Assembly (NCBI GenBank): GCA_017471245.1
Contig: JAFUVB010000013.1
Coordinates: forward strand, 1-64,000
Direction of reading: 5' to 3'
From: Prevotella sp.
GTDB lineage: Bacteria; Bacteroidota; Bacteroidia; Bacteroidales; Bacteroidaceae
DNA length: 64,000 nt
In this document: positions 1 to 64,000 of the stretch, piece by piece
How positions within the stretch are numbered: the first letter of the stretch is position 1
Layout of the letters: each line of letters opens with the position of its first letter
Notes under the pieces: generated by a model
The model's input: only the letters and a program-made list of their open reading frames with translations
Told to the model about the DNA's origin: nothing
The model's database searches: none
Translations under genes and position numbers: made by a program

Positions 1-1272
1 CACGTTGCTGCCCCGCTCCGTGATGAGATAGACAAAGGGGCGGTCGGCATGGAACTCCACCTTGCGCGGCTCGGCAGGTTTTGACGGAGCGATGCTGGTG
101 GTATAGTTGACACCCGCTATTGTCACGGCGGCAGCCTTCGACCCCGTTTCGTTCACCTCGATCTTTGCCTTCTGCTTCATCATGCCCACATAGAGCGTGC
201 CTTCTTCTGCCATTTTCGTGAGCTCGGCATATTTCTGATCAAACATCTGGCGGATGCCCATCTTCTTCAGAACATCAATCAGCGGTATGTCGGCATTGGT
301 ATCCCAACGCGGTATCTTCACGTCAACCTCGCACGATTGCTCCTGTAATTCCTCAGGCCAGAGACTTTTCTCGCCCGACATTTCGTGATAGAGACGGTTC
401 ACAACATCATCAATGCTCTTTCCCTCCTTCGGCAACAGGATTCGCATGCAGAAGTCGCCGTTGCCATAGGGCAATGAAATCGACGTATAGTCGCCCGACT
501 CGCCATAACGTGCCACCACCTTCTGGTGCATCATATCAACCTTCTTCTTTCCCGAAGGCGCACGGAAGTCTTCCTTCTTGGTAAGGCTTTCGCTGAACTT
601 CTCTGCCCAGTCGGCCTTGAAATAGATGGCATTCAGCAGATACATCACCACATCAGGCTTGAACTCATCATCTTCGAGAATCTTCGGAATCATGCCGTGC
701 GTTTTGTCGTTGCACCAGTTGTTGATGCGATCCACGTTGCGCACGTTCCTGAAATCCATGTCCGCCACCTGTGCCTCGTAGAATTTCTCCATCTCCTGCT
801 GATAGGGCTTGGCGATGGTTCCGATGTTGTTGTTCACGAAAATGCTGTTGGCAATCTCTAATGTCACCTTGGGATCCACTTCGGGAGCATCCTTGATCAG
901 CTTCTCACAATAGGCATTTACCGCCGAAGGGTCGCCGTCGCCGAAGCCCAAAGCCTGCTGTATCTCCTTCTGCGTATTGCCTGTGGCTCCTGCATTGAGC
1001 ATTCCCAACACGTAGGTGACGCTCAGCGGCGAGCAGAAAGTGCTCTTGTTCTCTTCCGCTTCACTGATGTTGCGGAACAAGTTCAGCGAGAACAGGTTGT
1101 TGGCATTCACAAACTGCCGCTGCTCGGTGGTCAGCCGAATGGTCTTTTCGGGATACAACATGTTCACCGCACCCGCCTCTCCTTCAATCACATCGTCCTT
1201 GTCTGACGAGCAAGCCGCCATGAAAGCGACCATTGCCAGCACTGCCGGCATCATTTTCCAAAACTTTTTCAT
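1..1272 (-). CDS. Serpin-family protease inhibitor lipoprotein (3' end cut by window)
   Basis: Predicted secreted serpin, which would trap a serine or cysteine protease covalently. The 424 visible residues begin with a lipoprotein signal (FMAAC lipobox near residue 20), then serpin core motifs: FSLNLFRN, FCSPLSVTYVLGMLNAGATG, NAIYFKADW and a hinge VNETGSKAAAVT close to the family consensus VNEEGTEAAAAT. The reactive-centre loop follows (about residues 390-410, with SIAPSKP), then FHADRPFVYLI. Only the last strand and stop codon lie beyond position 1. The small alanines of the hinge are kept, so it is probably inhibitory rather than a dead homologue; the target protease cannot be read from the loop. 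It is transcribed away from the repeat-rich gap on its 5' side. Confidence 0.93.
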   Translation of the reverse strand, partial: MKKFWKMMPAVLAMVAFMAACSSDKDDVIEGEAGAVNMLYPEKTIRLTTEQRQFVNANNLFSLNLFRNISEAEENKSTFCSPLSVTYVLGMLNAGATGNTQKEIQQALGFGDGDPSAVNAYCEKLIKDAPEVDPKVTLEIANSIFVNNNIGTIAKPYQQEMEKFYEAQVADMDFRNVRNVDRINNWCNDKTHGMIPKILEDDEFKPDVVMYLLNAIYFKADWAEKFSESLTKKEDFRAPSGKKKVDMMHQKVVARYGESGDYTSISLPYGNGDFCMRILLPKEGKSIDDVVNRLYHEMSGEKSLWPEELQEQSCEVDVKIPRWDTNADIPLIDVLKKMGIRQMFDQKYAELTKMAEEGTLYVGMMKQKAKIEVNETGSKAAAVTIAGVNYTTSIAPSKPAEPRKVEFHADRPFVYLITERGSNV

Positions 1273-1365
1273 GCTTAATTTCTTTTTCTAAGAAACACCA
1301 TTCGCCACAAAATCTTGCGTCATTAAATGTTAAATAGTGTTATTCTTCCTATCGAATAAAAAGAC

Positions 1366-1600
1366 ACTGATGTGCATATACGCATAACAATCTGGTTTCC
1401 AATCCGTTACTCCATCCGCTGCGTTACCCGCTGCGTTACCTGCTGCGTTACCATCCGCGTGTTTTTATGTCATGCTTAAAGACGTAAGAGGCAAAATAAT
1501 GCAGAACGTGGCGCAGCAGATGACGCAGCGGGTAACGCAGCAGGTAACGCAGAGAATTTTACAACATGCTGACAATCAACGCTTTATGCACATACTCACA
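1366..1600. repeat. Large palindromic element, copy 1 (arms made of 12-bp GTAACGCAGCRG repeats)
   Basis: Two facing arrays, CTGCGTTACC units at about 1418-1452 and the complementary GGTAACGCAG units at about 1512-1552, are surrounded by outer arms that also pair imperfectly (TGTGCATATACGCAT near 1371 against a complementary stretch near 1580-1597). The central spacer of about 60 bp is unlike the one in copy 2. A 34-codon frame at 1499-1603 on the plus strand reads MQNVAQQMTQRVTQQ and onward, and similar frames exist in copy 2 (44811-45078). I see no transposase gene. Whether the peptide or the foldable DNA/RNA matters is unknown. Confidence 0.75.
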
Positions 1601-1689
1601 TAAAATGCCTTTTAAACCAATGGAGGTTAAACCATCATCATGCCACACAATCTGCAAGAACCAAAAAGAGAGGTGAACAGCCATTGGTT

Positions 1690-1821
1690 TCAAAACCTAT
1701 GCTTTCACCCCTCAATATCTATGCTTTTGAGCTCCAAAACCTATGCTTTTGAATGCCAAAACCTATGATTTTGAGCTTCAAAACCTATGCTTTTGAACTC
1801 CGAAACCTATGCTTTTGGGCA
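1690..1821 (+). repeat. 22-bp-period array, six units, core CAAAACCTATGCTTTTG
   Basis: TATG recurs at 1698, 1720, 1742, 1764, 1786 and 1808, an exact 22-bp spacing. Each unit is a 17-bp core whose ends CAAAA and TTTTG are complementary, followed by a 5-bp variable spacer (CCCCT, AGCTC, AATGC, AGCTT, AACTC, GGCAT). The period is not a multiple of three, which argues against coding. It ends about 40 bp from the 3' end of the aldehyde dehydrogenase gene. The same core in reverse orientation forms the array at 44626-44784. Confidence 0.9.
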
Positions 1822-1859
1822 TTAAGGCTTTCGTTGTTCCACGAATCGACTTGTTTGTC

Positions 1860-3299
1860 TTACTCGTAGTGAGTGTCGAGATAAACCACCTTGGTCACGA
1901 GATACTCTTCCATACCGTGCTTGCCGTCCGCACCGCCGATACCGCTCTTCTTCACTCCGGCATGGAATCCCTGGATGGCTTCGAAGTGCCAGCGGTTCAC
2001 GTAGGTCTCTCCGAACTCTATTTCACGGCAGATTCGCGTGGCGGTATCAATGTCCTTGGTGAACACGCTCGATGCCAGACCATACTCACAGTCGTTAGCC
2101 CACTCGATCACCTGGTCGATATTGTCGAACTCAACCAACGGAAGCACCGGACCGAAGGTCTCCTCATGGATGATGTCCATGTCCTGCGTGCAGCAGTCGA
2201 GCACCGTGGCGGGATAGAAATAGCCCTTTCCGCCTGCGGGCGCACCGCCACAGAGCACCTTGGCACCCTGCTCAACAGCATGGTTCACCTTGGCAGTAAC
2301 ACTCTCCAAAGCAGCCTTCTCAACCAGCGGTCCCATATCAACATCCTTATCGATAGCCGGATTACCGAACTTCACTGCCTTGAACTTCTTCACGATCAGG
2401 TCGGTGAACTCCTTCTTGATGTCCTTGTGAACGTAAACGCGCTCGGCGTTGTTGCATATCTGACCGGAGTTTCCGATGCGGCTTTCCAATATTGCCTGCG
2501 CTGCCAGTTCGAGGTCGGCATCCGGGAAAACGATGGCTGGTGCCTTGCCGCCCAGCTCAAGCGACACCTTCGTAATATTGGGAGCGGCAGCCTCCATAAT
2601 CTTCACGCCGGCGCCGACACTACCTGTCAGGCTCACGATACCCACCTTGGGATGGCTTGCCAGGGCATTGCCCACCACTGAACCTTTACCGGTAACCACG
2701 TTGAAAAGTCCTGCGGGCAGACCGCTGTCGTGAACCACCTTGCATATTTCGCAGCAGTTTTCAGGCGTGATCTGTGCCGGTTTGATCACGATGGAGCAGC
2801 CTGTGATCAGGGCAGCAGCTGCCTTGCGGGCAATCAGGAAGAACGGGAAATTCCATGGCAGGATGCCGGCAGCCACGCCGATTGGTTTCTTCACCAGAAT
2901 CATGGTCTCATTGGGTGCATCGCTTTGAATCACTTCACCCTCGATGCGGCGTGCGAACTCGGCCATGTAGTCGAAATAAGTGGCAGTAACTCCCACCTCG
3001 ATACCAGCCAATGCCTGTGTCTTGCCCTGCTCGCGAACCAGGATTTCCTGGAACTTGTCGAAGTTGGCGCGGATGCCGTCGGCAATCTTGTGAAGATAAA
3101 CGGCACGCTCGGCAGCGGGAACCTTTGCCCACTTCTTCTGTGCAACGTAAGCAGCCTCAACTGCCTCGTTCACATCTTCCACGGTACCGGCGGGCTGGCG
3201 GCTCGTCACCTCCTCGGTACTGGGGTTCAACACTTCAATCCATTCTCCGGAACGGCTCTCAACGAACTTGCCGTTGATGTACATCTTAAGATCTTTCAT
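1860..3299 (-). CDS. aldA: NAD-dependent lactaldehyde/glycolaldehyde dehydrogenase, AldA type
   Basis: Oxidises a short aldehyde, probably lactaldehyde or glycolaldehyde, to the acid; in enteric bacteria this enzyme serves fucose and rhamnose breakdown. The 479-residue protein tracks E. coli AldA along its length (YINGKF start, ILPWNFPFFLIARK, LELGGKAPAIV, GFHAGVKKSGIGGADGKHG near the end). Catalytic residues are visible: Asn150 in PWNF, Glu248 in LELGG and Cys282 in GQICNNAERV. It is a single-gene unit with its own promoter and a palindromic operator candidate just upstream. A fucosidase-type GH95 gene lies 46 kb away in this window, but no fucose isomerase or aldolase is nearby, so substrate is inferred only from similarity. 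Confidence 0.9.
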   Translation of the reverse strand: MKDLKMYINGKFVESRSGEWIEVLNPSTEEVTSRQPAGTVEDVNEAVEAAYVAQKKWAKVPAAERAVYLHKIADGIRANFDKFQEILVREQGKTQALAGIEVGVTATYFDYMAEFARRIEGEVIQSDAPNETMILVKKPIGVAAGILPWNFPFFLIARKAAAALITGCSIVIKPAQITPENCCEICKVVHDSGLPAGLFNVVTGKGSVVGNALASHPKVGIVSLTGSVGAGVKIMEAAAPNITKVSLELGGKAPAIVFPDADLELAAQAILESRIGNSGQICNNAERVYVHKDIKKEFTDLIVKKFKAVKFGNPAIDKDVDMGPLVEKAALESVTAKVNHAVEQGAKVLCGGAPAGGKGYFYPATVLDCCTQDMDIIHEETFGPVLPLVEFDNIDQVIEWANDCEYGLASSVFTKDIDTATRICREIEFGETYVNRWHFEAIQGFHAGVKKSGIGGADGKHGMEEYLVTKVVYLDTHYE

Positions 3300-3357
3300 A
3301 CGCGTAGTTTAATTATTAGTTTGTTTTTTAACGGATGTAGTTTGTAATAATTTGTTA

Positions 3358-3388
3358 CAAAGATATAAGTTTTTCGCGAAAGAAACAA
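3358..3388 (-). promoter_or_regulatory. Promoter of the aldehyde dehydrogenase gene
   Basis: On the minus strand TATCTTTG (3358-3365) matches the Bacteroidetes -7 box TAnnTTTG, with TTG (3386-3388) 20 bp upstream. The predicted leader is about 50 nt. Confidence 0.75.
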
Positions 3389-3410
3389 ATATCTCTCGCG
3401 AAAAACTTAT
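3365..3410. promoter_or_regulatory. Perfect 15-bp inverted repeat, candidate operator
   Basis: ATAAGTTTTTCGCGA (3365-3379) and TCGCGAAAAACTTAT (3396-3410) are perfect reverse complements with a 16-bp centre. One arm fills the spacer between the -7 and -33 boxes and the other sits just upstream of the -33 box, an arrangement that suits a dimeric repressor. The bound protein is unknown. Confidence 0.65.
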
Positions 3411-3435
3411 GATTTAGGATTTTTTAGATATGTAG

Positions 3436-3458
3436 GAGTGAAGCCCCATGCTTCACTC
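3436..3458 (-). terminator. Perfect hairpin after the susD-like gene
   Basis: GAGTGAAGC, five-base loop, GCTTCACTC: a perfect 9-bp stem just past the susD-like stop codon. There is no T-run directly after the stem on the minus strand, so terminator activity is a guess from position and symmetry. Confidence 0.45.
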
Positions 3459-3465
3459 TTGTTGA

Positions 3466-4911
3466 TCAATACTCCGGATTCTGAACCATCTGCGGATTAG
3501 TATCCATTTCGTATTTGGGTATCGGCAAGATGATCATGTGGAAGTTCCAGTCGAACTCGAGATACTGCGAGAAGTGATTCGGGGTCTTCGAGATGGCACT
3601 TACCGATACGTTCTTGCGCTCCACCTTGAGACCGTTGCGCATCAGGTCGAACATGCGGTGTCCCTCGCCGAACAGTTCTTTGCGGCGCTCAGTGAGCACG
3701 CGGTCGAGCGTAATAGTCTCACCCTCAACGGTCATACTTGGGTTGGCACGCTTCACAATGGGGTCGAGATATTTCACGGCGTTGGCATTGTCGCCCAGTT
3801 TCTGCGCAGCTTCGGCAGCATTCAGATAAGCCTCTGAGAGGCGGATGAGCGGAATGTTGGCATCGGTGATTGCCTCGCCCTCCTGCGGTTGGTACTTGTT
3901 ACAATAGCCGATCTTGCTGGCTATTTTCACAAGTTTCAGTCGCACGTCTTTTGAATCGCTGCTGAGCAGTTTATAGAACGAACCCGTGACACACAGATCC
4001 TTGTATCCGCTGCCCGAATGGAGATATCCGAGGCTTTCCTTTCCTGGACTGTCTGTGGTGAGGTTAACGATTTCGAAGAGCACCTCGCCAGGTTTTGTGG
4101 CAGATGCGTCATTCGCCCAGGCGGTGGGATACTCATCGGTTGTCCACAGCGCATACTTGTTTTTCTCAGCTCCGGCTATGGCTTCCTGAGCGGTTTTCAG
4201 CGCATTGGCATTGTCGCCCTTGTAAAGATAAACGCGGCTGAGCAGGGTGAGAGCTCCCCACTTGTTGATGTGTCCCTTCTGGAAATCCTCGCCAATGAGG
4301 GAAACTCCAGCAGTGAGGTCGCTGATTATCTGTGTGTAGCACTCGGCTACGGTGCTGCGTGCAGGCTTGCTGTCGATGCTTCCAGGCTCTGTAACGATGG
4401 AAGCACCAAGGCTTTTTCCACCATCTTTCATATAAGGATAGCCATAGAAGCGGCAGAGATCAAAGAGTGCCATGGCGCGGAGCACAAGCGCCTCGCCCTT
4501 CACCTGCTGCCCCAGCTCTTTCTCATCGTCGTTCTGAGCAGGCAGGTTGTCTATTTTATTAAGCACCACATTGCAGTTGGCAATCATATTGTAGAGATAG
4601 CTCCAATGTGTGGAAGGAGCATTGTCGCGCGAAAAACCGAAGCGGTAGTAGTTGCCGGTGCGCTTGGTGGAGCTCACGGCAATCATGTCGTCGCCCGTCA
4701 CATCGCCGTAATATACCAGCCTTCCCGAATAAGCGTAGGCATCTTGCATGGTGTTATACACGCTGTTGAGCGCATATTTTGCCTCTGAGACCAGATTGAT
4801 GCTTGTTGCAGACTCAACCCTTGTTGAAGGCTCAAGGTCGAGCCAGTCGTTGCCACACGATGCCATGGCGGCAGCGGCAGCAATGATGAGAATATATTTA
4901 TTTATTTTCAT
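3466..4911 (-). CDS. SusD/RagB-family nutrient-binding outer-membrane lipoprotein
   Basis: Surface lipoprotein expected to sit as a lid on the adjacent SusC-like transporter and bind its ligand. The 481 residues start with a lipoprotein signal (AAAMASC, lipid-modified Cys19), followed by NDWLDLEPS, the usual start of mature SusD proteins. Family features follow: a TPR-rich alpha-helical middle (ALVLRAMALFDLCRFYGYPY, where the family lines its helices) and a C-terminal RRKELFGEGHRMFDLMR motif. The protein ends in a typical PIPKYEMDTNPQMVQNPEY tail. It lies 19 bp downstream of the SusC-like gene and is surely cotranscribed. No glycoside hydrolase, sigma/anti-sigma pair or hybrid regulator is adjacent, so the substrate cannot be named. 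Confidence 0.95.
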   Translation of the reverse strand: MKINKYILIIAAAAAMASCGNDWLDLEPSTRVESATSINLVSEAKYALNSVYNTMQDAYAYSGRLVYYGDVTGDDMIAVSSTKRTGNYYRFGFSRDNAPSTHWSYLYNMIANCNVVLNKIDNLPAQNDDEKELGQQVKGEALVLRAMALFDLCRFYGYPYMKDGGKSLGASIVTEPGSIDSKPARSTVAECYTQIISDLTAGVSLIGEDFQKGHINKWGALTLLSRVYLYKGDNANALKTAQEAIAGAEKNKYALWTTDEYPTAWANDASATKPGEVLFEIVNLTTDSPGKESLGYLHSGSGYKDLCVTGSFYKLLSSDSKDVRLKLVKIASKIGYCNKYQPQEGEAITDANIPLIRLSEAYLNAAEAAQKLGDNANAVKYLDPIVKRANPSMTVEGETITLDRVLTERRKELFGEGHRMFDLMRNGLKVERKNVSVSAISKTPNHFSQYLEFDWNFHMIILPIPKYEMDTNPQMVQNPEY

Positions 4912-4930
4912 TGTTCTTTGATTTTAAGGG

Positions 4931-7900
4931 TTATAAGTTAACGTTTACTCCAAAAGCAATGGTCTTAAGAGGTGGTGTGCCCCAAATAGCAGCACCTCCC
5001 GACACTGATTCAGGATCGTAATAGTCGTAGGATGCCCATGTCCAAATGTTGTTGGCCGAAGCATAGAGGCGCACGGAGTCGAATCCTGCGGCGCGGCTCC
5101 AGTTTTTGGGCAGCGTGAATCCCAGTGTGATGGTTTTCAGGCGAATGAAATCAGAACTGTGGAGGCGGCGCGTGGTAGTGCATTTGTGCATGGATGTGTA
5201 GCCAGGGCCATAGTCCATGCGCTCGTAGTTGGTAACATCACCTGGCTTCTTCCAGCAGTCAGCATAGTAGATAGGGATGTTTGCCTCCGAGTCATAGCCT
5301 GCGCTCTCAGTCTTTTGCGCCCAAGTGTCGTAGCTATATCCCCCGAACTGATATGAGAACATGAAGCTGAGGTCGAGCCAACGATAACGCAACTGGTTGG
5401 ATAAACCGCCCGTTACGGCCGGCTCTGCATGCTTGTCGAGCGCGATGGCATGGGCTGCAGAATAGTCTTCTGTTATTTCCTTCACATAGTTACCCTTCTC
5501 GTCAATGTCGTTGGTATAGAACTGCGGGGCACCTGTTTCAGGGTTCACGCCTGCAAATTCCACCATGTAGAATGTACGATAGGGCTTGCCCACCTTTCTG
5601 ATCTGCGTCCCGCTGATGATTTCGGTCTGCATACCGTCGAGTTTCACCACTTCGTTCTTGTTGTGTGATATATTGAAAGAGGTGGTCCACTCAAAGTTCT
5701 TGGTGCTGATGTTGGTGGAATTGATGTCAACCTCAACACCCTTGTTCTTCACCTCACCGATGTTCATCAGATAGGAACTCAAGCCTGTGGTCAGGGAAAT
5801 AGGCATGTCCATGAGCAGGTTCTTGGTGGTGCGGGTGTAATATTCAACAGTGAAGCGCACGCGGTTGAACAGCGCAAAGTCAACGCCAAGGTTAAGATTG
5901 TAGTTGGTTTCCCACTTCAAATCCTTGTTTTCTATCTGGTTGATGCCCATGGCTGGTTCAAGATTATAGCCTCCGCTCACAGAGCTGAGACCCATATATC
6001 CGAAGAGATCGGAAGGAAGCGTTCCGTTTACGCCATAGGATGCGCGCAGTTTCATGTCGGTGAGCCAGTTGCTTGCAGGCTTCATGAACTCCTCTTCAAT
6101 CATTCTCCAAGCACCCGAAACCGACCAGAAAGAGCCCCAGCGATGGTCGCGATGCAGGCGCGAGCTTCCGTCAACACGATAGCTTGCACCGAGATAGTAT
6201 TTGTTGGCAAAGTCGTAGTTGGCACGACCGATGTAGGAAACCAGCCTGGTGCGCTTGCTGCTTCCTCCTGCCGACTCGGTCTTCACACCGTTGCTGATGT
6301 CGTTGCGTGAAGGAGTAGCGAAGTTGGAGGTCTCTCCTGAGAGATAGTCGCTATACTGATCGTCGATTTCATATCCCAGCAAACCGTCGAGATGATGGTT
6401 ATCGCCCAGGGTGGTGTTGTAGGTGAGCTGGTTTGTCCACACCATTTTCCGCATTTCATCATACTCTTTCGACATGCCGCCATTGATGTCGTCGCCGTTA
6501 GAAGTGCGAGGATCTGCCCAGTGTTTTCCCTTTGTAATGAGGAAGTCGTAGGCAAGTGTGGTTTTGAATTTCAGGTTCTTGATGAACTCATACTGCCCAT
6601 AAATAGTATTGAACGCACGCGTAACGTAGTTGCGGCGGAAGTCATAGGTCTGCGCAAGCTTAGGGTTACGGTCGGCTATTCGGATGAGTTCACGGTTCCA
6701 TGAGCCATCCTCGTTGTAGACAGCATCCGAAGGAGTGACGGCGTTTCGGGATGTATAGAAGGGCGATGTGTAAGAAGTGCCTTCCTCATACACGTCCTGA
6801 TTCACGTTGGAGAAAAGCAGGTTGGCTCCCAATGTCAACCGGTCGGTGGCAAGATAGTCAACATTCATGCGGCCGGATATGCGCTCCAAGCCTGAAGTCA
6901 TCGTCACACCGTCTTGCTTGAGATAAGCCAGCGAACCGTAGTATTTAAAACGGTCGCTTCCGCCAGTGACAGATGCCTCGTAATTGGAATGACCTCCTTT
7001 GCGGAAGAGAACATCGTCCCAGTCAACATACCCGCACCAAGGCTTGGGGGCAAAGTCATCGATATACTCGTCGGCGTATGCCCTTGCTTCTTCGTCTGTC
7101 TCACCTTTGGTATAGAAACGGTAGTTGTAAAGTCCGTTGTAAATATACTCCCTACGCTGCTCACCATTCATCACAGGACGGTAATCCATGGCGAAATCCG
7201 ACTTGCCCCAGTCGGCCTTGAGGGAAATTTGCGGCTTGCCCGACTTGCCTTTCTTTGTGGTTATCACCACCACACCGTTGGCTGCGCGACTTCCATAGAG
7301 TGAAGCGGCGGCGGCATCCTTGATAATGGTGATGCTCTCGATGTCATCGTTGTTGAGTGTGGACATGATATCGAGTCCGGCGTTTGAGCTGACTGCACTG
7401 ATATCACCGCTGCGCATGGGCACTCCATCGATAACATAGAGGGGCGAATTGCTGGCATTGAACGAACCCATTCCACGGATGTTCAGCGAAGAAGAAGATC
7501 CTGGCTGACCAGAAGACTGCGAGAACTGCACACCGGGAGCATTGCCCTGAAGCATGTCCTTGAACGAAATGGCGGGAATGTCCTTCATCTTCTCACCTCT
7601 CACATTCGAGGCTGAGCCGGCATAGGCTGATTTCTTGAACGTTCCGTAGCCAGTGACAATCACTTCGTCAACCATCATGCTCTCGGGCTTGAGATGTATG
7701 GTGAGCGGCTTGGCAGAACTTACCGACACTTCCTGAGTGGCATAACCGATGGAAGAAACCACCAGCCTGACAGGCAATTGGCTTACAACGAGGGTGAAAC
7801 GCCCATCGACATCGGATACAGTTCCGTTGTTTGTACCCTTTACGAGCACACTCGCCCCGATGACAGGCTCTTGGCTTTCGGCATCCACCACCAATCCGGT

Positions 7901-8029
7901 GAGCGATGCAGCCCTTGCACTGCCGTAGAGCTGATGCAACCCTGGTATTGCCGAACCAAACAGCAACACCCACAACAGGAGCATTTTCAGGCTCCCGTGA
8001 CAATGATCATTTGCTTTACTTAATCTCAT
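4931..8029 (-). CDS. SusC/RagA-family TonB-dependent outer-membrane transporter
   Basis: TonB-energised beta-barrel that imports the ligand delivered by its SusD partner. Of 1032 residues, about 1-41 form the signal sequence, 44-115 a carboxypeptidase-D-like regulatory domain (LTGLVVDAESQEPVIGASV), 120-230 the plug with the hallmark DEVIVTGYG and PLYVIDGVPM motifs, and the rest the barrel, ending in FGVNVNL with hydrophobic alternation. There is no N-terminal STN signalling domain, so it is not expected to talk directly to an anti-sigma factor. The signal sequence is long (charged MRLSKANDHCHGSLK before the hydrophobic stretch), which is usual for this family. It is the first gene of a two-gene operon. 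Confidence 0.95.
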   Translation of the reverse strand: MRLSKANDHCHGSLKMLLLWVLLFGSAIPGLHQLYGSARAASLTGLVVDAESQEPVIGASVLVKGTNNGTVSDVDGRFTLVVSQLPVRLVVSSIGYATQEVSVSSAKPLTIHLKPESMMVDEVIVTGYGTFKKSAYAGSASNVRGEKMKDIPAISFKDMLQGNAPGVQFSQSSGQPGSSSSLNIRGMGSFNASNSPLYVIDGVPMRSGDISAVSSNAGLDIMSTLNNDDIESITIIKDAAAASLYGSRAANGVVVITTKKGKSGKPQISLKADWGKSDFAMDYRPVMNGEQRREYIYNGLYNYRFYTKGETDEEARAYADEYIDDFAPKPWCGYVDWDDVLFRKGGHSNYEASVTGGSDRFKYYGSLAYLKQDGVTMTSGLERISGRMNVDYLATDRLTLGANLLFSNVNQDVYEEGTSYTSPFYTSRNAVTPSDAVYNEDGSWNRELIRIADRNPKLAQTYDFRRNYVTRAFNTIYGQYEFIKNLKFKTTLAYDFLITKGKHWADPRTSNGDDINGGMSKEYDEMRKMVWTNQLTYNTTLGDNHHLDGLLGYEIDDQYSDYLSGETSNFATPSRNDISNGVKTESAGGSSKRTRLVSYIGRANYDFANKYYLGASYRVDGSSRLHRDHRWGSFWSVSGAWRMIEEEFMKPASNWLTDMKLRASYGVNGTLPSDLFGYMGLSSVSGGYNLEPAMGINQIENKDLKWETNYNLNLGVDFALFNRVRFTVEYYTRTTKNLLMDMPISLTTGLSSYLMNIGEVKNKGVEVDINSTNISTKNFEWTTSFNISHNKNEVVKLDGMQTEIISGTQIRKVGKPYRTFYMVEFAGVNPETGAPQFYTNDIDEKGNYVKEITEDYSAAHAIALDKHAEPAVTGGLSNQLRYRWLDLSFMFSYQFGGYSYDTWAQKTESAGYDSEANIPIYYADCWKKPGDVTNYERMDYGPGYTSMHKCTTTRRLHSSDFIRLKTITLGFTLPKNWSRAAGFDSVRLYASANNIWTWASYDYYDPESVSGGAAIWGTPPLKTIAFGVNVNL

Positions 8030-8191
8030 AAGACATTCAAAATAATTAAGGTTAATAACTAATCATCTTCTATTACGCTTCCACATTACTCGTCTTGTAT
8101 CAACAAAAAAGCACGGTCTTCATGGTAGATGCTTATCATCGGATGGCGCACTTTTCTATGGTATTTCGATTTCGTGTGTCGCTTTGCTTGG

Positions 8192-8221
8192 CAAAGATAT
8201 TTAAAAAATTCTAAATCGCAA
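8192..8221 (-). promoter_or_regulatory. Promoter of the SusC/SusD operon
   Basis: Minus-strand TATCTTTG (8192-8199) with TTG (8219-8221) 19 bp upstream. The predicted 5' leader is about 155 nt, long enough to hold a regulatory RNA structure, but I could not identify one. Confidence 0.75.
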
Positions 8222-8257
8222 GCAGATTTTCTTGTTTAGGACAATAAATGAGAAATT

Positions 8258-8295
8258 CCGAATAAAGATTCCCGCATTTCGTAGAATTTATTCGG
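8258..8295 (-). terminator. Hairpin between the phosphatase gene and the SusCD promoter
   Basis: CCGAATAAA (8258-8266) pairs perfectly with TTTATTCGG (8287-8295). It lies about 30 bp past the phosphatase stop codon on the minus strand. The following T-run is weak. Confidence 0.45.
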
Positions 8296-8324
8296 AGTTT
8301 TTCAAACCAAGGTATTCGCAATTG

Positions 8325-9617
8325 TCAGCGTGAAAGCGAAGCCATCCAACGCCTCACTTCACTCCAGCGGTAATAGGGTGCGCTGTCAGTTGCTAATGGG
8401 ATCGTGCGTTCTGTTTCATTATACACGAACTTCACCAACACGTCATCGGCTGAACTTACACCGTTTTTCCTGTAGAAAACCACTTGCAGGTTGGCTGCCA
8501 TGGGAGTGACCTGATAATTAGCCCAATGCTTCCAGGCATCGCGATAATTCTGGGGCGTGCCGTTGCAACCACTCAGTTGGAGCAGGTAAGCAAGCGAAGC
8601 AAGATTGGTGTCATGCCCAAAGCGAAGCGTAACTGCAGGCTTTCCCGTCTGTATCACACTGTCGGCCTGGCTCACGATGTCTTCCACGATGCGGCGGGCA
8701 TTACGGTGATAGCGGCGCGAACATCCCGGCAGGATGCCATAGGCATACAAGTCTTCTGCATTATCCCACTGCCACAGCCTGAACAGTTCATCATGGGTGA
8801 AGAGATTTCGGAACGATATGCCAAGCTCTGGAAGGTTTTGCATGTCGGCAAAAATATGCCAGCAGTCGAGCATCATCTGCCTTCCTGCTGCCTCGTCACG
8901 ATAGTTGGTGAACAGTAGTTCAAGAAAACGTGAGGGCTGAACAATGCTGTCGGTAAACTGACGGAACTGTTCTTTGCGCAGCGAATCACACTCGCCCTCT
9001 GCCACTTCTTCCTTGTTTACCAACACGGGCATAAAGCGCGCTGCCGACTGCATGGTGATATCGAGCGTGGGGTTCAACGCCCTGAGTTCCATGCAACAGT
9101 TCGCCATACTAATAGCACAGCGCATGGCTGTGGATGAACGGGCTTCTATGTGAATCGGCTTAGAGAGCAACGACTGATACTGTCGATACATCCGGGCTGC
9201 TATCTGCCTGTGCTGCCGTGCGCCTAACAACGAGAGCGCACCGTCGTTGCCCTGCGAATAGTCAAAACATCTCTGCATCCGTGAAAGCACATCCTTGCCA
9301 AAATCGGTGAGCTGATGCCCGGTGAGCAAGGCAATGACCGATTCATACTTCTTATTGGAAGTGAGGAAACGAGAACCGTGCCGGCCATAGTGGCTTATAT
9401 AAAACGGCTCATAGCCGGCAGGGGCAGCCGTGTATTGGTAGCCGGCAGGAACGCCGGGGTAATTGTAATAATAGCCTGCATACTGCATTTCCTGCTTCGA
9501 AATATCCTCCGAAGCTTGCTCTTCGGCCATTGCAAGACCTTCAGTCTGAGCCATTGCCGACAGCGCACTCGCCCAAATGGCAACGCTGGTGATGATGCTT
9601 ACAACCAATCTTTTCAT
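8325..9617 (-). CDS. Secreted histidine-type acid phosphatase (branch 2, phytase-like)
   Basis: Exported phosphomonoesterase that would use a phosphohistidine intermediate. Residues 1-23 form a signal peptide (MKRLVVSIITSVAIWASALS, cleavage after AMA). The RHGSRF motif carries catalytic His80, and FGHDTNLA carries the proton-donor pair His335-Asp336. Length, 430 residues, fits Bacteroides relatives often annotated as histidine-type phosphatases; inositol-phosphate phosphatases of the MINPP type usually have HAE rather than HD, so phytase activity is only possible. I chose the ATG at 9617 because the longer frame to 9686 puts 23 charged and polar residues before the signal peptide. It lies between the gls genes and SusCD, separated from the latter by a hairpin and a promoter. 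Confidence 0.88.
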   Translation of the reverse strand: MKRLVVSIITSVAIWASALSAMAQTEGLAMAEEQASEDISKQEMQYAGYYYNYPGVPAGYQYTAAPAGYEPFYISHYGRHGSRFLTSNKKYESVIALLTGHQLTDFGKDVLSRMQRCFDYSQGNDGALSLLGARQHRQIAARMYRQYQSLLSKPIHIEARSSTAMRCAISMANCCMELRALNPTLDITMQSAARFMPVLVNKEEVAEGECDSLRKEQFRQFTDSIVQPSRFLELLFTNYRDEAAGRQMMLDCWHIFADMQNLPELGISFRNLFTHDELFRLWQWDNAEDLYAYGILPGCSRRYHRNARRIVEDIVSQADSVIQTGKPAVTLRFGHDTNLASLAYLLQLSGCNGTPQNYRDAWKHWANYQVTPMAANLQVVFYRKNGVSSADDVLVKFVYNETERTIPLATDSAPYYRWSEVRRWMASLSR

Positions 9618-9709
9618 TCGCCTATAAAATAATCCTTTCCATTCTGAAACCGGTGGTTCAGAAAATGGCAATCCAAAAATGAACAACGTCAGTCACGCGA
9701 GGTGACGCA

Positions 9710-10702
9710 TCAAGACTTATCGCGATAGATCACCTTGTTGGCTCCGCTGGTGATTTTCAGTGCTTCGGGATGCTCTCTGATGAAGCTGTCGATGTGGCGG
9801 ATGCGCTTCTGCTCAAGTATCTCGTCTACGGCAATCAGGATTCCCGTCTCCTCCACCTCGCCGAATCCCTCGTTGATGGCAGTGCCGAAGAGTTTCATTG
9901 TGGGCGACAGTCCCATGTAGGCATTCACGAGCGGCGGGATGTTATAGCCCATCTTGCGGATCTCTCCGTTCAGGATGCGGTAGTCCTCCTTGAAGTTCTT
10001 GCCGCAGAAGAGTGTTTCCAGCTCTTTCGGATCGGCCTCTAATTTGAGCGGACACATCGGGACAATCAGGTTTTCCTTGTCGTCGAAGTGCTTTTTCAGG
10101 AAATAGAGAATCATGTCGCGCCCGCGGCGGATATAAGACGGATACATGGTCATCTTTCCGAAGAAATATTTCAGGTTGGGATTCAGCACGGTGAGCGCGC
10201 CAAGTCCGTCCCAGAGGTTGTCGAGTGCGAAGATGCTCTTGGTGTTCTTCTGCACATTCTGGTATTCCAACGACACAAACGACCGTCCCAGCTCCACCGT
10301 GTAAGGCATATAGTCACGCAGGAACTTCTCAGAAAAATGGAACATGTGGCTTGTAGCCAGCTTGGGCTGACCGTCTGCTCCCATCGCCCAGTCGCGCCCG
10401 TGCAGATAGCGGTAGCCGCCGATAATCTCCTCGGCTTCAGGATTCCACACAATCAGCTGCTTGTAGCAATTGTCGCAGGTATCGAACTCGTCGATGTCCT
10501 TCTCCTTGCCAGTGCCGCCGCCTGCCTCACGGAATGCGATTTCGCGCAGTCGGCCAATCTCGTCCATCACGTGCGGTGCATTGTGAGCCGTTACGATATA
10601 GATTTCATTGTTGCTCTTGTTGGTCATTCGGAGCTGCCGTTCCGGAGTTAGTTCACTCTTGAGAATCTCTTTACTGACGGGAGGAATGATGGGTTGTTCC
10701 AT
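9710..10702 (-). CDS. glsB: Glycine N-acyltransferase of glycine-lipid synthesis (GlsB-like, GNAT/OlsB fold)
   Basis: Predicted to attach a 3-hydroxy fatty acid to glycine, giving the commendamide-type intermediate of Bacteroides glycine lipids; this is the role of GlsB in B. thetaiotaomicron. The 330-residue protein shows the OlsB/hemolysin-like acyltransferase pattern: YIVTAHNAPHVMDEIGRLREIAFREAGGGTG at the start (residues 34-64), EIIGGYRYLHGRDW around residue 92, ELGRSFVSLEYQ, and LWDGLGALTVLNPNLKYFFGKMTMYPSYI in the second half. Directly upstream on the same strand, 36 bp away, is the PlsC-like partner, the same pairing as glsA/glsB. Identification rests on this pairing plus family resemblance. 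Confidence 0.85.
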   Translation of the reverse strand: MEQPIIPPVSKEILKSELTPERQLRMTNKSNNEIYIVTAHNAPHVMDEIGRLREIAFREAGGGTGKEKDIDEFDTCDNCYKQLIVWNPEAEEIIGGYRYLHGRDWAMGADGQPKLATSHMFHFSEKFLRDYMPYTVELGRSFVSLEYQNVQKNTKSIFALDNLWDGLGALTVLNPNLKYFFGKMTMYPSYIRRGRDMILYFLKKHFDDKENLIVPMCPLKLEADPKELETLFCGKNFKEDYRILNGEIRKMGYNIPPLVNAYMGLSPTMKLFGTAINEGFGEVEETGILIAVDEILEQKRIRHIDSFIREHPEALKITSGANKVIYRDKS

Positions 10703-10738
10703 GATGATCGTAGATATTGAATGATGGTAGTTTTTATG

Positions 10739-11566
10739 TTATAGCCTGTATACAGCATCTTGCACATATTGCGCCCACTGCACAGGTGTCTTGCTCTTGT
10801 CGAATGTCTCCCAGGGAATGGGCTTGCCGATGGTTACCTTGAAGGTATTGTGTACATTCTTGTACATTTCGTCAACAAGGAAAAGCATTGCTATATTCAC
10901 TTTCTTCACGTGCTTGTCGCAGAAGCCTGACAAGCGATAGAAGAAGTTTGAGTTCTGCCCGCTGAAATGGATAGGCACCACGTCGCGGTGATATTCCACG
11001 CTCTTCGAGATGAATGTCTTCTTCCACGGCAGGTCGCGGATTTCACCGTTGATTCTGCGCGAGCATAGTCCTGCGGGAAACATCAGCATGTGATAGTCGC
11101 TTTTGAATCCGTTCTCCACCATGGCGGGAAACGAGCGGCTCTGCGCTCCTGTCTTATTGATAGGAATACAGAGGGGTGCCAGACCGGGCAGGTTCATCAA
11201 GATATCGTTCACAAGATAGCGGAAACGACTGTCGTATTGCCTGCCGATGATGCTGCCAAGGGCAACGCCGTCGATACCGCCAAGCGGATGGTTGCTCACG
11301 AAGGTGTATAGTTTTCCGTCATCCTTGTCGGGCAGGTTCTCCTTGCCCTCCACCTGGAGCGTCATATCCAGATATTTCACGCATTCCTCAAGCCAAGGCG
11401 TCCCCGTGAGTTCCCGGTTTTCCCAGAGGAAGGCGTTCACTTGATCCTGATGGACAATGTGCTTCAGCCATTTCACAGCCAGCGAAGGTACCATCTTCGC
11501 CTTGTCGCCCATTTTGTCCTTGAGGATATTCTCGATGTCTACTGTTTTCTCCGTTATTCTATCCAT
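10739..11566 (-). CDS. glsA: O-acyltransferase of glycine-lipid synthesis (GlsA-like, PlsC/LPLAT family)
   Basis: Expected to esterify the hydroxyl of N-acylglycine with a second fatty acid at the inner membrane face. The 275-residue protein has the acyltransferase block NHPLGGIDG (residues 92-100; a variant one residue longer than the classical HX4D), a second block MLMFPAGLCSRR with the FPAG motif, and VVPIHFSGQNSNFFYRL. The start at 11566 (MDRITEKTVDIENIL) is preferred over the frame's first ATG at 11644, because the extra residues are not family-like and would overlap the promoter. It precedes glsB and is probably cotranscribed. Confidence 0.85.
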   Translation of the reverse strand: MDRITEKTVDIENILKDKMGDKAKMVPSLAVKWLKHIVHQDQVNAFLWENRELTGTPWLEECVKYLDMTLQVEGKENLPDKDDGKLYTFVSNHPLGGIDGVALGSIIGRQYDSRFRYLVNDILMNLPGLAPLCIPINKTGAQSRSFPAMVENGFKSDYHMLMFPAGLCSRRINGEIRDLPWKKTFISKSVEYHRDVVPIHFSGQNSNFFYRLSGFCDKHVKKVNIAMLFLVDEMYKNVHNTFKVTIGKPIPWETFDKSKTPVQWAQYVQDAVYRL

Positions 11567-11585
11567 ACTGTTTAGAAACAATATG

Positions 11586-11593
11586 CAAAAATA
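11586..11593 (-). promoter_or_regulatory. Candidate -7 box for the gls genes
   Basis: Minus-strand TATTTTTG fits TAnnTTTG about 20 bp before the glsA start. No clean TTG lies 19-21 bp upstream, so support is partial. Confidence 0.4.
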
Positions 11594-11740
11594 CGCAAAT
11601 AATTTGAAAAACGTTACTTTTTGGCAAAAAATGTTACATAGCATGCAAATTTTGCTGCATTTTTCATTGTTTTCATGTTTTATTTGCGTCTACATGCCAT
11701 CGCTTCGGGAACTGATTAACGACCGAAAGCAGCAGCAACC

Positions 11741-11872
11741 ATGAATAATTGGAGTGATAAGTCATGAATAGGAGTTATAAACCACGAATAATTGAAGTGA
11801 TGAATCATGGATAGGAGTGAAAAACCATGAATAATTGAAGTGATAAAACCATGAATAGGAGTTATAAAGAAG
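11741..11872 (+). repeat. Tandem array of alternating 23- and 20-bp units
   Basis: Units beginning ATGAATAATTGAAGTGATAA and ATGAATAGGAGTTATAA alternate, with starts at 11741, 11764, 11784, 11807, 11827 and 11851. This makes a dimer period of about 43 bp repeated three times. It sits in the 660-bp gap between the gls genes and the restriction system. I do not recognise the sequence. Confidence 0.85.
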
Positions 11873-11963
11873 GAAGGAAAACGGCACATTTGCCCGATGA
11901 AATCGGCGTTTTTGATCTTCAAAAGCGTTGTAATGGAAAAGCAAAAACGTTGAGATGTAAAAG

Positions 11964-12095
11964 TAAATCAAATTGATTTGCGCGATAAATCAAATTGATT
12001 TGAAAAGTAAATTAAATTAATTTGCAAAGTAAATCAAATTGATTTGCAAAACAAATTAAATTAAATTGCTGAGTAAATTATATTAATTTGCTGCG
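11964..12095 (+). repeat. 22-bp-period array, six units, core YAAATCAAATTGATTTG
   Basis: Unit starts at 11964, 11986, 12008, 12030, 12052 and 12074 are exactly 22 bp apart. Each has a 17-bp palindrome-like core (AAATCAAATTGATTT or AAATTAAATTAATTT) and a 5-bp spacer (CGCGA, AAAAG, CAAAG, CAAAA, CTGAG, CTGCG). Core changes are often symmetric (TC..GA to TT..AA), which keeps self-complementarity. A related four-unit array lies at 31084-31171. Confidence 0.9.
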
Positions 12096-12229
12096 CCATC
12101 TTAACGCATTAGAAGCTGCAAAGCAGCTCTATTCCTTCTTTATTTCGCAGCTTTTCGAAAATGAAAACACCTTCTTCAACTGAATAAAACGAATCTACAC
12201 TGAAAGGAAGAGTAACAAGCCATCATCGC

Positions 12230-13084
12230 CTAAGGGATGTTTCTTAACAGTCGGTCGCTAATCCCTTTTTTCAGAATTTTCTCTTTGAACTCCTCCACCG
12301 TGGGGAACTTCTCTTCAGGTGCGCCTCCTATGATGGTCTCAATACCCTCAATTGTCGTACTGTAAATGTCTTTGAACTCCAAACCCCACCTGTCACCAAA
12401 CCACGATAACGAAAAGACACAGAAATCTACTGGATTGTCCTTGACGAAAGAAGTAACCTTTGAACAATCGGAACTGCATTGCAAATAATCCATAGCTACA
12501 TCCTGAATAACAAAGATAATCTTCCGCTTCCATGACTGAACGATCTTCCCTTTTTTATATGCCTGCTGCATCATCGTTTTGGAAAACTCATTTGCCCAGT
12601 TAATGCCATAGGTATACCTACCGTGACTGAAATCATGGTATCTCTGGAAATCTTGAATATAGGGATAAGGTGTCCCTGTTGTGCCTGCCGCTTGAATTTC
12701 TACACATTGGAAATCCCTGATTTGCTGATTACGGTCTAATTCCACAGCCACATAATCGACACTCCCCCCTACTCCCATATCCACTTCTGGTATCCACATA
12801 ACATTCTCCCAATCGGTAAGATATTTCTCGCGGATAGCATTGAACATTTGTTCCTCTTTGAATCTTTGCGGACAAATGATGACGGGCTGAAGTTCTTTCT
12901 TGTTGACACTCGCCCCGACTGTGCATATACCTACTTTGACTTCAGGTGTGCTTTTGCGAGGTTTTACGCATGTGCCATTCACGTATTTACAAAACTGTTG
13001 TTTGATGTCTAATTCAAAAGTAGCATCAATTTTTCCACAATCATGACAGAAATACTCAATTGGAGTGCGATCTATTCTTTTCAT
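12230..13084 (-). CDS. NotI-family type II restriction endonuclease
   Basis: Predicted DNA-cleaving half of a type II restriction system. The 284-residue protein resembles the NotI endonuclease family: an N-terminal metal-binding set of cysteines (Cys13, Cys16, Cys32, Cys39; NotI proteins carry a four-cysteine iron site), then VIICPQRF, and the PD-(D/E)xK-type core in the variant form seen in NotI, with Asp110 in SVDYVAV and Glu129-x-Gln131 in VEIQAAGTTGTPYPY. Its ATG overlaps the methyltransferase stop codon by four bases (ATGA), so the two are translationally coupled with the protective gene first. NotI itself cuts an 8-bp GC-only site; whether this protein shares that specificity is unknown. 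Confidence 0.82.
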   Translation of the reverse strand: MKRIDRTPIEYFCHDCGKIDATFELDIKQQFCKYVNGTCVKPRKSTPEVKVGICTVGASVNKKELQPVIICPQRFKEEQMFNAIREKYLTDWENVMWIPEVDMGVGGSVDYVAVELDRNQQIRDFQCVEIQAAGTTGTPYPYIQDFQRYHDFSHGRYTYGINWANEFSKTMMQQAYKKGKIVQSWKRKIIFVIQDVAMDYLQCSSDCSKVTSFVKDNPVDFCVFSLSWFGDRWGLEFKDIYSTTIEGIETIIGGAPEEKFPTVEEFKEKILKKGISDRLLRNIP

Positions 13085-14136
13085 AATAACATCAAACCTA
13101 TTTTTTCAACTCTTTTCTTTGCGTTTTCATTATATTCTTTACTTAACTCAATGCCTATTCCCCGGCGCTTCAGTTTTAATGCGGCAGCGACGGTACTTCC
13201 CGTCCCACTGAAAGGATCCAACACAACGCCATCTTCTGGACAAGTGGCAAGTATAGGGATTCGAAGCAACTCTTCCGGGAAAACTGCACAATGACTATCC
13301 TTACGCCATGTATCCTCAGGAACTATATCCCAAATATCAGTTGGCAGATGCCCGTTAGAGCCAATGCGCATGATGTAGAAGCCTTTTTCTTGAAGTTCCC
13401 TCGCTCTGCCACTGATTTCTGTACTCTCGCTATGCCAGGCACGTTGTACGCCACGTATGGTCATTCTAAAATCATTTAACTTGCCCATACGAATATCCAT
13501 TAACGTGGAATCAAGAGCCTCAAGAGCCGCTGCTTTTTCATCTGAAGAAAGATCTGCGCTGTTTTCTATCTGACTTCTGTATTTCTTGCCACTGACTCCT
13601 GTTGATGAAATAGTAGAATCTTTTGTTACTTTAGGCTTAAGAGTAGGTTTTATTCTGATGGCATCTGCATCATAATAATACTTTTTCGTTTTAACGAAAT
13701 GGAAGATGTGCTCATAAGAATCGCGTAAGCGGTCCTTACAGCTTTGAGTTCCCTTCAACTGATTCCAGATTACATCGTTTCTCAATATCCACCCCCCTTG
13801 GTCCATTAATGAAATGGCAACTCGCCACGGCATCCCCATCAGTTCTTTGTTGTTGTACTTATCGCCAATATTCAACCACAACGAACCATCTTTAACCAAA
13901 ACACGCTTGGCCTCAGAAAAAATACTGGTCAGCTTATGAACATACTCTTCAAAAGTATCTTCGTTGCCAACCTCATGCACGTCATTATCGTTGTCGTACC
14001 TCCTCATTCCCCAATATGGTGGTGAGGTGATAATACAATTAACTGATTCGTCCTCCATCATTTTCATGACAGTAAGACAATCGCCAACCAAAAACTTGTA
14101 CCGCTCAGAGCCAGTGAGCACGTCTACTCTATTCAT
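13081..14136 (-). CDS. DNA methyltransferase (N4-cytosine/N6-adenine class, beta order) of the NotI-like system
   Basis: Modification half of the restriction system. In its 351 residues the catalytic motif TSPPYWG comes first (residues 37-43) and the AdoMet-binding motif DPFSGTGS comes late (307-314), the order of beta-class amino-methyltransferases. SPPY rather than DPPY is more usual for N4-cytosine enzymes, so m4C is favoured. The target-recognition region lies between (residues about 150-280), with a charged insert. I chose the ATG at 14136 (MNRVDVLTGSERY) because the 30 extra residues in the longer frame form an A/T-rich hydrophobic run outside the family. It is transcribed divergently from mraZ. 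Confidence 0.9.
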   Translation of the reverse strand: MNRVDVLTGSERYKFLVGDCLTVMKMMEDESVNCIITSPPYWGMRRYDNDNDVHEVGNEDTFEEYVHKLTSIFSEAKRVLVKDGSLWLNIGDKYNNKELMGMPWRVAISLMDQGGWILRNDVIWNQLKGTQSCKDRLRDSYEHIFHFVKTKKYYYDADAIRIKPTLKPKVTKDSTISSTGVSGKKYRSQIENSADLSSDEKAAALEALDSTLMDIRMGKLNDFRMTIRGVQRAWHSESTEISGRARELQEKGFYIMRIGSNGHLPTDIWDIVPEDTWRKDSHCAVFPEELLRIPILATCPEDGVVLDPFSGTGSTVAAALKLKRRGIGIELSKEYNENAKKRVEKIGLMLL

Positions 14137-14366
14137 TTCAATGTGCAAAATTAAACAATTTTTCGTGATATCCTGCTTTTTTATAAAGAAAATGATGAAA
14201 AAAGCTATTTTGATAATGCGAAGCATCCTATGTATGCCAACATACAGAAGTATAAAAATGAATGCCTCTATTCACTTCTTGGAACAGATTCTGATGCCGG
14301 AAAAATTGCACAAAATGCCATTTTTGAGAAAAAAAACAAGAAATTTGCGCTCTTTTTGATAAATTT

Positions 14367-14396
14367 GTGGAGAAAAGTGGTGGAAAGTGGAGGAAA
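14367..14396 (+). promoter_or_regulatory. MraZ operator: three direct 10-bp repeats
   Basis: GTGGAGAAAA, GTGGTGGAAA and GTGGAGGAAA follow each other without gaps directly upstream of the mraZ -7 box. Triple direct repeats with 10-bp period containing TGG or AAAGTG are the known MraZ box design (TGGGN-N5 in E. coli, AAAGTGKN3 in mollicutes). The position fits autorepression of the dcw operon by MraZ. Confidence 0.82.
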
Positions 14397-14401
14397 ATGT
14401 G

Positions 14402-14409
14402 TATCTTTG
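14402..14409 (+). promoter_or_regulatory. Promoter -7 box of the dcw cluster
   Basis: TATCTTTG lies 28 bp before the mraZ start codon. The -33 region is occupied by the MraZ repeats, so repressor and sigma factor would compete. Confidence 0.75.
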
Positions 14410-14437
14410 AACCCGAATTCTTTTAAATAAGAAACGC

Positions 14438-14902
14438 ATGCGATTTTTAGGTAATATAGAAGCAAAGACAGACGCAAAGGGAAGAGCATTCCTGCCAGCT
14501 GTGTTCCGCAAGGTGCTACAGGCATCGGGCGAAGAGTCGCTCGTGATGCGCAAGGATGTCTTCCAGCCGTGTTTGGTGCTCTATCCGGAATCTGTCTGGA
14601 ATGAGCAAATGGACACGCTTCGCAATCGTCTGAACCGCTGGAACCGCGAACATCAGGAGATCTACCGCCAATTCGTGAGCGACGTGGAACTGGTGACTCT
14701 CGACGGCAACGGTCGCTTCCTCATCCCCAAGCGCTACCTGAAACTGGCCGACATCGAGCAGGGCATCAAGTTCATCGGCATGGGCGACACCATTGAAATA
14801 TGGAGCACCGTCAGGACAGAGAAACCGTTCATGGAGCCCGAAGCCTTCGGAAAGGCATTAGAGAGCGTGATGGGCAACGAGGAGCCAAAGAGTGTGGAGT
14901 AA
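14438..14902 (+). CDS. mraZ: Transcriptional regulator MraZ
   Basis: First gene of the division and cell-wall cluster; a ring-forming DNA-binding protein that represses its own operon. The 154 residues hold two SpoVT/AbrB-type domains, each with the conserved DxxGR: DAKGR at 12-16 and DGNGR at 89-93. The start MRFLGNIEAKTDAKGR matches the family's usual N terminus. Three direct repeats matching the MraZ box lie 40-70 bp upstream. rsmH begins 15 bp downstream. It is close to the family's usual 140-155 residues. Confidence 0.95.
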   Translation: MRFLGNIEAKTDAKGRAFLPAVFRKVLQASGEESLVMRKDVFQPCLVLYPESVWNEQMDTLRNRLNRWNREHQEIYRQFVSDVELVTLDGNGRFLIPKRYLKLADIEQGIKFIGMGDTIEIWSTVRTEKPFMEPEAFGKALESVMGNEEPKSVE

Positions 14903-14917
14903 TCAACAACAAGCGGA

Positions 14918-15832
14918 ATGGCAACCAAAGCAGAGACATACCATGTGCCTGTACTCCTGAATGAGAGTATCGAGGGGTTGAGCATCATACCCGACGGCAT
15001 CTACGTGGACGTGACATTCGGCGGCGGCGGCCATAGCAGGGAAATCCTGAAGCGATTGGGAAAGAACGGACATCTGTACAGTTTTGACCAGGATGCGGAT
15101 GCTGAGAAGAACATCATCAGCGACGAGAGATTCACATTCGTGAGAAGCAACTTCAGGTATCTGAAAAACTGGATGCGTTACTACGGCGTGGAGCAGATAG
15201 ACGGTCTGCTGGGCGACTTGGGTGTTTCAAGCCATCACTTCGATGATGAGACGCGCGGTTTCTCCTTCCGGTTTGATGCTCCGCTTGACATGAGAATGAA
15301 CAAGCGCGCCGGCGAAACGGCTGCCGACATCCTGAACAAAAGCAGCGAAGAACGGCTTGCCGACATGTTCTTCCTCTACGGGGAACTGAAAAATGCCCGG
15401 CGCATTGCAGCAGCCATCGTGAAGGCACGCTCACAGAAAGCCATCCTCACCACACAGGACTTCCTGAACGCCGTGCAACCGCTTTTCCAGCGCGAAAGAG
15501 AGAAGAAAGACATGGCAAAGCTATTTCAGGCACTGCGCATCGAGGTGAACCACGAGATGAACGCACTGAAGGAAATGCTGCTGGCTGCAACAGAAATACT
15601 GAAACCCGGGGGACGGCTGAGCGTCATCACCTATCATTCGCTCGAAGACCGCATCGTGAAGAACGTGATGAAGACAGGAAACACGGAAGGGAATGCGCGG
15701 CAAGACTTCTTCGGAAGATTCGAGACTCCTTTCACACTCGTGAACAACAAGGTGATAACACCGTCGGCAGAAGAACAGGAACGAAACCCACGCAGCCGGA
15801 GCGCAAAGCTGAGAATCGCAGAAAAGAAGTAA
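14918..15832 (+). CDS. rsmH: 16S rRNA (cytosine-1402 N4)-methyltransferase RsmH
   Basis: Methylates C1402 of 16S rRNA in the ribosomal P-site region; historically mraW. The 304-residue protein starts HVPVLLNESIEGL, then has the AdoMet-binding VDVTFGGGGHS (residues 30-40), GLLGDLGVSSHHFDDETRGF, and the C-terminal ITYHSLEDRIVK and NPRSRSAKLR motifs, all hallmarks of RsmH. Second gene of the dcw operon, with a 33-bp gap to ftsL. Confidence 0.96.
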   Translation: MATKAETYHVPVLLNESIEGLSIIPDGIYVDVTFGGGGHSREILKRLGKNGHLYSFDQDADAEKNIISDERFTFVRSNFRYLKNWMRYYGVEQIDGLLGDLGVSSHHFDDETRGFSFRFDAPLDMRMNKRAGETAADILNKSSEERLADMFFLYGELKNARRIAAAIVKARSQKAILTTQDFLNAVQPLFQREREKKDMAKLFQALRIEVNHEMNALKEMLLAATEILKPGGRLSVITYHSLEDRIVKNVMKTGNTEGNARQDFFGRFETPFTLVNNKVITPSAEEQERNPRSRSAKLRIAEKK

Positions 15833-15865
15833 TCAACTCATTGAGAAAACGGCGAATTATTATAC

Positions 15866-16423
15866 ATGACTGAAAATATCTATCCATTAAATCTGAAAGA
15901 GAAAGCTAAGAAGGAGGAGACTCCCGGGCCTTCTGCGGGAGCAGAGGAGCCCGGAGAGTCGTCTCAAACACCTGCTGATCCAGAAGAACCATCAGAAAAG
16001 GCTGCAACAAAGAAAGAGAATGCCGCCGACATGAAGGAAAAGCAGGAGCCCACTCTACAGGAGGCCTTTAAGGAACAGGCTCGCGAGGACGAGCGCCCGC
16101 AGTCGTCAACCTTCACACTGAGAAAGATTCTCGGTGGTGACTGGTTGACTGCCGACTTCATCCGCAGGCAGATTGGAGTGATATTGCTGATTGTTGGTCT
16201 GTCGATTGTCTATATATCCAATAGATATAGTTGCCAAAAGGACATGCTTGAAATCGACAAGCTGAATGCAGAACTGACCGATGCTAAATACAAAGCACTG
16301 TCAAGCAGCAGTGAGCTGACAGAAAAATGCAGGGAAAGCAACGTGCTGGATCTGCTGAAGAGCAACAAGGACAGTTTGCTGAGAATTGCCAATCAGCCAC
16401 CTTATATTATATATATACCATAA
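15866..16423 (+). CDS. ftsL: FtsL-like bitopic division protein
   Basis: Small membrane protein in the position where ftsL lies in other dcw clusters. Of 185 residues, about 1-100 are cytoplasmic and very rich in Glu, Pro and Lys. A single membrane segment follows (about 102-118, IGVILLIVGLSIVYISN), then a short periplasmic coiled coil (MLEIDKLNAELTDAKYKALS). This matches the Bacteroidetes FtsL design, in which the cytoplasmic tail is longer than in E. coli FtsL (121 residues). Sequence conservation is low, so the name rests on topology and context. It would link FtsI/FtsW with FtsQ at the septum. Confidence 0.82.
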   Translation: MTENIYPLNLKEKAKKEETPGPSAGAEEPGESSQTPADPEEPSEKAATKKENAADMKEKQEPTLQEAFKEQAREDERPQSSTFTLRKILGGDWLTADFIRRQIGVILLIVGLSIVYISNRYSCQKDMLEIDKLNAELTDAKYKALSSSSELTEKCRESNVLDLLKSNKDSLLRIANQPPYIIYIP

Positions 16424-16478
16424 ACATAATAAATAAACATATATATCAAATTTAATATTCAACATTTAATATACAACT

Positions 16479-18635
16479 ATGGGCAGTCTGTTCGACAGAA
16501 AGAAAATCATTCCACGCTACAAGGGCATCGGCTATCTGATGGTCTTGCTGGGACTGCTCATTGTGGGAAAAGCCCTTTACACTGCAACCGTGAAGCGCGA
16601 TTACTGGGTGAAAGTGGCAAACAGACTGAAGCGTGACAGCGTTGACGTGAAGCCCGTGCGTGGAAACATCCTCAGTTGCGACGGGCGCCTGATGGCAAGC
16701 AGCCTGCCTGAATACAAGATGTTCATGGACTTTCAGGCACTTCACGACAGCAAGACAGACTCTTTATGGTATGAGAAACTGGACAGTATCTGCGAAGGGC
16801 TGCACGATATCTTCCCGGAAAGAAGCAAGCAGGCGTTCAGAGACAGCCTGGAAAAAGGACACAGCAAGATGAGCCGCAACTGGCCTGTATGGAAGAAACG
16901 CGTGAGCTATGACACCTATTCCGAGGTGAAGAGCCTGCCCATTTTCAACATGCGACCGTTCAAGGGTGGTTTCCATTCGGAGGAATACAACTCGCGCCAG
17001 CGTCCTTTCGGCTCACTTGCACAGCGCACGGTCGGTGACATGTTCGGTGCGAAAGACACTGCCCGATGCGGCTTGGAGCTGTCTTTCGACTCCATCCTGC
17101 GCGGAAAGTCTGGCATTGTGCAGCGCAAGAAGGTGATGAACAAATACCTGAGCATCACCGAGCGCGCACCGATTGACGGAGCAGACATCGTGACAACCAT
17201 TGATGTGGGCATGCAAGACCTGGCAGAACGCGCACTGATTGATGAACTGAAACTGATTAACGGTAACGTGGGTGTCGCCATTGTCATGGAAGTGCAGACG
17301 GGAGACGTGAAGGCAATCGTCAACATGTCGAAAGTGGGCGACGGACAATACCGCGAAACGCAGAACCATGCCGTGTCCGACTTGTTAGAGCCGGGCTCGG
17401 TATTCAAGACGGCATCCATCATGGTGGCACTCGACGACGGCGTGGTGGATACCACCTACAAAGTGGAGACTTTCGGCGGAATCATGGACATGCACGGTGC
17501 AAAGATGCGAGACCACAACTGGCATCGAGGCGGTTATGGACTGCTATCGCTGCCACAGACCCTGGAATACAGCTCGAACATCGGAGTGAGCCGAATTATT
17601 GACGAGCACTACGGGAAGAACCCCGAAAAGTATGTGGAAGGAATCTATCGTCTGGGGCTTGCCGACGACCTGAACATTCCTTTGGTAGGATCTTCTCCCG
17701 CACGCATCCGCAAGCCGAAAATGGACAAGACCGGCAAGCACTGGGCCAACTGGAGCAAGACTGCACTGGCATGGATGAGTATCGGCTATGAGACACAGGT
17801 GCCGCCCATATCTACACTTACCTTCTACAACGCCATAGCAAACAACGGGCGAATGATGCGTCCCCGATTCGTGAAGCAGGTGGTGAAAGACGGAGAAGTG
17901 CTCATGGACTTCCCACCAGAGGTCATCCGCCCACAGATATGCAAGACGAAGACTCTGAAGGAGATTCAGACCATCCTCTACCATGTGGTAAGCCAAGGAC
18001 TGGGAAAGAAGGCTGGCTCGAAGTCGTTCAAGGTTGCAGGAAAGACCGGTACGGCACAGATATCGAAAGGAGCAGGCGGATATAAAACGGGACAGACAAA
18101 CTATCTGCTGTCGTTTGCCGGGTATTTCCCTGCCGATGCTCCTCGCTACAGTTGCATCGTATGCATCCAGAAATCTGGTCTTCCAGCATCGGGCGGTGGT
18201 ATGAGCGGTGTCGTATTCCACCACATCGCAGAAGGCATCATGGCGCAAGACCTCAAGCGCAATGCTTCTGATGCACGCGACTCGCTATCGGTTCTCATTC
18301 CTGATGTAAAAAACGGCAATATGCTCTCTGCCGACTACGTACTCTCACATCTTGGCGTTAACACTGCCAACTGGAGCGGAAACTATGCCGACGGTAATCC
18401 GATATGGGGCAAGGCATCACACGACAAGAAGAACCTTCAGATGGCTAAGCTACAGGAATATGCACAGGATATTGTTCCCGACGTGGAAGGCATGGGTGCA
18501 CGCGATGCTGTCTACATGCTTGAAAGCCGAGGCCTAAGAGTAAAGATCGAAGGCAGGGGCAAAGTAATTGCCCAAAGTCTGCCGGCAGGACATAAGATTA
18601 AAACTGGTGAAATCTGTTCTTTAAAACTGCATTAA
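16479..18635 (+). CDS. ftsI: Septal peptidoglycan transpeptidase (penicillin-binding protein 3, FtsI) with PASTA domain
   Basis: Class B penicillin-binding protein that cross-links septal peptidoglycan. Residues about 17-35 form the membrane anchor. [16 protein letters not shown] (60-75) is the usual dimerisation-domain start. The transpeptidase motifs are SVFK (Ser307-Lys310), SSN (365-367) and KTGT (522-525). A single PASTA domain closes the 718-residue protein (about 665-718, [20 protein letters not shown]). PASTA on the division transpeptidase is normal in Bacteroidetes. The gap before it (16424-16478) is very A/T-rich. murE begins one base after its stop. Confidence 0.95.
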
Positions 18636-18636
18636 T

Positions 18637-20091
18637 ATGAAACTGAACGAGTTGCTGAAAAACATCAAGCCGATTGAGATTGCAGGAGATTCCAACAAGG
18701 AAATCTGCGGCATCAACATCGACAGCCGGAAAATAGCTCCGGGACACCTGTTTGTTGCCATGAAGGGAACGCAGGTGGATGGTCATGCTTTCATCGGCAA
18801 GGCTGAAGAACTGGGAGCCGCCGCCGTTCTGTGTGAAGACATGCCCAATGTGCAGAAAGAGGGAGTGACATACGTACGGGTGGAATCCACGGAAGATGCC
18901 GTCGGGAAAGTGGCCACCCTGTTCTATGGAAATCCTTCCACAAGACTGAAGCTCGTTGGCGTAACCGGCACTAATGGCAAGACCACCATCGCCACCTTAT
19001 TATATAATATGTTCCGAAAACTGGGATATAAATGCGGACTGCTGTCAACAGTGTGCAACTATATAGAAGGCGAAGTAATACCGGCAAGCCACACAACACC
19101 CGATCCCATCGAACTGAACATGCTGTTGGCAAAGATGGTGGATGCAGGTTGCGACTATGCTTTCATGGAATGCTCCAGCCATGCCATTCATCAGAAACGA
19201 ATAGGTGGGCTGAAATTTGCAGGTGGCATCTTCACCAACCTCACTCGCGACCACATGGATTATCATAAGACTGTGGAGAACTACAGAAATGCCAAGAGGG
19301 CTTTCTTCGACAATCTGCCGAAGGACGCTTTCGCCATCACGAATGCGGATGACAAGAACGGCATGGTGATGGTGCAGAACACCAAAGCAACCGTTAAGAC
19401 CTACTCTACTCGTTCCATGGCAGACTTCAAGGCACGCATACTGGAATGCCACTTCGAGGGAATGTATCTTGATATCGATGGCCATGAGGTGGGCGTGCAG
19501 TTTATCGGGAAATTTAATGTGAGCAATCTGCTCGCCGTATATGGAACAGCGGTCATGTTAGGACAGAAACCGGAAGACGTGCTCATTGCCATGAGCACTC
19601 TGAAAAGCGTTCACGGACGCTTGGATCCGGTACGTTCACCCGAAGGCTATACGGCAATCGTCGATTATGCCCATACGCCGGATGCTCTTGAGAATGTGTT
19701 GAAAGCCATCCATGAAGTGCTCAACAAAAAAGGACATGTGATCACTGTTTGTGGAGCCGGCGGTAATCGCGATAAGGGGAAACGCCCACTCATGGCTCAG
19801 GAGGCCGTGAAGCAGAGTGACAAAGTGATTATCACAAGCGACAACCCTCGATTTGAGGAACCGCAAGACATTATCAACGACATGCTGGCAGGGCTCGACA
19901 AACATCAGATGAAAAAAGTAATCAGCATTGTCGACCGCAAGGAAGCCATCCGCACAGCATGCATGCTGGCTCAGAAAGGAGACGTTGTTCTCGTCGCCGG
20001 CAAAGGACATGAAGACTATCAGGAAATCAAAGGAGTGAAACACCACTTTGACGACAAGGAAGTGCTGAAAGAAATATTCAGCAACGATTGA
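18637..20091 (+). CDS. murE: UDP-MurNAc-tripeptide synthetase MurE (meso-diaminopimelate-adding)
   Basis: Adds the third residue of the stem peptide in the cytoplasm. The 484-residue protein has the Mur-ligase ATP loop GTNGKTT (111-117), [31 protein letters not shown] in the central domain, and the C-terminal DNPR motif (in [11 protein letters not shown]) that marks diaminopimelate rather than lysine specificity. It begins one base after ftsI. Bacteroidales peptidoglycan contains diaminopimelate, which agrees. Confidence 0.96.
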
Positions 20092-20134
20092 GATATATAA
20101 AAATAAGGAATAAAACCTCAAAAACAGAAGTAAG

Positions 20135-21406
20135 ATGCTATACTACCTGTTCAGATTTTTAGAGCAATATGATATCCCCGGAGCGCACATGTGGCCGTAC
20201 ATTTCGTTCCGCGCCTTGCTCACACTCATAATTTCCCTCGTCATTTCCGCTTGGTTCGGAGAGAAGTTCATCAAGTACATGAAGCGGAAAAAGATTTCGG
20301 AAACGCAGCGCGATGCTTCCATCGATCCATTCGGAGAGAAGAAGAAAGGTGTTCCCACCATGGGCGGCATCATCATCATCGTGTCTATTCTGGTGCCGGT
20401 GATCCTCCTTGGTCGTATGCGCAACATCTATCTGATCCTGATGATAGTGACAACCGTTTGGCTGGGATTCCTCGGATTCCTCGACGACTATATCAAAATA
20501 TTCAAGAAAAACAAGGAAGGACTTAAAGGAAAATACAAAATTGTGGGACAGTTCAGTATTGGACTGATAGTAGGACTGATACTTTGGGCAAGTCCGGATG
20601 CAACGATCCATGAGAACATCACCACAGAGAAACAAGGACAGGAAGTCGTCGTTACTCATAAATCGGAACCCGTCAAATCGCTGAAGACAACGATTCCATT
20701 TGTGAAAGGCCATAACCTTGACTACTCAAAGATCATGGGCTTCTGTGGAAAATACAGCAACGCAGCTGGATGGATACTGTTCGTGGTAATGACAATTATC
20801 GTGGTAACAGCCGTTTCAAACGGAGCCAATCTGAACGACGGCATGGACGGAATGTGCGCTGGCAATTCAGCCATCATCGGCGTGGTGCTTGGTATCTTTG
20901 CCTATGTGAGCAGCCATATTGAATATGCGGCATACTTCAACATCATGTATATACCTGGATCGCAGGAACTGGTAATCTTCATCTGCGCTTTCGTTGGTGC
21001 CATGATTGGTTTCCTCTGGTACAACTCTTTTCCTGCACAGATATTCATGGGCGACACAGGGTCGCTCACCATCGGAGGTATCATCGGTGTATGTGCCGTC
21101 ATCATCCACAAGGAGCTTCTGGTACCTATTCTCTGCGGAATCTTCCTGGTGGAAAGCCTCAGTGTAATCATCCAGACACAAGTGTTCAAATATTACAAGC
21201 ATAAGGGGCAGCGTGTACGTGTGTTCAGGGCAACACCCATTCACGACAATTTCCGCAAGCTGGACAGCCAATTAGATGAAACAAGCCGTTACTTATTGAA
21301 AAGCTGGCCTCACCGACAGTTCCACGAGTCGAAGATCACATTCCGCTTCTGGATCGTGACCATTATTCTTGCGGCACTTACCATCATTACACTGAAGATT
21401 CGATAA
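20135..21406 (+). CDS. mraY: Phospho-MurNAc-pentapeptide translocase MraY
   Basis: Integral membrane enzyme that makes lipid I from UDP-MurNAc-pentapeptide and undecaprenyl phosphate. Visible are GVPTMGGI (72-79), the catalytic Asp pair in GFLGFLDDYIK (117-118), NLNDGMDG (about residue 232-239), and many hydrophobic helices. At 423 residues it is longer than the E. coli enzyme (360) because of a charged loop at about 150-200 (ENITTEKQGQEVVVTHKSEP), an insertion typical of Bacteroidetes MraY. Fourth enzyme gene of the dcw operon. Confidence 0.96.
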   Translation: MLYYLFRFLEQYDIPGAHMWPYISFRALLTLIISLVISAWFGEKFIKYMKRKKISETQRDASIDPFGEKKKGVPTMGGIIIIVSILVPVILLGRMRNIYLILMIVTTVWLGFLGFLDDYIKIFKKNKEGLKGKYKIVGQFSIGLIVGLILWASPDATIHENITTEKQGQEVVVTHKSEPVKSLKTTIPFVKGHNLDYSKIMGFCGKYSNAAGWILFVVMTIIVVTAVSNGANLNDGMDGMCAGNSAIIGVVLGIFAYVSSHIEYAAYFNIMYIPGSQELVIFICAFVGAMIGFLWYNSFPAQIFMGDTGSLTIGGIIGVCAVIIHKELLVPILCGIFLVESLSVIIQTQVFKYYKHKGQRVRVFRATPIHDNFRKLDSQLDETSRYLLKSWPHRQFHESKITFRFWIVTIILAALTIITLKIR

Positions 21407-21449
21407 ACAATATTATCAGCAATAACCTGCTGAAACAGGATGAAAGAAG

Positions 21450-22787
21450 ATGAACATGAAGAAAATTGTTGTTTTAGGAGCAGCTGAAAGCGGAGCGGGA
21501 GCCGCTGTTCTTGCCAAGGACAAAGGATTCCGTGTGTTTGTTTCCGACATGGGAACAATCAAGGACAAATATAAGAAACTGCTCGACGACCACCACATCG
21601 AGTGGGAAGAAGGTCATCACACTGAGGAGAAGATACTGGATGCCGACGAAGTGATCAAAAGTCCTGGTATTCCCGATGAAGCGCCGATGATTCAGAAGAT
21701 CATTGCAAAGGGAATCCATATTATCAGCGAGATAGAGTTTGCAGGGCGATATACAGATTCCAAGATGGTTTGTATTACGGGAAGCAATGGCAAGACCACC
21801 ACAACTTCTCTTATCTACCACATCTTCAAGAATGCCGGCTACGATGTGGGACTTGCCGGGAACATCGGCAGAAGCCTCGCCTTACAGGTTGCTGAGTCAC
21901 CTCACGAATACTACGTTATTGAACTCAGCAGCTTCCAGCTTGACAACATGTACAACTTCCGTGCCAATGTTGCTGTTCTGCTGAATATCACGCCCGATCA
22001 TCTCGACCGCTATCAGAACAACATGCAGAACTACGTGGATTCCAAGATGCGCATTATCCAGAACCAAACGGCAGATGATGCTTTCATCTATTGGAACGAC
22101 GATCCCATCATTAAGCGTGAACTTGAGAAATACGATATCAAAGCCGTGCAGTTGCCCTTCTCCGAACTGAAAGAGAAAGGGAGCATCGGATATATTGAAG
22201 AAGGACAATATACGATTGAAGTTCCCACACCGTTCAACATGGAACAGGAGAGCCTGTCGCTCACAGGCAAACATAATATATATAACTCCCTTGCCGCTGG
22301 CATTGCCTCCGAAGTGGCGGGAATCAAGAAAGACATCATACGCAAGAGCCTCAGCGACTTCCCCGGAGTGGAACATCGGCTGGAAAAGGTTTGTTCGGTG
22401 AGAGGCGTACTCTATGTGAACGACTCAAAAGCAACGAATGTGGATGCGTGCTGGTATGCTTTGGAGAGCATGAAGACTCCCACCATCCTAATCATCGGCG
22501 GAAAGGATAAAGGCAACGACTACACTCCCATCAAAGAGCTGGTGAAGAAGAAATGTGCAGGATTGGTATATCTGGGTGCAGACAACACCAAGCTGCATGA
22601 CAATTTCGACCACATGGGAATACCCGTGCGCGACACCCATTCCATGAAAGAATGCATTGAAGCATGTTACGAAATGGCTGAACCGGGCATGACCGTACTG
22701 CTGAGTCCCTGCTGTGCCAGCTTCGACTTGTTCAAGAACATGGAAGACCGCGGCGAACAATTCAAGACTCTTGTACGCAATCTCTGA
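21450..22787 (+). CDS. murD: UDP-MurNAc-L-alanine:D-glutamate ligase MurD
   Basis: Adds D-glutamate to UDP-MurNAc-L-Ala. Of 445 residues, KKIVVLGAAESGAGAAVLA (4-22) is the UDP-binding start, GSNGKTTTT (111-119) the ATP loop, and HRLEKV with NDSKATN lies in the second half. The end VLLSPCCASFDLFKNMEDRG is the MurD C-terminal signature. An ATG two codons in (21456) is an alternative start. Confidence 0.96.
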   Translation: MNMKKIVVLGAAESGAGAAVLAKDKGFRVFVSDMGTIKDKYKKLLDDHHIEWEEGHHTEEKILDADEVIKSPGIPDEAPMIQKIIAKGIHIISEIEFAGRYTDSKMVCITGSNGKTTTTSLIYHIFKNAGYDVGLAGNIGRSLALQVAESPHEYYVIELSSFQLDNMYNFRANVAVLLNITPDHLDRYQNNMQNYVDSKMRIIQNQTADDAFIYWNDDPIIKRELEKYDIKAVQLPFSELKEKGSIGYIEEGQYTIEVPTPFNMEQESLSLTGKHNIYNSLAAGIASEVAGIKKDIIRKSLSDFPGVEHRLEKVCSVRGVLYVNDSKATNVDACWYALESMKTPTILIIGGKDKGNDYTPIKELVKKKCAGLVYLGADNTKLHDNFDHMGIPVRDTHSMKECIEACYEMAEPGMTVLLSPCCASFDLFKNMEDRGEQFKTLVRNL

Positions 22788-22812
22788 TAAACTCCTATAA
22801 AGCGACAGGAAT

Positions 22813-24108
22813 ATGTTTGAGAAACTAAACAACATGAAGTTCAAAGGAGATGCCATTATTTGGATGGTGTTCTTCTTCCTATGCATCATCAGCATCCTTG
22901 AGGTATACAGTGCCTCAAGCTCGCTGACCTACAAGGCAGGCAGCTATTGGAAGCCGGTTGTCTACCACACCTTCCTGCTCATCATTGGAGTGGGCTTCAT
23001 GATTGTTACGATGAACATCAAGTGCAAGTATTTCAAGATTGTCACTCCTTTTGCTTTACTGCTTTCCATCATCATGCTCATCTGGGTGCTCTTCATGGCA
23101 AGGATTAATGATGCCGCCCGATGGATCAGCATCTTCGGCATCCAGTTCCAGCCATCCGAATTAGCAAAGGGTGCCGTGGTGCTTGCTGAAGCTCAGATAT
23201 TAAGCGCCATGCAGACCATCGATGGAGCCGACCGCCGAGCGTTCAAGTATATATGGATTGTGTCGCTGCCCATCATTTTCCTCATCGCCATGGAGAATCT
23301 TTCCACGGCGGCGTTGCTGTTTCTCACAGTTCTCATCATGATGTTCATCGGGCGCGTTCCGAAAGTTCAGCTTGGGCGCACGCTGGGCGTGCTGGCTCTT
23401 ATTGGCGTTTTTGCCGTTGCCATGGTCTGGATGATTGGCGATGAAAAAGACACTGAGCAGAAACAAGACGACAAGATGGTTCTTGCCGAAGAGGCGGCAG
23501 AGACAAAGGTCGATCCGAATGTGTTCAGCAAAGCATACGACAAAGTATTCCACAGGGCAAGTGTATGGAAAGTGAGAATCATGGATTTCTTCGACAGCAG
23601 AAAGATTCCACCAGAAGAAGTCGACCTTGAAGGCAAAGGCGCACAGAAAGCGCATGCCTCCATTGCCATTGCCACATCCAATGTCGTGGGCAAAGGACCG
23701 GGCAACAGCGTTGAGCGCGACTTCCTGTCACAGGCATTCTCCGATTTCATCTATGCCATCATTATTGAGGAAATGGGAATATGGGGCGCTGCGGGAGTGT
23801 GCCTGCTCTATATCATCTTGCTGTTCCGCACGGCTACGATTGCCAACCGATGCGCAAACGCCTTTCCTGCACTACTCATCATGGGGTTTGCCCTGCTGTT
23901 GGTGACGCAGGCCATGTTCAACATGTGCGTGGCAGTAGGTCTTGCGCCCGTCACTGGTCAGCCGTTGCCATTGATCAGCAAAGGAGGAACGTCGACCATT
24001 GTGAATTGCGTTTACATCGGAGTTATCCTTAGCGTAAGCTATACAGCAAAGAAAAAAGACGACATAACAGAAAAGGCCGGACTGCGAAAAGCAAAGGCCA
24101 CTGCATAG
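22813..24108 (+). CDS. ftsW: Septal peptidoglycan polymerase FtsW (SEDS family)
   Basis: Polytopic SEDS glycosyltransferase that polymerises septal glycan with FtsI. The 431 residues hold about ten hydrophobic helices, the NDAARWISIFGIQFQPSELAK stretch (residues about 98-118) containing the family's W and PSE motifs, and TGQPLPLISKGGTS, the FtsW/RodA signature. A large extracytoplasmic loop (about 215-285, EDKDTEQ-type charged residues) is longer than in E. coli. It lies between murD and murG as in other dcw clusters. Confidence 0.95.
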   Translation: MFEKLNNMKFKGDAIIWMVFFFLCIISILEVYSASSSLTYKAGSYWKPVVYHTFLLIIGVGFMIVTMNIKCKYFKIVTPFALLLSIIMLIWVLFMARINDAARWISIFGIQFQPSELAKGAVVLAEAQILSAMQTIDGADRRAFKYIWIVSLPIIFLIAMENLSTAALLFLTVLIMMFIGRVPKVQLGRTLGVLALIGVFAVAMVWMIGDEKDTEQKQDDKMVLAEEAAETKVDPNVFSKAYDKVFHRASVWKVRIMDFFDSRKIPPEEVDLEGKGAQKAHASIAIATSNVVGKGPGNSVERDFLSQAFSDFIYAIIIEEMGIWGAAGVCLLYIILLFRTATIANRCANAFPALLIMGFALLLVTQAMFNMCVAVGLAPVTGQPLPLISKGGTSTIVNCVYIGVILSVSYTAKKKDDITEKAGLRKAKATA

Positions 24109-24122
24109 AAAGGAGTCATGAC

Positions 24123-25241
24123 ATGAAGAAGGATTTAAGGTTTATCATCAGCGGCGGCGGTACGGGAGGCCACATCTTCCCCGCCATATCCATTGCCAAT
24201 GCCATCAAGGCAAAGCACCCTGAGGCAAAGATTCTCTTTGTCGGTGCAGAGGGACGTATGGAAATGCAGCGTGTACCAGCTGCCGGCTACGAGATCAAGG
24301 GTCTTCCCATTCAGGGTTTCGACCGCAAGAACCTGCTGAAGAACGTGAAGGTTCTCTACAAGATATGGAAAAGCCAGCGCATGGCAAAGAAGATCATCAA
24401 GGACTTCAAACCGTTGGTGGCTGTTGGCGTGGGTGGCTATGCCAGCGGTCCAACCCTGAACAAATGCGCCGCCATGGGCATTCCCTGCCTGATTCAGGAA
24501 CAGAACTCCTATGCGGGTGTCACCAACAAACTGCTTGCCAAGAAAGCCAGGAAGATTTGTGTTGCCTATGAGAACATGGACCGTTTCTTCCCTGCTGAGA
24601 AGATTATCATGACAGGCAACCCTGTGCGACAGGCATTGCTCGAAACAAGCATCAGCAAAGAGGATGCCATCAGCAGTTTCGGACTGGAACCCGGCAAGAA
24701 GACCATCCTGATTGTGGGCGGGTCGCTTGGTGCAAAGACTGTCAACGACAGCGTGCTGCAGCATCTCGACGAGATAGAGTCAAGCGGAGTGCAGGTAATC
24801 TGGCAGACGGGCAAGTATTACCACGACAGCATTCTGCAGCAACTGAAAGGTCATCGGGAGATGCCGATGCTGAAAGTGATGGATTTCATCAGCGACATGG
24901 GAGCCGCCTACAAAGCAGCCGATCTGGTAATCAGCCGCGCTGGAGCAAGCAGCATTTCTGAGTTCTGTCTGTTAGGCACACCGGTTATTCTCGTTCCGTC
25001 ACCCAATGTGGCAGAAGACCACCAGACCAAGAATGCCATGGCGCTGGTAAACAAGGATGCTGCCCTGTATGTCAAAGATGCTGAAGCGCCAGAGAAGGTG
25101 ATTTCGCTCGCTATCGCCACTGTGAAAGATTCCGGCAAACTGAAGTCACTGAGCGAGAACATCCTGAAAATGGCATTGCCAAATTCGGCAGATATCATTG
25201 CCGACGAAGTTCTCAAACTGGCTGGAGTAGACCCTGTATAA
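24123..25241 (+). CDS. murG: UDP-GlcNAc:lipid I N-acetylglucosaminyltransferase MurG
   Basis: Makes lipid II on the cytoplasmic membrane face. Of 372 residues, SGGGTGGHIFPAI (10-22) is the glycine-rich donor loop, GVGGYASGPTL and QEQNSYAGVTNKLLAKKA follow, and VISRAGASSISEFCLLGTP lies in the C-terminal UDP-GlcNAc domain. All are MurG hallmarks. The start is 14 bp after ftsW. Confidence 0.96.
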   Translation: MKKDLRFIISGGGTGGHIFPAISIANAIKAKHPEAKILFVGAEGRMEMQRVPAAGYEIKGLPIQGFDRKNLLKNVKVLYKIWKSQRMAKKIIKDFKPLVAVGVGGYASGPTLNKCAAMGIPCLIQEQNSYAGVTNKLLAKKARKICVAYENMDRFFPAEKIIMTGNPVRQALLETSISKEDAISSFGLEPGKKTILIVGGSLGAKTVNDSVLQHLDEIESSGVQVIWQTGKYYHDSILQQLKGHREMPMLKVMDFISDMGAAYKAADLVISRAGASSISEFCLLGTPVILVPSPNVAEDHQTKNAMALVNKDAALYVKDAEAPEKVISLAIATVKDSGKLKSLSENILKMALPNSADIIADEVLKLAGVDPV

Positions 25242-25260
25242 ACAAAATAAGAAAGAACGC

Positions 25261-26652
25261 ATGGACTTGAAAGATATTAAAGCTGTCTATTTCGTAGGCG
25301 CCGGTGGCATTGGCATGAGCGCCATTGCACGCTATTTCCTGAAAAAGGGAATGGTGGTAGCTGGATACGACAAGACACCCTCTGCCCTGACGGCACAACT
25401 GGAGAAAGAAGGTGCCCTGATTCATTATGAAGAGAATGTTGACGAGATACCGCATTCTTGCAAGAATCCGAACTCCACACTGGTGATCTACACGCCTGCC
25501 GTTCCTGCCGACCATCAGGAGCTGGTATTCTTCCGTGAAGGCGGATTCGAGATACAGAAACGTGCTCAGGTGCTGGGTACGCTCACCCAGGCACACCAAG
25601 GACTCTGCGTGGCAGGTACTCACGGAAAGACATCCACATCAACCATGTGCGCCCATATCATGCACCAAGGCCATCTCGACTGCAATGCTTTCCTCGGCGG
25701 AATATCCAAGAACTACGGAACAAACTACATTCTCAGCGACCACAGCGATTTCGTTGTGATTGAAGCTGATGAGTTCGACCGCTCCTTCCACTGGCTCCGC
25801 CCCTGGATGACCGTCATCACCAGCACCGATCCCGACCATCTTGATATTTACGGAACGAAAGAGGCTTATCTGGAGAGTTTCCGGCACTACACCACACTCA
25901 TCAAGCCCGGCGGCGCGCTCATCATCCACAAGAACCTGGAGATGAAGGCAGATGTCCGGGATGGGGTGACGACTTATGAATACAGTCTCGACGAAGGCGA
26001 TTTCCATGCAGACAACATCCGTATCGACAACGGAGAGATTACATTCGATTTCATTTCCCCTATTGAGAATGTGAAGAACGTGCAACTGGGACAGCCCGTG
26101 CTGATAAACATCGAGAACGGCATCGCTGCCATGGCTATGGCACAACTGAACGGCTGCACGGCAGAAGAATTGAGATATGGCATGCAGACCTATCACGGTG
26201 TGGACCGCCGCTTCGACTTCAAGCTGAAGAACGACAGCATCGTATTCCTCAGCGACTATGCCCACCATCCGATGGAAATCTACCAGAGCGCGCGCAGCAT
26301 ACGGCAACTATACAAAGATCGCAAGATAACGGTCATCTTCCAGCCGCACCTCTACACCCGCACACGCGATTTCTACAAAGACTTTGCCAACAGTCTGAGC
26401 CTGCTCGACGAAGTAATACTGACGGAGATCTACCCCGCTCGCGAGGAACCAATCCCTGGTGTCACATCACAGCTGATTTATGACAACCTGAAGGATGGCG
26501 TGAGCAAGCAAATCATCAGGAAAGATGAGGTCCAGCAGTTTGTCAAGGAACACGATTTCGACGTGTTGGTAGTGCTCGGTGCCGGCGACCTTGACAACCA
26601 AGTGCCGCAAATAGAGAAAATCTTGCGTAAAAAATATCATTGCGAGAAATAA
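25261..26652 (+). CDS. murC: UDP-MurNAc:L-alanine ligase MurC
   Basis: First amino-acid-adding ligase of peptidoglycan synthesis. Of 463 residues, YFVGAGGIGMSAIA (10-23) is the UDP-binding start, AGTHGKTSTS (118-127) the ATP loop, VIEADEFDRSFHWLRPW the central domain, and DYAHHPMEI plus FQPHLYTRT the later MurC motifs. It is 19 bp downstream of murG. Confidence 0.96.
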   Translation: MDLKDIKAVYFVGAGGIGMSAIARYFLKKGMVVAGYDKTPSALTAQLEKEGALIHYEENVDEIPHSCKNPNSTLVIYTPAVPADHQELVFFREGGFEIQKRAQVLGTLTQAHQGLCVAGTHGKTSTSTMCAHIMHQGHLDCNAFLGGISKNYGTNYILSDHSDFVVIEADEFDRSFHWLRPWMTVITSTDPDHLDIYGTKEAYLESFRHYTTLIKPGGALIIHKNLEMKADVRDGVTTYEYSLDEGDFHADNIRIDNGEITFDFISPIENVKNVQLGQPVLINIENGIAAMAMAQLNGCTAEELRYGMQTYHGVDRRFDFKLKNDSIVFLSDYAHHPMEIYQSARSIRQLYKDRKITVIFQPHLYTRTRDFYKDFANSLSLLDEVILTEIYPAREEPIPGVTSQLIYDNLKDGVSKQIIRKDEVQQFVKEHDFDVLVVLGAGDLDNQVPQIEKILRKKYHCEK

Positions 26653-26689
26653 TTTGACAACATTCTGCGTTATATAGATAAGAATAAAG

Positions 26690-27637
26690 ATGAGCTTGCA
26701 CATCAACTGGAAAAAAACGGTCATCGTCTGCTTAGACATCATCCTGGCAGGATACTTGGCGATGGCCATGACCTCGTTCAACAAACCGGACGAGACAGCC
26801 AAGGTGTGCACCAAGGTTAACATCAATATTGCCGACGAAAACACCAACGGATTTCTCAGTGCAAAGGAAATCAAACGCATTCTCAACAAAAAGAAGATAT
26901 ACCCGCTGGAGCAGCGAATGGAGACTATCAATCCCCGCACCATCGAGGAGACGCTGAAAAGCAGTTCATTCGTGAACACAGCCCAATGCTATAAGACACA
27001 GGACGGCCATGTGTGCATCAACATCACGCAACGACTGCCCATCGTGCGCATCAAGAGCAACCTCGGCGACGACTATTACGTAGACGACGAAGGGGGAATC
27101 ATGCCCAACTCGAAGTACACCAGCGACCTCGTGATAGCAACGGGAAACATCAACCGCTCTTTCGCCAAGAGCTATCTCTGCAATCTCACCGAGGCGCTCG
27201 CAGCCAACGATTTCTGGAAGCATCAGGTAGAACAGATCAACGTGCTGCCCGACATGGGCATCGAATTGGTGCCGCGCGTGGGCGACCACATCATTTTCAT
27301 CGGCTATCTCCCTGAGTCGGACAACGCCGCCAAACGGAAGGAACTGGTGAGCGAATATGTGAACAAGAAACTGGAACGGTTAGAGAAGTTCTATCAATAC
27401 GGTCTGAACGAGGTTGGCTGGAACAAATACCATTACATCAGCCTGGAATTCGACAACCAGATTATCTGCAAAAAGAATATCCGCGAACTGGAACCTCTGC
27501 CCAAACCGGCTGCACCCGCACAGGCGGAAGCAAGCCCCTCAGCGGCAAGAAATGCCCCTCAGCAGCCCGTTCCCGCAGAGAAAACAGAGAAGAAAGAAGA
27601 TAACAACAAGACAGAAAACAATAAAAAACAAACATAG
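26690..27637 (+). CDS. ftsQ: Division protein FtsQ
   Basis: Bitopic divisome protein between murC and ftsA. Residues about 8-27 form the membrane segment (KTVIVCLDIILAGYLAMAM). A POTRA-like domain follows (about 40-110, FLSAKEIKRILNKKKIYPLE), then a FtsQ/DivIB beta domain to about residue 265. The C-terminal 45 residues are a low-complexity Pro/Ala/Gln then Lys/Glu/Asn tail, longer than usual. Sequence similarity to E. coli FtsQ is low, as normal in Bacteroidetes; position in the cluster decides the name. Confidence 0.88.
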   Translation: MSLHINWKKTVIVCLDIILAGYLAMAMTSFNKPDETAKVCTKVNINIADENTNGFLSAKEIKRILNKKKIYPLEQRMETINPRTIEETLKSSSFVNTAQCYKTQDGHVCINITQRLPIVRIKSNLGDDYYVDDEGGIMPNSKYTSDLVIATGNINRSFAKSYLCNLTEALAANDFWKHQVEQINVLPDMGIELVPRVGDHIIFIGYLPESDNAAKRKELVSEYVNKKLERLEKFYQYGLNEVGWNKYHYISLEFDNQIICKKNIRELEPLPKPAAPAQAEASPSAARNAPQQPVPAEKTEKKEDNNKTENNKKQT

Positions 27638-27640
27638 CGT

Positions 27641-29113
27641 ATGGCAGCAAAGGAATTCATCGTAGCAATCGAACTCGGATCATCCAAGATGACCGGCATC
27701 GCGGGCAAGAAGAACCTTGACGGCAGCATCACCGTGCTGGCAGTAGTCAAAGAGGACTCTTCGACATTCATCCGCAAAGGTGTGATTTACAACATTGACA
27801 AAACGGCTCAATGTATCTCTAACATTGTGAAGAAACTCACCGCGACACTCAAGACAAACATATCGCATGTCTATGTGGGTGTGGGCGGACAGTCTATACG
27901 CAGCGTGAAGAACAACATCGTAAAGAATCTCGCTGAAGACACGATTGTAACACAGGAAATGGTCAACGAACTGATGGACGGCAACCGTGCGATGACTTAT
28001 CAGGACCAGGAAATCTTAGATGCCGCCACACAGGAATACAAGGTTGACAACCAATACCAGATGGATCCCGTGGGCATCCAGTGCACGCGCTTGGAAGGCA
28101 ATTTCCTGAACATTCTCTGGAGGAAGATGTTCTACCGCAACCTGAACAAATGCTTCGACATAGCCGGGGTGGCAATCGCCGACATGTATCTGGCTCCTTT
28201 TGCACTCGCCGACAGCGTGCTCACCGATGCGGAGAAGCGCTCAGGATGCGCATTGGTCGACCTGGGTGCCGACACCACCACCGTGAGCGTATACTATAAG
28301 AACATCCTTCGCCACCTCGCCGTGATTCCACTCGGCAGCAACAACATCACCAAGGACATTGCATCACTGCAGATGGAGGAATCGGCTGCTGAGCAGATGA
28401 AACTGAAATACGGAAGCGCATGGACCGACAACGGTGAGATTGACAACCAGCTCACACTCAGCATCGACAGCGACCGCACCGTGAAGAGCCGCGAATTCAT
28501 TTCCATCGTGGAGAGCCGCATGGAAGAAATCATCGAGAACGTATGGTATCAGGTGCCGTCAGAATATGCCGACCGGCTTTTAGGTGGCATCATCCTCACC
28601 GGCGGCGGCTCCAACATGAAGAACATTGAGACGGCTTTCCGCAACCATACGCACATCGAGAAGATACGCATTGCCAAGTTTGTCACACAAAGCATCACAT
28701 CGAAAGACCCCGACATCAATGCCCGCAACGGCATGATGAACACGATACTGGGCTTGCTGGCGAAAGGCAACATGAACTGTGCAGGCGGCGAAATGGATCC
28801 CGCCGGCGACCTCTTCGGAGAAAAGAAACAGGCGACCACCACCACCGACATCCATCGCGAGCCACGCAAGGTGAACGAACTCGACCCGGGAGTGGTGCTC
28901 ACTGAGGCCGAGAAGCTGAAAGCCGAAGAAGAAAGGCGCAGAGCCGAGGAAGCTGAAGAAGAGCGCAGACGCGCCGAAGAAGAGGCAGCTGCCGAGGCAG
29001 CACGCATCGCTGCCGAGGAGGAGCGCCGCCAGCGCAAGGAGAACAGCAGCCTGAAGAAGACCGGCAACAAGCTGATGAAGTTCCTGAAAGGCCTTGTCCA
29101 GGAAGACGAATAA
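27641..29113 (+). CDS. ftsA: Actin-like division protein FtsA
   Basis: Cytoplasmic actin-fold protein that anchors FtsZ to the membrane. Of 490 residues, IVAIELGSSKMTGIAG (6-21) is the phosphate-1 motif, CALVDLGADTTTVSVY the phosphate-2 motif, and LLGGIILTGGGSNMKN the adenosine motif. After residue 415 comes a long Glu/Arg/Ala helix (KAEEERRRAEEAEEE and similar) of about 50 residues, then a short amphipathic tip NKLMKFLKGLVQEDE, which would be the membrane-targeting helix. The charged helix makes this FtsA longer than E. coli's (420) and separates the tip from the actin core. It starts three bases after ftsQ. Confidence 0.95.
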   Translation: MAAKEFIVAIELGSSKMTGIAGKKNLDGSITVLAVVKEDSSTFIRKGVIYNIDKTAQCISNIVKKLTATLKTNISHVYVGVGGQSIRSVKNNIVKNLAEDTIVTQEMVNELMDGNRAMTYQDQEILDAATQEYKVDNQYQMDPVGIQCTRLEGNFLNILWRKMFYRNLNKCFDIAGVAIADMYLAPFALADSVLTDAEKRSGCALVDLGADTTTVSVYYKNILRHLAVIPLGSNNITKDIASLQMEESAAEQMKLKYGSAWTDNGEIDNQLTLSIDSDRTVKSREFISIVESRMEEIIENVWYQVPSEYADRLLGGIILTGGGSNMKNIETAFRNHTHIEKIRIAKFVTQSITSKDPDINARNGMMNTILGLLAKGNMNCAGGEMDPAGDLFGEKKQATTTTDIHREPRKVNELDPGVVLTEAEKLKAEEERRRAEEAEEERRRAEEEAAAEAARIAAEEERRQRKENSSLKKTGNKLMKFLKGLVQEDE

Positions 29114-29174
29114 CCCTCTCGCTTATCATTACATCATATTCCAGAAACCCCAGAATCAAATAAAACATAGCATC

Positions 29175-30500
29175 ATGAACGAAGCAAACAATTTCGATAT
29201 ATTAGATTTCGGCGAGCCGGAAAAAGAGAATAGCATCATCAAAGTGATCGGTGTGGGCGGCGGCGGCGGCAATGCCGTGAACCACATGTACCGCGAGGGC
29301 ATTCACGATGTAACCTTCGTGCTTTGCAACACCGACAACCAGGCACTCAACGACAGTCCCGTACCCGTTCACCTGCAGCTCGGAAAGGAAGGCCTCGGTG
29401 CCGGAAACAAGCCCGAGAAAGCGCGCCATGCTGCAGAGGAAAGCATCGAAGACGTGCGCAACATGCTCTCCGACGGAACCAAGATGGCATTCATCACCGC
29501 CGGTATGGGTGGCGGAACAGGCACCGGAGCAGCCCCGGTGATTGCCCGAGTGAGCAAGGAACTGGGCATCCTCACCGTCGGCATCGTCACCATCCCGTTC
29601 CGTTTCGAAGGTCCGAAGAAGATCGACCAGGCTCTCGACGGCGTGGAAGAAATGTCGAAGCATGTGGACGCACTGCTCGTGATCAACAACGAGCGCCTGC
29701 GCGAAATCTATCCCGAGCTCACCGTATTAGATGCCTTCGGCAAGGCCGACGACACACTGAGCGTGGCTGCCAAGTCGATAGCAGAGATCATCACCGTGCA
29801 CGGGCTCATCAATCTCGACTTCAACGATGTGAAGACGGTGTTGAAAGACGGTGGTGTAGCCATCATGTCGACCGGCTATGGCGAAGGCGAAGGGCGCGTG
29901 AAGAAAGCCATCGACGATGCGCTCAACTCACCGCTGCTCAACGACAACGACGTGTTCAACTCCAAGAAGATACTGCTCAGCATCTCCTTCTGCTCCGACA
30001 ACCAGAACAAGCAGGGACTGATGATGGAAGAGATGAACGACGTGAACGACTTCATGGCAAAGTTCGGCAACGACTTCGAAATAAAATGGGGACTCGCCAC
30101 CGACCCGGAACTGGGCGACAAGGTGAAGGTTACCATCCTCGCCACAGGCTTCGGCATCGAGGACGTGGACGGTATGAGCGGACACTTCACCAAGCGCACG
30201 CAGGAAGAGGCCGACCGCATTGCCGCCGAAGAGGAGAAGGCCGCCGAGCGCCAGGACCGCCGCAACCGCTATTATGGCAAGGACGGCAGCACCAGCCAGT
30301 ATAAGCGCCGCCCCCACATCTTCATTTTCAGGCAGGAAGACCTCGACAACGAAGACGTGATCAGCGACGTGGAGCAGACGCCCACCTACAAGCGCACGCG
30401 CCAAGTGCTCGACGAAATACGCAGCAAGGCGGCCGGAAACGTGAAGCCGAGCGACGACGACAACCGCGAACCCGTGCAGGGAACCATCAAGTTTGCATAA
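29175..30500 (+). CDS. ftsZ: Cell-division tubulin FtsZ
   Basis: GTPase that forms the Z ring. Of 441 residues, VIGVGGGGGNAVNHM (24-38), the tubulin signature GGGTGTGAAP (112-121) and NLDFNDVKTVLKDGGVAIMSTG are visible. The C-terminal linker is Arg/Asp-rich. EQTPTYKRTR about 40 residues from the end resembles the conserved FtsA-binding peptide, but the true tail (EPVQGTIKFA) extends past it. The start at 29175 (MNEANNFDILDF) is chosen over the in-frame ATG at 29094, which would begin inside ftsA. Confidence 0.96.
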   Translation: MNEANNFDILDFGEPEKENSIIKVIGVGGGGGNAVNHMYREGIHDVTFVLCNTDNQALNDSPVPVHLQLGKEGLGAGNKPEKARHAAEESIEDVRNMLSDGTKMAFITAGMGGGTGTGAAPVIARVSKELGILTVGIVTIPFRFEGPKKIDQALDGVEEMSKHVDALLVINNERLREIYPELTVLDAFGKADDTLSVAAKSIAEIITVHGLINLDFNDVKTVLKDGGVAIMSTGYGEGEGRVKKAIDDALNSPLLNDNDVFNSKKILLSISFCSDNQNKQGLMMEEMNDVNDFMAKFGNDFEIKWGLATDPELGDKVKVTILATGFGIEDVDGMSGHFTKRTQEEADRIAAEEEKAAERQDRRNRYYGKDGSTSQYKRRPHIFIFRQEDLDNEDVISDVEQTPTYKRTRQVLDEIRSKAAGNVKPSDDDNREPVQGTIKFA

Positions 30501-30521
30501 CAAACCATTAACATTATCTAT

Positions 30522-30971
30522 ATGAATCTGTTCGATCAAATCAGCGAAGATATCAAAGCGGCAATGAAAGCCCGCGACAAAGTGCGCCTTGAAACACTGC
30601 GCAACATCAAGAAAGTATTCCTTGAGGCAAAGACTGCACCGGGTGCCAACGACATACTCGAAGACGATGCAGCACTGAAAATCATAGCCAAACTCGCCAA
30701 GCAGGGCAAGGAGACAGCCATCACCTATACACAGGCAGGCCGCCAAGACCTGGCAGATGCAGAGCTGGCACAAGTGGCCGTGCTCGAAAGCTACCTTCCC
30801 AAGCAGCTCAGCGAGGAGGAGATTGAGGCTGCCGTCAGGGAAATCATCGCCCAAACGGGTGCCACGAGCATGAAGGAAATGGGCAAGGTGATGGGCATTG
30901 CGAGCAAGCAGCTGGCAGGAAAGGCCGACGGCCGCATCATCTCGGGGATTGTGAAAAAACTGCTTGCATAA
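30522..30971 (+). CDS. GatB/YqeY-domain protein
   Basis: Small helical protein of the YqeY family, whose fold matches the tail domain of the GatB amidotransferase subunit; its exact role is not settled. The 149 residues show LFDQISEDIKAAMKARDKVRLETLRNIKKVFLEAK at the start, AILESYLPKQLSEEEIEA-like sequence in the middle (VLESYLPKQLSEEEIEA) and MGKVMGIASKQLAGKADGR near the end, all YqeY hallmarks. It lies 21 bp after ftsZ and is followed by a strong hairpin, so it closes the dcw transcript. Confidence 0.93.
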   Translation: MNLFDQISEDIKAAMKARDKVRLETLRNIKKVFLEAKTAPGANDILEDDAALKIIAKLAKQGKETAITYTQAGRQDLADAELAQVAVLESYLPKQLSEEEIEAAVREIIAQTGATSMKEMGKVMGIASKQLAGKADGRIISGIVKKLLA

Positions 30972-30999
30972 GCGTTCTTCGAAATAAAAACCACACTGT

Positions 31000-31040
31000 A
31001 GCGGCGCTTTCCATTCGCGGAAGTGCCGCTTTCCTTTCTC
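31000..31040 (+). terminator. Terminator of the dcw operon
   Basis: AGCGGCGCTTTCC, loop ATTCGC, GGAAGTGCCGCT (31000-31030) folds into a stem with one bulge and one mismatch, followed by TTCCTTTCT. It lies 29 bp past the YqeY-like gene. Confidence 0.8.
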
Positions 31041-31083
31041 CAAACCCCAATATTTCACCCTCCGGCGCAGCACTCTGCAAAAG

Positions 31084-31171
31084 TAAATCAATTTAATTTA
31101 CCTTGCAAATCAATTTAATTTGAAAAGTAAATCAATTTAATTTACTCAGCAAATCAATTTAATTTGCTGAA
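31084..31171 (+). repeat. 22-bp-period array, four units, core YAAATCAATTTAATTTR
   Basis: Unit starts at 31084, 31106, 31128 and 31150 are exactly 22 bp apart. The 17-bp cores alternate TAAAT and CAAAT beginnings; 5-bp spacers are CCTTG, AAAAG, CTCAG and CTGAA. The core is related to but not the same as that of the 11964-12095 array (AAATCAATTTAATTT against AAATCAAATTGATTT). It lies in the 530-bp gap after the dcw terminator. Confidence 0.9.
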
Positions 31172-31317
31172 GCCTCTCACCGCCTTGCAGCAACAAAAGT
31201 GCCGTTTTCAGCATTGAAAAATGCCGCTTTGGGGAATACAACTCTGCATGAAACTTAACATTTCCCCAAGCATCATGCTGGGCATCTGATCAGCAAAGAG
31301 AGAGAAAAACTGCATGC

Positions 31318-31354
31318 TTTTTCCTCCATTTATAGTGAAAACATGGAGGAAAAA
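31318..31354. promoter_or_regulatory. 12-bp perfect inverted repeat upstream of the large surface-protein gene
   Basis: TTTTTCCTCCAT (31318-31329) and ATGGAGGAAAAA (31343-31354) are perfect complements with a 13-base loop. It lies about 67 bp upstream of a candidate -7 box TAATTTTG (31421-31428). The right arm (ACATGGAGGAAAAAT) recurs nearly unchanged at about 36590 before the duplicated gene tail. Confidence 0.55.
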
Positions 31355-31502
31355 TATGAAAATACCCTCTTTTTTTGATTTTTTTGCAGTTGAAATGATT
31401 ACAATTTGGAACTATTGTAGTAATTTTGCACGCAATTTGGTGAAGTATCTACATCCCCAACCACATTACTGCTTAAAGACTACTATATAATATAACATAT
31501 CA

Positions 31503-34500
31503 ATGAACAAATTAAACAATATGAAGAAACTTTTTATCTTATTAGTAACCGCCATAATTGGGGGGGGTAATCTATTTGCCGAAGATATAACCCTTGATTA
31601 TAATTATGTCTTTACAGGAAGTGGAGACCGCAAGGCATGGTGGGATGATGGAAACGACAAGCCAGACCCGGCCATAAAAACCATAGAAACAATCAGCATA
31701 TCTGTTCAAAATTATAAGGAATTTAAGAATGGAGATGCTGTTGGAGACTATACCGGCACAAGCGGAATAAGGATTCCTGGTGGAGGAACCATTAGCATTA
31801 ATTTTGGGAGCCGCAATGTAAAGAATATAGTTGTTCATATTTGTGAAGTTAAGAATTCCGAAACGCTGACTGTTAACATGGATAAAAGTGCAACAGTTAC
31901 AACTATTACAAATGGATATTCTTTCAATGTATCAAGTATCAGCGGATCTCTTACTCTAACGATTGACGACAGTTCTCCAGAATCTGTTGCAAACAAAGAT
32001 AAGTCACATTGGATATGCGTGAATCACATAGAGGTGACCTACGAAGAAAACCGAGCAGCCAACACACTAAGCATAACAACTGATGGTGATGCGACGAACT
32101 ACGCCGGCTCTACATTCAACACATTTACAACGGCACTTCCTACGGTTTTTGATGTTGGTGTGACCAGTAACAATATCAGTGCTGCAACTATAAGCACATC
32201 TGGAAGTTCGGTTACTGCATTACTATCATCTGAAGGAAAACTCACGGTCACTCCTACTGGGACAACGGGGACAACGACAATAACTATCACCGTTCCCGGA
32301 ACCGAAACCTACGCGAGGGTAACCCAAACAATGACAGTTAGCGTTACCGAACTTGGCGAAGGGGACACATACGCCTATCAAGTAGGCGTGGATGGTGCGA
32401 AAGCGAAATTCTGGATAACGGGGGAAGGCACTCTTACCGGCGGGACACAAATAAAGACCGTTCCGGGTATCACGATGACCTACGGCTATGCGAATGAACC
32501 AGGATGGAGTGTGTACAATTCAACAAGCGGAGGCTATAGCGGATTGGTTGCGCAAAAGAGCAGTGAAATCACACTCAACAGCAATGGCATACCCACAGAC
32601 GGGTGTTTCTATAAGTTCACGCCAGACGTTTATGGTTTCCTGACTGTTGATGGCAGTTTCTACGACAAGCATTACATCATCTTACGAAGCGAAGACGGCA
32701 TTAGTTACAGCGAGAGCATACGCAACACATCAGGACAATGGCAAGATGTTGGAACCTTCGCCCATGTGCTAAAGCCAGGCGTTACCTATTACCTATGGGA
32801 CAATGGTGACAAAGGAGGCAAAACTCCTGGTGCGAATTCTAACTATGCCTTCAAGCTTCACGGATTCACTTTCGAACCGGCATTCGTTTTTGGCGAGGAT
32901 GATACGGAAAAGGTTGAAACACTGAATGCATACTATAACATCTACAATATATTTCCATTCATCGGTGATGGGGAAACATCTGGGCTAAGTTATGCAGTTG
33001 GCAGCGATGACAGCAGTATCATAAATGCTGTAAGCACAAAAACTGGCGCTGTTACGCTAAATGAACAAGCAGGAACGGCTACCATCACAGGAAGCGTAAA
33101 TAAGGGAAGCCTCACTACAACAACTTCGTATACCATTAATTCCTCATTATATACTGGTACTATATATAAGGTGGAAGATGGTTTCCAGCCATCAGTACAG
33201 CAGCGTTTAGAGGTTGGCGACATTGCTGTCACCTTCGGAGGATGCAAATGGGGTGACAATGAACCTCAAGACTATCAGTATCAACGACAAGGAACAGGAC
33301 TCGCTTCTGCAAAGGCAGATAAATACAATAAATCTAAAGCTTTTTACGGCGGTCAGCTGGAAGGATTTCTTTATTATACCGTTACGGGCGGCAATAACCC
33401 TAAAGACGAGGCTGGCTACAATTTCAAGCAAGGAACTTATTCCGATGAAAGTATCAGACGTTTCAATGTGCCTTGCCGCGGAACATTCTTTAAATTCCAG
33501 ACAAAAGCTGACGGTAACCTGTCTGTATTCATCTTGCAGAACGGTGTAACGCTGAACGACGATAATGGCACATACGACCCAAGCCAGCCAATGAACTATC
33601 GGCGACTGTGGATTATCGACGAAATGGGCAAACCTGTTCAACTATTAGCCTGGTCAACTAACTATAAGATACCCGGCGAGTATGAGAACCAAAGCAAGGT
33701 ACATGAAACAGCAGAACCAGACTTTAGTGCCGAATTGTTTGAGGATTATTGGAGCAGCAAACATCAGGGAGAAACTGGCGACATCCTCTATGTTCCCGAT
33801 AATCTAAAAACTCCAAACCAAGCTCGCAAAGCTGAACAGAATGAAATGGCAGAGAACTTGGTTACGCTGAGATCTGGTTTATGTAAATACAAATTCCACG
33901 TAGAAGCAGGAAAAACCTACTTCATATTCGTAAACCGCTCAGGAACCACAGGACTTAGCGGATTCATGTTTGACAAAGACGACTACACATCCAACAACCA
34001 AGTGGCTCTAAACCAAGAAGGAACCTATACCAAACCTGCCAATGGAAACCATGCAACAGTGTCAATGAATGGCCGAACCGTTAATGGCGGTGTATGGCAA
34101 CCGATATGTCTTCCTTTCTCTATGGACGAGCAGCAAGTGATAGATGTGTTTGGCGAAGGAACAGAAGTAGCTCACTTCGACCATACAGACAATGGCAAGC
34201 TATGGCTAAAGAGGCATGCCTACCAGATGATTGTTGGTGGCGTTCCATGCTATATTAAGATTCCTACTACAATCACTTTCAGCGATTCCAAGAAAATAGA
34301 GAATGTAACATTCTTAGACAGTGACACGCCAAGCGACGTTATCGACCGCTATGGTGACAATGCCTATTACCTGAAAGGAAACTATGGGAAGGCCACAATG
34401 CCTGCCAACAGCTACTTTATCAGCGGCGGAGAGTTCTATTTGACAACAACAGGAACAAAGGAAATCAACGGATTCCGCAATTTCATCGTACCCGTTGCTG

Positions 34501-34721
34501 GAGGAGCAAAAGTTCTTTCGAGCGACTTCATGATGGAAGATATTGAAGACCGAGGAGGTACTACGTACATTGGGAATATATATACTGATGGTGAAACTCT
34601 CCCAACTGCCAATGACAAGATATTCAACCTCAATGGGCAGCAAATGGAAAACGTGAAGAATATGACCGCCTTACCCAAGGGTGTCTACATTGTGAATGGC
34701 AAAAAAGTAATCATCAAATAA
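31503..34721 (+). CDS. Large secreted multi-domain protein with Prevotella-type C-terminal tail; G8 tract in signal peptide
   Basis: Function unknown. The 1072-residue protein has a signal peptide (KKLFILLVTAIIGGG, ending near NLFA). The first third contains Ser/Thr-rich beta domains with a bacterial Ig-like stretch (residues about 185-285, ITTDGDATNYAGSTF to TQTMTVSV). Two similar Tyr/Gly-rich modules follow. The C terminus is IFNLNGQQ, then LPKGVYIVNGKKVIIK, the tail common on exported Prevotella proteins and thought to be related to type IX-type sorting signals. A run of eight G (31560-31567) encodes GGG in the signal peptide; a one-base slip would abolish the protein. ATG at 31521 is an alternative start. 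It is followed by a small companion gene. Confidence 0.8.
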   Translation: MNKLNNMKKLFILLVTAIIGGGNLFAEDITLDYNYVFTGSGDRKAWWDDGNDKPDPAIKTIETISISVQNYKEFKNGDAVGDYTGTSGIRIPGGGTISINFGSRNVKNIVVHICEVKNSETLTVNMDKSATVTTITNGYSFNVSSISGSLTLTIDDSSPESVANKDKSHWICVNHIEVTYEENRAANTLSITTDGDATNYAGSTFNTFTTALPTVFDVGVTSNNISAATISTSGSSVTALLSSEGKLTVTPTGTTGTTTITITVPGTETYARVTQTMTVSVTELGEGDTYAYQVGVDGAKAKFWITGEGTLTGGTQIKTVPGITMTYGYANEPGWSVYNSTSGGYSGLVAQKSSEITLNSNGIPTDGCFYKFTPDVYGFLTVDGSFYDKHYIILRSEDGISYSESIRNTSGQWQDVGTFAHVLKPGVTYYLWDNGDKGGKTPGANSNYAFKLHGFTFEPAFVFGEDDTEKVETLNAYYNIYNIFPFIGDGETSGLSYAVGSDDSSIINAVSTKTGAVTLNEQAGTATITGSVNKGSLTTTTSYTINSSLYTGTIYKVEDGFQPSVQQRLEVGDIAVTFGGCKWGDNEPQDYQYQRQGTGLASAKADKYNKSKAFYGGQLEGFLYYTVTGGNNPKDEAGYNFKQGTYSDESIRRFNVPCRGTFFKFQTKADGNLSVFILQNGVTLNDDNGTYDPSQPMNYRRLWIIDEMGKPVQLLAWSTNYKIPGEYENQSKVHETAEPDFSAELFEDYWSSKHQGETGDILYVPDNLKTPNQARKAEQNEMAENLVTLRSGLCKYKFHVEAGKTYFIFVNRSGTTGLSGFMFDKDDYTSNNQVALNQEGTYTKPANGNHATVSMNGRTVNGGVWQPICLPFSMDEQQVIDVFGEGTEVAHFDHTDNGKLWLKRHAYQMIVGGVPCYIKIPTTITFSDSKKIENVTFLDSDTPSDVIDRYGDNAYYLKGNYGKATMPANSYFISGGEFYLTTTGTKEINGFRNFIVPVAGGAKVLSSDFMMEDIEDRGGTTYIGNIYTDGETLPTANDKIFNLNGQQMENVKNMTALPKGVYIVNGKKVIIK

Positions 34722-34737
34722 GGAAAGGAAAAAGAAA

Positions 34738-34962
34738 ATGAAGAACAAGAATTATATCGCCCCCCTGACAGAGATGATTACACTCAACATAGAATACCTC
34801 CTGGAACTTACGTCGAGATACACCACTGATGCCGTTGAAGACAGGAAACAATTAGGTGTTTATGATGAAGAAGCTACCATAAAGATATTCAACGAAGGTG
34901 GAGATGACATGACACCTGATGCCAAGCGCGGTCTCTGGGATGATGACGAGGATGATTGGTAA
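34738..34962 (+). CDS. Small acidic-tailed companion protein
   Basis: A 74-residue protein of unknown function, 16 bp after the large surface protein and so probably cotranscribed. It begins MKNKNYIAPLTEMITLNIE and ends DAKRGLWDDDEDDW, strongly acidic with two tryptophans. I recall small Bacteroidales proteins with a similar N terminus (K-x-Y-x-x-P) and acidic Trp-containing end next to surface-protein genes, but cannot name a family. It has no clear signal peptide. Its 3' end and following hairpin are duplicated at 36613-36738. Confidence 0.7.
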   Translation: MKNKNYIAPLTEMITLNIEYLLELTSRYTTDAVEDRKQLGVYDEEATIKIFNEGGDDMTPDAKRGLWDDDEDDW

Positions 34963-35040
34963 GCCTTGAAAAGGAAATAGAACCAAAGGGCAGGTTGCAT
35001 GAACAGAGTATTGTTCTGACATGCGACCTGCCCTTTGGTT
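34915..35040 (+). repeat. Duplicated gene-tail plus hairpin, copy A
   Basis: The last 16 codons of the small acidic gene plus 78 bp of downstream sequence recur at 36613-36738 at about 90 percent identity by eye. It includes the long hairpin at 34981-35040. Confidence 0.88.
34981..35040 (+). terminator. 21-bp-stem hairpin, copy A
   Basis: AACCAAAGGGCAGGTTGCAT and the next G pair with a matching right arm at 35020-35040, with a single G-U wobble and an 18-base loop. It stands 18 bp past the small acidic gene. There is no T-run after it, so it may be a terminator or a folded recombination/processing site. Confidence 0.55.
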
Positions 35041-35091
35041 GCGTAAAGGAACTGCCAGATGCCTTTCACAAAGCAGTGGATGATTATTCGT
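35041..35091 (+). pseudogene. Remnant of a hicB antitoxin gene
   Basis: GCGTAAAGGAACTGCCAGAT and the following 30 bases match hicB at 37236-37290 (GCGTAGAGGAACTGACAGAT). In frame it reads ELPDAFHKAVDDYS and stops, against ELTDAFHEAVDDYLA in the intact gene. It starts immediately after hairpin copy A, so the toxin gene and the first third of hicB are missing here. Confidence 0.8.
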
Positions 35092-35160
35092 AATTATTCG
35101 TAAAAAATACTCGGATCACTATTTTTTATTCAATTTGTGGCAAATTTGAATTATTATTAT

Positions 35161-35168
35161 TATCTTTG
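35161..35168 (+). promoter_or_regulatory. -7 box before the small-gene cassette
   Basis: TATCTTTG, about 62 bp before the start at 35231. No TTG stands at 19-21 bp; the nearest (35135-35137) is 23 bp away. Confidence 0.55.
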
Positions 35169-35230
35169 CACAGTGTTTTCCCGTTTCGGAGCGAAAGAGT
35201 GAAATTAAGTAATTGTAAAGTTAACAGATA

Positions 35231-35656
35231 ATGAACAAGGTAAGTTATTCTACAACCGTGCTCAAAAAAGGAAATGGGGTGGTGATGTCCGTATCCAATG
35301 AACAAGTCACCACTTTTGCAGGGGTGGTGAGAAACGAAGTGTTCTTCGTCGATGGTCTTGTAGGCAAGATGACGAATCTGCTGATTACTGCCGTCAACAA
35401 CCGCACCCGTGAGCGCAACTACTTCAAAAAATACGTTGAAATGCTTGAAGGCGTGATCTCTGACGAAGAGTTTGACAAGGCCATTGAAGACCATGAGGAC
35501 GAATATGTTATCCCTGAAGACAAGGAGCCAACGATGGAAGAGATTCAGTGCGCCTTGGAAGTGGCATCAAGCCTAAAGGATGTCAACAGCGTGGAAGACT
35601 TGGAATCTTTGTTCTCATTCAAACCCGATTCAATGCAAAAATGCCTGACGAAGTAA
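35231..35656 (+). CDS. Hypothetical cytoplasmic protein, 141 residues
   Basis: Not recognised. The protein is soluble and acidic, with no signal peptide or membrane segment. The first 60 residues are predicted beta-rich (VSYSTTVLKKGNGVVMSVSN), then helices with many Glu/Asp (EDHEDEYVIPEDKEPTMEEI). It begins a run of four closely packed small genes and overlaps the next by 16 bases. The run lies between two copies of a duplicated gene tail, which suggests it was gained or trapped by duplication. Its own -7 box supports it as a real gene. Confidence 0.65.
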   Translation: MNKVSYSTTVLKKGNGVVMSVSNEQVTTFAGVVRNEVFFVDGLVGKMTNLLITAVNNRTRERNYFKKYVEMLEGVISDEEFDKAIEDHEDEYVIPEDKEPTMEEIQCALEVASSLKDVNSVEDLESLFSFKPDSMQKCLTK

Positions 35657-35778
35657 AAAGAATCATGGAATATGGTGCACTCGCCGAGGGTGCCAAGTGC
35701 GGCGTGTATGCAAGAAGGGTGGAATGGAAGGGCCTTCGCAAAGACCCCATCACCCAGAAAAACATGACCCTCTATTAA
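35641..35778 (+). CDS. Hypothetical small protein, 45 residues
   Basis: Begins MPDEVKRIMEYGALAEGAKC and is basic towards the end. The frame extends upstream, but the ATG at 35641 is preferred because it overlaps the preceding stop by only 16 bases, in keeping with coupled translation. Not recognised. Its reality rests on tight packing with its neighbours. Confidence 0.45.
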   Translation: MPDEVKRIMEYGALAEGAKCGVYARRVEWKGLRKDPITQKNMTLY

Positions 35779-35814
35779 CTCGACCGAAACTGTAGTGTTG
35801 AGATTACTCAAGAA

Positions 35815-36093
35815 ATGACTCTCTCTGAGAAAGAAAGAGAATTCAGGAAGAACATGGGAGTACATCTCAACAAAGGCGACAAACTGACGGCAGATGCCAT
35901 TCAACTTTTTGTGGATGTGAAACGCAACAGCGTAAAGTTCGAGGTAAAAGAAGGGCAAACGCACACACATGGCGCAAGCCTCACATCCACCGACAAGCGT
36001 ACAGTGGGAAGAATCAAGACACCATTGGCAAACTTCATGAGTCAAATTGATAATAAACTGAAAAATCAAAAGCAACTGGAGGACAAGCAATGA
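35815..36093 (+). CDS. Hypothetical protein, 92 residues
   Basis: Soluble, lysine-rich and probably mixed alpha/beta (KLTADAIQLFVDVKRNSVKF). No known motif seen. Its stop overlaps the next gene's start by four bases (ATGA), so the two are very likely made together. Third gene of the cassette at 35231-36476. Confidence 0.6.
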   Translation: MTLSEKEREFRKNMGVHLNKGDKLTADAIQLFVDVKRNSVKFEVKEGQTHTHGASLTSTDKRTVGRIKTPLANFMSQIDNKLKNQKQLEDKQ

Positions 36094-36476
36094 ATATTGA
36101 GATACTGACATTAGCCGACAGCGTGCAACAGTACGACGGCAAGCTGGTCATCGTTGGCACATTCAATGTCATCTCCGCGCCTAAACTTCCCCATGTGGTG
36201 CCAGAAATGGTAGTAGCATGCAAAGTTGAGTTCCTTAAAGACGAAGCGGGCAAGCACATCCTGGAGCTGTGCATTGTCAACGGTCAGACGAAAGAACCCA
36301 TCATCGCCCCCATCAAGACAGAGACACCTTCTCTGGATATTAAAGGCGACTTCCTCTATCTGAATTTTGTCACTAACATCAACAATACCTTATTTAAGGA
36401 TGCCGGACTCTACGATGTTGTGATGAAAGTTGATGATGTGGAGAAAGTGACACATCTCAGAATAAACGCACAATAG
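36090..36476 (+). CDS. DUF6941-like protein, 128 residues
   Basis: The N terminus MNIEILTLADSVQQYDGKLVIVGTF resembles a family I recall as DUF6941 (short beta-sandwich proteins starting with a 'data on a quantity' strand pair, found in mobile and chromosomal contexts); the assignment is from memory and tentative. The whole protein reads as alternating beta strands (LVIVGTFNVISAPK, LELCIVNGQ, LYDVVMKVDDVEKV), consistent with a C2- or Ig-like sandwich. No signal peptide, so cytoplasmic. Last gene of the cassette. Confidence 0.55.
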   Translation: MNIEILTLADSVQQYDGKLVIVGTFNVISAPKLPHVVPEMVVACKVEFLKDEAGKHILELCIVNGQTKEPIIAPIKTETPSLDIKGDFLYLNFVTNINNTLFKDAGLYDVVMKVDDVEKVTHLRINAQ

Positions 36477-36612
36477 TACAGGAGTGGGGGAACATTCTCT
36501 TTTGAATTCCTCCAACGGGTATTTGAGCAACCTTTGTTCCGAGGAGAGGATTGCAGGCAATTTTGCCTTGTTTATTTAAAAACATGGGGGAAAAATTAAA
36601 ATTAGGCAACGT

Positions 36613-36738
36613 CCTGATGCCAAGCGCGGTCTCTGGGATGATGACGAGGAGGATTGGTAAGCCTTTATAAGGATATAGAATCAAAGGGCAGGTTGCATGA
36701 GCAGAGAATTGTTCTGACATGCAACCTGCCCTTTGATT
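36613..36738 (+). repeat. Duplicated gene-tail plus hairpin, copy B
   Basis: Copy of 34915-35040. The reading frame of the small acidic gene is present from PDAKRGLWDDDE to the stop, but nothing of its first 58 codons remains. The hairpin (36679-36738) is a perfect 21-bp stem. Where the two copies differ in the stem, the changes are often paired (AACC..GGTT against AATC..GATT). A stretch just upstream (ACATGGGGGAAAAAT, about 36590) resembles the region upstream of the large surface gene. The rest of 36477-36612 holds nothing I can recognise. Confidence 0.85.
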
Positions 36739-36789
36739 TGTTGGTTATAAGCTCTTTTCCACAAATATGACAGAAAAACACAGAAATAT

Positions 36790-36820
36790 TTGGTTTGCAA
36801 CTAAAAATCAGTTACCTTTG
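36790..36820 (+). promoter_or_regulatory. Promoter of hicAB
   Basis: TTG (36790-36792), 20-bp spacer, TACCTTTG (36813-36820). Transcription would begin just before the hicA start codon, giving a short leader. Confidence 0.65.
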
Positions 36821-36842
36821 TAGACAAATCTTAATATGTGTC

Positions 36843-37100
36843 ATGGGGACAAAAGAAAAACTTAGAGAACGTTTTAAAAAGCTACCAGCAGACTTTACAT
36901 TCGATGAAATGCAAAGACTACTTGAGAGCTATGGATATGTAAAAGGAGATAAAGGCAGAACATCAGGTTCGCGAGTTATTTTCAAAAATGGGGACAAACG
37001 CCCAATCATGCTGCACAAGCCGCATCCTGGCAATATTGTGAAGGGATATGCCATGAAGCAAGTATATGAGGATTTGAAGAATGCTGGCTATATTAAATAA
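36843..37100 (+). CDS. hicA: HicA-family mRNA-cleaving toxin
   Basis: Predicted toxin of a type II toxin-antitoxin pair. The 85-residue protein has the small dsRNA-binding-like HicA fold pattern: MQRLLESYGYVKGDKG, then GSRVIFKN and the catalytic LHKPHP with His58 and His61, then VKGYAMKQVYEDLKNAGYIK. The ATG at 36843 gives the usual HicA length; an upstream start in the same frame would precede the -7 box. The antitoxin gene follows after 20 bp. Confidence 0.85.
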   Translation: MGTKEKLRERFKKLPADFTFDEMQRLLESYGYVKGDKGRTSGSRVIFKNGDKRPIMLHKPHPGNIVKGYAMKQVYEDLKNAGYIK

Positions 37101-37120
37101 CAAATGGGGAGGACAAGAAT

Positions 37121-37459
37121 ATGAATACAATGAATTACAAAGGTTATATCGGCTCTGTGGCTTTCAGCGAAAAGGACAAGGTGTTCTTTGGTAAGGTTGA
37201 AGGCATCAACGGACTTGTGAACTTTGAAGGCGAGAGCGTAGAGGAACTGACAGATGCCTTTCACGAGGCAGTGGATGATTATTTGGCATACTGCGAGGAT
37301 GAGGGTATAGAACCTAATAAGAGCTACTCTGGAGTTCTGAACGTAAGGCTCACGCCATCCATTCACCGTCAGATAGCCATTCTTGCGCGACAGGCAGGAA
37401 TGACACTGAACGCATTTATCAAGAATGCATTAGAAGAGAAGATTGAAGCCGCCGTGTAA
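37121..37459 (+). CDS. hicB: HicB-family antitoxin
   Basis: Antitoxin that would bind HicA and repress the operon. Residues 1-65 form the degenerate RNase-H-like HicB domain (YKGYIGSVAFSEKDKVFFGKV, DAFHEAVDDYLAYCEDEG). Residues about 75-112 read as a ribbon-helix-helix DNA-binding domain (VLNVRLTPSIHRQIAILARQAG, then LNAFIKNALEEKI). A fragment of a second hicB lies at 35041-35091. The stop is 7 bp from the 3' end of recO, which converges. Confidence 0.88.
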   Translation: MNTMNYKGYIGSVAFSEKDKVFFGKVEGINGLVNFEGESVEELTDAFHEAVDDYLAYCEDEGIEPNKSYSGVLNVRLTPSIHRQIAILARQAGMTLNAFIKNALEEKIEAAV

Positions 37460-37466
37460 CCGTCGC

Positions 37467-38192
37467 TCACCCCCACAGCTCTTTCATCACCTGCAATGAT
37501 TTGAGTTCAGGGAAATTTGGAACGTGCAGGCGATAGTAGTCGATGAGCACATCCACGATGCGGTTGCGGTCGGCATGGCTCATGCGGAAGAGGTGCATCG
37601 ATTCATAGTTCATGCGCATGAGCGTTCCGATGCGTGCGGCATCTTCGGGGTGAAGGAAATCGGTGTGCATCGGCATTTCCGGGGAGAAGGTGGCAGCTCG
37701 CATGTCGAAGTAGTCGCCCGGCTGATAGTCTTCGGTGTTGGGGTAGAATCCGATGAAACGGCTCAGTCGCATCATGAACACCAGATGGAAGTTGGCAAAC
37801 GACTGCACGCAACTGTCGAGCCACTGCATGCTGCGCTCCACGTAGGCAAACAGCGGCACGTTCTGCTGCTCGCCGCGCGTGCTGTAATAGACGAACTCGG
37901 CGAGAAAAAGCGTGATGCTGAGCTTGTAGGGATCGAAGGGAATCGACGAATAGGGATAGGCGATGCGCGCATCGCGCAGACGCTGCAGGTCGGCACGCTG
38001 GCGGAAGTCCATCTCCACCTCCAAAATACTCATCGGCTGGAAATACTGCTTCTTGAGTTTTCCCCTCTGCGTCTTGGGAATAACGGTCACCACCGACACG
38101 CGCCCGTCGGTTTCCGTGAGCAAGTCAACCACCATTTTCTGCTCACCCAGCTTGATATTTCTCAGCACAATCGCCTTTGTTTTCGTCAGCAT
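37467..38192 (-). CDS. recO: DNA repair protein RecO
   Basis: Mediator that loads RecA at gaps with RecR. The 241-residue protein begins MLTKTKAIVLRNIKLGEQKMVVDLLTETDG, the OB-fold start of RecO. An alpha-helical domain follows, with LSRFIGFYP in the middle, the usual RecO sequence. The zinc-binding cysteines of some RecO proteins are not visible, which is common in Bacteroidales. The gene runs divergently from tRNA-Glu and convergently with hicB. Confidence 0.92.
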   Translation of the reverse strand: MLTKTKAIVLRNIKLGEQKMVVDLLTETDGRVSVVTVIPKTQRGKLKKQYFQPMSILEVEMDFRQRADLQRLRDARIAYPYSSIPFDPYKLSITLFLAEFVYYSTRGEQQNVPLFAYVERSMQWLDSCVQSFANFHLVFMMRLSRFIGFYPNTEDYQPGDYFDMRAATFSPEMPMHTDFLHPEDAARIGTLMRMNYESMHLFRMSHADRNRIVDVLIDYYRLHVPNFPELKSLQVMKELWG

Positions 38193-38246
38193 CGGCTACA
38201 AAATTAGCAAAAAACCTCCATTTTGAGAAAAAATATCTACTAAAAT

Positions 38247-38277
38247 TTGCAGGAATCAAAGAAAACCCCTAACTTTG
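38247..38277 (+). promoter_or_regulatory. Promoter of the tRNA-Glu gene
   Basis: TTG (38247-38249), 20-bp spacer, TAACTTTG (38270-38277), 19 bp before the tRNA. Confidence 0.7.
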
Positions 38278-38296
38278 CACCCGCTAAAATGGCGAT

Positions 38297-38371
38297 GGTC
38301 CCTTCGTCTATCGGTTAGGACGAGAGATTTTCATTCTCTAAAGAGGAGTTCGACTCTCCTAGGGACTACCA
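38297..38371 (+). tRNA. tRNA-Glu (anticodon TTC), CCA encoded
   Basis: Seventy-five bases fold as a tRNA. The acceptor GGTCCCT pairs with AGGGACT (one G-U end pair). The anticodon stem AGAGA/TCTCT (38323-38327 with 38335-38339) encloses TTTTCAT with anticodon TTC at 38330-38332. The T arm is GAGGAGTTCGACTCTCC-like. A, then CCA, ends the gene. The anticodon makes it glutamate-specific. Confidence 0.95.
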
Positions 38372-38528
38372 GTTTCCAGCATCGCGCAGTGATTCGCTCA
38401 GCAGGTTCCCCAACGGGTTTTCTTGCGAAAAGGTGCTGGAGGATTTTTTATAATCCGCCCAGGGCAGCCACATGCATAAGACCCACAGGCACTCAAAAAA
38501 ACATTAACAATTAAACATTTAAAAGAAA

Positions 38529-38783
38529 ATGGCAAATCACAAATCATCCGAGAAGAGAATTCGTCAGACGAAGAAAAGAACATTGCACAACAGGTATTAT
38601 GCCAAGACCATGCGCAACGCTGTTCGCAAGCTCCGTGCAATGACCGACAAAGACGAGGCCGTAGCACTCTATCCGAAAGTTCAGAAGATGCTCGACAAGC
38701 TGGCAACCAAGAAGATTATCCACAAGAACAAGGCTGCCAACCTGAAGTCAAGCCTCTGCAAGCACATCAGCAAGTTGGGTTAA
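38529..38783 (+). CDS. rpsT: 30S ribosomal protein S20
   Basis: Primary 16S rRNA-binding protein. The 84-residue basic helical protein [20 protein letters not shown], then [17 protein letters not shown], and [21 protein letters not shown], is S20 throughout. It is probably read from the tRNA promoter or its own; I see no clear box in the 157-bp gap. Its stop codon overlaps an ATG of the next frame (TAATG), but a hairpin terminator lies just after it. Confidence 0.97.
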
Positions 38784-38803
38784 TGAGAAAAAATCTCCAC
38801 TTC

Positions 38804-39847
38804 ATGATAAAAAAGGTTGCTTCCAATGCGGTAGCAGCCTTTTTGCATTTCTGCACCATTGCCGTTCTCTCTGCCTGCAATGCAAGCAATGAAGACGAGA
38901 AAACATGGGAACGGGCAGAAATGATGATGGAGACCAAAGCCGACAGCGCTGCCGCCATCATCGGGCAGATTCCAGAAAGCGTGCTCGACTGCAGCCTCAG
39001 CAACAGGCGCCACGATGATGTTTGCCGCCTGAACTTCTGCCGGATGAAAGCGGCATGGTATGCGCAGCAGGGGAATTTTGAGGAGACCACCTACTGGCTG
39101 AACCGCTCTGCAAGGTATGAAAAGACGCACTACTGCCCTATCCTTCTGCATCAGCTCGCCGAGCTGGAGGCCGACAGAAAGACTGCCCTCAAGCTGAAAG
39201 CGCACGGAATGCTCACCGAAGCGCTACAGATGGAACGGCAAGCAGAACAACATGAGCGGCATTTCGTGAAGCTGCTCGCCACCGTTCACACATCCAAGAT
39301 CCACCATCCCGAAAGCAGGAAGTGGGCAAACGCCTTCCTTCCCACTTCCACCTACAAACTGATTGTTCCGTTTCTCGCGCTGATGCTGGCATCACTGGTT
39401 GTGATGGAGCATCGCGAGCGCAGGTATTCCAGCTCTCTCCACACCAACAAAGAAAGGATGGACATCCTGAACCAAACCATCCGGAAGAAAGATCTGGAAA
39501 TCATTTCGGCAAAGGAGCAGATGGAGCATATACGCAACGTTTCGAACCTGCAATTGGGACGGGGCAAAGAAATCTATGAAAACATCAAGAACGGCGGGCT
39601 GATGAAGAACATTTCCGTGGAAGACGAGCAATGTTTCATCGACTACTATGCATTCCTCTGTCCGAAGGATTTCGAGGAAATCACCGCCCCCTATAAGTCG
39701 CTCACACTGCGCCACACCACTTATCTGATTCTCTCGAAGATGGATTTCAGCGACAAGGCGATTCAGCAAATACTCTTCATCTCACCCAGCACCATCCGCA
39801 ACTACCGCTCGCGGATGAACAGGAACCTGATGACTAAACGAGATTAG
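38804..39847 (+). CDS. Membrane-anchored lipoprotein regulator with C-terminal LuxR-like HTH
   Basis: Predicted one-protein signal transducer, a Bacteroidales type with an exported sensor and cytoplasmic DNA-binding end. The 347 residues start with a lipoprotein-like signal (FCTIAVLSACN). A helical, probably TPR-like region follows (EKTWERAEMMMETKADSAAA, CRMKAAWYAQQGNFEETTYW). A membrane segment (about residues 187-204, YKLIVPFLALMLASLVVM) comes next, then a coiled coil (KERMDILNQTIRKKDLEIIS), and an HTH end (LTLRHTTYLILSKMDFSDK, then QILFISPSTIRNYRSRMN) like LuxR/GerE. I place the start at 38804; another ATG at 38783 overlaps the rpsT stop. The rpsT terminator hairpin lies inside the signal-peptide codons. 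Target genes are unknown. Confidence 0.75.
   Translation: MIKKVASNAVAAFLHFCTIAVLSACNASNEDEKTWERAEMMMETKADSAAAIIGQIPESVLDCSLSNRRHDDVCRLNFCRMKAAWYAQQGNFEETTYWLNRSARYEKTHYCPILLHQLAELEADRKTALKLKAHGMLTEALQMERQAEQHERHFVKLLATVHTSKIHHPESRKWANAFLPTSTYKLIVPFLALMLASLVVMEHRERRYSSSLHTNKERMDILNQTIRKKDLEIISAKEQMEHIRNVSNLQLGRGKEIYENIKNGGLMKNISVEDEQCFIDYYAFLCPKDFEEITAPYKSLTLRHTTYLILSKMDFSDKAIQQILFISPSTIRNYRSRMNRNLMTKRD
38809..38844 (+). terminator. rpsT terminator, embedded in the next coding region
   Basis: AAAAAGGTTGCT (38810-38821) pairs with AGCAGCCTTTTT (38833-38844) with one G-U wobble and an 11-base loop, then TGCATTT. It is 26 bp past the rpsT stop. The same bases encode KKVASNAVAAF of the following lipoprotein. 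Confidence 0.78.
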
Positions 39848-40028
39848 CGCTATCATTGACCCGCATTTCATCATCCTCCCGCTTTCCAAGCCTGCGAAAG
39901 AAAGCAGGAAATCGTCGCATTTTCATCATCAAAACCTGCCATCGAGAACCCAGCAACCGACTCATTCTCAACCGATTAAGCACAACATCAACACTGCGAC
40001 GCCTCTAAAAAAATAACTTCCAAAATAT

Positions 40029-40060
40029 TTGGAGCGTATTCTTTTTCCCCATTATCTTTG
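40029..40060 (+). promoter_or_regulatory. Promoter of the GLPGLI/outer-membrane pair
   Basis: TTG (40029-40031), 21-bp spacer, TATCTTTG (40053-40060). The upstream gap 39848-40028 holds only a weak hairpin (CCTGC and GCAGG near 39892-39910). Confidence 0.75.
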
Positions 40061-40078
40061 CAGCAAAACAATTGGCGT

Positions 40079-41035
40079 ATGAAAAAGATTATGACTTTCC
40101 AAATGGAAGATATTAATAAGACGAAGACATTGCGTGCGATTATCGCAACTGTTTCTTTAGTATTTGCTATACAAAGTCATGGGCAGATACCTATAGGAGA
40201 CCCTATAGACACAGTTCTGCTACGCGTTGAGTATAAGATGAAATACATAGAAACAAAAGAAGACAGCACCTATTCTGAAGATTTATACTGTCTGAATATT
40301 GGAAAAAAGATGAGTTGCTGCTACAGTAATGTTAAGAGCTACACATTGGAACAGTTTCCTGCCGACATTCTCAAAGCCATAGAAACAAGAAAATCCATAG
40401 ACACTTTGAAAATGGTGGGTTCAGCCCTGCAGAAAGAAATGGGAACCTACAAGACTTTTGAGTGTTCGGTATACAAGAACTATCCTAAGTCAGGATTCAT
40501 GGGAAGCTATTACATGATTACAAATGGTAAAATATCTCCCAGTTCCGAAAGCGACCACTTGTATAATGTAGAAGAAATCCCGTCATATAATTGGAACATG
40601 GAAGACGGGGATACGATTATCTGTAATTATCATTGTCAGAAAGCGAGCACAGCATATAATGGCAGGATATGGAATGTTTACTACGCACCGGAGCTTCCTT
40701 TCCAAGACGGTCCGTGGAAGCTCGGAGGATTACCGGGATTGATTCTAAAAGCAGAGGACGTTACAAAGGAGTTTTGTTTTGAGGCTTTTGAAATCGGAAG
40801 ACCCAAGAGCATTCCACATGTAAGGCTTGACCTCATCAGTGAACCCTCATCTGTTTATAAAAAAGCCCAGCCCGACAGAATAAAGAAGCTAATCGAGCTG
40901 AGGTACAAAAATGTGGAAGGCTATTTGCGACTGACACATGGCAACGACATGGTTGATCAATTAATCAAAATGGACATTAAGTTTGATCAGACTCCACGTA
41001 CCGCATGCTTAATTGAAGATATGAAGAACAACTAA
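40079..41035 (+). CDS. GLPGLI-family secreted protein
   Basis: Member of a Bacteroidetes family named for its GLPGLI motif; function not established. Of about 319 residues, a signal peptide ends near IQSHGQ and the motif lies in WKLGGLPGLILKAED. Cysteines are present but no enzyme motif is seen. I place the start at 40079 because the earlier in-frame TTG overlaps the -7 box; the ATG at 40106 is also possible. These proteins commonly precede a TonB-type outer-membrane gene, as here (30-bp gap), which suggests they work together. Confidence 0.85.
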   Translation: MKKIMTFQMEDINKTKTLRAIIATVSLVFAIQSHGQIPIGDPIDTVLLRVEYKMKYIETKEDSTYSEDLYCLNIGKKMSCCYSNVKSYTLEQFPADILKAIETRKSIDTLKMVGSALQKEMGTYKTFECSVYKNYPKSGFMGSYYMITNGKISPSSESDHLYNVEEIPSYNWNMEDGDTIICNYHCQKASTAYNGRIWNVYYAPELPFQDGPWKLGGLPGLILKAEDVTKEFCFEAFEIGRPKSIPHVRLDLISEPSSVYKKAQPDRIKKLIELRYKNVEGYLRLTHGNDMVDQLIKMDIKFDQTPRTACLIEDMKNN

Positions 41036-41065
41036 AAGGTCGAAGTTTTCACTTCCTCAGGTTTT

Positions 41066-43600
41066 ATGCAAATGACACCACCTTTCCCTTATATACTCAT
41101 TACGGTCTTCATGTTCATCATCCGCTGCCCTGCCTTTGCGCAAAACAGCCTCACAGGAACGGTAATAGACGAAGAAGGAAAAGCGATAGAGCGGGTATCT
41201 GTTGTCATAAAAGACGAACAAGGGAAAATATTATCCTATGCTATAACTGACATCAGAGGGATATTCAGCATCAAGCTCCCCAATTCAAAGAACGCATCCT
41301 CTATATCGTTCAACCACATGGGGTTTCAGTCAAGAAGCCTTTCGTTAAATGAGTATCAAGAAGGTCAACGGACAACCCTGACAAGCCGGCCATTCAACAT
41401 TAAGGAGGTGACCGTAAAGGCCAAAGGCATTCGTTTGGAAGGCGACACCCTGACCTACCGGGTATCAGCATTTGAAAAGAAGCAGGATAAGTATATAGAA
41501 GATGTGATTGCACGACTGCCAGGTGTTGAAGTATCGCCAAGTGGAACCATCTCCTATCAAGGAAAGCCTATCAATAAGTTCATGGTTGAAGGCATCGACC
41601 TGATGGGTAAAAAATATTCGCAGATAAGTCGCAACCTGACAGCAGACAAAGTAAAAAACATTCAGATTTATGAGAATCACCAACCGGTGAAAATGTTGCG
41701 CGGAGTAGTCCTCAGCGATCAAGCTGCCATGAACCTCCAATTGAAAGATGACGCAAAAAACAGCATTATTGGAGTTATTGATGCAGGCACGGGACTCTCC
41801 ATGAATGGAAACACGGAGTGGTTGCGTGATGCCCGCTGCGTAGAGATGGGATTTGGAAAGAAAATGCAAAACCTCAACATGTACAAAACCAATAACATTG
41901 GTACAGATATCAGCACAGAAAGCATATCATCAGAAACAGGATATAAAGGCATCATAAGGAATCCTGTTTTGCGAGGGGATGAACGCAATACATACAACGA
42001 CTCACATCTCATCTCAACAAACTGCCTTCTTAAGAAACGAGATACTGATCTTCGCCTTCAGATTTCTGGTTTTCACGACAAAACCACACAGAAAAGGTAT
42101 CAGGAGATGCACTATAATGATGTTGACTACGGACAAGTATTATCTGAGCACAGCGAACTGCAAAATATACACAACCAATGGGATGCAGAGCTTCTCTATC
42201 ATCAAAACGGATCAAGAACAAACATCCGAAACACTTTGAGCGGAAGCATTGACGCTGATAACAGCTATGGACATCATCAACTGAACGGGAAAGACTCTCA
42301 CGCGGCAACAAGGCTACGGCAGCACAGCATTGACAATGAATTTCATCTTGGCAAAACCTTTAACAATAACAAAACGCTCAACATCCAGTTGTATGCAGGT
42401 ATCAGCAACCAGCCGTCAAACATGCTGCTCTATAATGGGTGCGAACAAAAAACCAATCTCAACATAATGGAAGCCCTCCTCACTGCACAGTTTCTTCATA
42501 GATTAGGGCAATGGGCTTCTATAGGATTATCCGTTAAAGAAAGATCGAAAGCGGAATGGATGGATGTTGAATATGAAGATTACTCAAATAAAGACTGCTA
42601 TGCTTGCCACTGGCTTTCCATATATCCCCGATTTGCCTTTCAGAGCATGACGACATCCTTCATCTTTGAACCTGAAGCCAACATTTTGATACGCTCTATC
42701 GGCAACCATCAGGATAGGCAAGCATATTTCAATCCACAATTGAAAATAACCCGGGAAATAACCGAGGGGCTGAGAGTGAATGCCGAATACCAGTACAAAC
42801 GGAACGGTGATGAAAGCATCGGAACGATTACAAGCATTCCCTTCTACTCTTCTTATAATTACATGATTAAGGGGAGCGGGGAATTGCCTGAATCCTCATT
42901 TCACAAGGTCGGGGGTTCAATGTCATTTCGTGACATCAACCATAGTTTTTTCGCATACTTCGGCATAAATGCTGATTTCATCAAAAACAGACTATACGAG
43001 AGCAATCTGTCAGATGGCTTATACCAAAGAGAGCTATCCAAGCAAACACAGCTTGCCAAAACCTACGGCATCAGATGGGCAATCAGCAAACAAATTCCTT
43101 TTTGGATGCTATCAACAACCATGGAAGGTGTTTGTTCTTGGAACAATTTCTATGTAATGCACGCATCAACAGTCTCTCCAATTTGTAATAATTACAAAAG
43201 AATCGCTGCTAAAATACGCATGAACCCATCCATTTTGTTCTCTGTAGAAATGCTGACTTCAGTTAACTTTTTTCACCAAGGTGGAAACCAGCTGTCCTTC
43301 AACAAGACCTCGTTTTGCAATTACACTGAAAAGGTGAACCTGTTCTTCTTGCCCGGAAAGTGGCAAATTGGATGGGTCATGCAATATGATGGAAGCAACG
43401 ACAGCATGCAGACACATCATTTGTTCTGCGATGTATCCTTATCATATCGCACAAAAAGAAACAGCATAGGATTATTCCTGAACAACATCTTCAATTGTAA
43501 AGATATCAAGAAAAGGCAGTTCAATGAACAGGGTGAGAGTTTCTGCATAACATACCTGCGACCATGCGAGCTAATGATAAAAACATTTTTCAAATTGTAA
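41066..43600 (+). CDS. Outer-membrane beta-barrel protein with carboxypeptidase-like domain (TonB-receptor-like)
   Basis: Probable partner of the GLPGLI protein. The 844 residues start with a signal peptide (to about residue 26, CPAFAQ). A carboxypeptidase-D-like regulatory domain follows (27-110, SLTGTVIDEEGKAIERVSVV), then a degenerate TonB plug (about 125-230, DVIARLPGVEVSPSGTISYQ, INKFMVEGIDLMGKKYS), and a long barrel ending in ELMIKTFFKL. No TonB box is evident and the plug is atypical, as in the 'outer membrane beta-barrel' family usually found with GLPGLI proteins. Transported substrate, if any, is unknown. Confidence 0.82.
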   Translation: MQMTPPFPYILITVFMFIIRCPAFAQNSLTGTVIDEEGKAIERVSVVIKDEQGKILSYAITDIRGIFSIKLPNSKNASSISFNHMGFQSRSLSLNEYQEGQRTTLTSRPFNIKEVTVKAKGIRLEGDTLTYRVSAFEKKQDKYIEDVIARLPGVEVSPSGTISYQGKPINKFMVEGIDLMGKKYSQISRNLTADKVKNIQIYENHQPVKMLRGVVLSDQAAMNLQLKDDAKNSIIGVIDAGTGLSMNGNTEWLRDARCVEMGFGKKMQNLNMYKTNNIGTDISTESISSETGYKGIIRNPVLRGDERNTYNDSHLISTNCLLKKRDTDLRLQISGFHDKTTQKRYQEMHYNDVDYGQVLSEHSELQNIHNQWDAELLYHQNGSRTNIRNTLSGSIDADNSYGHHQLNGKDSHAATRLRQHSIDNEFHLGKTFNNNKTLNIQLYAGISNQPSNMLLYNGCEQKTNLNIMEALLTAQFLHRLGQWASIGLSVKERSKAEWMDVEYEDYSNKDCYACHWLSIYPRFAFQSMTTSFIFEPEANILIRSIGNHQDRQAYFNPQLKITREITEGLRVNAEYQYKRNGDESIGTITSIPFYSSYNYMIKGSGELPESSFHKVGGSMSFRDINHSFFAYFGINADFIKNRLYESNLSDGLYQRELSKQTQLAKTYGIRWAISKQIPFWMLSTTMEGVCSWNNFYVMHASTVSPICNNYKRIAAKIRMNPSILFSVEMLTSVNFFHQGGNQLSFNKTSFCNYTEKVNLFFLPGKWQIGWVMQYDGSNDSMQTHHLFCDVSLSYRTKRNSIGLFLNNIFNCKDIKKRQFNEQGESFCITYLRPCELMIKTFFKL

Positions 43601-43647
43601 CGCCAAAGATTGTTCTGGTTATTCTTTACCGTTCAAATAAAATAATG

Positions 43648-43655
43648 TATATTTG
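43648..43655 (+). promoter_or_regulatory. Candidate -7 box of the two small membrane-protein genes
   Basis: TATATTTG, 61 bp before the first start codon. No TTG at the usual distance. Confidence 0.5.
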
Positions 43656-43716
43656 CATGCAGAAAGAGCTTTAAACACAGTTATACAAAAAGAACACTCG
43701 ACGAACAACTACCAAT

Positions 43717-44130
43717 ATGAGAAAACAGATTCTTCAATCGTCTGCATGGGCGATGGCGATATTCCTCGCAACGGTATGGACTGCCAAGTATAATTTCGCG
43801 GCGGGTTTCGCACAGTCTATTTGCTTCTTCGCCCTCACGTTCTGCCTGCTTCAGCGGTTTGAAAGCAAGGGGAAAGAGGTGTATGCAGTGACATCTGCCA
43901 TCATTGCCGGTAGAGTGATTCTGGAAATACCCGTAAGAATCATCACTTTCCATGACTCATTAGGGTCGTTGGGAATCTCGATAATGGTGATTGTCACCAT
44001 CCTGCTGGCAGCTTTGCTCTATATGAAACGGCAGCTCTCGCTGTTGATTCTTACGATCATCATCGTGATTTTGCTGGGAACGGCAGGAATCGACGCGTGG
44101 ATTGACTTCGTAAACTATATCAGGAAATGA
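43717..44130 (+). CDS. Small four-helix membrane protein (paralogue of the next gene)
   Basis: Not recognised. The 137-residue protein has about four hydrophobic segments (SAWAMAIFLATVWT, then QSICFFALTFCLLQRF, ISIMVIVTILLAALLYM, LSLLILTIIIVILLGTAG). It shares a pattern with its neighbour: S-x-CFFALT-x3-L, then GR-x3-E-x-P, HD, L-Y-x-x-R, and AWI near the end. The pair is clearly a tandem duplication, diverged in sequence but not layout. No charged or histidine cluster suggests a substrate. Confidence 0.75.
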   Translation: MRKQILQSSAWAMAIFLATVWTAKYNFAAGFAQSICFFALTFCLLQRFESKGKEVYAVTSAIIAGRVILEIPVRIITFHDSLGSLGISIMVIVTILLAALLYMKRQLSLLILTIIIVILLGTAGIDAWIDFVNYIRK

Positions 44131-44153
44131 TTCATATTGACGCTTAACATGCC

Positions 44154-44561
44154 ATGAGAAAATATTTGATCGCCATGATTGCCGGAGCACTGACGTTTAT
44201 CACCACAAACTGGATATCGCACTATTCCTATATGCTCGATGCACTGGTGGAGAGCAGCTGCTTCTTTGCGCTCACCTATTTGGTGCTGCGCGCGTATGCC
44301 GAAGGACAGAAAACGACGGGTATCCTGAAACTATTGGTAGCCATCCTCGTGGGAAGGCTCCTGTTTGAACTGCCCCTCGTCGTCATTCCGCACGATGGTT
44401 TGCAGCCCATCATCATCCCCTTGCTTGCGATATGCGGCATCGCCCTTGCCACGTTGAACTATCGCCTGCGCGACAAGACGGTGCTCGCCATGAGCATCAT
44501 CACGCTCCTGCTGCTCGACACCTTGGGCTATGCCGCGTGGATAAAGGTGCTCTACGAGTAG
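44154..44561 (+). CDS. Small four-helix membrane protein (paralogue of the previous gene)
   Basis: Its 135 residues align with the preceding protein without large gaps (SSCFFALTYLVLRAYAEGQK, GRLLFELPLVVIPHDGLQP, ALATLNYRLRDK, YAAWIKVLYE). It begins 23 bp after its paralogue and is probably cotranscribed. Four hydrophobic segments, no signal peptide beyond the first helix. Function unknown. Downstream lies the 750-bp repeat-rich gap before gyrB. Confidence 0.75.
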   Translation: MRKYLIAMIAGALTFITTNWISHYSYMLDALVESSCFFALTYLVLRAYAEGQKTTGILKLLVAILVGRLLFELPLVVIPHDGLQPIIIPLLAICGIALATLNYRLRDKTVLAMSIITLLLLDTLGYAAWIKVLYE

Positions 44562-44625
44562 ATTTTTACGTTCATCGTTAAGCGAAGAAATGATTACACA
44601 GATGAAAAGGCATGTTTCGATGAGC

Positions 44626-44784
44626 AAAAGCATAGATTTTGGAGGATGAAAGATAATGTTTTGGTGGATAAAAGCATAGGTTTTGGAGGGTGAAAGATAA
44701 TGTTTTGCTCCGCAAAACCTATGGTTTGCAGAAAGTGAGGACTATGGCTTGCTTGAAGTGAGAGCTTCGGCTTGAATCCCTTGG
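44626..44784 (-). repeat. 22-bp-period array (reverse orientation), about seven units
   Basis: Read on the minus strand the cores are CAAAATCTATGCTTTTG, CAAAACATTATCTTTCA, CAAAACCTATGCTTTTA and CAAAACATTATCTTTCA. Plus-strand marks CATAG or ATAAT fall at 44631, 44653, 44675 and 44697, exactly 22 bp apart, and degenerate units continue to about 44784. Five-base spacers separate the cores (TCCTC, TCCAC, CCCTC). Same family as 1690-1821, and again next to a large palindrome. Confidence 0.88.
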
Positions 44785-44810
44785 AATGCATTCTCCTACA
44801 CTTAAAATCT

Positions 44811-45078
44811 GCACTGATGCGTAGATGCGCACAAAACATTGACAATCAGTGGTTTCCACAAACTGCTGCGTTACCCGCTGCGTTACCTGCTGCGTTACCT
44901 GCTGCGCTTCTTTGTTGAACACTCTTCATTTGATTCATGCTCTATGAATAAAGGAGTGAAGGCCCTCGGATCCCATGAACAACGCCGCGCAGCTGGTAAC
45001 GCAGCAGGTAACGCAGCGGGTAACGCAGCGATTCTTGGAAGCGTTTGGCTATCAGCACTTTATACGCAACTACGGCAA
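44811..45078. repeat. Large palindromic element, copy 2
   Basis: CTGCGTTACC units at about 44863-44905 face GGTAACGCAG units at about 44994-45030. Outer arms correspond to those of copy 1 (GATGCGTAGATGCGCAC at left, GCACTTTATACGCAACTAC at right). The central spacer of about 80 bp differs from copy 1. Both arms can be read as a peptide beginning M-x-N and running VTQQVTQRVTQ: the minus-strand frame at 44719-44922 and a plus-strand frame from 44975. Coding is unproven. Confidence 0.75.
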
Positions 45079-45221
45079 ATATTTGTTTTTAGCCGTGGAA
45101 AGGAAAACAAACTTCGGAGCACACGCGCCACTCCCGCCAAAGCAGTTCCTAAAAGACGGCTGAGAGGAGACGGACACCTTCTGCACTGTTTTTTTTGACT
45201 ATTTTTAGCAGGTAAATACTT

Positions 45222-45250
45222 TAGTATTTAATGTTTTTTTTGTATCTTTG
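45222..45250 (+). promoter_or_regulatory. Promoter of gyrB
   Basis: TATCTTTG (45243-45250) with a weak TAG in place of TTG (45222-45224), spacer 18 bp. The leader is about 50 nt. Confidence 0.6.
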
Positions 45251-45308
45251 CAACCTAAAAGAAAAAACACTGCATAAATAACAGCAGCAAGAATCACACG
45301 AAATCAAA

Positions 45309-47279
45309 ATGGAAGAGAATCTGAACATCGAAAACAATTATTCAGCGAGTAACATTCAGGTGCTTGAAGGACTGGAAGCAGTGCGCAAGCGCCCAGCCAT
45401 GTATATTGGTGACATCAGCGAGAAAGGTCTCCATCATCTGGTGAACGAGACCGTGGACAACTCCATCGACGAGGCGATGGCAGGCTTTTGCACCCATATC
45501 GAGGTGACAATCAACGAAGACAATTCTATCACAGTACAAGATAACGGCCGCGGTATTCCCGTCGACGAGCATGAAAAGATGCACAAGTCGGCACTTGAGG
45601 TGGTGATGACCGTGCTGCATGCCGGCGGAAAGTTCGACAAAGGCTCCTACAAAGTGTCAGGCGGACTCCACGGCGTGGGCGTGAGCTGCGTGAACGCACT
45701 GTCAAAGCGCATGCTCTCACAGGTGTATCGCGACGGCAAAGTGTATCAGCAGGAATACGAGCAGGGCAAGCCGCTCTATCCGGTGAAGGTGGTCGGCGAG
45801 ACTGATTTGCGGGGTACGCGCCAGCAGTTCTGGCCAGATCCCACAATCTTTACCACCACCGTATACCAGTGGGACATTATTGCCCGCCGCATGCGCGAGC
45901 TGGCTTTCCTCAACGCAGGCATCACTATCACGCTCACCGACTTGCGCCCCGACGAAGAAGGAAAGACCAAGCAGGAAGTATTCCACGCACAGGAAGGACT
46001 GAAAGAGTTCGTGCGCTACGTGGATCGCCACCGCACGCACCTTTTCGACGATGTGATTTACCTGAAGACCGAGAAGCAAGGCATCCCCATTGAAGTGGCT
46101 GTGATGTACAACACCGACTATTCGGAGAACATCCACTCATACGTGAACAACATCAACACCATCGAAGGTGGTACGCATCTCACCGGTTTCCGCATGGCGC
46201 TCACACGCACACTGAAAGGCTATGCCGATGCCGACCCGGCGATTTCCAAGCAGATTGAAAAGGCAAAGATTGAGATTGCCGGCGAGGACTTCCGCGAAGG
46301 TCTCACGGCCGTGATCAGCATCAAGGTGGCAGAACCGCAGTTTGAAGGGCAGACCAAGACCAAGCTCGGCAACAGCGAGGTGGCAGGAGCCGTGCAGCAG
46401 GCAGTGGGCGAGGCGCTTGCCAACTATCTTGAGGAGCACCCCAAAGAGGCAAAGCAGATTTGCGACAAGGTGATTCTCGCCGCAACAGCGCGCATCGCAG
46501 CCCGCAAAGCCCGTGAGAGCGTGCAGCGCAAGAACCCCATGAGCGGCGGCGGACTGCCCGGAAAGCTTGCCGACTGCTCGAACAAGGATCCGAAGGCATG
46601 CGAGATATTCTTAGTGGAGGGTGACTCCGCCGGTGGCTCTGCCAAGCAAGGGCGCGACCGCTACACGCAGGCAATCCTCCCGTTGCGCGGAAAAATCCTG
46701 AACGTGGAGAAGGTGCAGTGGCATCGCGTGTTCGAAGCTGAGTCGGTGATGAACATCATCCAGAGCATCGGCGTGCGCTTCGGCGTTGACGGAGAGGGCG
46801 ACCGCGAAGCCAATATCGACAAGCTGCGCTACGACAAGATCATCATCATGACCGATGCCGATGTCGATGGATCGCACATCGACACACTGATCATGACCCT
46901 CTTCTACCGCTTCATGCCGAAGGTGATTCAGGAAGGTCATCTCTATATCGCCACTCCCCCACTCTATAAGTGCACATACAAGAAATTCAGCGAGTATTGC
47001 TATACGGAGCAGCAGCGCCAGGCATTCATCGACAAGTATGTGGCAGGCGATGAGAACAGCAGTGCCTTGCACACGCAGCGCTACAAAGGTCTGGGCGAGA
47101 TGAACCCCGAGCAGCTGTGGGAGACCACCATGGATCCTTCAACACGCCTGCTCAAGCAAGTATCCATCGAGAACGCTGCCGAGGCAGATGAGATTTTCTC
47201 CATGCTGATGGGCGATGATGTGGAGCCGCGCCGCGAGTTCATCGAGCAGAATGCCACCTATGCAAATATTGATGCATAA
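45309..47279 (+). CDS. gyrB: DNA gyrase subunit B
   Basis: ATPase subunit of gyrase, which introduces negative supercoils. The 656 residues hold the GHKL ATPase (RKRPAMYIGD, VDNSIDEAMAGF, DNGRGIPV, GGLHGVGVSCVNAL), a transducer domain, and the TOPRIM region with EGDSAGGSAKQGRDR and DADVDGSHI. The end, RYKGLGEMNPEQLWETTMDP and RREFIEQNA, is typical GyrB. Length fits short-type GyrB without the E. coli insert. GyrB rather than ParE is favoured by overall sequence. It stands alone, as a single-gene unit between repeat-rich gaps. Confidence 0.96.
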   Translation: MEENLNIENNYSASNIQVLEGLEAVRKRPAMYIGDISEKGLHHLVNETVDNSIDEAMAGFCTHIEVTINEDNSITVQDNGRGIPVDEHEKMHKSALEVVMTVLHAGGKFDKGSYKVSGGLHGVGVSCVNALSKRMLSQVYRDGKVYQQEYEQGKPLYPVKVVGETDLRGTRQQFWPDPTIFTTTVYQWDIIARRMRELAFLNAGITITLTDLRPDEEGKTKQEVFHAQEGLKEFVRYVDRHRTHLFDDVIYLKTEKQGIPIEVAVMYNTDYSENIHSYVNNINTIEGGTHLTGFRMALTRTLKGYADADPAISKQIEKAKIEIAGEDFREGLTAVISIKVAEPQFEGQTKTKLGNSEVAGAVQQAVGEALANYLEEHPKEAKQICDKVILAATARIAARKARESVQRKNPMSGGGLPGKLADCSNKDPKACEIFLVEGDSAGGSAKQGRDRYTQAILPLRGKILNVEKVQWHRVFEAESVMNIIQSIGVRFGVDGEGDREANIDKLRYDKIIIMTDADVDGSHIDTLIMTLFYRFMPKVIQEGHLYIATPPLYKCTYKKFSEYCYTEQQRQAFIDKYVAGDENSSALHTQRYKGLGEMNPEQLWETTMDPSTRLLKQVSIENAAEADEIFSMLMGDDVEPRREFIEQNATYANIDA

Positions 47280-47288
47280 ATAGATATA

Positions 47289-47316
47289 GAAGCAAGAGGC
47301 TCTTGCCTCTTGCTTC
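47289..47316 (+). terminator. Terminator of gyrB
   Basis: GAAGCAAGAGG, loop CTCTTG, CCTCTTGCTTC: a perfect 11-bp stem 9 bp past the gyrB stop. The stem is built from the same AAGCAAGAGGC heptad as the array at 61481-61578. Two further small hairpins follow: TCGCC/GGCGA near 47348-47360 and GCCCC/GGGGC around 47439-47453, within a stretch of AAATC-type repeats (about 47361-47440). Confidence 0.75.
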
Positions 47317-47559
47317 GTATCTATTCAGCGAATCGGTTTTTAAGGAGTCGCCTACGGCGAGAAATCCTACAAATCCTTGCAAATCTCTCAAATCTAATCC
47401 TTAAATTTGTCTGATTTGGACAGATTTGTTAGATTTCTGCCCCGAAAAGGGGCACTAAAAGGGCGCAGAGCATGATTCTCTGAATAGTTACCTTGCTTCT
47501 CAAAACTGTTAATTATACATAAAAACTGCCAGACTGCAAACAAATAGCATGCTCTTGAT

Positions 47560-47590
47560 TTGGATTTAAAACAATTTTTACCTATATTTG
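47560..47590 (+). promoter_or_regulatory. Promoter of the proline-rich protein gene
   Basis: TTG (47560-47562), 20-bp spacer, TATATTTG (47583-47590). It places the start of translation at the ATG at 47624 rather than the earlier in-frame TTG inside the box. Confidence 0.75.
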
Positions 47591-47623
47591 CCACGTATTA
47601 TTAACACTAAAATTCAATTCGAC

Positions 47624-48526
47624 ATGAAACTAAAACTTTTCTCTAACAGATTTTTGATGATTGCCGGCTTAATGCTTGCAACATGTGTTTACGCTCAGGC
47701 GCAACCAAAAGCGGTGCCTACAAAGAAAGCAGAGCCCACAACGCCTGTCAATCCAGTTCCCCCAGTTACTCCAGTAACTCCGGTTAAGCCTGTAAAACCA
47801 ACAGATCCCGTTCCGCCAACCAGTCCCACCAAGACTGACGAGGAATCGAATGAAGCTCCAGAAAACGTTCTTCTCCCAAATCCAGCCATTCCCACAGGAA
47901 ATGGTGAAGTTAACCCGCTGCAACCGCAGAAAATAGGTTCTACAAACAAGCCAAGCGGGATAAGAAGACCTGCAAATAATCCCAACCGAGCCCAGAGAAG
48001 AACTGCGAGAAGACCCAACACAACAAAGGCTTCACAGAATCCGACAGATTTGCAGCAAGTTTCCGAGACTATCGACGAGGCACCGGTAGAGTCGGATGTT
48101 GCACCAGATCCTATGTTCCCAGCAGAACCGTTGAAAACCAAGGCCCGCCCGAACAAACGTCCTGCCGTGAGAAACAAGATAGGAACTGGCGACAACACTG
48201 TTCCGCAGCAGCCACAGGCATTCCCCACAAGAACAAGCAGGGTGAACAGAGGCAATGTCATCAAGAATGCAGATGTTGTTCCGAATAACGGTGAACTCCC
48301 GATGAAACAAGATGTCATTGAGGAAAAGGCTGTTGAAGAAGAAGGAACGCCCGCACCTGTCAGGAAACAAGGAGTGTTGAAAACACCTGCCAAAACACCT
48401 GCAACAGCAACACCAACACGCGGTGCCAGGGTAAACAGCAAAGTGGGAGCACCGAAAAACGGCATGCCTCTTGAGGTGAAGGAAACTAAGGAGGTGGAGG
48501 AAACGCCAGTGGAAGCAAAAGAATAA
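47624..48526 (+). CDS. Secreted proline/threonine-rich protein of unknown function
   Basis: The 300-residue protein has a signal peptide (MKLKLFSNRFLMIAGLML, ending near AQAQ). It is almost wholly low-complexity: Pro/Val/Thr repeats of PVTPVTPVKPVKP type (residues about 35-65), then Asn/Arg/Thr-rich, then Glu/Pro-rich. No folded domain is apparent. It may be a cell-envelope spacer or surface protein. Single gene between gyrB and a repeat-rich gap. Confidence 0.75.
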   Translation: MKLKLFSNRFLMIAGLMLATCVYAQAQPKAVPTKKAEPTTPVNPVPPVTPVTPVKPVKPTDPVPPTSPTKTDEESNEAPENVLLPNPAIPTGNGEVNPLQPQKIGSTNKPSGIRRPANNPNRAQRRTARRPNTTKASQNPTDLQQVSETIDEAPVESDVAPDPMFPAEPLKTKARPNKRPAVRNKIGTGDNTVPQQPQAFPTRTSRVNRGNVIKNADVVPNNGELPMKQDVIEEKAVEEEGTPAPVRKQGVLKTPAKTPATATPTRGARVNSKVGAPKNGMPLEVKETKEVEETPVEAKE

Positions 48527-48560
48527 TCTGCCCTCCTTAACGCTCCAAACCACAAAAAGG

Positions 48561-48630
48561 AAGATTAAAAACTTAAAAAGAAGAATCTAAACTTTAAAGG
48601 AAGAATCTAAACTTAAAAAGAAGAATCTAA
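48561..48630 (+). repeat. 20-bp-period array, four units
   Basis: AAGAATCTAAACTT-type units start at 48561, 48581, 48601 and 48621, period 20 bp. It lies just past the proline-rich gene. Confidence 0.85.
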
Positions 48631-48647
48631 GCACGATAACAGGGTGG

Positions 48648-48785
48648 AGAGCGTGTAAAAAAGAAACTACAACGGATTTCACGGATTTTACGGATTATTA
48701 AAGTTCCTGATTATCAGCATGACTTAAATCCGTAATATCCGTGAAATCCGTTGTTTCTATAGGAATATATGTATTTTGGCACACC
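48648..48785. repeat. MITE-like palindromic element, copy 1 (about 138 bp)
   Basis: Inner arms ACAACGGATTTCACGGAT (from 48669) and the complementary ATCCGTGAAATCCGTTGT (to 48754) are about 30 bp each with one or two mismatches. Outer ends AGCGTGTAAAA and TTTTGGCACACC are partly complementary terminal repeats. The centre TTCCTGATTATCAGCATGAC is identical in copy 2 at 61143-61279. No coding capacity. Confidence 0.85.
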
Positions 48786-48975
48786 ATCTTCATTTCTTCT
48801 TCCTCTTACCTCCTTCCCTGTCGTCCTCGTAACATCTTTCTGTCGTCCTTTTACCCCCTTTCTGTCTGCCCCTTTCCTCCCCCTCGCCCCTCCTATTACC
48901 TTCCTGTCACACTCATTCCGTCTTCCAATCTTCCCCTTTTCTTTCTTCTTTTCCAGCCGCCCCTTCTGTTTTTGG
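48786..48975 (+). other. Polypyrimidine tract of about 185 bp
   Basis: By my count about 85 percent C or T on the plus strand from 48786 to 48970, with runs such as TTCATTTCTTCTTCCTC and CCCCTCGCCCCTCC. It lies between the MITE-like element and the GH95 promoter region and would be transcribed as U/C-rich RNA if the leader extended this far. I see no gene in it. Confidence 0.8.
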
Positions 48976-49007
48976 AAGAATTAGGAAGCTTTTTCAGAAA
49001 AAAAATG

Positions 49008-49015
49008 TATATTTG
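49008..49015 (+). promoter_or_regulatory. -7 box of the GH95 gene
   Basis: TATATTTG. Transcription would start near 49022, making the ATG at 49042 a better start codon than that at 49021. A TTAGG, not TTG, stands where the -33 box is expected. Confidence 0.55.
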
Positions 49016-49041
49016 CATCCATGAATCATCAAACAAGGATT

Positions 49042-51495
49042 ATGAAGAAAACCGCTCTTGCCGCTTTGCTGGTTATCATTGCCACGGCATCTGCTGCACA
49101 AAACCAGCAGCCCATGAATCTATGGTATGAAAAACCGGCACAGTATTTCGAGGAGTCACTTCCCATCGGGAATGGTAAGATGGGAGCACTAATCTACGGA
49201 GGAACAGAAACCGACTCCCTTTACCTGAATGACATCACGCTGTGGACAGGGCAGCCTGTAGACCACAATGAAGATTCCGGAGCATCGAAATGGATTCCCG
49301 AAATCAGGAAAGCGCTGTTTAATGAAGATTACCAACTCGCCGATTCCCTCCAACTGCATGTTCAAGGACACAACTCACAGTTCTATCAGCCGCTTGCCAC
49401 GCTCTACATCAAAGACTATGCTCCCGGAAAAACAAGCAGCTATATGCGAAGCCTCTGCCTCGACAGTGCATTGGTAAACATCCGATACAGGAAAGGCGAC
49501 GTGCTGTTTCAGCGAGAATACTTCGCTTCTCATCCCGACAAAGTGATTGCCATGCGCATAACAGCCGACAAGCCAGGAAGCATCAACTGTGAACTGATGC
49601 TCACAGCGCAGGTGCCCCACCACGTGAAAGCATCGAAAAGCAGCATCACCCTGATGGGGCATGCCATCGGCGACAGCAACAACAGCATCCACTACTGCTC
49701 GCAACTGATTCCGAAGCTCACGGGGGGAAAGATCGAAGTTACCGACAGCACCTTGCAAGTGATCAACGCCACGGAACTCGTCTTGTATTTCGTGAACGAA
49801 ACAAGTTTTAACGGTTTCGACAAACACCCCGTGAAAGAAGGTGCGCCTTATATAGAAAAGGTGGCAGACGATGCTTGGCATTTGGTGAACTACACCTACA
49901 ACCAATTGAAGGAGCGGCACGTTGCTGATTATCAGCAGTATTATGACCGGGTGAAGCTGCAATTAGGAAAAAGCGAACAGCACACACTGGCTGGACGTAT
50001 CAAAGGAATGGTCTACGACGACTACGAATCCATCGTGATGCCCACCGACGAACTGCTGCGACAATACAGCGACGGAAGACCCAGCCCCTATTTGGAAACT
50101 TTATACTTCCAATATGGGCGCTACCTGCTCATCAGCTGTTCCCGCACACCGGGCGTTCCTGCCAACTTGCAGGGGCTATGGACACCGCATGTTTGGTCGC
50201 CATGGCGCGGCAACTACACCGTGAACATCAATCTGGAAGAGAACTACTGGCCTGCATTCGTTGCCAACTTACATGAAATGGCAGAGCCGCTCGACGGATT
50301 CGTTCAGGCACTGGCAGAGAACGGGCAATACACGGCAAAGAACTATTATGGAATTCAGCAGGGATGGTGCAGCAGCCACAACTCCGACATCTGGGCAATG
50401 ACAAACCCCGTAGGCGAGAAAAACGAGAAGCCGGAATGGGCAAACTGGAATCTGGGCGGCGCATGGTTGGTGAACACGTTGTGGGAGAAATACCAGTTCA
50501 CACAAGACAAGGAGTATCTGAAAAACATTGCCTACCCGCTGATGTGGGGTGCCTACGAGTTCTGCTTAGGCTGGCTCGTTGAGAATCCGAAACAGCCCGG
50601 AGAACTGATCACCGCCCCCAGCACTTCGCCCGAAAACGAATATGTCACCGACAAAGGCTATCATGGCATGACTTGCTATGGTGGTACAGCCGACCTCGCC
50701 ATCATACGTGAATTGATGTTCAACACCATACAAGCCACCGTGGCCCTGCAAGGCGACAGCACCGACGAAGGCATGCTGCGCATCATGATGATACCCCTTG
50801 CTACACTGCATCCTTACACCATCGGCAAGAATGGAGACCTGAACGAATGGTATTATGACTGGAACGACTACGACATTCACCACCGCCACCAGTCGCACCT
50901 CATCGGTTTATATCCCGGCAACCACCTTTCTCCAATCAAGCCCGCTCAGCAGACCGGCAACATCATCCACCCCACCTTCGAAGAAATACGCGAGGCATGC
51001 CGACAAACGCTTATCCAGAAAGGCGACAAGACCACGGGATGGAGCACTGGCTGGCGCATGAATCTGTGGGCGCGCCTCCATGACGGCGAACAGGCATATC
51101 ATTTATATAAGAAACTGCTCACATACGTGTCGCCCGACAAATACCAAGGTCCCGACCGCCGTCGCAGCGGAGGCACCTATCCAAACCTGTTCGATGCCCA
51201 CCCGCCTTTCCAGATCGACGGTAACTTCGGCGGTACTGCCGGTGTTTGCGAGATGCTTCTGCAAAGCAGCACCGACCAGATGGTTCTGCTGCCAGCCCTT
51301 CCCAAAGCATGGAAAGACGGCAAGGTGAGCGGTCTCTGCGCCCGTGGCGGCTTTGTGGTGGATATGGAATGGAAAGACGGAAAGGTGACTTCCGCCAAGT
51401 TGCACAGCCAAAAAGGCGGTTCCACCCTTGTCATCGTGAACGGAAAAGAAAAGAACGTAAAGGTAAAAGCTGGCAAAACTACTAAAATCATCTGA
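49042..51495 (+). CDS. Secreted GH95-family glycosidase (alpha-L-fucosidase or alpha-L-galactosidase)
   Basis: Exported glycoside hydrolase likely to release terminal alpha-L-fucose or L-galactose. The 817-residue protein has a signal peptide (to about AAQ, residue 19), an N-terminal beta domain ([25 protein letters not shown]) and an (alpha/alpha)6 barrel ([20 protein letters not shown]). Catalytic counterparts of the Bifidobacterium enzyme are present: Asn395 and Asn397 in VNINLEEN, general acid Glu531 in TSPENEY, Asp726 in FQIDGNFGG. The barrel is complete, so it is probably active. An AraC regulator follows two bases after the stop. Confidence 0.9.
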
Positions 51496-51496
51496 T

Positions 51497-52375
51497 ATGG
51501 AAGCAATGAAAATCAACGAACTGTCTATTGCCGGAACCAAGAATGTGTACAACGGCAGCTACATCGACGATGACCTGCTGCTGATCGACGACTTCGCGCG
51601 AGTGCCGCTACCCAACGAACCCCGGCGGGTAAACTGCATCATCGTAGGTCTTTGTCTGCATGGAAAAGCTCAATATTCGGTTGACACCGAAGACTATATG
51701 GTTCGCCCCAACGATGTGATTATGATCCACAGCAGACAGGTGCTCGACAATTACATGCTAAGCCCCGACTTCAAGGGAATAGGCATCATGATGTCGGAAG
51801 ATTTCTATCACGAACTCATCAAGAACATTCACGAACTGTCATCGCTGTTCCTCTTCTCGCGCTCTCATCCGGTTTTCAACCTGAGCAATGAGGAAGTGCA
51901 CATCATCAGCCAGTATTATGACGGACTGCGATATAAGGTTGACGACGTGCAGCACCACTTCCGCACCGAAGCCGTGCGCTCATTGCTGCTCACCATGCTC
52001 TACGACCTGAGCAACGCCATCTACCGACTGCAACAGAACAACGACAGGCAGCAGACACGCGCCGAGGCAATATTCACCGCTTTCATCAAACTTGTGGAAG
52101 AGAATTTCCGACATGAGAGGCGCGTGAGCTGGTATGGTGAACAGCTGTGCATCACCCCGAAGTATCTGTCAGAAACCGTAAAACAGGCGAGTCGCCGCAC
52201 TCCCAACGAGTGGATCGACAACTATGTAATCTTAGAGGTACGTGTGTTGTTGAAGAACACCACCATGAATATCAAGGAGATTGCGCAATACCTGAACTTC
52301 CCCAACCAGAGTTTCCTTGGCAAATATTTCAAGGAGCATGTGGGAATGAGCCCATCTAAGTATCGGAGGTCGTGA
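51497..52375 (+). CDS. AraC-family transcriptional regulator
   Basis: Probable regulator of the preceding glycosidase. The 292-residue protein has an AraC-type cupin-like effector domain (residues about 40-95, VGLCLHGKAQYSVDTEDYMV and VIMIHSRQVLDNYML). Two helix-turn-helix units lie at the end (YGEQLCITPKYLSETVKQASRR, and IAQYLNFPNQSFLGKYFKEHVGMSPSKYRR). One base separates it from the GH95 stop codon, so it is cotranscribed with its likely target. The 3' ends of this gene and the DUF3109 gene overlap by 20 bp. Confidence 0.9.
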   Translation: MEAMKINELSIAGTKNVYNGSYIDDDLLLIDDFARVPLPNEPRRVNCIIVGLCLHGKAQYSVDTEDYMVRPNDVIMIHSRQVLDNYMLSPDFKGIGIMMSEDFYHELIKNIHELSSLFLFSRSHPVFNLSNEEVHIISQYYDGLRYKVDDVQHHFRTEAVRSLLLTMLYDLSNAIYRLQQNNDRQQTRAEAIFTAFIKLVEENFRHERRVSWYGEQLCITPKYLSETVKQASRRTPNEWIDNYVILEVRVLLKNTTMNIKEIAQYLNFPNQSFLGKYFKEHVGMSPSKYRRS

Positions 52376-52994
52376 TACTCTCCAGTTCCTTTGCCAGCGT
52401 TTCCAGTTCTTTATACCAGCTCTCGCCGAAACGCTGCGTCAGGGGATTCTTTAAAAAGCGATATAGAGGCAGCTGCAGCAGGCTGCCTTTTTCGCGGGCG
52501 CACCGGCAGATATCCCATTTGTTGTAGTTCAACCCCACCAGTCCGTTGCTGAACTCCTTCACCCGAATGGGGTAAAGCGCACAGCTGATGGGCTTGCAAA
52601 AGTCAGTCTTTCCGTTTCTGTGGGCTTTCTCCAACGCACAGAGACAGCAATTGCGTATCATTCCCGCCTCGCCAGAGTCTTCGATATCTCCATAGCAAGT
52701 AAACACACAGTCCTTTCCGTTAACGATACTTGTCACCAGATCGCCTTCCTGATCGGTATAGGCAACGCCTTGCTTGTCGATAACCGCCTGCGCTGAAGCC
52801 GACAAGCCGCTCCACACCTCGTCGAGCACATTCTCTATCTCCATCACCTCATCCAAGGTGACAGGGGCTCCAGCGTCGCCTTCCACGCAACACTGCCCTT
52901 TGCATTGGGCAAGGTCACAACAGAAGTGTTCCGTCAGTATTTCCGACGAAACCAGCACGTCGCCAACTTGCAATATGGGTGGAAACTTTTTCAA
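52356..52994 (-). CDS. DUF3109-family cysteine-rich protein
   Basis: Uncharacterised Bacteroidetes protein family. The 212 residues contain about 13 cysteines in clusters: FCCDLAQCKGQCCVEGDAGAPV near the start, then CVFTC, NCCLCALE, FCKPISCALYPIRV, and ICRCAREKG. The pattern suggests iron-sulfur or zinc sites. It runs convergently into the AraC gene with a 20-bp overlap of 3' ends. Cytoplasmic by appearance. Confidence 0.88.
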   Translation of the reverse strand: MKKFPPILQVGDVLVSSEILTEHFCCDLAQCKGQCCVEGDAGAPVTLDEVMEIENVLDEVWSGLSASAQAVIDKQGVAYTDQEGDLVTSIVNGKDCVFTCYGDIEDSGEAGMIRNCCLCALEKAHRNGKTDFCKPISCALYPIRVKEFSNGLVGLNYNKWDICRCAREKGSLLQLPLYRFLKNPLTQRFGESWYKELETLAKELESITTSDT

Positions 52995-53006
52995 TAAATC
53001 GGGAAC

Positions 53007-53067
53007 TATGAACTACTAACTATATGCTATGAACCACTAACTATATGTTATGAACTACAAACTATGA
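53007..53067 (+). repeat. Short tandem repeat, 21-bp period
   Basis: TATGAACTACTAACTATATG-type units begin at 53007, 53028 and 53049, then a partial at 53063. It sits in the 94-bp gap before ung. Confidence 0.8.
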
Positions 53068-53088
53068 ATGATGAGCTTTGAACTCACC

Positions 53089-53754
53089 TTACCAAGCAAT
53101 CGGAGCCAGCCCATGGGCTGCCAGATAAGCGTTGCACTGAGAGAAATGATGATTGCCAAACCATCCGCCGCGATTGGCACTCAGCGGAGAAGGATGCACC
53201 GATTCCAACACGAGATTCTTCTCTCGGTCGATCATTGAAGCCTTTCCGCGCGCATAGCCTCCCCAAAGAAGATACACGATGTGCTCCCTTTCGGTTGCCA
53301 ACACACGGATGGCGGCATCGGTGAACGTCTGCCATCCAAGCCGCGAATGACTGTTTGCCTGATGCGCACGCACCGTGAGCGTGGCATTCAGCAACAGCAC
53401 GCCCTGCTCTGCCCAGCGCACCAGACTACCGTTCATGGGCATCGGCGTTCCCAGATCGTCTTCTATCTCCTTGAAGATGTTCACCAACGACGGCGGCATC
53501 ATCACACCGGGCTTCACCGAAAAGCACAATCCCTCTGCTTGCCCGTGCTCATGATAGGGATCCTGACCGATGATCACCACCTTCACCTTGTCGAAAGGAC
53601 ACAGGTTGAAGGCATTGAAAATCTCCCGCCCAGGCGGATAGCACGTGGTGGTCTGATACTCCTGCCTCACCCACTGCGTGAGCTGCTCAAAGTAGGGCTT
53701 GTCGAACTCACCCTGCAGATGCTGCTTCCAGGATTCCTCAATCTGTACGTTCAT
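53089..53754 (-). CDS. ung: Uracil-DNA glycosylase (family 1)
   Basis: Removes uracil from DNA. The 221-residue protein keeps all family motifs: GQDPYH (63-68, catalytic Asp65), LLLNATLTVRAH, WGGYARG and HPSPLSANRGG with His187. Its start codon overlaps the stop of the upstream AAA-ATPase gene by four bases (ATGA on the minus strand), so it is translated after that gene. It has no promoter of its own that I can see. Confidence 0.96.
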   Translation of the reverse strand: MNVQIEESWKQHLQGEFDKPYFEQLTQWVRQEYQTTTCYPPGREIFNAFNLCPFDKVKVVIIGQDPYHEHGQAEGLCFSVKPGVMMPPSLVNIFKEIEDDLGTPMPMNGSLVRWAEQGVLLLNATLTVRAHQANSHSRLGWQTFTDAAIRVLATEREHIVYLLWGGYARGKASMIDREKNLVLESVHPSPLSANRGGWFGNHHFSQCNAYLAAHGLAPIAW

Positions 53755-55316
53755 ATTCTTTCTATCTTACAGGTGTGTTGTTTTGTATTACGGTCGTAGC
53801 TGATGCCGACGAGCAGGAGGCGGTCGGCATATTCTGCCACCTTCGCAGGATACTGCTTGCGGTGTATCTGAGCAATAGCCGCATCAGCATCCTTATTATA
53901 TTTCAACTCAAGAACGATAGCGGGGGAGTCAACATTTTTTCGGGGGATGAGCACGATGTCTGCAAATCCTTTTCCGCTTGCCAATTCGCGATGCACAACA
54001 TAGTTGTTGCATGCGTAATAGTAGGCAATAGAGAGAACGCATGCCAGTGAGTTCTCATTGTTATAAGAGAGTATACTTGTATTCTCGTCATGAGCGGCAT
54101 CAATGCCCTGAATCACGGCATCTTCATCGCCGTCAAGGGTAGCCAGCAGCAGGCGCTTGGAGGCATCAAGAGAGGAGGCGACCCGCCAATTGTTGATTTT
54201 CACGGCGTTCACCATTTCTCCCGCAACTTCACGATTGGGGATGTAGCATTCGCTTTCTTTCCAGTCGTAAGACAAGTAGCCTAAGTGGATGAGTACCGTC
54301 AGCACATCGTCTTTACTGCGGATGATGGACATGTCGTTCTGGAAACCCGTAGGATCAACCTCACAACGCCCACCGGCCAGCATACGAATAATGTCATCTC
54401 GCAGCCCCTCATAGTTCATTTGTATATAATCTGCCACAGTGTCGAAGGCACCCGTCGAAGCCCAGAAGCTGCGGCAGCGACCAACCTCGACTGCCTGAAT
54501 AACACTGTTGGGATTGAATATAGACGGTGCGTCACCGATTTGGTAGCCGTCGTACCATTTCTCCAGTTCATCGAAATCCATCCCATGCTTGGTGGCTAAC
54601 TCTCGGACTTCATCTTTTGTAAACCCGAACTGCTGAGCCATGTTGCGGGGTTCCACCATGGAATACTCCTGAAAATTGTTCATCGCCGACTGCATCTTGT
54701 ATTTCTTGACAGGGAGGATGCCCGTCATATACACGGCGGCAAACACCTGCATCGTCATCCCGCCCTTGAACATCCGGCGAAGCCAGTTCAGATAGTTGTC
54801 CATAGCCTGTGTTCCGATGGAAAACTCACGGCAGATGGCATCCCACTCGTCGATGATGAAGATAAACTGCTGATGCCTGACATTAACGATCCTAACGAGA
54901 TAGTCCATCAGGTCATCGCCGTCCTGAAGCGGTATGTCTGGGTATGCCTTGTGAATGTCCTCTCGCAGTTGCTGATCCATCTGCCCTACTATACGCTCGT
55001 CTCTGTATCGTGTCACAAAGTCGGAAAGATCAAGGAAAATGACTGGAAACTTGTTAAGGTACTGCTCAAACGACGGGTCGTTGGCAATCTTCAAGTCGGC
55101 AAACAGTTTGTGAGAGTCACACGACTGGTCATAGTAAGCATAAAGCATCTTAGCCGCCATCGACTTGCCGAAACGCCGACTCCTCGATACACAGCTAAAA
55201 CATCTCTCAGTATTGATTGTTTTGTTGACAACAGCTATCAGATCCGATTTGTCAACATACTCACTATTCCGAGCTCTTTGGAACCCTGCGTTTCCGATAT
55301 TGATGAATACTCCCAT
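53751..55316 (-). CDS. AAA-ATPase-like protein with C-terminal PD-(D/E)XK nuclease-like domain
   Basis: Member of a large Bacteroidetes family (AAA-ATPase_like plus PDDEXK_9-type end); biological role unknown. The 521 residues begin MGVFINIGNAGFQRARNSEY. The nucleotide site is the degenerate SRSRRFGKSMAAKML seen in this family. IFIIDEWDAICREF is the Walker B-type site, and the C-terminal FADIVLIPRKN, IVLELKYNK with QIHRKQY is the nuclease-like core. I chose the ATG at 55316, because the 46 extra residues of the longer frame lie upstream of the -7 box. Overlaps ung by four bases. Confidence 0.88.
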   Translation of the reverse strand: MGVFINIGNAGFQRARNSEYVDKSDLIAVVNKTINTERCFSCVSRSRRFGKSMAAKMLYAYYDQSCDSHKLFADLKIANDPSFEQYLNKFPVIFLDLSDFVTRYRDERIVGQMDQQLREDIHKAYPDIPLQDGDDLMDYLVRIVNVRHQQFIFIIDEWDAICREFSIGTQAMDNYLNWLRRMFKGGMTMQVFAAVYMTGILPVKKYKMQSAMNNFQEYSMVEPRNMAQQFGFTKDEVRELATKHGMDFDELEKWYDGYQIGDAPSIFNPNSVIQAVEVGRCRSFWASTGAFDTVADYIQMNYEGLRDDIIRMLAGGRCEVDPTGFQNDMSIIRSKDDVLTVLIHLGYLSYDWKESECYIPNREVAGEMVNAVKINNWRVASSLDASKRLLLATLDGDEDAVIQGIDAAHDENTSILSYNNENSLACVLSIAYYYACNNYVVHRELASGKGFADIVLIPRKNVDSPAIVLELKYNKDADAAIAQIHRKQYPAKVAEYADRLLLVGISYDRNTKQHTCKIERI

Positions 55317-55346
55317 TCCTTTTTTGTTGCAGTTCGCATTTTGTCG

Positions 55347-55377
55347 CAAAGATAATATTTTTTCCCAATGTATGCAA
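55347..55377 (-). promoter_or_regulatory. Promoter of the AAA-ATPase/ung operon
   Basis: Minus-strand TATCTTTG (55347-55354) with TTG (55375-55377) 20 bp upstream. It faces away from the neighbouring promoter at 55395-55425, about 17 bp off. Confidence 0.72.
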
Positions 55378-55394
55378 ATTCCTGAATTTATTTC

Positions 55395-55425
55395 TTGCGT
55401 TATTCCGAATTTTTTCCTATATTTG
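55395..55425 (+). promoter_or_regulatory. Promoter of the Cys/His-rich protein and TonB locus
   Basis: TTG (55395-55397), 20-bp spacer, TATATTTG (55418-55425). Transcription would start within a few bases of the GTG at 55431, so the first gene would have almost no leader. Confidence 0.75.
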
Positions 55426-55430
55426 CATCG

Positions 55431-55781
55431 GTGAATACGAGAAGGAAAAGACATATTGCATCATGGATTCTGCTGGCAACGATTGTGCCAATGCTCCTGC
55501 TCTCGTCACTCCACATACATCAAACCGGCAGTGCTGCCGAGTCCATGTGTGCCGAGTGCGTGCACCATCATTGCGCCGGGCATTTAGGACAGCAGGCAGA
55601 AGTGTCACACGACTGCGTGCTCTGCCAGATCCTTTGTTCCCACATGTTGCCTGCAGACGATGCTGCCCCTATTATATATAATAAGGTGGCAACCGACCAT
55701 CCCGCCCTTTGGCAACAGCCAGTTTTCACTTTTCCCCACTTCACCATCGGTCTTCGCGCGCCGCCAACGGTTTCCCTTTAG
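55431..55781 (+). CDS. Small exported Cys/His-rich protein, possibly metal-binding
   Basis: Unnamed Bacteroidetes protein type often seen beside TonB receptors. Its 117 residues (GTG start) have one N-terminal hydrophobic segment (ASWILLATIVPMLLL). The cysteine-histidine stretch LHIHQTGSAAESMCAECVHH, then HCAGHLG and CVLCQILC, would bind a metal. The end is a plain Pro/Phe-rich tail. The earlier in-frame TTG at 55395 lies within the -33 box, so cannot be the start. It is first of what is probably one transcript with the following TonB-type genes; a paralogue remnant lies at 57881. Confidence 0.72.
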   Translation: MNTRRKRHIASWILLATIVPMLLLSSLHIHQTGSAAESMCAECVHHHCAGHLGQQAEVSHDCVLCQILCSHMLPADDAAPIIYNKVATDHPALWQQPVFTFPHFTIGLRAPPTVSL

Positions 55782-55845
55782 TTAGTATTCATGGTCAGTT
55801 TGCCCCTTGGCATGCTGGCTTCTTATGGATTTAAACGGAAACCAC

Positions 55846-57867
55846 ATGAAGCATCTTGTAACATGGCTGGCATGTTTCGCTATGTTGTCTGCGACCAAAG
55901 CACAGACCCATCCTGCCATTGTGAATCATATCATCAGCCAGCTTAGAATCTTTCCGCAGGAAAAAACTTACGTTCACACCGATGCTGCCGACTATGCGCC
56001 CGGCGATCGCATCTGGTTCAAGGTGTATGTTGTCAATGCGCTGAGTCACGAACCTGTGGACAACAGCCTGTATACATACGTTGAGCTGATTTCTCCCGAT
56101 GAATCGCTCACTGCCAAAGCGAAGGTTCTGTGCCGCGACGGCATCTATGCCGGCTACATTGACATACCTGCATCGGCAACAAGCGGCTGCTATTATATCC
56201 GCGCATACACTCATTTGTCAATGAATATGGCAGATTATGGAAGCATTTGCCCTATCTTCGTGGGGGGCGGGAAGCAACCAAAACAAGACAAGAGAACTGC
56301 AAAAGAACCAGCCACTGGAAGTATTAACGATGAGCGGCTGCTGTTCACCAGAAACGACAGCCATGTTATGGTGACCACAAACATAGCCGAAGACTCGCTT
56401 CTGTTGCTTGCCCACTGCAGGGCTTTCCCCTTTGCGCTTGTACCGATTGGCAGAAACCGCCCGGTGATATTCCACTGCGACTCCATTCCCGAGGGCGTTA
56501 TTTCATTGCTGCTACTCAACAATCAGCAGGAGATTCTTGCCGAAAGGCTCTTTTATTCGAACAACAAACGCGAGCAGTGCATGCTGCAAATCATACCCAA
56601 ACAGCCATCGTTTGCGCCTAACGAGCAGATTGAACTCCTCCTGAAAGCAACTGACTTGCATGAAGGAGAGCACATAGATATCTCTGTAAGCGTAACAGGA
56701 ACCATACAACAACATCGGCATCGCCCATCATCGATTGTCGCCCACCTGCTGCTCGACACCGATAAACCTGGTGGAATACTCTTCCCGGAAACACTGATTG
56801 AAGACACGTGGCAAGCCGATTCCGCACTTTCCAACTGTAAATGGAGGCGCTATGATTTCAGTGAAGTGTTTAAAGGAAACTACACTGCACCCGCTTTTCC
56901 TTGTGAAACTACACATGCCGTCACCGGCCGTGTGCAAACCCTGATGCGCAAAAAGCCCGTCGCAGGCGCCAGCGTAAGCCTGATTTCGCCGCAAGCGGGG
57001 TGCTTCGCCATTGACACTACCGATACTTCCGGATGCTTTTCCTTTAAGGGACTGGACTTCCCCGAAGGCACTCAGTATGTGCTGAGAGCATCAAATGCCA
57101 AGGGCAACGAGCATGTGGAGCTTACCATTGAGGAGCAAGACAGACCCGACTTTCATCTTCCCCACAGCAGCAAAACCATCAATCAAGAGTTGTTCTCCAC
57201 CACTGCTGACTCACTTACAGGCACTTTTTCAGATGCCATCATGCTCGACAACCTGGACGTAATAGGCACACGCCGCAACTCTGCCAGCAAGGGAAATGTT
57301 TTTGCCGAGATAGCTGATTTCTCCTTCGGACTGCACAAAATAGAAGAATTAGGCGCCACTTGCCTCCACGAACTTATACGCCACATTCCGGGAGTAAGGC
57401 TTCATCAGAACCGCTGCTATATCAGGAGTGCTTCGTCAATCTATAAAGACTCGCCTGCTACCATTGCCATTGACGGCATCATAGTTGCCGATGAATACGA
57501 CCTCGACAATATTCAGATGCAGGATGTGGCACGAGTTGATGTGTTCAAAACAGGCTCTACAGTGATCTGGGGATCAGCCGGCGGCAACGGAGTGATCAGT
57601 ATCACCACGAAGTTGGGCAGCTATGGCGAACCCCGGGCAGAGGTAATGAAGCAGAAAAGCATCTCTCCCATGGGCTATCAGCGACCATCCTCGTTCTTCA
57701 GCCAGAGCGGTTTGCGCAAGACACTCTACTGGAATCCCAGCGTCACCACCGATACCATCAGCGTGAACGGAGCCGACTCTCAGGGCAAATGCCATGTTGT
57801 TGTGGAGGGAGTAACCAGCGAAGGGCGACTCATTCACCAAGAACTCGATATCAATATCATACCTTAA
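55846..57867 (+). CDS. Large envelope protein with macroglobulin-like and TonB-plug-like domains
   Basis: Predicted exported protein of 673 residues. A signal peptide ends near KAQT. An MG2-type macroglobulin domain follows (about 30-135, YVHTDAADYAPGDRIWFKVY), then more beta domains. A carboxypeptidase-like domain lies near residues 360-430 (VTGRVQTLMRKKPVAGASV). The C-terminal third looks like a TonB plug (HELIRHIPGVRLHQNRCYIR, IWGSAGGNGVISITTKLG). No barrel follows, so this is not a transporter alone. I take it as a surface partner of the neighbouring TonB receptor; the role is inferred. Confidence 0.78.
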   Translation: MKHLVTWLACFAMLSATKAQTHPAIVNHIISQLRIFPQEKTYVHTDAADYAPGDRIWFKVYVVNALSHEPVDNSLYTYVELISPDESLTAKAKVLCRDGIYAGYIDIPASATSGCYYIRAYTHLSMNMADYGSICPIFVGGGKQPKQDKRTAKEPATGSINDERLLFTRNDSHVMVTTNIAEDSLLLLAHCRAFPFALVPIGRNRPVIFHCDSIPEGVISLLLLNNQQEILAERLFYSNNKREQCMLQIIPKQPSFAPNEQIELLLKATDLHEGEHIDISVSVTGTIQQHRHRPSSIVAHLLLDTDKPGGILFPETLIEDTWQADSALSNCKWRRYDFSEVFKGNYTAPAFPCETTHAVTGRVQTLMRKKPVAGASVSLISPQAGCFAIDTTDTSGCFSFKGLDFPEGTQYVLRASNAKGNEHVELTIEEQDRPDFHLPHSSKTINQELFSTTADSLTGTFSDAIMLDNLDVIGTRRNSASKGNVFAEIADFSFGLHKIEELGATCLHELIRHIPGVRLHQNRCYIRSASSIYKDSPATIAIDGIIVADEYDLDNIQMQDVARVDVFKTGSTVIWGSAGGNGVISITTKLGSYGEPRAEVMKQKSISPMGYQRPSSFFSQSGLRKTLYWNPSVTTDTISVNGADSQGKCHVVVEGVTSEGRLIHQELDINIIP

Positions 57868-57880
57868 CCAAAACAGGCAG

Positions 57881-58030
57881 ATGGAACGCAAACGCAGATT
57901 CGTGGCCCGCGTGTTGTTGTCAGTGTTCTTGCTGATGACAACCAGCCTCTCGCTGCACATCCACTCGGCTGCATCCAACAGCGGAAACGACTGCTACGAG
58001 TGCGCCCCCAGAAGCCTGACTTTCGGGTAG
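57881..58030 (+). CDS. Very short Cys/His protein, probably truncated paralogue of the 55431 gene
   Basis: Its 49 residues begin MERKRRFVARVLLSVFLLM, then SLHIHSAASNSGNDCYECAP, and stop soon after. The same HIH and C-x-x-C spacing occurs in the 55431 protein (LHIHQTG, MCAECVHH), but the second Cys cluster is missing here. It begins 13 bp after the macroglobulin-type gene. Its truncation could be real or a frame shift. Confidence 0.5.
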   Translation: MERKRRFVARVLLSVFLLMTTSLSLHIHSAASNSGNDCYECAPRSLTFG

Positions 58031-58068
58031 AATCAATTTCTTTATTTTTCATCAAAACAAAAAGCAGA

Positions 58069-60153
58069 ATGATCAACAATATATTGGCTGCGCTGCTTTT
58101 CACGTGCGCAGTTAATGACACCACCATTACGCTCGGCGACGTTACGGTGAACGGACAGCGCAGCCGCGACTTCCAGATGCAGACCTCCCAGTCGGTGCTG
58201 CAGGTGAACCGCGACTTCCTTTCGCAGAACTTCGCGGGCAGTCTGATGCAGACTCTCGAAGGCATTCCCGGCGTGAAGGCTATGTCGATAGGCTCCGGAC
58301 AATCAAAGCCTGCTATCCGCGGACTTGGCTTCAACCGCCTTGCCGTGAGCGAAGATGGCATCAAGCACGAGGGGCAACAGTGGGGCGACGACCACGGATT
58401 GGAAATTGACCAGTTTGCAATCGACCGTGCCGAAATCATCAAAGGTCCCGCAGCACTGCTCTATGGCAGCGATGCCATTGGCGGAGTGCTCAGTCTTTAC
58501 ACCAATCACCTGCCCACAAAGCCCGTCGAAGGTGCCGTGCAGATGTTTGGAAGGAGCAACAACGAGCAGCTGGGGCTTTCTGCCAAGATCGGCGGACGTA
58601 GCGGGCGGTTCTTCTATCGAGCCAATATGACGCTCATCGACTATGCCGACTACAGCGTGACAACAGACAGCATACAGTATTATTCCTACTGGATCAGGCT
58701 GAAAGACAGACGGTTGCGCAACACGGCAGGCACCGAGCGCGACGGAAGCATCACCGTCGGCTACGCGGGATATCGCTTTCACACGGACATCAGAGTGGCC
58801 GACAATTTCTCCAAGAGCGGATTCTTTGCCAACGCCCACGGGCTGGAAGTGCGCCTGAGCGACATCGACTACGACAGCTCGCGGCGCGATATCGACCTGC
58901 CATACCAGCAGGTGAACCACCTGAAAGTGATCAGCCACACCTCGTGGAACAGCGACGTGCTCACGGCAGACCTCAGTCTGGCCTACCAGAACAACCAGCG
59001 CAAGGAAACGTCGGAGCCTATGAGCCACGGCTATATGCCGCAACCCGACGGACCGATAGAGAGGCAATTCAACAAGAGCACCTACACCGGCAACTTCTGG
59101 CTGCGCCTTTCCGCCAACCAGCACACGCTACAAGGCGGGGTGAACACGGAGCTGCAGCACAACCGCCGCGACGGATGGGGATTCATCATTCCCGACTTTG
59201 AGAGCACCGGCGCAGGCATCTATCTCTCCGACCGCTATGCCCTGAGCCAACAGCTGATATTCAATGCGGGCGTGCGCTTTGACCATGTGCGCACCCATAT
59301 CCATGACTATTACGACTGGTATGAAACTCCCGTTGACGGCATTCCCACCTTCAAGCAGCGGTCGGCCGACATGCGCAAGAGCATGAACAGCCTCACATGG
59401 TCGGCAGGAGTGAACTATAGCACCGGCAACTGGCTGATGAAGGCCAACGTGGGCAAGAGTTTCCGCATGCCCATACCCAAGGAACTGGGCACCAACGGCG
59501 TGAACTACCACATCTTCCGATACGAGCAGGGCAACCCGCAGCTCGATCCTGAAGAATCCTATCAGCTGGATGCCAGCATCGGATGGGGCAATGCCAAGGT
59601 GGAAATTCTGGTGGATCCCTTTGTGAACTACTTCCCCAACTTCATCTATCTGAACCCCACGGCGCGCTTTGTGGAAGGTTTGCAGCTCTACCACTACACC
59701 CAGGCGCGCGTGATTCGCTACGGCGCAGAGGCACAGTTCACATGGAACATCGCACAAGACTGGCAGCTGCTTTTGCAGGGCGAATACCTCTATGCCCGAC
59801 AGCAGTCGGGCGAGAAGAAGGGATACACGCTGCCATTCTCCACGCCATGGTCGGTTGATGCTGGGGTAAAGTATTCATTCGACTTCCACGGAAAGGGATT
59901 CATGAAACTGAACGCCCACATCGTGAGCCGGCAAAACGAGATTGTGCCGCCCGAACAGCCCACCGGAGGCTATTACACCCTGAACTTTTCAGCAGGAAAA
60001 TACATCTCGCTGAAAAGCACAATGCTCAATGTGGCACTTCATGCAGACAACCTGCTGAACCGCCGCTTCTACGACCACACCAGCTACTACCGCCTCATCG
60101 ACGTGCCTGAACCAGGGCGAAACCTCTCGCTGAAGGTGGGGCTGGAGTTCTGA
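58069..60153 (+). CDS. TonB-dependent receptor, metal- or siderophore-like
   Basis: Outer-membrane importer of 694 residues. A short signal peptide (MINNILAALLFTCAV) precedes the plug, ITLGDVTVNGQRSRDFQMQT then LEGIPGVKAMSIGSGQSKPA and IRGLGFNRLAVSEDG. The barrel follows, ending RNLSLKVGLEF with the terminal Phe. GIKHEGQQWGDDHGLEID in the plug resembles zinc or copper receptors more than SusC types. Start at 58069; a longer frame exists upstream but overlaps the small Cys/His gene. Neighbouring metal-binding-type proteins support metal uptake. Confidence 0.85.
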   Translation: MINNILAALLFTCAVNDTTITLGDVTVNGQRSRDFQMQTSQSVLQVNRDFLSQNFAGSLMQTLEGIPGVKAMSIGSGQSKPAIRGLGFNRLAVSEDGIKHEGQQWGDDHGLEIDQFAIDRAEIIKGPAALLYGSDAIGGVLSLYTNHLPTKPVEGAVQMFGRSNNEQLGLSAKIGGRSGRFFYRANMTLIDYADYSVTTDSIQYYSYWIRLKDRRLRNTAGTERDGSITVGYAGYRFHTDIRVADNFSKSGFFANAHGLEVRLSDIDYDSSRRDIDLPYQQVNHLKVISHTSWNSDVLTADLSLAYQNNQRKETSEPMSHGYMPQPDGPIERQFNKSTYTGNFWLRLSANQHTLQGGVNTELQHNRRDGWGFIIPDFESTGAGIYLSDRYALSQQLIFNAGVRFDHVRTHIHDYYDWYETPVDGIPTFKQRSADMRKSMNSLTWSAGVNYSTGNWLMKANVGKSFRMPIPKELGTNGVNYHIFRYEQGNPQLDPEESYQLDASIGWGNAKVEILVDPFVNYFPNFIYLNPTARFVEGLQLYHYTQARVIRYGAEAQFTWNIAQDWQLLLQGEYLYARQQSGEKKGYTLPFSTPWSVDAGVKYSFDFHGKGFMKLNAHIVSRQNEIVPPEQPTGGYYTLNFSAGKYISLKSTMLNVALHADNLLNRRFYDHTSYYRLIDVPEPGRNLSLKVGLEF

Positions 60154-60191
60154 CAATCAACAAAATGTATTAACAATTAAATTCAAAGACA

Positions 60192-60623
60192 ATGAAAAAA
60201 ATGAAATATCTCAGCCTCATCATGGCTGTAATGTGCGTGTGTTCACTGGGTTTCACCTCTTGCGGCGACAACGATGACGTCGTGCCGCCCCCCAGCATCG
60301 TGATTGAAGAAGCCAATATCGAGGGCGACGAGCTATGCGTGGAGGCCGACATCAAGGCTGAAGGGCGCACACAATCTATCCTCATCACCATCACTAATGC
60401 ACAGGGAAGCACCACAAAAGTAAGCTATCCCATAACGGCAAGCAAGTTTCTCGGCGTGCTCAACATAGAAGGATTCCACGTACACGTGCCTATCGGCGGC
60501 ATGAATGTGGTGGTTGGTGACCTGATGAAACTAACGGTTACCGACGCAAACGGCAATTCGACAACCGCCCAGAAGGCTATCACCGAAGAGGAAGACGATG
60601 AAGAAAACTCGATTCACGACTAA
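60192..60623 (+). CDS. Lipoprotein with DUF4625-like features
   Basis: The 143-residue protein has a lipobox (GFTSC, lipid on the Cys at about residue 24) after MKKMKYLSLIMAVMCVCSL. The rest is predicted beta-sandwich (IVIEEANIEGDELCVEADIK) with an acidic tail ending NSIHD. It overlaps the next frame at 60598 only if the longer start is used. Probably cotranscribed with the receptor, 38 bp before. Function not known; the next gene is a clearer family member. Confidence 0.7.
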   Translation: MKKMKYLSLIMAVMCVCSLGFTSCGDNDDVVPPPSIVIEEANIEGDELCVEADIKAEGRTQSILITITNAQGSTTKVSYPITASKFLGVLNIEGFHVHVPIGGMNVVVGDLMKLTVTDANGNSTTAQKAITEEEDDEENSIHD

Positions 60624-60633
60624 ACCCAAGATC

Positions 60634-61104
60634 ATGAAAAAGCATTTTCCAATCACCTTATTACTGCTGTGCGCACTCAGTGCGTGCAGCAGTTCCGACG
60701 AAGAACTCAGAGACATGAACGACCCGGAGATATCTTCAGAAGGCATCACCGCCATGCCCATCGACTGCCAAGTGTATGAACGCGGAGGAGTAATACCCTT
60801 CAACTATGTTTTCAATGACAATCTCGAACTCGGTTCATACAACATCGAGATTCACAACAACTTCAATCACCACACCCACAGCACCACTTCCGTGGACTGC
60901 GAACAGGATGAAAAGAAGGCAGAAGTGAATCCGTGGGTATTCGATCAGGACTTCACCATCCCCTCAGGTCTGCGCTCCTTCACGGCCCGCCACGACATCA
61001 GCATTCCTGCAAACGTTGATACGGGCGACTATCACTTCATGATTCGGCTGCTCGACAAGACGGGAAGAATGAAGATTCACTCCGTAGCCATCAAGATAAA
61101 ATAG
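60634..61104 (+). CDS. DUF4625-family lipoprotein
   Basis: Of 156 residues, the lipobox is LSACS (Cys at about residue 18). The family core is visible: DCQVYERGGVIPFNYVFNDN, LGSYNIEIHNNFNHHTHSTT with its His-rich IHNNFNHHTH segment, and GDYHFMIRLLDKTG. These histidines could bind metal. I prefer the ATG at 60634 over 60598, because only it begins the signal peptide. It ends the putative metal-uptake operon and has no strong terminator that I see. Confidence 0.85.
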   Translation: MKKHFPITLLLLCALSACSSSDEELRDMNDPEISSEGITAMPIDCQVYERGGVIPFNYVFNDNLELGSYNIEIHNNFNHHTHSTTSVDCEQDEKKAEVNPWVFDQDFTIPSGLRSFTARHDISIPANVDTGDYHFMIRLLDKTGRMKIHSVAIKIK

Positions 61105-61142
61105 CGGATTAGAAACGCCTGAATGCAGCAGGTGAAAACAGA

Positions 61143-61279
61143 GGGCGTGCCAAAAAGAAACGACAACGGATTTCACGAATTAAACAGATTATTTCAGTTC
61201 CTGATTATCAGCATGACTTTAATCCGTAAAATCTGTGGAATCCGTTGTTTCTATAGGAATATCTGTATTTGGGCACACC
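61143..61279. repeat. MITE-like palindromic element, copy 2
   Basis: Matches 48648-48785, with the same centre TTCCTGATTATCAGCATGAC. Inner arms are GACAACGGATTTCACGAATT at left and a matching CCGTTGTTTC end at right. Terminal repeats GGCGTGCC and GGGCACACC. It stands 38 bp past the last gene of the TonB locus. Confidence 0.85.
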
Positions 61280-61306
61280 TCCCGTTGTATGTAAATATTC
61301 CGGTTA

Positions 61307-61485
61307 TCAGTTGTCGCTGATCAGGCACTCGCCCGTCATGTCCTTCGGCTGTTCCAGCCCCATGGTAACACCCTCGTCATAGCTTTCCTGCATTGCCTGA
61401 ACCATATCGGTTGGAGTGGGGTCGGTGTCGCGCCCGTCCATATAGCAAAGCACGAACACCTGGTCTTTCAGACCGTATGCCTTGC
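61307..61485 (-). pseudogene. Orphan C-terminal coding fragment
   Basis: The minus-strand frame reads GKAYGLKDQVFVLCYMDGRD and later DMVQAMQESYDEGVTMG, and ends GECLISDN at a stop (61307-61309). It has natural-looking amino-acid use but no start codon with a plausible leader. Its 5' end runs into the heptad repeat at 61481-61578. I do not recognise the protein; the VFVLCYMDGRDTDP stretch loosely recalls phosphoglycerate mutases, but the rest does not. Confidence 0.5.
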
Positions 61486-61578
61486 CTCTTGTTTCTTGCC
61501 TCTTACCTCTTGCTTCTTGCTTCCTGCTTCTTGCTTCCTGCTTCTTGCCTCTTGCTTCTTGCCTCTTGCTTCTTGCCC
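61481..61578 (+). repeat. Heptad array of fourteen CTTGCYT units
   Basis: CTTGCCT/CTTGCTT with variants CTTGTTT, CTTACCT, CCTGCTT and CTTGCCC, fourteen units of 7 bp. It ends at the base before the stop codon of the HerA-like gene (minus-strand stop at 61579-61581). The unit equals the stem sequence of the gyrB terminator. Confidence 0.92.
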
Positions 61579-63159
61579 CTACTTAATCAAATTCCCCAGA
61601 ATATCACGTGAGAGTTCCCTCGTGATGGTTCGTGTGGCAGCAGAAGTGGCATTCTTCACCACCTTCTCCTTGGCAGATGTCTTGCTCTTGGACTGTTTGC
61701 CAGACACCTTATTGCTTACGTAAGTGCCTAAGATGGTGGCTAAGGTGGAGGTAACGGCAGTCATCACCGCTTTCCACACCTTACTCATCATGCCGGCCTT
61801 CTTCTTCTCGGTCTTCGAACCCTTTACTTCTTTCTCTTTCGTCTTTGTCTCCTCTTCCTTTACCAATGCCTGTTCTTCGGCTTCCTTCGTCAGGATCTCG
61901 TATGCACTCTCGCGGTCAATGGGCGTATCGTACTTCCCGTAGATATAACTCTGCTTGATGATGTCAAGACGCTGCCCTTCGGTGATGGCACCGATCTGCG
62001 ATAGCGGGAACAGTATCTTGGCGCGTTCCACGATGCTGGGCGCACCTTTCTCATCGAGGAAACTCACTAAAGCCTCACCGGTTTCGAGGTTCATGATGGC
62101 CTCATCGGTCTTGAATTCAGGGTTGGCACGGAAGGTGTCGGCAGCGGTCTTCACCGCCTTCTGGTCCTTCGGCGTATAGGCACGCAGGGCATGCTGCACG
62201 CGGTTTCCTAACTGCCCGAGGATCACTTCAGGAATATCGGTCGGGCTCTGCGTGATAAAGTAGATGCCCACACCCTTGGAGCGTATCAGACGGATCACCT
62301 GCTCAATCTTGTCGAGCAGCGCCTTCGAGGTATCTTCGAACAGCATGTGAGCCTCATCGAAGAAGAACACGAGTTTCGGCAACGGCAGGTCGCCAACCTC
62401 CGGCAAGGTAGAATAGAGTTCACTCAGCAGCCAGAGCAGATAGGTGGAATAGAGTTTGGGCTGCATCATCAGCTTGTCGGCTGCCAGCACGCTCATCACA
62501 CCCTTTCCGCCTTCCACCTGCATCAAGTCGCGGATATCAAACGAGGGCTCACCGAAGAACTTGTCAGCGCCCTGTGCTTCCAACTGTAACAGAGCACGTT
62601 GGATGGCACCGATGGTTGCTGTGGTGACGAAGCCGTACTTCGTGGTATATTCCTTGGCGTTCTTCGACACCCAGTCGAGCATCATCCGCAGGTCTTTCAG
62701 GTCGAGGATCATCAGTCCGCGCTCATCAGCGATGCGGAACACGATGTTCAAAACACCGTCTTGTGTCTCGTTCAGTTGCAGCAGACGGGAGAGCAACTGC
62801 GGACCCATCTGCGAGATTGTGGCCCGCATGGGATGTCCCTGTTCGCCGAAGACATCGAAGAACCTTACAGGACAGCCTTGGAACACAGGGTTTTCAATAC
62901 CGAATTCCGGCAGACGCTTCTCAATGAAGCCACTAAGCCTGCCTGCTTGAGAGATTCCCGACAGGTCGCCTTTCATATCTGCCATGAAACAGGGTACGCC
63001 TGCCTGACAGAACGATTCGGCCATCACCTGCAGCGTAACCGTCTTACCCGTACCTGTGGCTCCCGCAATCAGACCGTGGCGGTTAGCCATCTTCCCTTGA
63101 ATACTCAGTGCTCCTGAAGAGCTGTGGGCGATGTAAAGCCCGTGTTCCTTGTCGTACAT
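61579..63159 (-). CDS. HerA/DUF853-type ATPase
   Basis: ATP-binding protein of the HerA/FtsK superfamily (YjgR-like); role uncertain. The 526 residues show Walker A GATGTGKT (33-40), [25 protein letters not shown] (Walker B) and [37 protein letters not shown], matching DUF853. The end, from about residue 420, is Lys/Glu-rich ([18 protein letters not shown]) then a hydrophobic stretch ([18 protein letters not shown]). The stop abuts the heptad array. It has its own promoter. Confidence 0.9.
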
Positions 63160-63183
63160 ATCTATTGATTTTGTTTCTGGTTA

Positions 63184-63214
63184 CAAAGATACGATTTAAT
63201 GAGCGAAAAACCAA
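63184..63214 (-). promoter_or_regulatory. Promoter of the HerA-like gene
   Basis: Minus-strand TATCTTTG (63184-63191) with TTG (63212-63214) 20 bp upstream; the leader is about 20 nt. Confidence 0.75.
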
Positions 63215-63292
63215 ATATATTTGGGTTTTTCCGAACATGTGTATCTTCGGCGAAGCCAAATTTAAGAAAAGTCGAGTGCAAAACAAAACAAT

Positions 63293-63622
63293 TCATCTTT
63301 CCCCTACAGCCTCTGCCGCTATCTCTGGTTCAAAGTCGTATGTGGATCCATACGAATAACCAACAACTCTGATGATATCTTCTTCAAGGGCATCAGAAAT
63401 CTTGCAAATGGTGGCTATGGTCATATTGTGGGTTCCTGAAAGCCAGCGGCTCACTTCCGTTTCTGTTTTCCCAATCATTCGTGCAAACTCTTTCTGTGAC
63501 ATTCCTTTCGCTTCAAGAATGTAATAAATTCGATTAGCAATAGCCACAGACAGTTCCATCTGCTTCTTCATTCCGGGAGAAATACTACTGCGGATTTCGT
63601 CCATAATTTTGTTGGTCTTCAT
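63293..63622 (-). CDS. XRE-family HTH antitoxin-like protein
   Basis: Likely antitoxin and autorepressor of a toxin-antitoxin pair. Of 109 residues, a Cro/C1-type HTH lies at about 37-90 (GMSQKEFARMIGKTETEVSRWLSGTHNM). A strong Shine-Dalgarno GGAGG is 5 bp before the ATG, unusual for this phylum. The gene follows the partial toxin-like gene by 17 bp, in toxin-first order as in HigBA pairs. Confidence 0.78.
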   Translation of the reverse strand: MKTNKIMDEIRSSISPGMKKQMELSVAIANRIYYILEAKGMSQKEFARMIGKTETEVSRWLSGTHNMTIATICKISDALEEDIIRVVGYSYGSTYDFEPEIAAEAVGER

Positions 63623-63639
63623 GTTTCCTCCTTTCTTTA

Positions 63640-64000
63640 TTAATCATCTATTGTAAATGATAGTTCACCCAGCAACTCTGTGCCTTTAACAATAATCACC
63701 TTTTCTTTTTCTCTCTGCTTTATTTCTATATCGATTTTTTGAAGAGTCCTTACTTGTCGGTGCAGGTTTTTATCTTCTTCATAGGTAGCAGTCTTTTTCA
63801 GTCCTCCATTTCCCAGTATCAGGATCTTCGCTTGGATGTTCAGTAAGTAAAGGCGTAAGGAAGTAGTTTCCAGATGAGAAGGAAGAGCCATTACTCTATC
63901 ACGCCTTGTCCCTTCATATCGGAAATGCATATCCCTTGCTCCATCACGCTTAATGATGTCGAGCCTGTAAACTAATTGGCGTACATCTTCTGGATAAGTG
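63640..64000 (-). CDS. Toxin-like protein, 5' end beyond window
   Basis: About 119 residues are visible, from TYPEDVRQLVYRLDIIKRDG to LLGELSFTIDD. The frame is open to the last base, so the true start is beyond 64000. LRLYLLNIQAKILILGNGGLKKT loosely recalls the HigB/Gp49-like toxins (a strand, then a Gly-rich turn and Lys), and the XRE gene follows. Assignment as toxin rests on gene order; sequence resemblance is weak. Confidence 0.55.
   Translation of the reverse strand, partial: TYPEDVRQLVYRLDIIKRDGARDMHFRYEGTRRDRVMALPSHLETTSLRLYLLNIQAKILILGNGGLKKTATYEEDKNLHRQVRTLQKIDIEIKQREKEKVIIVKGTELLGELSFTIDD

Follow-up and report, generated by a model that had tools for sequence, protein, structure and literature searches.

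Why do four intergenic arrays in one bacterial genome repeat with a step of exactly 22 bp, even though the repeated sequence is not the same in all of them? The arrays lie in the window, the whole stretch of 64,000 nucleotides of Prevotella DNA that was analysed (Table 1). Re-reading all four confirms the exact 22-bp step that the initial annotation had reported. For array D the step stands but the count does not: instead of seven units from 44626 there are the six listed in Table 1, with decayed units beyond. The two cores had also been called unrelated, which is too strong. Their interiors differ, but both families share the frame YAAA-N9-TTTR, and the family-2 core of arrays B and C is AAATCA-AAT-TGATTT-like.

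Table 1. Arrays, neighbouring genes and adjoining repeats in the window (unit boundaries of arrays A to D were placed by eye)
Feature	Position	Strand	Description
Array A, family 1	1691..1817	+	six 17-bp cores, CAAAACCTATGCTTTTG and variants, 22-bp step, 5-bp spacers
Neighbour of array A		-	aldehyde dehydrogenase gene, stop 42 bp off
Neighbour of array A		-	serpin gene
12-bp repeats adjoining array A	1416..1552	.	inverted pair, GCTGCGTTACCY / RGGTAACGCAGC
Decayed units preceding array B	about 11920..11959	.	about two 22-bp units in register with array B
Array B, family 2	11964..12090	.	six cores, YAAATYAAATTRATTTR type and variants, 22-bp step
Neighbour of array B	12230-13084	-	NotI-like endonuclease match
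Neighbour of array B	10739-11644	-	acyltransferase
Terminator-like hairpin	31000..31030	+	upstream of array C and distinct from it
Array C, family 2	31084..31166	.	four cores YAAATCAATTTAATTTR, 22-bp step, downstream of ftsZ-yqeY
Array D, family 1, reversed	44603..44729	-	six units, 22-bp step, some decayed; more decayed units past 44735
Neighbour of array D	44154-44561	+	no Pfam match
Neighbour of array D	45309-47279	+	DNA gyrase B-type gene
12-bp repeats adjoining array D	44863..45030	.	inverted pair

Other repeats lie close to the arrays. The 12-bp repeats that adjoin arrays A and D recur near family-1 arrays in the window's genome, as judged by eye, and about 20 more pairs were counted by eye in the stretches L032-L069 (GCAGCAGGTAAC, with variants such as CACCTGCTGCGT and CCCGCACCCGAT). 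In each pair the blocks are inverted relative to one another and separated by as much as about 500 bp, and a family-1 array is often no more than a few hundred bp away. A 43-bp tandem repeat in three copies (11737-11868) is located about 95 bp from array B.

The 22-bp step is not confined to the window. The genome comprises 3.73 Mb in 114 contigs, and 844 kb of it were sampled as the window and 40 further stretches, mostly tiles from core-bearing contigs, a choice that may make rates per kb slightly high and leaves the comparison between lags unaffected. Genes in this sample were called with a home-made caller. An intergenic region of at least 60 bp passes at a given lag if a 44-bp stretch is identical at 32 or more of its 44 positions. 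At lag 22, 48 of the 317 intergenic regions pass, compared with 1, 12, 0 and 1 at lags 20, 21, 23 and 24, which bears out the genome-wide enrichment on which the initial annotation had staked its claim of a constant period. The remaining lags between 16 and 30 give nine passes at 28, two each at 18 and 26, one at 27 and none elsewhere. In the TRF output for the 844 kb, period 22 accounts for 90 of 405 rows (overlapping rows counted) and periods 20, 21, 23 and 24 for 3, 27, 4 and 7. The 21-bp units in this output include threefold 7-mer repeats, which explain the raised lags 21 and 28 at least in part. This genome has a second frequent class of minisatellite, degenerate 7-mer/21-bp repeats of the CATTGACCATTGACCGTTGAC type in intergenic DNA (L052:11884, L063:18371, L035:7227 and others). 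Among 553 genic stretches none passes at lag 22 and two pass at lag 21; since 22 is also not a multiple of three, a coding origin, already thought unlikely, is rejected.

The 16-base family-1 core AAAACCTATGCTTTTG is found at 190 places in the window's genome with up to one mismatch, and its reversed control at none. Among the viral contigs, 4 and 2 stretches each carry one exact 17-base core. At L056:1789-1968 and L055:9763-9994, two differing 22-bp arrays with unrelated units sit side by side, separated by 12 bp and by about 30 bp, respectively. More than one core family is present in at least two genomes, the window's own and G025.

A sequence-blind scan over periods of 14-34, extended beyond this genome, picked out arrays that combine periodicity with palindromy. 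For the window's genome, G025, G038, 80 named Prevotella loci and other members of the genus, in that order, the numbers of arrays are 78, 41, 9, 41 and 14 at 22 bp, 18, 2, 0, 8 and 11 at 21 bp, 2, 5, 0, 1 and 0 at 23 bp, and 41, 15, 1, 52 and 40 at 14 bp. The period of 22 bp is the top one in the window's genome, G025 and G038. In the named loci, 31 of which have 22-bp palindromic arrays, it is the top period from 15 bp up; the count at 14 bp is higher, which is evidence against the binding-protein reading proposed below. These loci also give 4 matches at 20 bp and 5 at 24 bp, and some of their matches at 22 bp are due to chance. The other genus members (33 of 38 loci, after short pieces were dropped, two each from G016 and G033 and one from G018) give 15 matches at 15 bp, 17 at 16 bp and no clear peak at 22 bp, a further point against the binding-protein reading. 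Outside the genus, a sample of 12 genomes with one stretch each, reduced by two tiny pieces to 10 genomes and 174,517 bases, has 2 matches at 22 bp.

Within the fixed period, the core varies with the species. Elsewhere the cores include TTCCCA-ACG-TGGGAA, AAAAAC-GNT-GTTTTT, GAAAAC-AAC-GTTTTC and AATTTC-GCC-GAAATT, as well as TTATACA-GACG-TGTATAA, TTGGACA-AACG-TGTCCAA and others, and are often made of two arms of about 6 bp flanking 3 bp. In a comparison of eight genomes with up to one mismatch, TTCCCAACGTGGGAA has 73, 108, 110 and 12 places in four genomes and none in the remaining four (reversed control 0-3 each), and AATTTCGCCGAAATT, with exact copies scored on both strands, has 96 places in Prevotella koreensis KCOM 3155, 88 in a second genome and none in the remaining six (control 0). 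Family 1 abounds in the window's genome, in Prevotella sp. UBA4268 (159 places with up to two mismatches; control 4) and, in the form AAAGCTATGCTTT, in G038; counts in nine further genomes, again with up to two mismatches, range from 1 to 30. A two-unit family-1 pattern occurs in 6 genomes out of 80, among them the window's own. Both the array scan and the core counts thus uphold, across many Prevotella genomes, the claim that period and architecture are kept while the sequence changes. One array of AAAAACGNTGTTTTT units (L150:12853-12960) contains a single family-1-type unit, AAAACCTATGTTTTT, which suggests that core families can intergrade.

The units are held in strict register. Among 265 family-1 cores with up to four mismatches, the centres of same-strand cores are 22 bp apart 130 times, 21 bp once and 23 bp once. 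Opposite-strand pairs no more than 120 bp apart number 83; 69 of them are spaced by 22, 44, 66, 88 or 110 bp and 14 are off register; core pairs inside one array are not independent in these counts. Since opposite-strand pairs keep the register, a unit can invert in place. Copies of a dispersed element in UBA4268 give a direct view of such a flip, because units 2 and 5 occur with TAT at their centre as well as with the inverse, ATA, between unchanged flanks. The inner bases of the family-1 core are conserved, while the spacers vary, with uneven base composition, and differ within arrays whose cores agree. In 107 of 207 units, core positions 6 and 12 are both C; at the ends, positions 1 and 17 read C-A in 50 units and T-G in 26. 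Since pairing within the core is not maintained, a dyad in double-stranded DNA fits better than a hairpin. The half-site ends are pyrimidine-purine steps in 186 (left) and 184 (right) of the 207 units, which is only suggestive, as these units were picked by their likeness to a CA...TG core. In a column-shuffle test of palindromy, just 26 of the 48 lag-22 arrays reach p<0.05, which counts against binding by a protein.

The number of units per array has a preferred value. Among 59 distinct arrays of the window's genome, a set that includes the loci L001-L030, chosen as core-bearing, six units is the commonest number (26 arrays), followed by five (17) and four (10); seven units are present in 3 arrays, three in 2 and eight in one. 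In 25 six-unit arrays, the first unit tends to have TTTCG/TTTCA on its inner side and the last unit YGAAA. Many six-unit arrays of this genome end in TTTTT-CAAAACC...GGTTTTG-AAAAA, an inverted repeat (TTTTTCAAAACC.../...GGTTTTGAAAAA).

With a probability of about one half, the arrays are clustered sites for a putative homodimeric, lineage-specific DNA-binding protein, partly spread on MITE-like elements. Conservation within a genome together with a swap between species, the constant period, the free orientation, the apparent indifference to the direction of transcription and the lost pairing point to a dyad in double-stranded DNA that is read by a homodimer. The dyad sites are in integral helical phase whatever their orientation, as in a phased binding array. 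Each array would be a cluster of near-palindromic double-stranded sites, each bound by a homodimer. Since 22 bp corresponds to two turns of B-DNA, all dimers would lie on one face of the helix, where neighbours could be in contact and form, by cooperative assembly, a short cluster of fixed size, six sites being the commonest number in the window's genome and five in UBA4268. The arrays are scattered through intergenic DNA, in part on MITE-like dispersed elements, and within a genome many of them have one or a few cores in common. The specificity of the protein would evolve with its sites; a fixed dimer-dimer geometry would let the core change and hold the spacing constant. The initial annotation had suggested either a mechanism or a protein surface measuring 22 bp, or two helical turns, and the protein surface is the reading preferred here, the protein itself being postulated. 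The genes that start toward family-1 arrays in the window's genome are ordinary and mixed. In a Pfam scan of 19 of the 24 listed array-facing genes (five were left out), 3 are without a match, 2 encode sigma factors, and neither a cognate protein nor an obvious regulator is found beside the arrays.

The chief rival is a selfish minisatellite or MITE resembling BrickBuilt, a dispersed intergenic MITE of Porphyromonas gingivalis that contains tandem repeats of 23 nt (PMC4596501). The arrays would then be internal repeats of non-autonomous mobile elements with no gain to the host, and the 22-bp unit would be what a transposase or a recombination process copies. This explanation is possible, if somewhat unlikely, and evidence for it comes from UBA4268, the nearest named genome by FtsZ (97% over the top segment, query residues 3-468) in a search that may omit records very close to the window's own. 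In the UBA4268 stretches, which were selected for holding cores, five units are present in 17 of 21 array rows, and long conserved flanks are common to 18 of the 21 (locus L273 being counted twice, in two registers). These flanks are part of a dispersed repeat of about 430 bp, the tail of which has at least 40 copies in UBA4268, one in the window's genome and none in 13 other genomes, so that selfish spread could explain much of the homogeneity, against the binding-protein reading. The published account of BrickBuilt likewise describes a leader, repeats and a tail (PMC4596501), and the inverted-repeat ends often seen in six-unit arrays of the window's genome may also speak for a mobile element. 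The single copy of the repeat found in that genome (L025, G000:C72 about 9600-9800) holds a five-unit array. Downstream of an array in G025 (L101), a flank at 14150-14340 resembles the repeat tail by eye (AAAACTC...CGCGTATTT); the core of that array differs from that of UBA4268, and a DNA search of G025 with the tail, at a cut-off of E<=0.001, comes up empty.

Against a purely selfish origin, by eye there are no conserved flanks around 42 arrays of the window's genome and no terminal inverted repeats on the 430-bp element. Among dispersed copies, the cores are better conserved than their surroundings: the mean pairwise identity of 17 element copies in UBA4268 (four of the 21 rows were dropped, three as outside the element and one as a shifted-register duplicate) is 0.857 for cores, 0.777 for spacers and 0.759 and 0.692 for the flanks. 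The unit number in the window's genome is also narrow, 3 to 8, compared with 1 to 22.8 in BrickBuilt (PMC4596501). Array C persists in place: its counterpart behind yqeY in UBA4268 (L172) has four units of the same family, the same number, although blastn finds no match in the intergenic flanks and the sequence beyond differs too. A MITE-like minisatellite may nevertheless be the vehicle of the arrays and not an alternative to the binding-protein reading, since sites bound by a transposase would have the same appearance.

Recurrence at orthologous sites was scored in two ways. A strict two-sided test over 22 regions gives 2/2 versus 4/20, which is not significant (Fisher p=0.065); the window region 44561-45308, scored in it as having no array in UBA4268, has a decayed remnant there. 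The lenient count, in which one aligned side is enough, gives 7 of 8 regions of the sample when L004 and L030, fetched as core-bearing, are omitted; the strict test is the more trustworthy. At five UBA4268 arrays (L262, L268, L269, L272 and L277), the alignment to the sample of the window's genome ends on one side of the array, perhaps at points of recombination or rearrangement, or at the ends of the fetched stretches.

A mutational bias toward tandem duplication of 22 bp, by slippage or template switching at small palindromes, would leave the arrays neutral. Several unrelated, weakly palindromic units that also step at 22 bp are consistent with it, and so is the pair L157 and L158, whose flanks are near-identical and whose arrays differ by exactly one 22-bp unit. 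This pair, one pair of species genomes and not a strain survey, agrees with the change by whole units that the constant period had implied. Template switching between palindromic arms could also invert units in register without selection, a point against the binding-protein reading. Such a bias is nonetheless improbable as the explanation, because it does not account for one core at about 190 places, for cores that are better conserved than spacers among copies, or for spacers that differ within arrays where the cores agree.

The position of the arrays relative to genes bears on a role in RNA, in which tandem hairpins would end transcription or shield mRNA ends. All four window arrays lie between co-directional genes, about 40-140 bp past the stop codon of the upstream gene, and arrays in co-directional regions are nearer to the upstream stop (median 65 bp) than to the next start (236 bp). 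The cores are near-palindromic, and 56 arrays fold better than mononucleotide shuffles, with mean z of about -3.3 on one strand and -3.5 on the other. However, these shuffles do not preserve dinucleotides and any palindrome yields such z-scores, units flip orientation, and the pairing inside family-1 cores is not kept. Arrays also occur between divergent genes: the lag-22 arrays comprise 23 in co-directional, 13 in convergent and 12 in divergent contexts, and for regions of at least 200 bp the rates are 18/94, 8/31 and 12/46, respectively. The direction of transcription thus seems irrelevant to array placement. Array C and those at L155, L157 and L158 follow a separate GC-rich hairpin, with a T run after it in L155; a consensus terminator scan gives 3 sites in the array C region, where 0.8 are expected, and no terminator-like site at array A. 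An array of intrinsic terminators, with a G+C-rich stem and a U run after the gene, is rejected on account of the lost pairing, the divergent regions and the absence of such a site at array A. Known RNA families are rejected as well, as the only Rfam match in the window, L269 and L025 is a tRNA. An RNA-level element is accordingly very unlikely. Least probable of all is intrinsic DNA curvature without a specific protein, arising from A-tracts in phase at intervals of about 11 bp, since, even though runs of A4 and T4 take turns every 11 bp in family 1 (as read from the core), the A-tract-free cores TTCCCA-ACG-TGGGAA, TTGGACA-AACG-TGTCCAA and TTATACA-GACG-TGTATAA keep the 22 bp and the inner bases of the family-1 core are conserved.

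If the binding-protein reading is carried further, a tentative picture of the Prevotella array system can be drawn, in which we place less than even confidence. A dimeric protein family with a species-shifting preference, present in several versions in some genomes, would occupy perhaps 100 or more intergenic clusters, each typically of four to six sites with a rigid spacing of two helical turns. Site and protein would co-evolve rapidly with a fixed geometry of assembly, and the result could be a species-private organisation of the chromosome or insulation of genes. A role of the arrays in chromosome organisation, in the insulation of neighbouring genes or in element mobility is conceivable. 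If a protein does read them, Prevotella would have a chromosome-scale binding system that has yet to be described, using one or a few cores in each genome, and its species-specific recognition would be a natural experiment in how DNA-binding specificity changes. Even if the arrays are selfish, a fixed 22-bp frame with changing sequence in many species is a strong constraint, and one not expected under a plain minisatellite model. In kind, the arrays are dispersed intergenic repeats, and there is a genuine possibility that they form a new type of binding system.

The initial annotation knew of no named element with this design. This holds in so far as no 22-bp palindromic arrays in Prevotella are reported in the literature searched, which lay mostly outside the subscription journals; BrickBuilt, however, is a close architectural relative, and the closest published one found (PMC4596501). 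As far as the accessible text of that report goes, BrickBuilt resembles the Prevotella arrays in belonging to Bacteroidales, in being intergenic and dispersed, in having tandem repeats with conserved and variable positions, and in the gain or loss of whole repeat units between strains; its leader and tail recall the 430-bp element of UBA4268 especially (PMC4596501). The BrickBuilt unit is 23 nt and is described without spacers (PMC4596501), while the Prevotella unit is 22 bp with spacers, and 23 is not enriched in the TRF, lag or palindromic scans. The same portion of the report describes its 1 to 22.8 repeats for one species, and no palindromic core, in-register inversion or species-wise swap of cores (PMC4596501). 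Flanks that could correspond to leader and tail are common in UBA4268, whereas in the window's genome they are restricted to the one copy.

REP, BIME and REPIN elements, which are associated with RAYT transposases, likewise consist of numerous short palindromic repeats, intergenic and mixed in orientation, according to the parts of the reports available (PMC3733652, PMC3116915). The RAYT domain PF01797 (Y1_Tnp) is found in one of six array-bearing genomes, the window's own. By eye, the GTAG/CGTC tag is absent from the family-1 and family-2 consensus and from most other cores, and GTAG occurs in the units of L164 and L173. Since neither the domain nor the tag is common to the arrays, a REP/RAYT system is rejected; to our knowledge, REPs have no fixed 22-bp phasing either. 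Iteron arrays and other multi-site operators have a similar geometry, with repeats of about 17-22 bp placed about two helical turns apart for phased binding of protein, but the family-1 core has about 190 places across the window's genome, near ordinary genes and not at one origin. The parS and matS sites and the Noc boxes are short palindromic sites scattered over the chromosome and read by a dimeric protein. They are mostly single sites with a more widely conserved sequence, whereas the Prevotella sites are grouped in arrays of about four to six and their sequence is specific to the species.
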